A DNA stretch of 33,820 nt from an uncultured Methylopila sp. (lineage in GTDB: Bacteria; Pseudomonadota; Alphaproteobacteria; Rhizobiales; Methylopilaceae): assembly GCA_902168115.1 (NCBI GenBank), contig CABHPB010000081.1:1-33820 (forward strand), given 5' to 3'. Shown piece after piece: positions 1 through 33,820 of this stretch. The notes beneath the pieces are model-generated. The model had not been told where the DNA came from, made no database searches, and worked only from the letters and a program-made list of their open reading frames with translations. Both the position numbers and the translations under genes were made by a program. Positions within the stretch are counted from its first letter, which is position 1, and each line of letters begins with the position of its first letter.

Positions 1-56
1 GGAAGCAGCGACTCGATCAGCCGCCACTCCGCTTCGCTCAGATCGTAGCGCGCCAT
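1..56 (-). pseudogene. IS5-family transposase, N-terminal fragment cut by the contig end
   Basis: Reading the minus strand from an ATG at 56-54 gives MARYDLSEAEWRLIESLLP, the conserved N-terminus of IS5-family (DUF4096-type) transposases of the IS427/IS1031 kind. The gene runs off the left end, so only about 18 residues are seen. A good ribosome binding site (GGGAGG) precedes the ATG on the minus strand. Transposases of this kind cut and rejoin the inverted repeats of their own element. A contig ending inside one is typical of assembly breakage at a multi-copy insertion sequence, so the gene may be intact in the genome. Family assignment rests on a short match but the motif is distinctive. 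Confidence 0.7.
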
Positions 57-125
57 CTAAGATCCTCCCTGGACCTTGAATCAGCGCTGCATGCCACCCG
101 CAACCTTTATGAGTTCAGATCCTAG
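1..125 (-). mobile_element. End of an IS5-type insertion sequence (outer boundary uncertain)
   Basis: The transposase start at 56 is followed outward by about 65 bases of non-coding sequence before chromosomal-looking DNA. A CTAG tetranucleotide lies at 122-125. IS5-family elements often insert at and duplicate TA or CTAG/YTAR targets, so the element may end near 121. I cannot see the other inverted repeat or the second target copy, so this boundary is an inference. Confidence 0.4.
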
Positions 126-222
126 GCCACCGACCCGCGACGTCTCGACATGGGCGGCATGAGTTGGAAAAAGCGCGCCGATAGATTATGTGCAGATGAA
201 AGCGCGGCTTTAGAACATTTAC

Positions 223-237
223 ACGTTTTCTAAACGT
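223..237. promoter_or_regulatory. Perfect 6-bp inverted repeat in front of fpr
   Basis: ACGTTT and AAACGT flank a 3-base spacer (TCT) inside an AT-rich stretch (181-240) that stands out from the GC-rich surroundings. It ends 6 bases before the first possible fpr ATG at 244, or 48 bases before the alternative ATG at 286. It could be an operator or part of the promoter. No matching regulator is recognised. Confidence 0.35.
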
Positions 238-243
238 TAAATC

Positions 244-1059
244 ATGTCGCTGGCGGCGCGCCGCCTGTCAGATGCCGAGACCGGAATGAGCAAGTATCTC
301 GAAGAGCGGGTGACCGACGTCCGCCACTGGACCGAAACGCTGTTTTCCTTCCGCACCACGCGCGACCCCGCGTTCCGCTTCCGGAACGGCGAGTTCACGA
401 TGGTGGGGATCGAGGTCGACGGCCGCCCGCTCGTGCGCGCCTATTCGGTCGCGAGCGCCAACTACGAGGACCAGCTCGAGTTCTTCTCGATCAAGGTGCA
501 GGACGGCCCGCTCACCTCGCGGCTCCAGCATCTCAAGGTCGGCGACCCGATCATGGTCGGCAAGAAGCCGACCGGCACGCTCGTGCTCGACAACCTCGCG
601 CCCGGCAAGAACCTCTACCTGCTCGGCACCGGCACCGGCCTCGCGCCGTTCCTGTCGATCATCAAGGATCCGGAAGCCTACGAGCGCTTCGAGAAGGTCA
701 TCCTGGTCCACGGCTGCCGCCACGTGCGGGAGCTCGCCTATGGCGAGTTCATCGAGGAGCACCTGCCGAACGACGAGCTCATCGGCGAGCTGGTGCGCGA
801 CCAGCTGATCTACTACCCGACCGTGACGCGCGAGCCGTTCAAGCATCAGGGGCGCATCACCAACCTGATGGCGTCCGGCAAGCTGTTCGAGGACATCGGC
901 CTGCCGCCGATGTCTATCGAGAACGACCGCTTCATGATCTGCGGCGGCCCCGGCATCCTCGCCGACGCCCGCCAGATGCTGCTCGACCAGCACTATGTCG
1001 AGGGCAACCACGGCGAGGCCGGCCATTTCGTCATCGAAAAGGCCTTCGTCGAGAAGTGA
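244..1059 (+). CDS. fpr: Ferredoxin--NADP reductase (Fpr)
   Basis: FAD enzyme that moves electrons between NADPH and ferredoxin or flavodoxin in the cytoplasm; in bacteria it supports redox balance, oxidative stress defence and iron-sulfur metabolism. Counting from ATG 244, the FAD-binding RAYS motif is at residues 65-68, the NADP-binding loop GTGTGLAP at 128-135, an ICGGPG-type nucleotide motif near 232, and the C-terminus ends in the family-typical FVEK. An internal ATG at 286 (MSKYLEERV) gives 257 residues, the usual family length, and has a weak GAGACCGGA upstream; neither start has a strong ribosome binding site. The gene stands alone, convergent with the RTX gene whose stop is 24 bases away. 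Confidence 0.93.
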   Translation: MSLAARRLSDAETGMSKYLEERVTDVRHWTETLFSFRTTRDPAFRFRNGEFTMVGIEVDGRPLVRAYSVASANYEDQLEFFSIKVQDGPLTSRLQHLKVGDPIMVGKKPTGTLVLDNLAPGKNLYLLGTGTGLAPFLSIIKDPEAYERFEKVILVHGCRHVRELAYGEFIEEHLPNDELIGELVRDQLIYYPTVTREPFKHQGRITNLMASGKLFEDIGLPPMSIENDRFMICGGPGILADARQMLLDQHYVEGNHGEAGHFVIEKAFVEK

Positions 1060-1083
1060 CGGAGGCCGGCGCGCCCTCCCGCC

Positions 1084-2424
1084 CTACAGGTCGAAATCGC
1101 CGATCGTCAGCGCGTTCACCGGCGAGATAAGCTGGATGTAGAAGTCCACGACCTTGTCGCCGTTCATGTCGGCGGTGATCAGGATGTCGCGCGTCGGGTC
1201 GTCGCCGAAGTGCGCCCAGCGCAACTGGCCCGCCTCGCCCGTGAAGGCCGCGTTTCCAATGAAGCTGAAGTCCTGGTCGCCCTTCAGAATGGCGTTCGCG
1301 TCCATCCCGGAAAGGTCGATCAGGTCGTGGTCGCCGCCGTCGTTGAAGTCGGCGATGTTGGCGCCGCTGGAGACGTCGCCCTTGAACAGGAAGACGTCGT
1401 CGCCGGAGCCGCCGAAGAGGCCGTCCCGCCCGCCGCCGCCGTTGATCGTATCGTCGCCGTTGCCGCCCTCGATGTGGTTGAAGCCCTCGTCGCCGGTCAG
1501 CTTGTCGTCGAAATAGCTGCCCCGCAGATTCTCGAAGCCGGTGAACTTGTCGCGTCCCTCGCCGGTGTTCTGCACGCCCTCCTTGGAGAGCGAGACCTTG
1601 ACGCCATGGTCGGTCACGCCGAAGGCGAGAGTGTCGTAGCCGTCCCCGCCCTTCAGGACATCGTCGCCGAGGCCGCCCTGGACGGTGTCGTCGCCGGCGC
1701 CGCTGACGATCGTGTCGCGGCCGTTTCCGCCGGCGAACTGGTTGGCCTGCGCGTCGCCGGTCAGCTTGTCGTCGCCGTCCCCGCCATAGATGCCCTCGAT
1801 CGAGATCAGCTTGATGGTCTCGCCGCCGCCGACCTTTTGGAATCCTGTCTCGCGGAGGTCGATCTCGAGATCGGCGGCATTGCCGCTGTAAGTGGACGCC
1901 ACAGTGTCGAGCCCGGCTCCGCCGTCGACGACGTCTCTGCCGCTGTCGAGGCCGATGACGTCGTTTCCGTCGCCGCCGAACAGCCTGTCGTCGCCCTTGC
2001 CTCCGACCAGCGCGTCGTCGCCGTCGCCGCCCTGCAGGAGGTCGTTGTGCTTCCAGGCGAGCATGAAGTCGTTCCCGGCTGAGCCGGTGATCTCCATCTT
2101 GCCGAGGAGATCATAGAACTCCTTGGCGGTGTCGAGGCTCGCGAGCTTCGACGCCTTGATGTCGATGTCGGTGATCGTCGCCTGCAGATCGTCCCCGACG
2201 ACGATTGAGCAGCTGGTCACATGGCCGTCGGTCGGCCGCCCCTTGCCGTCATATTCGAGGTCTTCTCCCTCGAAATAGAGAGAGACCCGCTGGGCGCCGG
2301 TGAGGACGTAGGTGGTCGAGGACCCGTCCCTGACCAGCCCGCGCCCGAACATGAAGAACGGCGCATAGGTCCCGGAGTTCTGGTCGAGGGGATCGTCGAG
2401 CTGCGCGTATGTGATCGTCGACAT
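1084..2424 (-). CDS. RTX calcium-binding protein with serralysin-type C-terminal domain
   Basis: 446-residue protein, last gene of the heme-uptake operon. Residues 1 to about 110 form an N-terminal domain I do not recognise. Nonapeptide GGxGxDxLx repeats then occur in three blocks (roughly 114-175, 210-267 and 300-345); these bind calcium in a beta-roll. The final 95 residues (ADFNDGGDHDLIDLS, then FSFIGNAAFTGEAGQLR, then DMNGDKVVDFYIQL, ending in GDFDL) match the C-terminal domain of serralysin-type secreted proteins. There is no N-terminal signal peptide, as expected for type I secretion through an uncleaved C-terminal signal. No zinc-protease HExxH motif is present, so it is not a serralysin protease. 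Its job in heme uptake is unknown; it may be a second scavenger or a surface anchor. No exporter genes lie in the window. Confidence 0.85.
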   Translation of the reverse strand: MSTITYAQLDDPLDQNSGTYAPFFMFGRGLVRDGSSTTYVLTGAQRVSLYFEGEDLEYDGKGRPTDGHVTSCSIVVGDDLQATITDIDIKASKLASLDTAKEFYDLLGKMEITGSAGNDFMLAWKHNDLLQGGDGDDALVGGKGDDRLFGGDGNDVIGLDSGRDVVDGGAGLDTVASTYSGNAADLEIDLRETGFQKVGGGETIKLISIEGIYGGDGDDKLTGDAQANQFAGGNGRDTIVSGAGDDTVQGGLGDDVLKGGDGYDTLAFGVTDHGVKVSLSKEGVQNTGEGRDKFTGFENLRGSYFDDKLTGDEGFNHIEGGNGDDTINGGGGRDGLFGGSGDDVFLFKGDVSSGANIADFNDGGDHDLIDLSGMDANAILKGDQDFSFIGNAAFTGEAGQLRWAHFGDDPTRDILITADMNGDKVVDFYIQLISPVNALTIGDFDL

Positions 2425-2519
2425 GAGTTCCCCGCACAGCCAAGAGGTAAGCTGGCGGGGAGCCTCGTCCTAAAGAAGACCAAAATCAATCCAGAAAATG
2501 ACCTCCGGATCGGATCGAC

Positions 2520-3122
2520 TTACGCCAGCGTTTCCTCGGCGATCTGCCGGACGCGCCCGAACGCCGCGACCGCGGCGGCTTCTGCGCGCCTCTCCTCGGC
2601 CGGCGTCAGTTCGGCCCTGTCGAGCGCTTCGGTGAACCGCCGCCAGTTGAGGCCGCGGCCTTCCGGATGGGCCGCCAGATGGCGGGCGCCGGAATCGGCG
2701 CCGAGACCGAGCTTTTCGGCCGCCTTGAACAGGAAGGCAGCGCCGAGGCTCGATCCCTCCGCGACATAGAGCCAGCCGAGCGCAGAGGCGGCGTCCTTCG
2801 GGTCGAGCGCGGACGGCTCGTCGGCCGGGCGCGCCGCGCCGATGTCGGCGATGTCGCGGTCGATCTCCGCGAGCTTCGCGCGCTCCGGAAGGTCGGGCAC
2901 GAGCGCGATCAACGCCGGCTCGCGGTAGAGCGGCGCGATCTCGGCGTGGAAGCGCCGCTGCATGGCGAGAAACAGCGCGTAGCGCCCGCGGCTCGAGAAC
3001 AGGTCGGCGCCGGACATGCGGGCGTCGAGCGCCTCGTGCAGGTCCCCGGTCGCGGCCTTGAGCCGCTTCGCCCGGCTCTCCGCCCCGGCGGTGGCGTCGG
3101 CGACGGCTTGGATGTCGGACAT
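2520..3122 (-). CDS. Biliverdin-producing heme oxygenase
   Basis: 200-residue cytoplasmic enzyme that opens heme to biliverdin, CO and free iron, using electrons from a reductase. The N-terminal helix carries LHEALD with His29 as the likely proximal heme ligand. GWLYVAEGSSLGAAFL (about 116-131) is the family distal helix with the flexible G123-x3-G127 kink over the heme. Length fits the bacterial HmuO/PigA/HemO class. It starts at ATG 3122 with GGGGAT upstream, 72 bases after the hemophore gene stop. Genes on both sides encode secreted heme-capture or RTX proteins, which supports heme degradation as the last step of uptake. It is not beside a phytochrome gene, so a BphO role is unlikely. Confidence 0.88.
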   Translation of the reverse strand: MSDIQAVADATAGAESRAKRLKAATGDLHEALDARMSGADLFSSRGRYALFLAMQRRFHAEIAPLYREPALIALVPDLPERAKLAEIDRDIADIGAARPADEPSALDPKDAASALGWLYVAEGSSLGAAFLFKAAEKLGLGADSGARHLAAHPEGRGLNWRRFTEALDRAELTPAEERRAEAAAVAAFGRVRQIAEETLA

Positions 3123-3143
3123 GTCAAAAATCCCCGATAAAGC

Positions 3144-3170
3144 GTCCGCCGCGACTGCGCCGCGGCGGAC
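3144..3170 (-). terminator. 10-bp perfect hairpin between hemophore and heme oxygenase genes
   Basis: GTCCGCCGCG and CGCGGCGGAC pair perfectly around a 7-base loop, 24 bases after the hemophore stop in the direction of transcription. It is followed by a TTTAT stretch and, a little later, TTTTT just before the heme oxygenase ATG. It could be a partial terminator or a barrier to mRNA decay, giving more hemophore than heme oxygenase from one transcript. That role is inferred. Confidence 0.55.
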
Positions 3171-3194
3171 CGGATCGCGACTTCGGACCGGCGA

Positions 3195-4028
3195 TCAGCC
3201 GAACAGGAAGTCGCTCTTGTGGAGTTCGTCGAGCGAGGTGTCGACAAGGGTGAGCTTCGAGCCGTCGTCGAACTTGATGACGACGTTGTCGCCCTTCTCC
3301 TTGGCGGCGTCCATCACCTCGGCGAAAGAGGAGAACTGGCCGGCGTGGAAGTCGATCACGTCGCCCTTGCCCTTGCCGCCCTCGAAGTCGAGGATCTGGT
3401 CCTTGCCCGAGCCCGTGGCGAAGACGAAGACGTCGTTGCCCTCGCCGCCGGTCAGCTTGTCGTTGCCCGCGCCGCCGTTGATCTTGTCGTTCCCGGCGCC
3501 GCCGTCGAACTTGTCCTTGCCCTCGCCGCCCTTCAGCGTGTCGTCGCCGCCAAAGCTGACGAAGGCGTCGTTGCCGCTGCTGCCCTGGAAGGTCAGGTCC
3601 TGGTCGGCGAGGAGCTCCATGAGATGCTCGGTGTCGCCGGCCATGAGGTCGGTCAGGATCTGGTTGATGACGCCGTCGGCGCCGGTGCTCTCGAGCCCAA
3701 GATTGTCGAAGACCAGCGAGGCGTCGGTGGAGAAGTCGTCGCCGTCCTGGGTGACGCCGACGCCGAACTCGATGCGGTCGATCGTGCCGCCGACCGTGTG
3801 GGTGGCGAAGTCGTAGGAGAGGTCGCCGGCGTCGCCGGAATCGATGATGACGGCCTGCGCGCCCTCTACCGGGATCGAGGTGTCGTCGCCCGCCCAGAGC
3901 GCATATTCGTCGCCGCTGAAGATGTCGCCGCTGAATGCGCCGCGGCCCGCCGGGACGAAGTTGTCGGCGAAATCCTGCAGATATGCGTTGACGTCGAGAC
4001 CCTCGGTCACCTTGACCTTGATCGCCAT
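3195..4028 (-). CDS. HasA-like hemophore fused to a C-terminal RTX domain
   Basis: 277-residue secreted heme scavenger. Residues 1 to about 147 resemble HasA heme-acquisition proteins: YLQDFADNF near the start, SGDEYALW (38-45), GDLSYDFATHTVGGTIDRIEFG (from 68), and GADGVINQILTDLMAGDTEHLMELL (from 116), parallel to the HasA stretch ending GHDGVVHQVVYGLMSGDTGAL. Tyr72 and His77 fit the Tyr75/His83 pair of Serratia HasA; no histidine occurs before residue 77, so the His32 ligand is missing, as in Tyr-only HasA of Yersinia pestis. From 149, classical HasA ends but here GGxGxD calcium repeats follow (about 151-200), then a C-terminal cap (201-277) of RTX type. There is no signal peptide, so type I secretion is expected. 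It starts at ATG 4028 after AGGAGG and sits 61 bases downstream of the receptor gene. Homology was judged from memory of HasA. Confidence 0.82.
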   Translation of the reverse strand: MAIKVKVTEGLDVNAYLQDFADNFVPAGRGAFSGDIFSGDEYALWAGDDTSIPVEGAQAVIIDSGDAGDLSYDFATHTVGGTIDRIEFGVGVTQDGDDFSTDASLVFDNLGLESTGADGVINQILTDLMAGDTEHLMELLADQDLTFQGSSGNDAFVSFGGDDTLKGGEGKDKFDGGAGNDKINGGAGNDKLTGGEGNDVFVFATGSGKDQILDFEGGKGKGDVIDFHAGQFSSFAEVMDAAKEKGDNVVIKFDDGSKLTLVDTSLDELHKSDFLFG

Positions 4029-4089
4029 TCTTCAGTCCTCCTGTTCGCCCGGCCTTCCCGACGGGGCGGTCGCGAATGGAGCCGCGGCG

Positions 4090-6270
4090 TCAGAACCGCG
4101 CCGTCGCTCCGATGGTGAAGGTTCGTCCGGGAGAGGGAGACAGCGGCGCGCCCATCGCCTCGACATAGGCGACCTTCCGCAGGTTCTCGACCGAGGCCCG
4201 GACCGTGAAATTGTCGTTGATCTTGTAGGACGTATAGAGATCGATCAGCGTGTAGCGGGTGTATTGGTACGTGCCCGTCAGGCCGCCGATCTGGTCCTCC
4301 GGCTTCACCGCCGTGACGCGGCCGCCGACCGTCAGTTTGCGCTCGAAAAAGCGCAGTCCGCCGTCAAGCGAGAGCTTGCGCTTCGGCGACAGGTAGATGT
4401 TCAGCAGCGTGCCGTTGGTCGCACCGACCGGAATTGCGAAGCTGTCGCCGTAGTCGGCGTCGATGAAGGCCGCCGTACCGCCGAGGTAGAACGAGCCGGC
4501 GTCGTAGTTCGCCTCGAGGTCGAGGCCCTTCAGCACAGTCTTGTCGTCAAGGTTGACGGCGCGGGTCAGGAACCGGCCGCCGAGGCCGTAGCTCGACAGC
4601 GTAATGAAGTCGTCGAGGCCGGTCCGATAGACCGCGGCCTTGGCGCGGAAGGCGTCGTCCTCGGACAGCACGCCGTCGAGCTTGAAGTTGACGCCGAGTT
4701 CGACCGTCCGCGACACCTCCGGCTTGAGGTCCGGATTGGGAAGCGTCGGCAGCCCGCCGCCGATGTGCTGGCCGCCGAGGATCGCCTCCATGATGTTCGG
4801 CGGCCGGTAGCCTTCCTCGTAGGAGCTGTAGACCTGCAGGCCCTTGACCGGGGTGACGGCGAGCGTCGCGGTCGGCGAGAACCGCCCGCCGGTCATGTCG
4901 ACGTCGACCCGGCGGCCCTCGTCGACGTCGAAGGCGGTGGTGGCGCCGGTCATCTGGTAGCGGTCGTAGCGGCCGCCGAGCAGGATCTTCAGCCACTCGC
5001 CGCGGCTGAGCTCGGCCCGCGCGAAGGCGCCGCCCACCGTGCGCTGGCCGTCCGGGTTCGAGCCGGAGAACCAGACGCCGTTCGGATCGTCGTCCGAGTT
5101 CGACCCGACCGAGGCCGTGGCGGTCTTGTCGCGAAAAACCTCGGCGCCGTAGCTGAGCGCGACGTCGAACAGCGGCGCCGAGAACCGCGTGACGTTGGTG
5201 AGCGAGCCGCCGAAGGTGTCGATCTGGTAGTCGACGTTGAAGGCGCCGTAAGGCGGGACGGCGTCGAGCCGGGGCGGCCGGTACTGCTGGTTGCCGGTGC
5301 GGCTGAAATAGGCCTTGGCGCTGAGATCGGCCCACCAAAGGCCCGGTTTCCAGGAATAGTCGGCGACGACGTTGTGGGTCGTGACCTTGTTGGTGTCGGT
5401 GTACTGGCCGCCGCCGGTGTCGAAGCGGGCGTCGAGGCCGGTGTAGGTCAGCTTGACCGTCTGGTCATCGGTCGGCCGGGCCGTCGCCTTTAGCAGCCAG
5501 GACCACTGGTCCTGCGTAGTGAACTTGGTCGGGACCCCGCCATTGTAGACGAGCGTTCCGCGCGTGCCCGGCTCGTACTCGCCGAGCTTCTTCCGCCCCA
5601 CGGCGCCCACGACCTCGAAGGCGTCGCCGACCTTTGCGGCGGCGGCCATGCTGCCGTTGAAGTCGAAGGCGTTCGTGCCGGTCGTCGCGTTGATCCGCGC
5701 GCCGTAGTCCTTGTCCGGCAGGGCGACATCGTCGAATTCGAGCGTGCGGAAGTTGACGACGCCGCCGATCACGCCGGCGCCGCCGGCGGCCGAGGTCGGA
5801 CCCTTGTCGACGTCGATGCGGCTGATGAGCTCGGGATCGATATAGGCGAAGGCGCTGGCGCCGTGGCCGGACTGCTGGAAGTTCTGGCGCGCGCCGTCGA
5901 TCGACATGTTCACGCGGCCCTGGTCCTGAAGGCCGCGGATGTTGACGTTGACGCCCGGGTTCTGGCGGTCGACGACGGCGTCGACGCCGGCGACGCCGCG
6001 CAGCAGATCGGCGGCGTTGCGGGCGCCGCCGCGCTGGTCGATCGCTTCGCGGCCGATCTCGGCGACGCTGCCGGGCGTCTCGTAGACGGCGTCGGAGGCG
6101 CCGAGCCAGCCCGCCTCGCGCAGCCGCCCGATCACCTCGATCTCCTCGAGCATGACCGGGCCGTCGGTCTGCTCCTGCGCGCGCGCCTCTCCGCAGTAAA
6201 ACGCCTGCGACAGGACGCACGTCATCAGCACGACGGGCGCAGCGACCCGTCGCGCGCCCGGGTTCGACAC
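4090..6270 (-). CDS. TonB-dependent heme/hemophore receptor (HasR-like family)
   Basis: Outer-membrane beta-barrel importing heme with TonB energy. Numbering from GTG 6270 (726 aa): signal peptide to about residue 32 (cleavage near ARA-QEQ), TonB box near LEEIEVIG (41-48), plug domain with NIRGLQDQGRVNMSIDG (110-126) and YIDPELISRIDVDKGP, both typical of the hemoglobin/heme receptor family. The YRPPN (488-492) and NPDLKPE (512-518) boxes correspond to FRAP and NPNL, and His502 lies between them as in heme receptors. The C-terminus ends in aromatic RF. The earlier GTG at 6276 is less likely because GAGG sits too close to it but at good distance from 6270. It lacks the extra signalling domain of Serratia HasR, and no ECF sigma/anti-sigma genes are nearby. 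First gene of the heme operon. Confidence 0.88.
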   Translation of the reverse strand: MSNPGARRVAAPVVLMTCVLSQAFYCGEARAQEQTDGPVMLEEIEVIGRLREAGWLGASDAVYETPGSVAEIGREAIDQRGGARNAADLLRGVAGVDAVVDRQNPGVNVNIRGLQDQGRVNMSIDGARQNFQQSGHGASAFAYIDPELISRIDVDKGPTSAAGGAGVIGGVVNFRTLEFDDVALPDKDYGARINATTGTNAFDFNGSMAAAAKVGDAFEVVGAVGRKKLGEYEPGTRGTLVYNGGVPTKFTTQDQWSWLLKATARPTDDQTVKLTYTGLDARFDTGGGQYTDTNKVTTHNVVADYSWKPGLWWADLSAKAYFSRTGNQQYRPPRLDAVPPYGAFNVDYQIDTFGGSLTNVTRFSAPLFDVALSYGAEVFRDKTATASVGSNSDDDPNGVWFSGSNPDGQRTVGGAFARAELSRGEWLKILLGGRYDRYQMTGATTAFDVDEGRRVDVDMTGGRFSPTATLAVTPVKGLQVYSSYEEGYRPPNIMEAILGGQHIGGGLPTLPNPDLKPEVSRTVELGVNFKLDGVLSEDDAFRAKAAVYRTGLDDFITLSSYGLGGRFLTRAVNLDDKTVLKGLDLEANYDAGSFYLGGTAAFIDADYGDSFAIPVGATNGTLLNIYLSPKRKLSLDGGLRFFERKLTVGGRVTAVKPEDQIGGLTGTYQYTRYTLIDLYTSYKINDNFTVRASVENLRKVAYVEAMGAPLSPSPGRTFTIGATARF

Positions 6271-6300
6271 GGTCACGCCTCGATCACAAAGTGGAGAATG

Positions 6301-6317
6301 CGGGAAAGACTTTCCCG
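6301..6317. promoter_or_regulatory. Palindrome CGGGAAAG-A-CTTTCCCG upstream of the heme receptor
   Basis: Perfect 8-bp arms around one base, about 30 bases before the receptor start codon. This is where a repressor or a 5' leader hairpin would act. No known site is matched. Confidence 0.4.
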
Positions 6318-6390
6318 ACGACGCTTCTCAGCTGGGATGACTTACCACAGCGGCTATCGGGCGCCAATAAGCCGTTGATTTCGTGAGCAT

Positions 6391-6415
6391 AATTGGAATT
6401 GAAGTTATTCCAATT
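6391..6415. promoter_or_regulatory. 25-bp operator-like palindrome of the heme operon
   Basis: AATTGGAAT and ATTCCAATT are perfect 9-bp arms around a 7-base spacer, in an AT-rich patch about 120 bases upstream of the receptor start. The position suits a promoter operator. GAA and TTC are 9 bases apart, which does not fit the Irr ICE motif (TTTAGAA-N3-TTCTAAA), and it is not a good Fur box. Iron or heme control is inferred from context only. Confidence 0.5.
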
Positions 6416-6653
6416 CAGAATCTGCGCGGAGTCGCCTGAGTCCTGAAAGCGTTTCCTGGCCCAACCCGCTCGTGGACGCGGTGGGGAAGGCGTGGCGCGG
6501 GCGACACAGGGTCGGCATTGGCGCGCCAGCAGACCACGGAAGTCACGCCGTCGACGTGTCGATGCACGAGGAAGGGCATGGCCGCCGACGCATCGCCCCT
6601 ATCGGACCGGCGCCGCCGTCGGACGCCGGCGTCAAGACGCAGCGCGCGTCAGG

Positions 6654-7436
6654 TCACTTGAGAACGGCCATCGCCTTGATCTCGGCCGGCAGGCCGACAA
6701 CGGACTTGCCTTTCGAGGCCTTGCCCGTCTTCAGGTCGACCGCGTAGAGCTTCTTCTTAAAGACGAGAAAGGCGGCGTTCTTCTTGCTCTTCGCATTGTA
6801 GGCGATCGCGAAGCCAACCCGCAGCGAGTCGAGGTTGACGCCGAGCTTTCCGACCTTGGAGAGCTTCGCGCCGTCGCCGTTCTGTTTGTAGAGCGACTTG
6901 GTCGCGACATCGACGTCGAACAGTTCGGTCTTCGAGGCGTCGCGGGTCGCGTTGGTGTAGCCGATCGCGGCGACCTTCGGCTGGCCGCCGCCCTTCTTGT
7001 AGCCGAGGGTCTTGCCGACCGCCGCCTGCCCGCTCGTCGGGTTGAACGTCGCCTGGCCGCCGTCGAAGAACGACACCAGCCGGCACTCCTCCTCCACCGG
7101 ATCGCAGGCCATGGAAGACGGCGGCACGAACAGCAGCCCGAGCGTCGCGATCCTCCGGACGAAGCCGTCGGACGGATCGATCTCGACGATCGACTTGTCG
7201 GTCATCACGCCGATGAGCCGGCCGTCGCCGGGCAGCACGGCCATCGTGTTCAGGACCACCGGGCCGAAGCTGGAATCGAGGTCGAGCGTGTCGAACAGCT
7301 TCGCCGAACCGGAATCGACGAGGAACACCTCGTCCCCGGATGCGCTGAGGATCGCGAGCGTCGCCGCGGACGCGGTCTGAAGTGCGGACGCGACGAGAAA
7401 CGCCGCCGTTAAAACCCAGCCACGCGCCCGCATCAT
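6654..7436 (-). CDS. DUF4394-type exported protein
   Basis: 261-residue protein with a signal peptide (WVLTAAFLVASALQTASA, cleaved near residue 24). The body has short beta-rich repeats of the kind LFDTLDLDSS, LIGVMTDKSIVEIDP and LYAVDLKTG, suggesting a propeller-like fold. The stretch TELFDVDVATKSLYKQ followed by GDGAKLSKVGKLGVNL matches what I recall of DUF4394 (TTLYgID, then NdGtLt.vGpLGvd). Two cysteines (CDPVEEEC) may form a disulfide. I chose the MM start at 7436/7433 because GGAGCGG lies just upstream on the minus strand; an upstream start at 7493 would bury the signal peptide. Function is not known; it acts outside the cytoplasm. Confidence 0.75.
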   Translation of the reverse strand: MMRARGWVLTAAFLVASALQTASAATLAILSASGDEVFLVDSGSAKLFDTLDLDSSFGPVVLNTMAVLPGDGRLIGVMTDKSIVEIDPSDGFVRRIATLGLLFVPPSSMACDPVEEECRLVSFFDGGQATFNPTSGQAAVGKTLGYKKGGGQPKVAAIGYTNATRDASKTELFDVDVATKSLYKQNGDGAKLSKVGKLGVNLDSLRVGFAIAYNAKSKKNAAFLVFKKKLYAVDLKTGKASKGKSVVGLPAEIKAMAVLK

Positions 7437-7676
7437 CCGCTCCCGGCAAGCAAGGCCGGGACGAATAGAGCTCGAACCTGGCCCGTCCGACAATTCAATA
7501 GGGCGTTGTCGGTATTACTACCTAGAGGGCCGCCGGACCGCGTCGGGCGACCAGACACGCGGTCGATGCGGACGGAGACGATCGGCGCCCGGCTCTGACC
7601 GCCCAAGCGAACGGTTCCACGGGATCGCGCCCGCACGCTCCTTGCCGCGGCGCAAAACCCCTGATATCCGCGCGCC

Positions 7677-9482
7677 ATGTCCGCCGAGCCGCAGCCCAAC
7701 ATCCGCAACTTCTCGATCGTCGCCCATATCGACCATGGGAAGTCGACGCTCGCCGACCGCCTGATCCAGCTGACCGGGGGCCTCGCCGACCGCGAGATGC
7801 AGGAGCAGGTGCTCGACTCGATGGACATCGAGCGCGAGCGCGGCATCACCATCAAGGCGCAGACGGTGCGCCTCGCCTATCCGGCCAAGGACGGCAAGAC
7901 CTACATCCTGAACCTCATGGACACGCCGGGCCATGTCGACTTCGCCTATGAGGTCTCCCGGTCGCTGGCAGCCTGCGAGGGCTCGCTGCTGGTGGTTGAC
8001 GCCTCCCAGGGCGTCGAGGCGCAGACGCTCGCCAACGTCTATCAGGCGCTCGACAACAACCACGAGATCGTCCCGGTCCTGAACAAGATCGACCTGCCCG
8101 CGGCCGAGCCCGACCGCATCAAGGCGCAGATCGAGGAGGTCATCGGCCTCGACGCCTCCGACGCGGTGCCCATCTCGGCCAAGACTGGCCTCGGCATCGA
8201 CCTCGTGCTGGAAGCCATCGTCAACCGCCTGCCGCCTCCGAAGGGCGACCGCGCGGCGCCGCTGAAGGCTATGCTCGTCGACAGCTGGTACGACGTCTAT
8301 CTCGGCGTCGTGGTGCTGATCCGCGTCGTCGACGGCGTGCTCAGGAAGGGCATGAAAATCCGCCTGATGGGCACAGGCGCGGCCTATGACGTCGACAAGG
8401 TCGGCGTGTTCACGCCGAAGATGACCGACATCGCCGAGCTCGGCCCGGGCGAGATCGGCTTCCTCACCGGATCGATCAAGGAGGTCGCCGACACCCGCGT
8501 CGGCGACACCATCACCGAGGAGAAGCGCCAGACCAAGGAGATGCTGCCGGGCTTCAAGCCGGCGCAGCCGGTGGTGTTCTGCGGCCTGTTCCCGGTCGAC
8601 GCAGCCGACTTCGAGGACCTGCGCGCCGCGATGGGCAAGCTGCGCCTCAACGACGCGAGCTTCTCCTACGAGATGGAGACCTCGGCCGCGCTCGGTTTCG
8701 GGTTCCGCTGCGGCTTCCTCGGGCTCCTGCACCTCGAGATCATCCAGGAGCGGCTGGAGCGCGAGTTCAATCTCGACCTGATCGCGACCGCGCCGTCGGT
8801 CATCTACAAGATCGCGATGACGAACGGCGACGAGATCGAGCTGCACAACCCGGCCGACATGCCGGACGTCGTGAAGATCGACGAGATCGCCGAGCCCTGG
8901 ATCAAGGCGACGATCCTCACGCCCGACGAATATCTCGGCGCGGTGCTAAAGCTCTGCCAGGACAGGCGCGGCATCCAGTCGGAGCTGTCCTATGTGGGCT
9001 CGCGCGCGATGGTGGTCTACGACCTGCCGCTGAACGAAGTGGTGTTCGACTTCTACGACCGGCTGAAGTCGATCTCGAAGGGCTACGCCTCGTTCGACTA
9101 CCACATCACCGAGTATCGCGCGGGCGACCTCGTGAAGATGTCGATCCTCGTCAACTCCGAGCCCGTCGACGCGCTGTCGATGCTGGTCCACCGCACCCGC
9201 GCCGAAGCCCGTGGCCGGGTGATGTGCGAGAAGCTCAAGGAGCTGATCCCGCCGCACCTGTTCGTCATCCCGGTGCAGGCGGCGCTCGGCGGCAAGATCA
9301 TCGCCCGAGAGACCATCCGGGCGCTGCGCAAGGACGTCACCGCCAAATGCTACGGCGGCGACGCGTCCCGAAAGCGCAAGCTGCTCGACAAGCAGAAGGC
9401 CGGCAAGAAGAAGCTGCGCCAGTTCGGCCGGGTCGAGATCCCGCAGGAAGCCTTCATCGCCGCGTTGAAGATGGACGAGTGA
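7677..9482 (+). CDS. lepA: Translation elongation factor 4 (LepA)
   Basis: 601-residue ribosome-associated GTPase, exactly the usual family length. The P-loop is AHIDHGKST (near residues 16-24), switch II is DTPGHVDF, and the G4 box is NKID (about 138-141). The C-terminal LepA-specific domain includes the conserved basic [28 protein letters not shown] stretch. LepA remodels translocating ribosomes and aids translation initiation or ribosome assembly. It has its own promoter region to the left (7494-7676). Its stop is only four bases from the stop of a convergent AT-rich foreign-looking gene, so the normal downstream chromosomal neighbour has been displaced. Confidence 0.98.
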
Positions 9483-9486
9483 GGCG

Positions 9487-10662
9487 TTAGGGCTGAAGAT
9501 TGCAACTACCGTCGCTCTGCACTGCATCGCGGATTTTATTGTTATAGAACACCAACTGCTCTCGAGAGAGAGGAACAAACTGCTCATAATCAGCTATATT
9601 TTGACGAGATATCAACATCGTATACGTAACTTCTAGATAATACGACACAACACCGCCAGACGATTCGTCCGCGTTGATAAAAATACTCATTCCAACGGTT
9701 TCTCTATAATTTGGAAATATTTCTGATATCGAGGATTCCTTCTTCAATCTAAAGGGGCCCACCCCCTTATTAGTGGGCACCGCCACTGTCTGAAATGAGT
9801 ACGGCCTACCCTCAAAAACTGACTTCCATTTACGAGCTATAGTCGAAAAAACATTCTCACCTGCTGGAATGCCTATCTGACAGGAGAATGAGTTTGGAGG
9901 TTCAAGCGAATAACCACCCTCAAAGAAACCATATATAAATCTTACATATGTCTTCCCTTCGCTCTCTATTACCACCGCTGTGCAATGCGGAGCCTCTGGA
10001 TCCGCTTTCATAAAATACATCCAGCACAACTGCGTTGATTTTCTTATCCTTCCGCTATCGTGCGAAACAACAACTATATTTAGTCCATTTCTGTCGGGAC
10101 GCTGGTTGGCTGCCCATTCCACAATTTCATTCCAGATACGCAACACTTCAGCTGCGTCTGGATCCTTGTCGGCATCAATCCACGCTATTTTCTCTTGATA
10201 AGCCCAACCATGATCTATTGGGTTAAGCAGCGAGCCATTTCCAGTGAAGCTAAAATTTCGGATTCTTTTCCAAAATACGTCCCTATCATACCCGGTTGCG
10301 CTAACTGCCTCACCCGCGATCTTTCGAAACAAATTACCTGGCATTACTGGAATTGCACGTTCAACAACGAAGTCGCCTGCATCAACAAAGCATTTCATTT
10401 TGACACCCTTTACTTTGCACGGAGTGTCAAATATTTTACCCCCACTCGACTTCACTCGTCTCTCGCGCAACTGTTTGAATATCGTATCGCTGGACTCAGT
10501 AAATTCACCACCAATACCACCTTGCGTGACAATACCCCCAATATCGCCATTCGATCGAATAATCATTTTTGGCGACGATAACACTGTTTCCGAGGTGCAA
10601 AGACTTAGGAAAATGGCCAAAGTGTACAAAATCACAGACCTAAACATCCAACTACGCTCCAT
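9487..10662 (-). CDS. Exported protein of unknown function, AT-rich island
   Basis: 391 residues; not recognised. The N-terminus has one hydrophobic segment (about 7-24, FRSVILYTLAIFLSLCTS) that reads as a signal peptide or signal anchor. The rest is soluble and contains six cysteines (82, 91, 213, 227, 261, 387), an even number consistent with periplasmic disulfides. Visible stretches include VKGVKMKCFVDAGDFVVE (85-102), WIDADKDPDAAEVLRIWNEIVEW (161-183), LNIVVVSHDSGR (194-205) and FIYGFFEGGYSLEPP (242-256). No Walker, nuclease or protease motif is evident. The ATG at 10662 lies inside the 3' end of the membrane-protein gene (11-base overlap ATGGAGCGTAG) with AAGG upstream, so translation is probably coupled. 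Codon use is AT-rich, unlike all genes around it. The two proteins likely work together at the membrane. Confidence 0.75.
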   Translation of the reverse strand: MERSWMFRSVILYTLAIFLSLCTSETVLSSPKMIIRSNGDIGGIVTQGGIGGEFTESSDTIFKQLRERRVKSSGGKIFDTPCKVKGVKMKCFVDAGDFVVERAIPVMPGNLFRKIAGEAVSATGYDRDVFWKRIRNFSFTGNGSLLNPIDHGWAYQEKIAWIDADKDPDAAEVLRIWNEIVEWAANQRPDRNGLNIVVVSHDSGRIRKSTQLCWMYFMKADPEAPHCTAVVIESEGKTYVRFIYGFFEGGYSLEPPNSFSCQIGIPAGENVFSTIARKWKSVFEGRPYSFQTVAVPTNKGVGPFRLKKESSISEIFPNYRETVGMSIFINADESSGGVVSYYLEVTYTMLISRQNIADYEQFVPLSREQLVFYNNKIRDAVQSDGSCNLQP

Positions 10663-11179
10663 CCGCCTTAGATGACGATTGGAATAGCCAAGCCGTGATT
10701 ATAGAAACTGTGGCAGTAAATAGCCCAAGCAGTACAGTTAACCAATCTGTATATCTTGAAAACGACATGCCGATCCCCGGCGGCGCACCAACATCATTGG
10801 AAACAATGTAAGACCAAGATAAAGCAGAAAAAACCAATAGAAATATAAAAAACGGCGCGCACGTCATCAGAAGCATTAAATTTCTATCCTTTACAAAAAG
10901 ATCCCTTTTATCTGTTGACTTGACTATGTAATAGCAACATTGACCTAAGTAGCCTATAAGAATAGGGCTTATCTGCTTAACGACCTGATATGATTGATCG
11001 TACGAAATTGGTAGCCCCAGTGTCGGCGCTAAGGCAAACCCAACAAATAATACGCACAAAAACACAATGCTAGATAACACAATGAAGTACCGAGCGCGGG
11101 CTAGCGCCCGTTGATCAGCACGATCAACTTTGTCAACCAAATGCATGCCGAGGCCACAAAAATCGAGATAACCAGCCAA
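10652..11179 (-). CDS. Small multi-pass membrane protein, AT-rich island
   Basis: 175 residues from a TTG start at 11179, or 164 from the ATG at 11146; neither has a strong ribosome binding site. The first 30 residues are charged and probably cytoplasmic (VDKVDRADQRALARARY). Hydrophobic segments lie at about 31-51, 70-86 (weak, with CCYY), 101-123 and 145-166, so three or four membrane spans. There are no enzyme motifs. It is the first gene of a two-gene unit whose second product is exported, suggesting a membrane partner or anchor. Function unknown. Composition marks it as foreign to this chromosome. Confidence 0.7.
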   Translation of the reverse strand: MAGYLDFCGLGMHLVDKVDRADQRALARARYFIVLSSIVFLCVLFVGFALAPTLGLPISYDQSYQVVKQISPILIGYLGQCCYYIVKSTDKRDLFVKDRNLMLLMTCAPFFIFLLVFSALSWSYIVSNDVGAPPGIGMSFSRYTDWLTVLLGLFTATVSIITAWLFQSSSKADGA

Positions 11180-11200
11180 CTCAAATTAGAATGCTAGCCT

Positions 11201-11215
11201 ATTCAACATTTGAAT
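11201..11215. promoter_or_regulatory. Inverted repeat ATTCAA-CAT-TTGAAT upstream of the island genes
   Basis: Perfect 6-bp arms with a 3-base spacer, in the AT-rich leader 22 bases before the TTG start of the membrane protein. It may be an operator or part of the island promoter; no regulator gene is present in the island. Confidence 0.3.
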
Positions 11216-11306
11216 CGGCAGAGGAACAAAAAAACAACCTGTTAGCAAGTCAGAAAATACGTTCTTGGCCAGCTTTGCTCTCGGCCTGTCTAAACTAGTG
11301 GCCGCC

Positions 11307-12590
11307 TTACACGAACTCGACCTCGAGCTTGCGCTCGGTCACCGCGACGATGCGGCAGGGACGGACCCGGGCGTCGGTGTCGATGGCGAGCTCGAACGTG
11401 TCCGGCAGGCCGGCCGTGCTCACGACGTCGATGCCCGCGCCGCCATCTGAGAGGCTCCGGATCGTGCAGTCCCGCGAGCGCGCGCGGCGGTCGAACAGGA
11501 TCTTGCCGCCCTTCAGCACACGGCGTCGGCCGTTCGGCTCGACCGCCTCCGCCGGACGGGCCATGACGCAGCGGTCGCGGCCCTGCATCTTCGCAAGATA
11601 AAGCGCCGCGTCCGCTTCCTGGATAAGCGCGTCGGCGTCGATCGTCCCTCGCGGCTTGGCGGCGACGCCGAAGCTCGCGGTCACCTGAAAGGCCCCGCCG
11701 GTTCCGCTGAAGGATTCGTCCGCGATCGCGGCCCGCAGGCGCTCGGCGACCTCGAAGGCGGCGCGTGGGCCCGTGTGCGGCAGCAGCACGCCGAACTCCT
11801 CGCCGCCGAGGCGCCCGATGACGTCAGAGACGCGCAGCTGCTTGAGGCACGCGGCGACCGATCGCGCGAGCACGGCGTCGCCGGCCGGATGCCCATGCTT
11901 GTCGTTGACCTGCTTGAAGTGGTCGAGGTCCAGCACGATGAGACTCAGCTCATGGTCATGCCGCGTGGCGAGATGAAGCGCGCGGCCGAGCTCCTCGCGG
12001 AAGGCGCGGCGCGAGGCCGCCCCGGTCAGCGCGTCGCTCGTCGCCAGCTGGCGAAGCTCCAGCTCGTCCATCACGACCTGGGCAAGCTCCTTCAGCGTAT
12101 CGAGCTGGTCCGCGCCGAACTCCCGCGGCTCGCGATCGATCAGGCAGAGCGTTCCGAGCACGTGCCCGTCGGGCGAGAACACGGGCGCGCCGGCGTAGAA
12201 CCGGATCTTTGGATCGCCGGTGACGAAGTCGTTCTGGGTGAAACGCGCGTCCTTGAGCGTGTCCTCCACGACGAGCGGCGCGCGCTGCACGATCGGGATG
12301 TTGCAGAAGGCGGGCTCCCGGCTCGCCTGGGGCGCCTCGAGCCCAACCCGCGACTTGAACCACTGCCGATGGGCGTCCAGCAGGGCGACCACGACGATCG
12401 GCACGCCGAAGATGCGCTTGGCGAGGCGCGTGATCCGGTCGAACGCCTCTTCGCGCGGCGTGTCTAGGACATCGTAGCGATCGAGCGCCGCGAGCCTCGC
12501 CGCCTCCAGCCCGCATTCCAGGCGCGAGGCGGTGGTCACGCCGTCGACATCGGCGATCGCCTCGGAAGGATGAAGCCGCAGGTCGTCCAT
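11307..12590 (-). CDS. GAF-GGDEF-PilZ diguanylate cyclase
   Basis: 427-residue cytoplasmic signalling enzyme making cyclic di-GMP from GTP. Domains in order: an N-terminal GAF-like sensor (about 28-168, starting LAALDRYDVLDTPREEAFDRITRLA, the GAF form common in soluble cyclases), a GGDEF domain (about 183-345) with intact active-site GGEEF at 262-266 and an RVSD inhibitory I-site five residues ahead (253-256), then a PilZ-like tail (about 355-427, RRRVLKGGKILF followed by CTIRSLSDGGAG). The cyclase should be active and feedback-inhibited. The PilZ-like tail has Ser where the D/NxSxxG motif has Asp/Asn, so c-di-GMP binding there is uncertain. The start at 12590 follows GAGGAG; an upstream ATG at 12626 is less likely. 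Confidence 0.9.
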   Translation of the reverse strand: MDDLRLHPSEAIADVDGVTTASRLECGLEAARLAALDRYDVLDTPREEAFDRITRLAKRIFGVPIVVVALLDAHRQWFKSRVGLEAPQASREPAFCNIPIVQRAPLVVEDTLKDARFTQNDFVTGDPKIRFYAGAPVFSPDGHVLGTLCLIDREPREFGADQLDTLKELAQVVMDELELRQLATSDALTGAASRRAFREELGRALHLATRHDHELSLIVLDLDHFKQVNDKHGHPAGDAVLARSVAACLKQLRVSDVIGRLGGEEFGVLLPHTGPRAAFEVAERLRAAIADESFSGTGGAFQVTASFGVAAKPRGTIDADALIQEADAALYLAKMQGRDRCVMARPAEAVEPNGRRRVLKGGKILFDRRARSRDCTIRSLSDGGAGIDVVSTAGLPDTFELAIDTDARVRPCRIVAVTERKLEVEFV

Positions 12591-12701
12591 CGCTGTCGTC
12601 TCCTCGCCCCGTTCGGTTCGAGCCAAAGCCGCGGCGCGCGGCGCACGAAAACACAGCTTTTCGATACGCCGATTTTCTTTCGGATTTTTCGCACAAGCCG
12701 C

Positions 12702-13115
12702 TCAAATGCCGCCAAAGCCGCCGATCGCTTCGTGCAGCCGGTCGACCAAACGCTCCCGGTCCTTGAGTTCGCACTCCCACAGCGTGAGCGTCCGCCAGCC
12801 GAGCGCGCCCAGTTCCCCGCTGACGCGCGCGTCGCGGGCGACGTTGCGCGCGATCTTGGCCTTCCAGTAGTCGGCGTTGGTCTTCGGCGCGCGGGCGCCG
12901 CGCGCGCAGTCGTGGCCGTGCCAGAAGCAGCCATGGACGAAGACCGCGAGCCGGGCGCGGGGGAAGACGAGGTCCGGACTGCCCGGAAGATCCTTGCGGT
13001 GCAGCCGAAACCTGTAGCCGAGCGCGTGGGCGGTGCGCCGCACCAGCAGTTCGGGACCCGTGTCGCGTCCCTTGACCGCGCGCATCACGGCGGAGCGCGC
13101 CGGATCGGTCGTCAC
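12702..13115 (-). CDS. vsr: Very short patch repair endonuclease (Vsr)
   Basis: 137-residue endonuclease that nicks 5' of the T in T:G mismatches left when 5-methylcytosine deaminates. Motifs: MRAVKGRDTGPELLVRR near the start, GSPDLVFPRARLAVFVHGCFWHGHDC in the middle (catalytic Asp and zinc-binding His/Cys residues of the family), and NADYWKAKIARN followed by WRTLTLWECEL at the end. I place the start at GTG 13115, which overlaps the methyltransferase stop by four bases (GTGA), so the two are translationally coupled. A start at 13178 would add a non-conserved extension inside the methyltransferase gene. The pairing with a cytosine methyltransferase explains its role. Confidence 0.92.
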   Translation of the reverse strand: MTTDPARSAVMRAVKGRDTGPELLVRRTAHALGYRFRLHRKDLPGSPDLVFPRARLAVFVHGCFWHGHDCARGARAPKTNADYWKAKIARNVARDARVSGELGALGWRTLTLWECELKDRERLVDRLHEAIGGFGGI

Positions 13116-14260
13116 ACCGCCAGCCTGTCGTCGCTCTCGAGGCCGACCAGACGCTCGATCAGTTCGGCCGCCAGCCATCGGACGACCGGCACGGCGACCC
13201 CGTCGCCCGCGAGCTTGTAGGCGTCGTTGTACCGGGCCGGCAGGACGTAGTCGTCCGCTAGGCCCATGAGGCGCGCGGCCTCACGGCCGGACAGCAGACG
13301 CGTGCGGATCTCTCCCCGGTCGATCTCCAGGAGGAACTGGCGGCTCGAGCCGCCCGCCGGCGTGCGAAGGCAGCCGGCGAGGCCGTCGAAACGCGCCTCC
13401 GCGCGCTGCGTCTTGCCGCCGGCCCCGTCCGGCCGGATGCGGCGGTAGACGGCGCCGACCCGGCGCTCGCCCGCGGCGAGAATCGCGTCGATGCGCGCCC
13501 GGTGCAGCGGCGCCATCTGGTCGAGCAGGGCCTGCGTCTCCGCGGCGCTGCGCCAGGCGACGTCGCGCGGCGCGTCCTCGAGGATCGCGGCGAGGCGGGG
13601 AACGTTCGCGCGCGGCGCGTCGAGCCGCCACCAGATCCAGTCCGGCTTCGTCGCCTCGTCCAGCCCGGCGTGGGCGACGACGAGCGCCTTCGGGCTCCAG
13701 GGCGCGACCGGCTCTCGCGAAAGCAGCGGCGCCGGGATGGCGGCGTCACGATCGACGGCGACGATGAAGAGCCTCGGCCGCGACTGCGGCAGGAACAGCG
13801 CCGCGTCCACGACGAGAGCGCCGAAGCGGTAGCCGGCCTCCGACAGCGCCTTGCCGATCGCCGCGAAGTCCCGCCCGCCGCGCGAGGTCAGCGCGCCGCA
13901 GACGTTTTCGAGCACGAGAACTCTCGGGGCCCGGCCCGTCTCCCGCAGGACGTGCATCGCCGACATGAACCCGTAGAAAGCGCCGGACCGCGCGCCGTCG
14001 AGGCCGGCGCCGGCGCCGGCGAGCGACAGGTCCTGGCAGGGAAAGGAGCCCCAGGCGAGATCCGCGCGACAGTGCGGCAGATGGGGCGCTGCCTCGTTGA
14101 CGTCGCCCAGCCAGAAGTCATTGTCTCCGAAATTCGCGCGATAGCTGGCGGCCTTCTTCGGCGACAGGTCGTTCGCGAACAGACAGTCCCAACCGGCGCC
14201 GAGACCGGCTCGCGCCATGCCTCCGCCCGCGAAGAACTCAAGAAAGCCCGGCCGGCTCAC
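13112..14260 (-). CDS. dcm: DNA (cytosine-5-)-methyltransferase
   Basis: 382-residue enzyme moving a methyl group from S-adenosylmethionine to C5 of cytosine in a specific site. Motif I is FLEFFAGGGMARAGL (7-21), motif IV is GSFPCQDLS with the catalytic Cys (about 71-79), motif VI is LVLENVCG (about 114-121), motif VIII is QSRPRLFIV (near 160), and the C-terminal motifs IX/X include YKLAGDGVAVPVVRWLA. The target-recognition region between VIII and IX gives no clue to the site. The gene is coupled to vsr downstream. No restriction endonuclease is recognised on either side, so it looks like a solitary Dcm-type methylase. Codon use is like the host, so it is not a recent arrival. Confidence 0.93.
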   Translation of the reverse strand: MSRPGFLEFFAGGGMARAGLGAGWDCLFANDLSPKKAASYRANFGDNDFWLGDVNEAAPHLPHCRADLAWGSFPCQDLSLAGAGAGLDGARSGAFYGFMSAMHVLRETGRAPRVLVLENVCGALTSRGGRDFAAIGKALSEAGYRFGALVVDAALFLPQSRPRLFIVAVDRDAAIPAPLLSREPVAPWSPKALVVAHAGLDEATKPDWIWWRLDAPRANVPRLAAILEDAPRDVAWRSAAETQALLDQMAPLHRARIDAILAAGERRVGAVYRRIRPDGAGGKTQRAEARFDGLAGCLRTPAGGSSRQFLLEIDRGEIRTRLLSGREAARLMGLADDYVLPARYNDAYKLAGDGVAVPVVRWLAAELIERLVGLESDDRLAV

Positions 14261-14413
14261 GTCGACGACGTATCCGTGAAAACGCTCGATCCGGGTCTGG
14301 CGAAAAGTGCCAAGGCGACCTCTCGGCGAGTCATTGCATCGCCGCGAGACTAGCGCGCGCAGGCTTTGCGAGCCAACGCGCGCCGCGCTTCTCCTTGGGA
14401 TAAGCGTCGCGGT

Positions 14414-14620
14414 TCAGGCGTGCGCGCGGCGCTTGTGCTCGCGCTCGAAACCGTACGCGCCCCGACCCCCGATGTCCTCGTCTCCGCGCTCGCTCTCGCT
14501 GAGCGCCTCCCACAATGACCGGAGCTTTTCGGGCAATGGCTCGTCGAGCTGCCCTTCGCGCGCGTCGCGATAGGCGACGCCCAAAAGCTCCAGCGTGTCT
14601 TGGTCCAGCACCGCACTCAT
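14414..14620 (-). CDS. Small hypothetical protein (possibly NepR-like)
   Basis: 68 residues, start at ATG 14620 preceded by GAGAGGAG at good spacing. The core reads LLGVAYRDAREGQLDEPLPEKLRSLWEALSESE, then an acidic and basic tail ending HKRRAHA. The string Y-x-x-x-x-EPLPEKL resembles the EPVP/EPIPDRF core of alphaproteobacterial NepR anti-sigma factors, but NepR is normally beside phyR and ecfG, which are absent. The resemblance is weak, so I leave the function open. It lies between dcm and another small gene on the same strand, with separate spacing. Confidence 0.55.
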   Translation of the reverse strand: MSAVLDQDTLELLGVAYRDAREGQLDEPLPEKLRSLWEALSESERGDEDIGGRGAYGFEREHKRRAHA

Positions 14621-14719
14621 CTTTCCGCTCCTCTCGGCCAAATGAACGCAGCAAGTGTCTTCGGAGTTCCATTGCGCGCGATTACTTCGCGCCTTGTCGT
14701 GGCGGACGTCCCGCCTTGA

Positions 14720-15058
14720 TCAGGCCGCGGATTTGGCGAGCGTGACGCGCCTGCGGCCTGCTGCGGACTGTCCCTCGCGGCCGAATTCGGCGATCCGTCC
14801 CCGGCTCTGCGCGAACAGCACCTGACCCATGACGCCCGCGAGGCGGCTGAGATCGGCGGCGTCACAGGTGCGGGCGATGGCCAGCCCGAGATCGCGGAAA
14901 TGGGCGCGTCCGTAGCAGTAGACCGCGAGCTCGATCTTTATCGGGCCGGTCAGGCCTGCGGACATCGCAGTGAACTCGTTCGGCCCTGCGCGATAGAGCG
15001 CGCTCAGGAAGTCCACCGGCACCGGGCAGGCTTCAGCGTGTTCGCCATAACTCGTCAT
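14720..15058 (-). CDS. Small uncharacterised protein
   Basis: 112 residues, start at ATG 15058 with a strong AGGAGG seven bases ahead; longer in-frame versions to 15178 lack such a site. Sequence begins MTSYGEHAEACPVPVDFLSALYRAGPNEF, continues with a helical central part (LGLAIARTCDAADLSRLAGVMGQVLFAQSR) and ends basic (GRRRVTLAKSAA). No signal peptide, membrane span or known motif is seen. It is divergent from the small gene at 15227 across a 168-base spacer with AT-rich patches that probably holds both promoters. Function unknown; third-position GC supports a real gene. Confidence 0.6.
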   Translation of the reverse strand: MTSYGEHAEACPVPVDFLSALYRAGPNEFTAMSAGLTGPIKIELAVYCYGRAHFRDLGLAIARTCDAADLSRLAGVMGQVLFAQSRGRIAEFGREGQSAAGRRRVTLAKSAA

Positions 15059-15226
15059 GATCGTACCCTCCTGCTCGGAAGCTAAGGAGGCTATGGCGAA
15101 CAAAACGTTAATAGGCGCGACTAAGACCCCCCGGCCGTTAAGATTTTTGCGTCTGCCGCGGAACCGGCGGGCCGGCATGCGAGTTGCATGGAAGCTGGGC
15201 GGCGTTCCGAGGCAGAGGAGGCGCTG

Positions 15227-15433
15227 GTGGCGTATCGAATTTCCTGGGATCCGAACGAAGGCTTCGTGTCGATCGTCGCGCCTACGGCGCAGGACGCGCT
15301 GCTGCTGTCCGACGACTTCGAGCGCCGCGGCATGCCGCCGATGGTGTCCGAACTCGACGGAACGCCGCTGACGCGGCTCGACCTCGAGCTGATGATCGCG
15401 GCGCAGTCGACCACGGTCCGCACGGACGCGTAA
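15227..15433 (+). CDS. Small uncharacterised protein
   Basis: 68 residues from a GTG at 15227, chosen because AGAGGAGG lies just upstream; the ATG at 15188 has no ribosome binding site. Sequence starts VAYRISWDPNEGFVSIVAPTAQDALLLSDDFERRGMPPMVSELDG and ends ELMIAAQSTTVRTDA. The beta-alpha pattern suggests a small alpha/beta fold; no family recognised. Its codons are strongly GC at the third position, supporting coding. It is followed by a hairpin shared with the convergent peroxiredoxin gene. Confidence 0.6.
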   Translation: MAYRISWDPNEGFVSIVAPTAQDALLLSDDFERRGMPPMVSELDGTPLTRLDLELMIAAQSTTVRTDA

Positions 15434-15456
15434 GACGTCGTTTTAGTGCGAAGATC

Positions 15457-15487
15457 AAAAGGCCCGGGCGCGCGGAGCGCCCGAGCC
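15457..15487 (-). terminator. Rho-independent terminator of the peroxiredoxin unit
   Basis: On the minus strand a GC stem (CGGGCGC/GCGCCCG plus GGC/GCC separated by one mismatch, loop of 5) is followed by TTTT at 15460-15457. It lies 11 bases after the peroxiredoxin stop. It may also slow transcription from the convergent small gene. Confidence 0.65.
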
Positions 15488-15498
15488 CAAACGCGTCG

Positions 15499-15984
15499 TC
15501 AGATCGCGGCGAGCGTCTTCTCGGCGCTGGAGAGATCCGCCTTGCCGGGCGAGTCCTCGACGGCGAGATGCGTTACCGTCATGTCGTCCAGAACCATCGC
15601 GTAGCGCTTGGAGCGCAGGCCAAGCCCGCCGCCGCTGGCGTCGAGGTCGAGGCCGATCGCCTTGGCGAAGTCGCCGTTGCCGTCCGACAGGAATTCCAGG
15701 CTGCCCTTGGCGCCGGTGGCGTCCGCCCAGGCGTCCATGACGAACGGGTCGTTGACCGCCGTCACCGCGACGACCTCGACGCCCTTCTCGCGCAGCGCGT
15801 CGAGATTGTTCAGGTAGCCTGGCAGGTGGTTGCGGTGGCAGGTCGGCGTGAAGGCGCCGGGGACCGCGAACAGGACCGCCTTCTTCCCCGCGAAGACGTC
15901 CTCGGTCATCACCGTCTCGGGGCCTGTCGGCCCGAGCCTGCGGAAGGTGGTGTTGGGCAGGCGCGCGCCGACCTCGATGGTCAT
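15499..15984 (-). CDS. Prx5-type peroxiredoxin
   Basis: 161-residue thiol peroxidase reducing hydrogen and organic peroxides in the cytoplasm, usually with glutathione/glutaredoxin or thioredoxin. The active site is VPGAFTPTCHRNHLPGY with the peroxidatic Cys at about residue 49; the upstream LFAVPGAFTP and downstream VNDPFVMDAWA are typical of the AhpE/Prx5 (hybrid glutaredoxin) group. No fused glutaredoxin domain is present. The start ATG at 15984 follows GAGGAGC. It lies 33 bases downstream of the DsbD-domain gene on the same strand, so the two may be co-transcribed as a thiol-redox pair. Confidence 0.93.
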   Translation of the reverse strand: MTIEVGARLPNTTFRRLGPTGPETVMTEDVFAGKKAVLFAVPGAFTPTCHRNHLPGYLNNLDALREKGVEVVAVTAVNDPFVMDAWADATGAKGSLEFLSDGNGDFAKAIGLDLDASGGGLGLRSKRYAMVLDDMTVTHLAVEDSPGKADLSSAEKTLAAI

Positions 15985-16017
15985 TTTGAGCTCCTCAAGC
16001 GATGTCGCCCGCCGGAC

Positions 16018-16866
16018 TTAATGCGGGAGAGCGATCTCGTCGAGGGCGACCGCCGTCTCGACCGCGCGGCCGCCGGCGGCAAGCGTCAACCTGAGCCCGG
16101 ATTTCGGCAGCTCCGGCTCCTCGAACACCATGCGGAAGCGCGACTTGCCGTCGCTCGAAGCGCCCTCCGGCTCCGGCGCGGGGGCGTAGTCGCCCTCCCC
16201 GGTCTCGGCGAACAGCGCAGCATCGGAGCCGGCCGGGGCGGCCGCGACGATCTCGATCGCCGCCTGCCCCTTTGCGCCGGCGATGCGGCGCACCGCCTCG
16301 ATGCCGAGATCGCCCGTCGCGCCGAGCGCGGACGGCCGGGGCGAGGCGACGACAGCTGCCTGAGCCTCCTCCGCCGCAGGCCCGGACGCGCCGCCTTCCG
16401 GCGACAGGACGAGGTCCGCCTCGGCTCGCACCGGCACGCAGATCTTCTCGCAGACGCCGTAGTCGGCGACGAGCTTCAGGTCGACCGGGGCCTTCGGATC
16501 GCGGGGCTTCACCTCGACGGGCAGGGTGACGACGCCGTGATAGACGTTGGTCACCCCGTCCTCGCTCGCGTCCCGCTCGGGCGCGGGAAACAGCACCCGC
16601 GCCTCTGCGACATTCGCCGATCCCGAAAAGTCGAAGCGGGGCGGCACGCCGCTCGCGCCGGGCTGGCGCCAGTAGGTCTTCCAGCCCGGCTCCAGCCGGA
16701 TCGAGATCGCGGCGAGGCGCGCGCCGGGCGCGGTCGCGCGGCCGGCGTCGACGAGCCTCAGCGCGGCCGCGCCGTCGCGCGCCCATGGCGACACCGGCTC
16801 GGCGACCGCGGGGGCCGCGGCGAGCGCGAAAACGAGGGCGAGAGATGCGCGAAGCGGGTTGTCCAT
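16018..16866 (-). CDS. DsbD N-terminal-domain (periplasmic thiol-redox) protein
   Basis: 282 residues with signal peptide (LRASLALVFALAAAPAVAEP, cleaved near residue 20). The body matches the DsbD alpha domain: WKTYWRQPGASGVPPRFDFSGSANVAEARVLFPAP and YGVCEKICVPVRAEADLVL, the latter holding the two cysteines (C-x4-C) that pass electrons in DsbD. The membrane and thioredoxin domains of full DsbD are missing, so it is a stand-alone periplasmic form that would need a CcdA/ScsB-type electron donor encoded elsewhere. The start is ATG 16866; longer versions to 17085 run into the promoter of the divergent algH-like gene. A link with the peroxiredoxin downstream is plausible but inferred. Confidence 0.82.
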   Translation of the reverse strand: MDNPLRASLALVFALAAAPAVAEPVSPWARDGAAALRLVDAGRATAPGARLAAISIRLEPGWKTYWRQPGASGVPPRFDFSGSANVAEARVLFPAPERDASEDGVTNVYHGVVTLPVEVKPRDPKAPVDLKLVADYGVCEKICVPVRAEADLVLSPEGGASGPAAEEAQAAVVASPRPSALGATGDLGIEAVRRIAGAKGQAAIEIVAAAPAGSDAALFAETGEGDYAPAPEPEGASSDGKSRFRMVFEEPELPKSGLRLTLAAGGRAVETAVALDEIALPH

Positions 16867-16993
16867 CGCGGACAAGATAGTCGCAGCACGGCCCCGGCCA
16901 ATGCACTGTGTCGTGACGCCCGCGCCGACGCCCCGACGCCTCCTCCCGACGCAAGGCGCCCTTTCAAAACACGTCGGCGCCTCATAACATTCG

Positions 16994-17620
16994 GTGATGC
17001 CGCCGATGCTGCGAAAAGCCCTGTCCGACAAGTCCGACCGCGCGGGATATCTCGACGGCCAGGTGCTCGTCGCCATGCCGACCATGGAGGACGACCGCTT
17101 CGCCCGGACGGTGATCTATGTCTGCGCGCACTCCTCGGAGGGCGCGATGGGCATCGTCGTCAACAAGCCGGCGCCGCACATCTCCTTCCCCGACCTTCTG
17201 GTCCAGCTCGACGTGATCTCCTCCGGGGAGGAAATCCGCCTGCCCGAGCGCGCCGAGGCGATCCAGGTGCTGCGCGGCGGGCCGGTCGAGAGCGGCCGCG
17301 GCTTCGTGCTGCATTCGGCCGACTTCATGATCGAGGATTCTACGCTGCCGATCGACGACGGCATCTGCCTCACCGCGACGCTCGACATCCTGAAGGCGAT
17401 CGCGACCGGCCGCGGCCCCGAAAAGGCGCTGCTCGCGCTCGGCTACGCCGGCTGGGCGCCCGGCCAGCTCGAGACCGAGATCCAGGCCAACGGCTGGCTC
17501 AACGTGCCGGCCGACCGCGCGCTGGTCTTCGGCGGCGAGCCCGACACCAAATACGAGCGCGCCCTCGCCAAGATCGGCATCGACCTCGCCAAGCTGTCCA
17601 CTGAGGCCGGCCACTCCTGA
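16994..17620 (+). CDS. YqgE/AlgH family protein (UPF0301)
   Basis: About 205-208 residues. Family hallmarks are [40 protein letters not shown] near the start, [17 protein letters not shown] in the middle, and [21 protein letters not shown] towards the end. The fold is known but the biochemical role is not firmly established. Possible starts are GTG 16994, ATG 16997 and ATG 17006; none has a clear ribosome binding site, and the longest is listed. It is divergent from the DsbD-domain gene and followed by a large palindromic repeat. Confidence 0.92.
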
Positions 17621-17660
17621 GGCGCATTTCGGCGCGACGGTCGATCAGGATGCTTCAAGG

Positions 17661-17745
17661 CGTCATGCCCGGGCTTGACCCGGGCATCCATCTCTCCGGG
17701 CGCGTCCGCGCCCGATGGACCCCCGGGTCAAGCCCGGGGGTGACG
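17661..17745. repeat. Palindromic intergenic repeat (REP/BIME-like), copy 1
   Basis: Two 32-base arms (17661-17692 and 17714-17745) are inverted with only four mismatches. Each arm contains its own small palindrome CCCGGG-N5-CCCGGG, and the centre holds a perfect GGGCGCG-TC-CGCGCCC hairpin (17698-17713). This can form a cruciform or strong RNA hairpin. It lies between convergent algH-like and NCS1 permease genes, where it may also terminate transcription. A related copy is at 21570. Confidence 0.85.
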
Positions 17746-17786
17746 AATCTACCAGAACGGTCGCCGCTCTAGCGGGTCGGCCGGCT

Positions 17787-19076
17787 TTAGCCCGCCGCGC
17801 CCCGCCGTGCGTTCAGCAGCAGGAACACTGCGGCCGCCACGACGAAGGAGGGCAGCGTCGCGCCGATCTCCGGCAGGCCGCGGCTCATCGCCTGATAGAC
17901 GCCGACGCCGACCAGCCAGGCGGCGACGCCCGACAGGCGCCAGCCGGCGGTGAACCAGTAGGCGCCGCCCTTCACGTCGATCTCGTGCGCGGCGACGCGC
18001 CGGCGCCGGAGCACAAAATGGTCGGCGAGCACGATCCCGAACAGCGGCGCGAACACCGAGCCGATCAGCAGCAGGAAGTCCTGATACTGCCCGAGCGGCG
18101 TCACCATCGCGAGCACGGTGCAGAGCGAGCCGAAGCCGAGCGCCAGACTCCGCATCGGCGCGCGCGCCAACGTGCCGGTCGAGATCGCCGCGGAATGGAT
18201 GTCGGCGAAGGCGTTGTCGGTCTCGTCGAGCAGGACGAGCAGCAGCGCAAGCCCCGCGCCCGCGGTCGCGAGCGTCACCGCGATCGACGCCTCGCCGCCG
18301 CTTGCGAGCGCCCAGGCCGCGCCGAGTCCGAGGAACCAGACGTTCGCGACGAAATAGCCGAGCGCGCTGCCCCGGAAAGTCGCCCCGGCGGAGCGCCCGA
18401 AACGGCTGTAGTCGGCGATCAGCGGAAGCCAGGACAGCGGCATCGCCGCCGCAAGATCGACCGCCGCGCCAAACCCCATGCCGCCGGCGCCCGGCCGGGC
18501 GAACAGTTCTGCTAGATCATGTGAGGCGAGCAGCGCGTAGGTCAGCCACACCGAGGCCGCCAGCACGAGCCACAGCCCCCAGTCGCGCAGGAACCGGCGC
18601 ACGAAAGACAGCGGCCCGACCACGGCGAGCGCGGTCGCCAGCGCGCCGAACAGCGCCGTCCAGAGCAGCGGCGCCTCGAAGCCGAAGGCGTTTTTCGCGA
18701 GCTGCGAGGCCGCCTCGCCCATCACGAGGATCTCGAACGCGCCCCAGCCGACGAGCTGGACGACGTTGAGCACGGTCGGGATCGCGGAGCCGCGCACGCC
18801 GAGCGCCGGCCGCGTCGCCGCCATCGTGGCGAGGCCGGTGTCGGTCCCCATGACGCCGGTCGCGGCGAGCAGCAGCGCCCCGATCGCCGAGCCGCACAGG
18901 ATCGCGGCGAGCGCCTGTCCGAGGCCGAGCGCCGGCACGAGGAACGAGCCGGCCTGCAGGACCAGCAGCCCGATCCCGAGCGAAAACCAGAGCGCGAAGG
19001 AGTCGCGGCCGGTCAGCGCCCGCCGCTCCGCCGGCACCGCCGTCAGCGGATCGTAGTTGGTCTGCTCCGGAGCCAT
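17787..19076 (-). CDS. NCS1-family nucleobase/pyrimidine permease
   Basis: 429-residue inner-membrane transporter with about 12 hydrophobic segments. The N-terminal FALWFSLGIGLLVLQAGSFLVPALGLGQALAAILCGSAIGALLL, TRPALGVRGSAIPTVLNVVQLVGWGAFEILVMGEAA and PLIADYSRFGRS are typical of cytosine/purine/hydroxymethylpyrimidine permeases (CodB/CytX group). The late ADHFVLRRRR motif is also shared with this family. The start at ATG 19076 (MAPEQTNYDPLTAVPAERRALTG) fits the usual NCS1 N-terminus and has GGGA upstream; an in-frame ATG at 19139 adds a non-conserved tail. No thiamine (TPP) riboswitch is seen upstream, so a thiamine-precursor role is not supported; the substrate is unknown. Confidence 0.88.
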   Translation of the reverse strand: MAPEQTNYDPLTAVPAERRALTGRDSFALWFSLGIGLLVLQAGSFLVPALGLGQALAAILCGSAIGALLLAATGVMGTDTGLATMAATRPALGVRGSAIPTVLNVVQLVGWGAFEILVMGEAASQLAKNAFGFEAPLLWTALFGALATALAVVGPLSFVRRFLRDWGLWLVLAASVWLTYALLASHDLAELFARPGAGGMGFGAAVDLAAAMPLSWLPLIADYSRFGRSAGATFRGSALGYFVANVWFLGLGAAWALASGGEASIAVTLATAGAGLALLLVLLDETDNAFADIHSAAISTGTLARAPMRSLALGFGSLCTVLAMVTPLGQYQDFLLLIGSVFAPLFGIVLADHFVLRRRRVAAHEIDVKGGAYWFTAGWRLSGVAAWLVGVGVYQAMSRGLPEIGATLPSFVVAAAVFLLLNARRGAAG

Positions 19077-19192
19077 GGGTCCCGCATCTCGTTGTGGCGC
19101 TCGTCGCGGCTTATGCGAGACGGGAGGATGAAACTGCAACGGCCAAGCGCAGGAGCGGCGGCTCTACGCCCAGTTTTGTGGGTCGGCGGCGC

Positions 19193-20092
19193 TCAAACCG
19201 GCTTCTGCGCAGCCCGCACCGTCCGGAGGAACGCCTGGAGCGCGGCCGGCACGTGCCGATGGCTCGGGTAGTAGAGGCAAAGCCCGGCGATCGGCGGAGA
19301 CCACTCGGCCAGCGTTTCGACCAACCTGCCATCCGCCAGCGCGTCGGCGGCGAAAGCCTCCGGAACGAACGCCATTCCGAGGCCCGCGAGCGCCGCTTCC
19401 ACCATCAGCCCGTTGTCGTCGAGGGTCAGCGGGCCGGGTGCGTCGACCGCGATCTCGCGGCCGCTCCGGGCGAACTCCCACCGATAGAGCTTGCCGCTCG
19501 GCAAACGCTGCCGAATGCACCGATGGCGGTGAAGATCGTCCGGGGCCGCCGGTCGACCGAAAGCTTCCAGATAGGCCGGCGACGCGACGGCGACGAAACG
19601 AGCTGGTCCGGCGAACGGAACGGCGATCATGTCCTGCGGAACCGCCTCCGCGAGACGGACGCCCGCGTCGAATCCTTCCGCCACGATGTCGACGAGCCGT
19701 CCTTCGGTGACGAGGTCTAGCGACGCCCGAGAGTTCTCGGACAGAAACGCCGGAACCGCGTTCCGCAGCAGCCATCGCGCGCCGCCCTCGTTCGCGTTGA
19801 TGCGCAGGGTTCCCGTCAGTTCGCCGGCCTCGCGACTGACGGTCTCCAGCAGGTCGTCGAGGTCACGGAGAGTCGGGACAAGACGTTCAAGCAATCGATG
19901 GCCGGCCTCCGTCGGCGAGACGCTGCGCGTCGTCCTGTGAAGGAGCCGCACGCCCATGCGCTGCTCGAGCGAGCGCAGCGCGTGGCTGAGCGACGACCGC
20001 GAAACGCCGAGCTCATCTGCGGCGCGGCGGAAGCTGCGTCGGCGCGCGACTGCGACGAAAGCCTTCAGATCGGCGAGGCTCGGCTCCGCCAT
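19193..20092 (-). CDS. LysR-family transcriptional regulator
   Basis: 299-residue DNA-binding regulator. The winged helix-turn-helix lies at about residues 5-62 (LADLKAFVAVARRRSFRRAADELGVSRSSLSHALRSLEQRMGVRLLHRTTRSVSPTEAG), followed by the periplasmic-binding-protein-like effector domain (GTLRINANEGGARWLL to about 295). The sequence is close to the group that controls divergently transcribed oxidoreductases. It starts 94 bases from the oppositely oriented SDR gene, so it probably controls that gene and itself; the inducer is unknown. Confidence 0.93.
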   Translation of the reverse strand: MAEPSLADLKAFVAVARRRSFRRAADELGVSRSSLSHALRSLEQRMGVRLLHRTTRSVSPTEAGHRLLERLVPTLRDLDDLLETVSREAGELTGTLRINANEGGARWLLRNAVPAFLSENSRASLDLVTEGRLVDIVAEGFDAGVRLAEAVPQDMIAVPFAGPARFVAVASPAYLEAFGRPAAPDDLHRHRCIRQRLPSGKLYRWEFARSGREIAVDAPGPLTLDDNGLMVEAALAGLGMAFVPEAFAADALADGRLVETLAEWSPPIAGLCLYYPSHRHVPAALQAFLRTVRAAQKPV

Positions 20093-20186
20093 TGGTGAAA
20101 ACCCTGAACCAACTCATGCGGATTGGATCGTCTTATCACAACTTCTGTCCCGGCCTAGCTGTCAGCCAGCACAACGGAGGCTTCCC
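20093..20186. promoter_or_regulatory. Divergent promoter region between the LysR and SDR genes
   Basis: 94-base spacer, more AT-rich in the middle (20100-20145), holding the promoters for both genes. LysR proteins usually bind T-N11-A palindromes in such a gap; I see no single outstanding one. GGAGG at 20176-20180 is the ribosome binding site of the SDR gene. Confidence 0.5.
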
Positions 20187-21026
20187 ATGAAAACGTGGTT
20201 CGTGACTGGCGCATCGTCCGGACTTGGCCTTGGCATGGTGCGGAAGCTCGTGGGGCGCGGAGACCGCGTGATCGCGTCCGCCCGCAGCGACAGCCCGCTG
20301 GACGAACTCGAGACGACGGCCGGCGACCGACTGCAGGTCGTGCGCTTCGACGTGACCGACACGGCGGCGATGCGCAGGGAGGTGAACGCGGCGTTCGCGG
20401 CGAACGGCCGGATCGACGTTGTCGTGAGCAACGCGGGCTACGGCCTTTTCGGCGCGGCCGAAGAGGTGAGCGACGCCCAGATCGAACGGCAGATCGCGAC
20501 CAATCTGGTCGGTTCGATCCAGCTGATCCGGGCGGTCGTGCCGCATCTGCGCGCGCAGGGCGGCGGACGCATCTTGCAGGTGTCGTCCGAGGGCGGTCAG
20601 GTCGCCTATCCCAATTTCAGCCTCTACCACGCGACGAAATGGGGGGTCGAAGGCTTCGTCGAGGCGATCGCGCAGGAGGTCGCGCCCTTCGGCATCGACT
20701 TTGTCATCGCCCAGCCGGGACCGACCGCGACGAATTTCGGAGCCGGGCTCGACCGGGCGGAGCCGATGGAGATTTACGACTCGACGCCGGCCGGAGACGT
20801 GCGCCGCGCGATCGCGGACGGAAGCTTCGAGATCAAGGGCGACGCCGGGCGGACCGTCGACGCGATGATTGCGGCCGCGGACGTGGCGAAGCCTGATCGC
20901 CGCGTCGCCCTCGGCAGCGCAGCTTTCGAGAACATCGAGAAGGCGCTGTCGGAACGACTTGGCGTTCTTCGCGCCCAGCGCGACGTCGCCTACTCGGCCG
21001 ACCGGCCGTATGCCGGACGACGATGA
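20187..21026 (+). CDS. Short-chain dehydrogenase/reductase (SDR)
   Basis: 279-residue classical SDR, NAD(P)H-dependent oxidoreductase. The cofactor loop TGASSGLGLGMV starts at residue 8, NAGYG is near 88-92, the catalytic Ser is in ILQVSSEGG (near 133-137), and the YxxxK pair is YHATK (about 148-152). The substrate is not predictable. The start at ATG 20187 has GGAGG six bases upstream. Divergent from a LysR regulator that likely controls it. Confidence 0.92.
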   Translation: MKTWFVTGASSGLGLGMVRKLVGRGDRVIASARSDSPLDELETTAGDRLQVVRFDVTDTAAMRREVNAAFAANGRIDVVVSNAGYGLFGAAEEVSDAQIERQIATNLVGSIQLIRAVVPHLRAQGGGRILQVSSEGGQVAYPNFSLYHATKWGVEGFVEAIAQEVAPFGIDFVIAQPGPTATNFGAGLDRAEPMEIYDSTPAGDVRRAIADGSFEIKGDAGRTVDAMIAAADVAKPDRRVALGSAAFENIEKALSERLGVLRAQRDVAYSADRPYAGRR

Positions 21027-21299
21027 TGCCCGTCAGGCGACTTTCGTGGTCGGCCCAACCCATTATCGGAATAAATTCCTTGACATCTGCCCTCGCCTCC
21101 CGCACCGTCTGATCACCCCTGCCGGCTGAGGGAGCGCGTCTTCCGGAGGCGTCTGGTTTCGCGGCGGCGGGGGGCGGCGTCCGCGCCGGGGGTCACGCGT
21201 CCCCCGTCCCGGACGGCGTCCCGGCTGGGCCGGCGGTCCGCCGCCGGTCAGAATTCCGTCCGCCCTGCATTACGACGGGGCCGCCCTTGAGTGGGCCGT

Positions 21300-21490
21300 A
21301 ACGCGCGGGTCGGGGCGAGAGCCCCGGGAAAGAATGGTCCGGAACCCCCTTACGGGACCCACGGGTCTGCCCGCGTCGGAGCACGGAGGAGCCGCGGCGC
21401 ACAAAACACCGCGTGCGGGACGCCGGGGAGCCGGCGTCAAAAAGTTTCAACAGCGGCGAGCCGGCGTCCCGCGCCTCCCTTTTCGGGAGG
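21300..21490. repeat. Structured repeat element with alternative hairpins
   Basis: Stems visible: GGGGC-GAGA-GCCCC; a 12-bp perfect long-range stem GCGGGACGCCGG (21415-21426) with CCGGCGTCCCGC (21461-21472); a competing 8-bp stem GACGCCGG (21419-21426) with CCGGCGTC (21431-21438); and CCTCCC-N5-GGGAGG (21474-21490). The two middle stems share one strand and cannot form together, because GAGCCGGCGTC occurs twice (21428-21438 and 21458-21468). It may be a dispersed Hyphomicrobiales repeat; I recall similar sequence being mistaken for small proteins. Confidence 0.6.
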
Positions 21491-21569
21491 ATGAGGTTTC
21501 GGACATGACCGTCGCGGGCGTTCGCCCGGCGCGGAGGATTTGGCGCGGGCGGCGGAGCGCAACCGCCGC

Positions 21570-21653
21570 CGTCATGCCCGGACTTGATCCGGGCATCCAT
21601 CCCAGCGGGCGCGTCCGCGCCCGCTGGATCGCCGGGTCAAGGCCAACGATGAC
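21570..21653. repeat. Palindromic intergenic repeat (REP/BIME-like), copy 2
   Basis: Starts CGTCATGCCCGGACTTGATC and ends with the partly degraded inverse ending AACGATGACG. The centre is a perfect 12-bp hairpin CCAGCGGGCGCG-TC-CGCGCCCGCTGG (21602-21627). It is clearly related to the repeat at 17661-17745, with the right arm more diverged here. Confidence 0.8.
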
Positions 21654-21697
21654 GGTAGAGGTTTTGGCGCTGGACCGGCCAGGGCCGCCCTCCCCGC

Positions 21698-21824
21698 CCC
21701 TCATCCTGAGGAGCCTCGAGCCGCGAGGTTCGAGGCGTCTCGAAGGACGCACTCGGCTTGTGCGAGGCCAAACGCACTGCGTGCTTCGAGACGCCCGCCG
21801 ATGGCGGGCTCCTCAGCATGAGGG
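21698..21824. repeat. Second type of palindromic repeat (CCTCATCCTGAGGAGC family)
   Basis: Outer arms CCTCATCCTGAGGAGCC (21699-21715) and GGGCTCCTCAGCATGAGG (up to 21823) pair with a mismatch. Inner arms GGCGTCTCGAAG (21734-21745) and CTTCGAGACGCC (21784-21795) pair perfectly over 12 bp. Local hairpins GCCTCGA/TCGAGGC and GCCCGCC-GAT-GGCGGGC branch off each side, giving a cloverleaf-like fold. It looks like a common alphaproteobacterial dispersed repeat. Confidence 0.8.
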
Positions 21825-21849
21825 AGGCGAAGGGTGGAAGAAGAGCGGC

Positions 21850-22053
21850 TTAGTAATGCGGCGGCGGGCGGTCGACCGGGGCGGAGCCGGAGGCGGCGTC
21901 CTCGAGGCGTTCGTCGAGCTGGGCCACGGCGCGCTTCAGGCGCTCGATCTCGGCCCATTGCGCGGTCACCGTCTGGTTCAGCGCCTCGATCGTCTCGTCC
22001 TGATAGGCGATCCGCATCTCCAGCGCCGCGATGCGGTCGGCGTCTCCGCTCAT
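21850..22053 (-). CDS. slyX: SlyX family protein
   Basis: 67-residue protein, mostly one coiled coil (RIAALEMRIAYQDETIEALNQTVTAQWAEIERLKRAVAQLDERL) ending in the family's conserved PPPHY. Function is not established; SlyX was first linked to lysis protein sensitivity in Escherichia coli. Its ATG overlaps the stop of the HlyD-family gene by four bases (ATGA), so it is the last gene of the efflux operon. Confidence 0.9.
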   Translation of the reverse strand: MSGDADRIAALEMRIAYQDETIEALNQTVTAQWAEIERLKRAVAQLDERLEDAASGSAPVDRPPPHY

Positions 22054-22940
22054 CGTCTCGCCCTCCCCTCGGCGCGCGTGCCGCTCTCGATCACGACGGT
22101 CGCGGTGAGCCCGGCCGTCATCGCCTCGTCCGGCGGCTGGTCGAGCTTGATCCGCACGGGCACGCGCTGGGCGAGGCGCACCCAGGAGAAGCTCGGATTG
22201 ACGTTGGCGATCAGCGCGTCTCCCGACTGGTTGTCGCGGTCGACGATGGCGCGCGCGACGCTCTGGACGTGGCCGGTCAGCTCTTGCGAATGTCCCATCA
22301 GCCTCACGATCGCGCGGTCGCCCGGCCGGATCGACCGGAGCTTGGTCTCCTCGAAATAGCCGGAGACGTAAAAGCTGTCGCTGTCGACGATCGCGACCAC
22401 GGCGTTTCCCGGCGAGACGTAGTCGCCCGGCCGCAGCAGCAGGTTGGTGACGTGGCCGTTGACCGGCGCGCGGACCTCGGTGCGCGCGAGGTTGAGCTCG
22501 GCGGTCTTCCTGTCGGCGACCGCCTGGGCGAGCGCGGATTCAGCCGTCTCGACGGCGGCGCGGGCCTGTTCGCGGACTTCCTCGGACACGGCGGCCGTCG
22601 ACAGTTTTTCGCGGCGCGCGGATTCGCGGCGCTTCTGGTCGAGGTCGCTCGTGCGCCCCTCCTCCGTCGCCCGGGCGAGCTCCAGCGCGAGACGGAAGCG
22701 CTCCTGGTCGACGACGAACAGCACGTCGCCCTTCTTCACGATCTGGTTGTCGATGACGCGCACCTCCGTCACCGGCCCGGAGACGTCCGGGCCGAGGCGG
22801 ACGATGTCGGCGCGCACGCGTCCGTCCCGCGTCCAGGGGTCGTCGACATAGGAGCGCCAGACATAGACGCCCGCGACGAGGCCGCCCGCGACGACGGCGA
22901 GCGTCAGCGCGACGCGGAGCCCCCGCTTCAGCCAGGACAT
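22050..22940 (-). CDS. HlyD-family periplasmic adaptor of the FUSC efflux pump
   Basis: 296-residue membrane fusion protein linking an inner-membrane pump to the outer membrane. It has an N-terminal membrane anchor (about 9-29), the family start DPWTRDGRVRADIVRLGPDVSGPVTEV with biotinyl-lipoyl-like fold, NQIVKKGDVLFVVDQERF, a coiled-coil hairpin (about 85-150), LRPGDYVSPGNAVVAIVDSDSFYVSGYFEETKL, and a C-terminal beta domain. It resembles AaeA/EmrA-type partners of FUSC transporters. It is 13 bases downstream of the DUF1656 gene and overlaps slyX by four bases. Confidence 0.92.
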   Translation of the reverse strand: MSWLKRGLRVALTLAVVAGGLVAGVYVWRSYVDDPWTRDGRVRADIVRLGPDVSGPVTEVRVIDNQIVKKGDVLFVVDQERFRLALELARATEEGRTSDLDQKRRESARREKLSTAAVSEEVREQARAAVETAESALAQAVADRKTAELNLARTEVRAPVNGHVTNLLLRPGDYVSPGNAVVAIVDSDSFYVSGYFEETKLRSIRPGDRAIVRLMGHSQELTGHVQSVARAIVDRDNQSGDALIANVNPSFSWVRLAQRVPVRIKLDQPPDEAMTAGLTATVVIESGTRAEGRARR

Positions 22941-22953
22941 GTCGAACGCCTCC

Positions 22954-23151
22954 TCATTTCAGGACCGCGACCACGCCGGCGAGCGCGATCGCATAGGCCG
23001 CGAGATTGAACAAAGCCGGATGCCAGACCAGCCGGTAGAAGCCGGCGCGCTCCAGCGCAAAGCGCAGCGGCAGCCAGATCAGCCCCGCCAGCGCGACGTA
23101 GAGAAGGAGCGGCGGCACGAAGACGCCGAGGAGATCGACTTCCTTGATCAT
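22954..23151 (-). CDS. DUF1656 small membrane protein (AaeX-like)
   Basis: 65 residues: MIKEVDLLGVFVPPLLLYVALAGLIWLPLRFALE, then a second hydrophobic segment ending IALAGVVAVLK; two membrane spans. Proteins of this family are found between FUSC pumps and HlyD adaptors, as here. Its ATG overlaps the FUSC stop by four bases (ATGA). The exact role in the pump is unknown. Confidence 0.9.
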   Translation of the reverse strand: MIKEVDLLGVFVPPLLLYVALAGLIWLPLRFALERAGFYRLVWHPALFNLAAYAIALAGVVAVLK

Positions 23152-25193
23152 GCCGCCCGCCTCATCGGTTCGGGTTCCGGGGCGGGCTGCGCGGCCTCGC
23201 CGAACAGGCGCGGATGCTGCGCGAGGCTGGCGCCGATCGCGGAAAGCCAGACCGGCAGGTCGGCGGCGTCCTCGCGACCTTGCGGGTCGGCGTCGAGCGC
23301 CGCAGCTTCCGCCGCCGCGAAGCGTTCGAGCGGCGGCTCGGAGGCCTCGCCCCGCGCGAGCCGGCGGCAGTGGCGCGCGAGCTCGGCGAGAGCGTCGGCG
23401 ACCAGCGCTTGGAGCGCATCTGGCAGATCGCGCACAACGCGCCTCAATGCCAGCGCGTTGAGGCCGATCCTCAGCGCCGCCAGCGAGGCCTGCTCGACCG
23501 CGACGTTGTCGGCGTCGGCGAGGTCGAGCCGCGACATCAGCCCGTCGATCCGGTCGAACATCCGGCTCTCGAACGCGACCCGTCCCTGCGCACGGCCGGC
23601 GGCGACTTCCGCGACGTCGGTCATCAGTCCCCGCGTCAGCCGCGCGACCGGCCAGGCGGCGCCGATCGGCCGCAGGATCCGCAGCAGCGCCGCGGCCAGC
23701 GCGATGCCGCCGATCTGCCCCAGCGCGGAGTTGGCGAAGCCGGGAAAGTCCGGCGTCATGACGTTGGTGAGGCCAATCAGGTTGATCGCGCCGATGGCGC
23801 CGGCGAGCGCCGGAAGCGCGAGCGCCGGCGCCGTCATCGCCCACGCCGCGACGAACAGCAGCGGGAACAGCGCGAGCGCCAGCGTCTCGAAGCCCTCGAG
23901 CCCCGGCAGCACGCCGAAGACGTACACGCCCGCCGCGATCGAGCCGACGACCGTCATGAGCAGGAACACGCCGGCCGGCCGGGATGGATCGTCCTGCTGG
24001 GCGAACAGGCTGGTCATGACCGCGACCATCACCGCCGCGCCCGCGCCCGCCGTCCAGCCCGAGGCTATCCAGAAGGCGCAGATCGCGAGCATCGACAGCG
24101 CCGCGGTCGCGCCGGACACCAGCGCGAGGGGGACGTCGCGATAGCGCGAGAGATCCGGATCTTCCGAAGCGCCGTCGCTCCGGCCCACGTCTTCGGGGGC
24201 GGAAAGCCCCGCGATGTCGCCCCGCATGTCGATCAGGTCGGCGACGCGCAGCAGGATCGTGCGCTCGAACACGCGGCTGCGGTCCGCGCGCATGGCGGCA
24301 AGATCGGGGGCGCCCGACACAAGCGCGGTGCGGGCGTCAGCGCGCTCCGCCTCCGAGGCGTCAGGCGACATCGCCGCGGCCGCCCGTTCGAGCAGCGGCT
24401 GCAGCGCGGCGGCGCGGCCGGGCCGCTCGGAGCGCAGCGTCTCCATCCGGTCGTGGACGGAGACGAGCAGCGCGAGCAGGCTGACGAGGCGCCCGTGTAG
24501 CAGCCGCACGCGCCGGCTCGACAGCCGCACCTCCGCCGTGTCGAAGGCGGCGTGGATGCGCAGGTTTTCCAGCCGCGAGACGTCGGCGACGAGTTTTCTC
24601 CGGTCGCGCGCGACCTGATCCGCGTCGGGCCGGCCCCGCAGCGTCGAGGCGGCCCAGGCGGAAGCGGAGGCGACCGCCGCCCCGGTCGCGCGGTTGAGGG
24701 CATCGGCCGCGCTCTGCGGAAAGAACACCTGGCTCAGCGTCGTCGCGCAGACGATGCCGACGAAAATTTCCGCGCCGCGGTCCATCGCCGCCTGGAACAT
24801 CGTGTCGGGCGCGCCGACCGCCGGGAAGGCGACGATCGCCGCCGTGTAGCCCGACAGCAGCGCGCCATAGGCGGCCGGCGCGTCGCGCATGAAGACCGAG
24901 ACCGCGACGCAGATCCCGATCCACAGCGAGATCGCGAGCGAGAACAGCTCCGGCTCCTGCGAGAACGCCGCCGTCAGCGCGATCGCGACCACGGCGCCCG
25001 TCACGGTGCCGACGACGCGGAACAGCGACTTCGACAGCACCATCCCCGCGAGCGGCTGGGAGACGATGAACACCGTCATCATCGAGGTCGAGGCCTGCGG
25101 CAGGTTCGCGGTGAAGGCCACGAACGCCGCGAGCAGGGCGGCGAGCGTCGTGCGCAGCGCGAAGACGTATCGCTGGCGGAGCGTTGGGCTCAT
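23148..25193 (-). CDS. FUSC-family inner-membrane efflux transporter
   Basis: 681-residue transporter of the fusaric-acid-resistance / aromatic-acid exporter (AaeB) type. It has two sets of membrane segments: N-terminal (about 12-160, including FALRTTLAALLAAFVAFTANLPQASTSMMTVFIVSQPLAG) and central (about 340-500, with MLAICAFWIASGWTAGAGAAVMVAVMTSLFAQQDDPSRP), each followed by a cytoplasmic helical region. It pumps aromatic acids or related toxic compounds using the membrane gradient; the substrate here is unknown. It overlaps marR upstream and the DUF1656 gene downstream by four bases each, so the operon is tightly coupled. Confidence 0.93.
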   Translation of the reverse strand: MSPTLRQRYVFALRTTLAALLAAFVAFTANLPQASTSMMTVFIVSQPLAGMVLSKSLFRVVGTVTGAVVAIALTAAFSQEPELFSLAISLWIGICVAVSVFMRDAPAAYGALLSGYTAAIVAFPAVGAPDTMFQAAMDRGAEIFVGIVCATTLSQVFFPQSAADALNRATGAAVASASAWAASTLRGRPDADQVARDRRKLVADVSRLENLRIHAAFDTAEVRLSSRRVRLLHGRLVSLLALLVSVHDRMETLRSERPGRAAALQPLLERAAAAMSPDASEAERADARTALVSGAPDLAAMRADRSRVFERTILLRVADLIDMRGDIAGLSAPEDVGRSDGASEDPDLSRYRDVPLALVSGATAALSMLAICAFWIASGWTAGAGAAVMVAVMTSLFAQQDDPSRPAGVFLLMTVVGSIAAGVYVFGVLPGLEGFETLALALFPLLFVAAWAMTAPALALPALAGAIGAINLIGLTNVMTPDFPGFANSALGQIGGIALAAALLRILRPIGAAWPVARLTRGLMTDVAEVAAGRAQGRVAFESRMFDRIDGLMSRLDLADADNVAVEQASLAALRIGLNALALRRVVRDLPDALQALVADALAELARHCRRLARGEASEPPLERFAAAEAAALDADPQGREDAADLPVWLSAIGASLAQHPRLFGEAAQPAPEPEPMRRAA

Positions 25194-25645
25194 GTCCGCT
25201 CCATCGCCTCGGCGCGCTCCAGAACCCGTGCGAAGACGCGCGCGCAGGCGTCGAGGTCCTCTTCCGGCAGACCCTCGATCAGCGCGCCGCAGGCGTCCCC
25301 GACGACGCCCTGCAGACGGGCGACGAGGCGCGCCCCTTCGGGCGTCAGATGAAGCGTCTTGGCGCGCCGGTCCGTCGGGTCTTCACGCCGTTCCAGAAGC
25401 GACGCCCCCTCGAGGCGGTCGATCAGGCGGACCAGCGACGGTCCTTCGATCCCGAGCGAGCGCGCGAGGTCGTTCTGCCGCGCGCCGTCGCCGAGGCGGC
25501 CGAGATGGATCAGCGGCCGCCAGCTGGCGTCGGTCAGCCCGAAATCGGAGAGAGCGTCGTCGAGCGCCTTGCGCCAGCGCCTCGCCACGACAGCGAGCTG
25601 GTAGCCGAATTCGGCGGCGGGATCGCAGGCGCGGGGCGCTTCCAT
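25190..25645 (-). CDS. MarR-family transcriptional regulator
   Basis: 151-residue winged-helix repressor. The DNA-binding core is WRPLIHLGRLGDGARQNDLARSLGIEGPSLVRLIDRLEGASLLERREDPTDRRAKTLHLTPEG (about 42-105), including the family DxRD/DRRAK wing. N- and C-terminal helices form the dimer interface. It is the first gene of the efflux operon and sits directly beside a near-perfect palindrome, so it very likely represses itself and the pump until a pump substrate, probably a phenolic or aromatic acid, binds. Confidence 0.93.
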   Translation of the reverse strand: MEAPRACDPAAEFGYQLAVVARRWRKALDDALSDFGLTDASWRPLIHLGRLGDGARQNDLARSLGIEGPSLVRLIDRLEGASLLERREDPTDRRAKTLHLTPEGARLVARLQGVVGDACGALIEGLPEEDLDACARVFARVLERAEAMERT

Positions 25646-25655
25646 GCGGATATAG

Positions 25656-25682
25656 ATTGGAAGCTATCTATTAGCTTTCAAT
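25656..25682. promoter_or_regulatory. MarR operator in front of the efflux operon
   Basis: ATTGGAAGCTA and TAGCTTTCAAT form 11-bp arms (one mismatch) around a 5-base spacer, starting 11 bases before the marR ATG. Length and position are as expected for a MarR dimer site overlapping the promoter and start of its own gene. Confidence 0.75.
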
Positions 25683-25796
25683 CATACCCCGCGCGATTTC
25701 GCGAAGGTCGAAGTCTGGTTGTTCACGCCGGCCTGCTCTCTAGATGCTGGCGCTCGCAACGCCGCTCACGGGTTCGCGCGGCCACAGCTTTTGAGG

Positions 25797-28439
<2,643 letters not shown>

Positions 28440-28451
28440 CCGTCCGGCCGA

Positions 28452-29684
28452 TCAGAAGAAGCCTGTCAGCGGAAGCGGCTCGCCCGTGACGAGGTGCTGG
28501 CCGACGCTGCGCGCCTTGTAGGCGGCGGGGTTGTGCGAGGCGAGAGTCCTTGCGTTCCGCCAGTGCCTGTCGAGGTTGTGGCTCTTCTTTGTCGCCGAGG
28601 CGCCGCCGGCGTCGAACACCGCAGCTCCCGATCGGATCGCCAGTTCGTCGACGACGATCTTGGCCTTGGCCGCCGCGAGCGCGCCGTCATGGGCGGCGTC
28701 GAGCGCGGGTCGGCCGTCGACGCGGGAGGCGACCGCCCGGTCGAGCGCGTCGGCCGCCGCGAGCACCGCCGCCTCCGCGGCGAAGGCGGCGGCGGAGATC
28801 TCGCCGACCGTCTGCTGCAGGATCGGATCGTCGACCGGCCGCTCGGTCGGCGCGAAGGAGAATGTGCGGGCCCGCTTCTTCACCAGCGCCGCCGCCTCGG
28901 CCGCCGCGGCGCGGACGACGCCGGCGACGATCGCAGTCAGGAAGAGTTGAGAGTAGGAGCCGTGATACGGGCGCCCGAAGCCGACGCCGTCGCTCTCGTC
29001 GTCGAAGATCAGTTCCTCCGCCGCGACCCGGACATTGGCGAGCCGCGTGGTGCCCGTGCCAGTCAGGCGCTGGCCCATGCCGTCCCAGTCGTCGTCGAGC
29101 GCAAGACCCTCGCGCACCGACGGGATCACGGCGCTCACGTAGCGGCCGCCCTCGTCCTGCACGCGCACGAGCACATAGTCGGCGAAGATGCTGCCGGTGC
29201 TGAAATACTTGGTCCCGTTGAGGCGATGGCTGTCGCCCTCGCGGGTCAGCCGCGTCTCGAACTCGACGCCGCCGACGTTGCGCGCGTTCATCTCGGTCAT
29301 GGCGAGACCGACGATGTCGCCGCCTGCGACGAGCCGGGCCCAGCGCAGGTGCCGGTCGCCGGAGGACGGCAGCGTGAAGCGCTCCACGAAGCCGAAGTGA
29401 TTGCGCAGGATGTGCGCCACGTTCGGGTCGGCCTCGCCGAGCCGGATCACGACGGACAGGAGCTCTCGCAGCGAGAGCCCGCCGCCGCCTTCCTCTTTCC
29501 TCAGCCGCAGCGCGCCGAGGCGAGATTTGCGGACCAGCGCGATCTGTTCGAAGGGGAGCGTGCGGGTGGCGTCGCGCTCAGAGGCGCCCGTCGCCAGCGC
29601 GGCGAGCAGCTCGTCGAGTTCGGGCGAGCCCGGCAGCGGCAGGCGCGGCGCGGCGGCGCGCAGGCTCTGGGTCACGGCGTTCAT
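28452..29684 (-). CDS. DszC/SfnB-type acyl-CoA-dehydrogenase-fold flavin monooxygenase
   Basis: 410 residues. The acyl-CoA dehydrogenase fold is shown by the N-terminal helical domain, the central beta domain with GLAMTEMNARNVGGVEFETRLTREGDSHRLNGTKYFSTGSIFADYVLVRV, and a helical C-terminus. The lack of the catalytic glutamate context of true acyl-CoA dehydrogenases, plus HNLDRHWRNARTLASHNPAAYK near the end, fits the flavin-dependent monooxygenase subgroup (DszC, SfnB and related sulfur or nitrogen acquisition enzymes). These use reduced flavin and oxygen on organosulfur compounds. It is the last gene of the metQNI-monooxygenase operon, 34 bases after the LLM gene; no flavin reductase gene is nearby. 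The substrate is unknown. Confidence 0.85.
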   Translation of the reverse strand: MNAVTQSLRAAAPRLPLPGSPELDELLAALATGASERDATRTLPFEQIALVRKSRLGALRLRKEEGGGGLSLRELLSVVIRLGEADPNVAHILRNHFGFVERFTLPSSGDRHLRWARLVAGGDIVGLAMTEMNARNVGGVEFETRLTREGDSHRLNGTKYFSTGSIFADYVLVRVQDEGGRYVSAVIPSVREGLALDDDWDGMGQRLTGTGTTRLANVRVAAEELIFDDESDGVGFGRPYHGSYSQLFLTAIVAGVVRAAAAEAAALVKKRARTFSFAPTERPVDDPILQQTVGEISAAAFAAEAAVLAAADALDRAVASRVDGRPALDAAHDGALAAAKAKIVVDELAIRSGAAVFDAGGASATKKSHNLDRHWRNARTLASHNPAAYKARSVGQHLVTGEPLPLTGFF

Positions 29685-29718
29685 GGTCGTCTCCTTGGCG
29701 GGAACAAGACGAGATCGG

Positions 29719-31107
29719 TCATTCGGCCGCCTGCGCCGCCGCTGCGGTCTGGCGGAAGGCGGCCGCGGGATGCCGGCTGGGGAGTTTCGGGCCGGAGCCG
29801 GACAGCTTTTCGCGCAGCGTCCCCGGCGCGTAGGCGCGCTTGAAGCGGCCGCGACGCTGAAGCTCCGGGACGATGAATTCGGCGACGTCCTCGAAGCTTT
29901 CCGGCACGACGGCGTAGGCGAGGTTGAATCCGTCGACGCCGGTCGCGGCGATCCAGGCCTCCATCAGGTCGGCGACCGTCTTCGGCCCACCGACGAAGAC
30001 CGGGCCGATGCCGCCGATCGCGACATGCTCGGCGACCTCGCGCACCGTCCAGACGCGCGAAGGATCGGCGCGCGTGATGTTCTCCATGGCGGAGCGGCCT
30101 GCCTCGGTCTCGACATGGGCGACCTGCTGGTCGAGGCCGTAGGTCGAGAAGTCGACGCCGGTCCAGCCGGACATCAGCGTCAGCGCGCCCTCGTGGCTGA
30201 CGTATTTGCGGTAGTCCGCGAGCTTGGCCTCGGCGGCGGCGTCCGTCGGTCCCGTCACGATGGTCGCGAGAGAGAAGATCGTGACGTCGTCCGCGCGGCG
30301 GCCGGCTTCGACCGCGCACCGGCGGATGTCGGAGACGCGCGGAGCGATCACGGTCGGGCTCGGGCCGGACATGAACACGCATTCGGCGTGACGCGCGGCG
30401 AAGGCGCGTCCGGCGGGCGAGGTCCCGGCCTGGTAGAGCACGGGCGTCCGCTGCGGCGACGGCTCGGAGAGATGGACGGCGTCGACCGAGAAATGCCGGC
30501 CGCGCACCCGCGCCGGGCGCACGCGCGCCGGGTCCGTGAAGATGCCGCGGGCGAAGTCGCGCACCGCCGCGCCGTCGTCCCAGCTGCCTTCCCAGAGGCT
30601 GTAGACGACGTCCATGTACTCTTCCGCGACGGCGTAGCGGTCGTCATGCGCCCGCTGCTTCGAGAGCCCGGCGGCGCGGGCCGCGCTGTCGAGATAGCCG
30701 GTGACGACGTTCCAGCCGACGCGCCCGTCCGTCAGGTGGTCGAGCGTCGACATGCGGCGCGCGAACGGGAAGGCCGGCTCGTAGGTGAGGTTCGAGGTGA
30801 CGCCGAAGCCGAGGTTTCGGGTGACCGCCGCCATCGCCGAGACCAGCATCGACGGGTCGTTCGCCGGGATCTGGGTCCCGTGCCTCAGCGCGGCGTCCGG
30901 GGATCCACCATAGACGTCGTAGACGCCCAGCACGTCGGCCAGGAACAGCCCGTCGAACAGCCCGGCCTCGAGCGTCCTCGCGAGGTCTGTCCAGAACGAC
31001 AGGCGGTTGAGCTCGGCCGACCGGTCGCCCGGGCGCCGCCAGAGGCCAGGCGACTGGTGCCCGACGGCGTTCATCGAGAAGGCGTTGAGCCTGATCTTCT
31101 TCGGCAT
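29719..31107 (-). CDS. LLM-class FMN-dependent monooxygenase (NtaA/SnaA/DszA type)
   Basis: 462-residue TIM-barrel flavoprotein. Typical motifs: KIRLNAFSMNAVGHQSPGLWRRP at the start, ARTLEAGLFDGLFLADVLGVYDVY, PANDPSMLVSAMAAVTRNLGFGVTSNLTYEPAFPFARRMSTLDHLTDGRVGWNVVTGYLDSAARA, and SPQRTPVLYQAGTSPAGRAFAARHAECVF. This group oxidises sulfones, nitrilotriacetate-like chelates or related compounds using reduced FMN supplied by a separate reductase. The start at ATG 31107 follows GAGGAG; it lies 11 bases after metI. With the transporter and DszC-like enzyme it probably cleaves an imported organosulfur compound. Confidence 0.92.
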   Translation of the reverse strand: MPKKIRLNAFSMNAVGHQSPGLWRRPGDRSAELNRLSFWTDLARTLEAGLFDGLFLADVLGVYDVYGGSPDAALRHGTQIPANDPSMLVSAMAAVTRNLGFGVTSNLTYEPAFPFARRMSTLDHLTDGRVGWNVVTGYLDSAARAAGLSKQRAHDDRYAVAEEYMDVVYSLWEGSWDDGAAVRDFARGIFTDPARVRPARVRGRHFSVDAVHLSEPSPQRTPVLYQAGTSPAGRAFAARHAECVFMSGPSPTVIAPRVSDIRRCAVEAGRRADDVTIFSLATIVTGPTDAAAEAKLADYRKYVSHEGALTLMSGWTGVDFSTYGLDQQVAHVETEAGRSAMENITRADPSRVWTVREVAEHVAIGGIGPVFVGGPKTVADLMEAWIAATGVDGFNLAYAVVPESFEDVAEFIVPELQRRGRFKRAYAPGTLREKLSGSGPKLPSRHPAAAFRQTAAAAQAAE

Positions 31108-31118
31108 CGCCAAGCTCC

Positions 31119-31772
31119 TCAGCGCGCGGCGATGCGGCGGACGACGTGGTCGCCGGCGAACTGGACCGTGCAGACCATCGCGATGAGGACGACGATGACG
31201 GCCGCCATGACGGTGGTGTCGAAGCGCTGGTAGCCGTAGCGGATCGCCATGTCGCCGAGCCCGCCCGCGCCCACCGCGCCGGCCATGGCGGAGGCGCCGA
31301 TCATGGTGACGACGGTGATGGTGAAGCCGCCGACGAGGCCCGGAAGCGCCTCGGGAATGAGGACATGGCGGACGATGTGCCAGCGCCCGCAGCCCATCGC
31401 CTCGGCCGCCTCGATCAGCCCCTTGTCGACCTCGCGCAGCGAGACCTCGGCGATGCGCGCGAAAAACGGCGTCGCGGAGATCGACAGCGGGACGATCGCA
31501 GCCCAGACGCCGATGGTGGTCCCCGTGACCAACCTGGTCACCGGTATCAACGCAACCAGCAAGACAATGAACGGAGTCGCGCGAAATCCGTTGACCACCG
31601 CCGACGCCACCCTGTGCCACCGTGGCGCCGGGGTCAGCCCGCCCGGCGCGGACATCACGAGCAGCACGGCGAGCGGGATCCCGGCGAGCAGCGCGATCGC
31701 GGCGGAGACGCCGACCATCTGCGTGGTGTCGAGAAAGGCGCGCCAGAGGCGCTCAAGCATCTGCTGCGACAT
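31119..31772 (-). CDS. metI: MetI-type ABC transporter permease
   Basis: 217-residue inner-membrane subunit with about five spans. Conserved stretches are TTQMVGVSAAIALLAGIPLAVLLV at the start, VNGFRATPFIVLLVALIPVTRLVTGTTIG, and the coupling loop EAAEAMGCGRWHIVRHVLIPEALPGLVGGFTITVVTMIGASAMAGAVGAGGLGDMAIRYGYQRF. It forms the pore for a D-methionine/methionine-type importer with MetN and MetQ. The start at 31772 overlaps the end of metN by 20 bases. Located upstream of two monooxygenase genes, it may carry an organosulfur compound rather than methionine itself. Confidence 0.94.
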   Translation of the reverse strand: MSQQMLERLWRAFLDTTQMVGVSAAIALLAGIPLAVLLVMSAPGGLTPAPRWHRVASAVVNGFRATPFIVLLVALIPVTRLVTGTTIGVWAAIVPLSISATPFFARIAEVSLREVDKGLIEAAEAMGCGRWHIVRHVLIPEALPGLVGGFTITVVTMIGASAMAGAVGAGGLGDMAIRYGYQRFDTTVMAAVIVVLIAMVCTVQFAGDHVVRRIAAR

Positions 31773-32874
31773 AGCCCAGCACCTTCGTTTCGTGAGCGAG
31801 CCCCGACAGGTCGGGCACAGAGCGCGGGCCGACCCTGAGGCCCGCGAGCAGGCGCCCCTGCGTGTGCCCGCCGATGCGGTCGGCCGAGGCGGAGAGCAGC
31901 CGGGCGCGGGCGCCGAGCCCGTCGGCGATGGCGGACAGGTCGGGCTCGGCCGTCCCCTTCAGCGCGATCTCGACGATCGCCTCGCCGCCGGCCGCGGGCG
32001 GCTCGGGCCTGAGCCGCGCCGCGATGTCCTCGGGCAGCCCCTGCGAGAGCGGGCGCAGCAGCGCCTGCGTCGCCGGATGCTGCGGATCGCCGAACACGCG
32101 CCAGACCGGCCCGGCCTCGGCGACCTCGCCCGTCTCCAGCACCAGCACCTCGTCGCAGATCTCGCGGATCACGCTCATCTCGTGGGTGATCAGCATGATC
32201 GTAATGCCGAGGCGGCGGTTGATGTCCCTGAGAAGGCTCAGGATCGACTGCGTCGTCTCGGGGTCGAGCGCGGAGGTCGCCTCGTCGCAGAGCAGGATCT
32301 TGGGGCGGCCCGCGAGCGCCCGGGCGATGCCGACGCGCTGCTTCTGGCCGCCGGACAGCCGCCGCGGATAGACGTCGCGCTTGTCGGTGAGGCCGACCAA
32401 CGCCAGCGTCTCGGCGACGCGCGCCTCGATCTCGGCGCGCGGGCGCCTGGCGACGACCAGCGGCAGCGCGACGTTCTCCGCGACCGTCTTGGCCGAAAGC
32501 AGGTTGAAGTGCTGGAAGATCATGCCGACGCGCCGACGCAGGGCGACGAGTTCGGCGTCCCCCAGCTTCCCGACGTCGGCGCCGTCGACCAGCACGTGCC
32601 CGAGCGTCGGGCGCTCCAGCCGATTGACCAGCCGCAGCAGGCTCGACTTGCCGGCGCCGGAGCGGCCGATGACGCCGAACACGCCGCCGACCGGAACCTC
32701 GACGTCGACGCCCTTCAGCGCGCCGACCTCGCCCTTGGGCGAAACGTAGGTCTTCGACACGCCCCGGAAGGAGATCGAGCCCTCGCGCACGGCCGCCGGA
32801 ACCGCCGGCGGCGTCTCGACGGGCGCCGGGCGCTGGAGCGGCCGCGCGGCCTCGCGCTGGAGCGCGGCGCTCAT
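31753..32874 (-). CDS. metN: MetN-type ABC transporter ATP-binding protein
   Basis: 373-residue ATPase. Walker A is GRSGAGKS (70-77), the Q-loop is MIFQHFNLL, the signature is LSGGQKQR, Walker B is ILLCDEATSALDP and the H-loop is ITHEM. The last about 80 residues form a NIL-type ligand-sensing domain found on MetN, which allows inhibition by intracellular substrate. The first about 30 residues are a proline-rich extension beyond the usual MetN start. The start at ATG 32874 overlaps the metQ stop by four bases (ATGA); a start three codons upstream is possible. Confidence 0.94.
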   Translation of the reverse strand: MSAALQREAARPLQRPAPVETPPAVPAAVREGSISFRGVSKTYVSPKGEVGALKGVDVEVPVGGVFGVIGRSGAGKSSLLRLVNRLERPTLGHVLVDGADVGKLGDAELVALRRRVGMIFQHFNLLSAKTVAENVALPLVVARRPRAEIEARVAETLALVGLTDKRDVYPRRLSGGQKQRVGIARALAGRPKILLCDEATSALDPETTQSILSLLRDINRRLGITIMLITHEMSVIREICDEVLVLETGEVAEAGPVWRVFGDPQHPATQALLRPLSQGLPEDIAARLRPEPPAAGGEAIVEIALKGTAEPDLSAIADGLGARARLLSASADRIGGHTQGRLLAGLRVGPRSVPDLSGLAHETKVLGYVAADA

Positions 32875-33674
32875 TTTTCCCACGCCAGCGCGTAGAGTTT
32901 CGGGTCGTTCGCGAAGGCCTTTCCGATCGCCGCCTTCACCTTCGGCGAGGAGTGGTAGATCTCGACGAACTTCGCGATGTCGGGGTCGTTCGCCCGGTCT
33001 TTCCTCACGACGAAGCGGATCGCGAACTGCTTGTCCGAGATGCCGGAATAGATCAGGCCCGAGCTCGGATTGAAGGTCTTCGCCGCGACGATGAAGTGCG
33101 GGTAGCCGAGCGCGACGTCGACGTCGCCGGTGATGCGCACCAGCTGCGGCCCCTCCACTTCCGTGAAGCTCAGCTTCTTCGGGTTGTCGACGATGTCGTC
33201 GAGCGTGCCGTGGAAGCCGACGCCGTCCTTGAGCTTGATGAGCCCGGCCTTCTCGAGCAGCAGCAGGCCGCGGCCCTGGTTCACCGGGTCGTTCGCGATC
33301 GCGACCTTCCCGCCGTCGGGCACCTCCGCGAAGCTTTTGTGCTTCAGGGAATAGAGCCCGATGTTGGCGAGCGTGCCGACGCCGACGTCGGTGAAGTCGT
33401 AGCCGCGGTCCTTGATGGCGTTGTCGAGGAACGGGCGGTGCTGGAAGTAGTTGGCGTCGATGTCGCCGGCCTGCAGCGCGACGTTCGGCGTCGTCCAGTC
33501 GCTGAACTCGACGACCTCGACGTCGAGGCCCTTGGCCTTGGCCTCCTCGGCCGCGGCCTGGATGGAGTCGGCGTAGGCGCCCGGCGTCACGCCGATCTTG
33601 AGGCCCTTGGCCGCCGCAGGAATCGTGAGCAGCGCCGCGAACACCGCGACCGCCGCGAAACGCATCGTCTTCAT
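32871..33674 (-). CDS. metQ: MetQ/NlpA-family substrate-binding protein
   Basis: 267-residue periplasmic binding protein. Signal peptide MKTMRFAAVAVFAALLTIPAAA is followed by KGLKIGVTPGAYADSIQAAAEEAK; FSDWTTPNVALQAGDIDANYFQHRPFLDNA is the conserved ligand-binding part of the family. Unlike most NlpA proteins it has no lipobox cysteine after the signal peptide, so it should be a soluble periplasmic protein rather than a lipoprotein. First gene of the operon metQ-metN-metI-LLM-DszC-like. The start at ATG 33674 is in a usual context. The natural ligand is unknown; a sulfur compound is inferred from the downstream genes. Confidence 0.93.
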   Translation of the reverse strand: MKTMRFAAVAVFAALLTIPAAAKGLKIGVTPGAYADSIQAAAEEAKAKGLDVEVVEFSDWTTPNVALQAGDIDANYFQHRPFLDNAIKDRGYDFTDVGVGTLANIGLYSLKHKSFAEVPDGGKVAIANDPVNQGRGLLLLEKAGLIKLKDGVGFHGTLDDIVDNPKKLSFTEVEGPQLVRITGDVDVALGYPHFIVAAKTFNPSSGLIYSGISDKQFAIRFVVRKDRANDPDIAKFVEIYHSSPKVKAAIGKAFANDPKLYALAWEK

Positions 33675-33742
33675 TTGTCGTCCACCGCTTGTCAGCTCGA
33701 CCGCGGGAGGTCCGCAGTCGGAGGAAAGTTCACGCTAGTGTT

Positions 33743-33765
33743 CCCCTCCCCCTTGCGGGGAGGGG
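33743..33765. repeat. Short hairpin repeat CCCCTCCCC/GGGGAGGGG upstream of metQ
   Basis: Perfect 9-bp arms around CTTGC. It is in the 5' leader or promoter side of metQ, ending 8 bases before the adapter junction. It looks like a short dispersed GC repeat of the kind common in such genomes; a terminator role for a gene beyond the contig end is also possible. Confidence 0.6.
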
Positions 33766-33772
33766 TCAGGGG

Positions 33773-33820
33773 CTGTCTCTTATACACATCTGACGCTGCC
33801 GACGAATAGAGAGGTGTAGA
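33773..33820 (+). other. Nextera transposase adapter and i5 index (non-genomic)
   Basis: CTGTCTCTTATACACATCT (33773-33791) is the Tn5 mosaic end used in Nextera libraries, followed by GACGCTGCCGACGA (33792-33805), the complement of the read 1 adapter, then ATAGAGAG (33806-33813), the complement of index 502 CTCTCTAT, then GTGTAGA (33814-33820), the start of the P5 complement. This is library adapter left on the contig end. True genomic sequence stops at about 33772. Confidence 0.98.

Follow-up and report, generated by a model that had tools for sequence, protein, structure and literature searches.

The closest described relatives of the protein reported here are the HasA hemophores (PF06438), known from S. 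marcescens and P. aeruginosa, with which it shares a homologous domain, the proximal tyrosine and histidine, a hasR gene beside its own gene, and the kind of operon. According to the excerpts that we drew on from two accounts of type I secretion, published HasA has no RTX domain, needs SecB for its export, and, once folded, inhibits that export (PMC8277102, PMC4648471). By the same excerpts, type I substrates of the RTX class fold in extracellular calcium, and a need for SecB was not observed for them (PMC4648471, PMC8277102). Two further described proteins resemble ours in single respects. The holo form of HasA from Y. pestis binds iron through Tyr75 alone, His32 not being a ligand, and its excerpted description mentions no RTX domain (PMC9627568); the likeness lies in the tyrosine-only site, and because of this precedent such ligation is not new as such. 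In Dechloromonas aromatica, a HasA-like domain is embedded in a 2079-aa filamentous haemagglutinin-like protein, for which the excerpted description gives neither an RTX fusion nor a Has operon (PMC2907700).

Here we analyze a 33,820-nucleotide stretch of DNA (“the window”), which is the whole of contig 81 of a 154-contig assembly (G000) from an uncultured Methylopila sp., and which encodes a protein that we call HasA-RTX (Table 1). In contrast to classical HasA, it adds an RTX domain and a serralysin-like C-terminus, its loop is shorter and lacks the distal histidine, the tyrosine and histidine of the heme site are spaced as Tyr-x4-His rather than mostly Tyr-x7-His, and no hasDE genes are linked to it. 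With RTX substrates of type I systems such as serralysin it shares the RTX repeats and the C-terminal region, but its passenger is a HasA domain and not an enzyme or toxin. We read the locus, with a probability of roughly 0.78, as an operon for Has-type heme uptake in which the HasA domain of the hemophore is joined to RTX repeats; the hemophore would be exported by a general PrtDE system, capture heme through Tyr72, and deliver it to HasR. HasA-RTX is then a variant of the known Has system with an added export and folding module, and it joins two classes of type I substrate, since published HasA is devoid of RTX and SecB dependent. As one natural protein holding both classes, it would allow the factors that hold a passenger unfolded, and those that drive its export, to be tested by removing or moving the RTX part. 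No description of a HasA-RTX protein was found in the open-access literature searched, which was seen in part and leaves all preprints and most subscription papers outside its scope; the combination of PF06438 and PF00353 may already be recorded in databases, because relatives pass both models.

Table 1. Features of the hasA-RTX locus, in coordinates of the window
Feature	Coordinates	Strand	Remarks
Second RTX protein, 446 aa	1084..2424	minus	PF00353; closes the run of genes on this strand
Heme oxygenase, HemO type, 200 aa	2520..3122	minus	PF01126, E 5.2e-18; PDB HemO, E 9.6e-37, and pa-HO, E 2.3e-34
hasA-RTX gene	3195..4028	minus	Open frame, 277 aa; product presumed to be a secreted hemophore that carries an RTX domain
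C-terminal region, residues 204-277	3198..3419	minus	Serralysin-like, ends LHKSDFLFG; presumed to be the signal for type I secretion
RTX calcium-binding repeats, residues 148-203	3420..3587	minus	PF00353; PDB RTX toxins and serralysins
HasA-type domain, residues 1-147	3588..4028	minus	PDB HasA matches; kept in relatives
His77 codon	3798..3800	minus	Corresponds to HasA His83, which pairs with the tyrosine; invariant in 16/16 rows
Tyr72 codon	3813..3815	minus	Equivalent of HasA axial ligand Tyr75; invariant in 9/9 and 16/16 rows
Ribosome-binding site of hasA-RTX	4037..4042	minus	AGGAGG, 8 nt upstream of the ATG, read from the sequence
HasR-type TonB-dependent heme receptor, 728 aa	4090..6276	minus	TIGR01785, 471 bits (cut-off 316.85)
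Palindrome upstream of hasR	6393..6413	unstranded	TTGGAAT-N7-ATTCCAA; candidate operator, for regulation by iron or heme

The HasA-RTX protein and its predicted heme site

The hasA-RTX frame opens with an ATG at position 4028, and its G+C content of 0.94 at third and 0.38 at second codon positions resembles that of the window's other coding-type frames. A first-pass annotation made from the DNA had assigned the first ~147 residues to the HasA family and described them as fused to an RTX domain, and both statements hold. When residues 1-148 were compared with PDB sequences by phmmer, the top match was HasA (E 4.8e-7), and 22 of the 26 distinct sequences among the matches listed were HasA. Profiles of the domain gave E values of 7.2e-12 when built from nine rows of the genus (HasA making up 24 of 25 among the matches listed) and 6.4e-18 when built from 16 wider rows with the RTX repeats left out (24 of 26 among the matches listed). 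As a control, the N-terminus of the neighboring RTX protein was searched against PDB at E up to 10 and found no HasA. By these sequence comparisons, the homology of residues 1-147 to HasA is confirmed. C-terminal to this domain, PF00353 matches with an E value of 6.9e-17 and its best stretch at residues 167-200, the sole Pfam match of the protein; the nonapeptide calcium repeats thus lie near the C-terminus, as in RTX substrates of type I systems. A serralysin model covers residues 161-275 at a score below the model's cut-off, and the C-terminus is conserved among relatives.

The outcome was different for the Pfam model of HasA itself, against which the first-pass annotation had proposed that the domain be checked. 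PF06438 left the window protein below detection (no match at E up to 1), and a search of the whole genome at E up to 10 returned nothing at the place of hasA-RTX; its one match elsewhere in that genome (E 0.092) was discarded as weak and falling in a thiD-like frame, as was the single match in 385 genomes of the class, which was weak, under the cut-off, and in a gcvT/ygfZ-like frame. The model's cut-off was nevertheless passed by four of the nine non-classical relatives scanned, one of which is 60% identical in the domain. Among the ten relatives scanned with Pfam, the cut-offs of PF06438 and PF00353 were both passed within one protein in G009, G354, G359, and G032, RTX alone was recognized in those of G012, G008, and G017, those of G245 and G661 had no match at all, and one classical HasA scored 328 bits with PF06438. 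We read the failure on the window protein as a limit of the model, which does not make the homology absent, and it points to HasA systems being more widespread than matches to that model would indicate. The protein is accordingly filed as a HasA-homologous variant, and not as a classical HasA, because its operon contains no dedicated hasDE exporter; most likely it works like HasA.

Tyr72 and His77 had been equated at the outset with Tyr75 and His83 of HasA, and the two pairs are in register in our alignments and conserved in relatives. In a diverse alignment of 16 domains, the only invariant positions are Tyr72, His77, and Gly81. A larger set of 49 domains was taken from the fetched stretches of relatives, excluding the window and including two identical rows and one row from a chimeric ORF; here the tyrosine is kept in 49/49 and the histidine equivalent in 44/49, the five exceptions being two rows each from G245 and G370 and one from G236. 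Tyrosine and histidine are four residues apart in the window protein and in 32 of these 49 domains, whereas the spacing in classical HasA is seven residues in three of the four examples examined and 13 in the fourth.

The opposite side of the site differs as well. As the first-pass annotation had noted and the translation shows, the window protein has no histidine before residue 77, and the distal His32 of loop L1 is thus without a counterpart. The L1 stretch comprises 11 residues in the window protein and 9 to 14, mostly 11, in the non-classical rows measured, against 16 in the single classical row that was measured out of four; the other three look longer. Alignment with the nine-row genus profile places nine inserted residues of HasAp at this loop. 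Likewise, residues 3-160 of PDB chain 4jer (193 aa), which we take to be the HasA of Y. pestis, cover profile positions 3-147 and are longer over the same span, the loop of the window protein being cut back. Some relatives, namely, those of G661 and G354, still have a histidine in the L1 stretch. Together, the missing histidine before residue 77 and the shortened distal loop make ligation of heme by tyrosine alone likely in HasA-RTX, and the affinity or geometry of the site may differ from that of classical HasA, because both the distal loop and the Tyr-His spacing do. Such a reduced heme site would lend itself to structure and binding studies.

The operon and its occurrence among relatives

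Along the minus strand, the genes follow in the order HasR-type receptor, HasA-RTX, heme oxygenase, and second RTX protein. The receptor's best match in PDB is HasR (E 3.6e-81), followed by ShuA (E 5.8e-25), and of eight matches to TIGR01785 in its genome it alone passes the cut-off. Pfam recognizes a plug and a barrel in it and gave no match for an STN signaling domain. A histidine in the plug aligns with HasR residue 189, and a second one is displaced by a single residue from HasR position 603; in HasR, these two residues bind heme. The second RTX protein was considered as a second HasA and rejected, since its N-terminus gives no HasA match; its first 118 residues are without any PDB match under E 8. 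Of the eight other loci of the genus, only that of the nearest relative, G015, has this gene beside the operon (the contig of G017 ends too soon), and its membership of the Has system is uncertain.

The palindrome upstream of hasR recurs as the same element in G015 and G012, with weaker forms of it in G009 and G017, and it is followed by a conserved TTATTG-GCGCC block that is a candidate promoter. Its place is taken by a FecR-type gene in G008 and G014, in the latter preceded by an ECF sigma gene, and FecR and ECF sigma genes are also found upstream in G370 and G661. As for the receptors, that of G008 has an STN domain and that of G013 gave no match for one; among the frames scanned, no FecR-like or sigma gene lies beside hasR of the window. 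By analogy, the upstream genes of these relatives recall the HasI-HasS-HasR signaling that is known from published work (PMC11442138). Elsewhere in the window, a 391-aa frame next to lepA (9487-10662) gave no Pfam match at E 0.001.

A search of genome contigs returned one relative, Chelatococcus sambhunathii S14, which is 86% identical in the domain, and no relatives of the locus were found in the viral contigs searched. Within the family, 9 of 18 genomes have the HasA-type domain; all nine belong to the genus, which is represented by 13 genomes, and exactly these nine also have a HasR of 58% identity or more. The four genomes of the genus without a match to the domain hold receptors of 34% and 39% identity in two cases and none at E 1e-40 in the other two. 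HasR and heme oxygenase flank HasA-RTX in 9/9 genomes of the genus that carry the gene. In a sample of the order, the domain was found in 21 of 397 genomes at E 1e-4, each of which has a copy beside a HasR-like ORF; outside the genus there are 12 such genomes, in which all ten receptors scanned pass TIGR01785, and of which G032 and G370 have a heme oxygenase within that stretch. With respect to the genome count that had been proposed for the combined architecture, the fusion extends throughout the genus and reaches other families of the order. In wider samples, the domain was found in 2 of 385 genomes of the class and 8 of 398 of the phylum, and four of these eight belong to another class, presumably the Gammaproteobacteria, and carry classical HasA beside HasR and a HasDE-like (PrtDE-like) pair. 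In a tree of 49 rows (48 domains plus the window, with one chimeric row dropped), the four classical HasA proteins group together with support of 93/87, and the deep forks are weak.

Some HasA-domain ORFs have no HasR-like ORF within the stretch fetched around them, namely, those at G014:C5, at G172:C1 near 522 kb, at G217:C9, and on C22, C27, and C34 of G327. Several of these are large. A very large RTX ORF of G172:C1 (L092 2580-13715) contains four HasA-type domains in 3712 aa, and two ORFs of G217:C9 (L098 6414-12617 and 12739-16527) contain three in 2068 aa and two in 1263 aa; tyrosine and histidine are kept in all nine domains, and no HasR-like ORF was seen in either fetched stretch. Two HasA-type domains also occur in a second ORF, of 682 aa, in G014 (L073 7228-9273, on C5), where no HasR-like ORF adjoins it in the fetched stretch; G007 and G013 have such an ORF as well. 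The HasA-like proteins of G370 (L075 8646-10459) and G245 (L076 9461-10297) lie beside HasR and PrtDE and keep the tyrosine, with the partner histidine lost; G370 has two HasA-like copies in a row. In G017, a frame near the start of a contig (L063 284-1630, on C8) joins the first ~190 residues of HasR to HasA-RTX from within the domain. This might be either a deletion fusion or an assembly chimera, and the same genome carries an intact pair on C18.

Other readings of the fused domain

If the RTX part held the protein on the surface or in an outer matrix, the HasA domain could catch heme there and feed HasR directly. Large RTX proteins are often surface proteins, and the ORFs of relatives with up to four HasA domains in 3712 aa, as well as a 673-aa relative in G236 that also has a DUF4214 domain, would fit such an arrangement. 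The window protein, however, is small (277 aa), has few repeats, and ends in a serralysin-like C-terminus, and serralysins are released from the cell, so that we consider a surface-held catcher unlikely in this case. It is also conceivable that the domain no longer binds heme, and either attaches to HasR to serve as a ligand for signaling or regulation or takes a tetrapyrrole other than heme. Both the shortened distal loop and the loss of the histidine equivalent in 5/49 domains of relatives would agree with this, yet the tyrosine is kept in every one of the 49, a heme oxygenase accompanies the gene in all nine carriers of the genus, and the window's HasR shows no match to the STN domain. We therefore regard a role apart from heme as quite improbable.

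Lastly, the likeness to HasA might be a chance product of a composition rich in glycine and aspartate, the protein then being an ordinary RTX protein that happens to lie beside a heme receptor. That PF06438 misses the window protein would be expected on this account. It is already contradicted by the profile from which the RTX repeats had been left out (E 6.4e-18), by the control with the N-terminus of the RTX neighbor, by the constancy of the HasR neighbor, and by the fact that, in four genomes of another class, the domain profile recovers classical HasA with HasR and a HasDE-like pair as neighbors, and we give it next to no weight.

Export and the proposed course of heme uptake

The first-pass annotation had favored a general RTX exporter over a dedicated HasDE, and a linked exporter is indeed lacking: no PrtDE-like pair was found within the window, nor in the surroundings that were fetched for the nine genus genomes. 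Contig ends are no explanation in the single-contig assemblies G012 and G009, whereas the contigs of G017 and G354 do end near the HasA locus. Elsewhere in its genome, the strain has two PrtDE-type pairs over the cut-off, on contigs C66 and C110. Among the frames listed, no RTX-motif gene of substrate size lies beside either pair, although one frame near the C110 pair holds a single RTX motif. Orthologues of the C110 pair are present in 12/12 other genomes of the genus, including the four without HasA (partial in G009), at identities of 76-96% for PrtD and 64-96% for PrtE, and in five of the nine HasA carriers, no PrtD-like match other than the C110 type appears at E 1e-60. Because of this distribution, the C110 pair looks like a general exporter and is the likely route for HasA-RTX.

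A second candidate is the C66 pair, whose PrtD is closer (47-52%) than that of C110 to those encoded beside HasA in G134, G245, G370, and G661. As a general exporter it was rejected, C66-type PrtD occurring in only G000, G007, G013, and G014 of the nine HasA carriers. Two further ABC exporters, on C27 and C76, were set aside as nearest to an NHLM-type model and under every cut-off shown.

A linked PrtDE pair is present in G134, G245, and G370 (3 of the 21 order genomes) and in G661. The ORFs counted there contain 0-2 RTX motifs in three of the four genomes and seven in G134. More generally, RTX motifs are commoner where no exporter is linked, with 2-18 at 17 loci versus 0-7 at eight (Mann-Whitney p 0.0009, uncorrected for kinship); given that the window was left out of this comparison, that one of the two G370 ORFs was used, and that several loci lie near contig ends, we take the excess as a hint only.

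Under our preferred reading of the locus as a Has-type uptake operon, HasA-RTX would leave the cell unfolded through a general PrtDE-type type I system encoded elsewhere. Lying at the C-terminus, the RTX part would be the first to emerge; it could thereby draw the HasA domain out of the cell, might also hold that domain unfolded, and would itself be folded by calcium outside. The HasA domain would take up heme by means of Tyr72, assisted by His77 but by no histidine of the opposite loop, a geometry that we predict from the alignments, and would pass it on to HasR. Heme would enter by TonB-driven uptake and be carried inward by an HmuTUV-like transporter, after which the heme oxygenase would release the iron.

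On a wider scale, it is tempting to speculate that the HasA family has a second branch within the order, one where SecB and the dedicated HasDE have given way to calcium-driven folding of RTX and a general exporter, tyrosine-only sites lie under a cut-back distal loop, and multivalent catchers with two to four HasA domains have been built from the branch. We offer this broader picture tentatively, as a possibility more doubtful than probable.

With respect to transport inward, contig C82 of the same genome encodes a heme ABC ATPase that scores above its cut-off and, next to it, a FecCD permease. Both stand in a row with a 308-aa ORF (L111 6520-9277, G000:C82), which gave no NCBIfam match at E 1e-20, and this three-gene row is likely HmuTUV.
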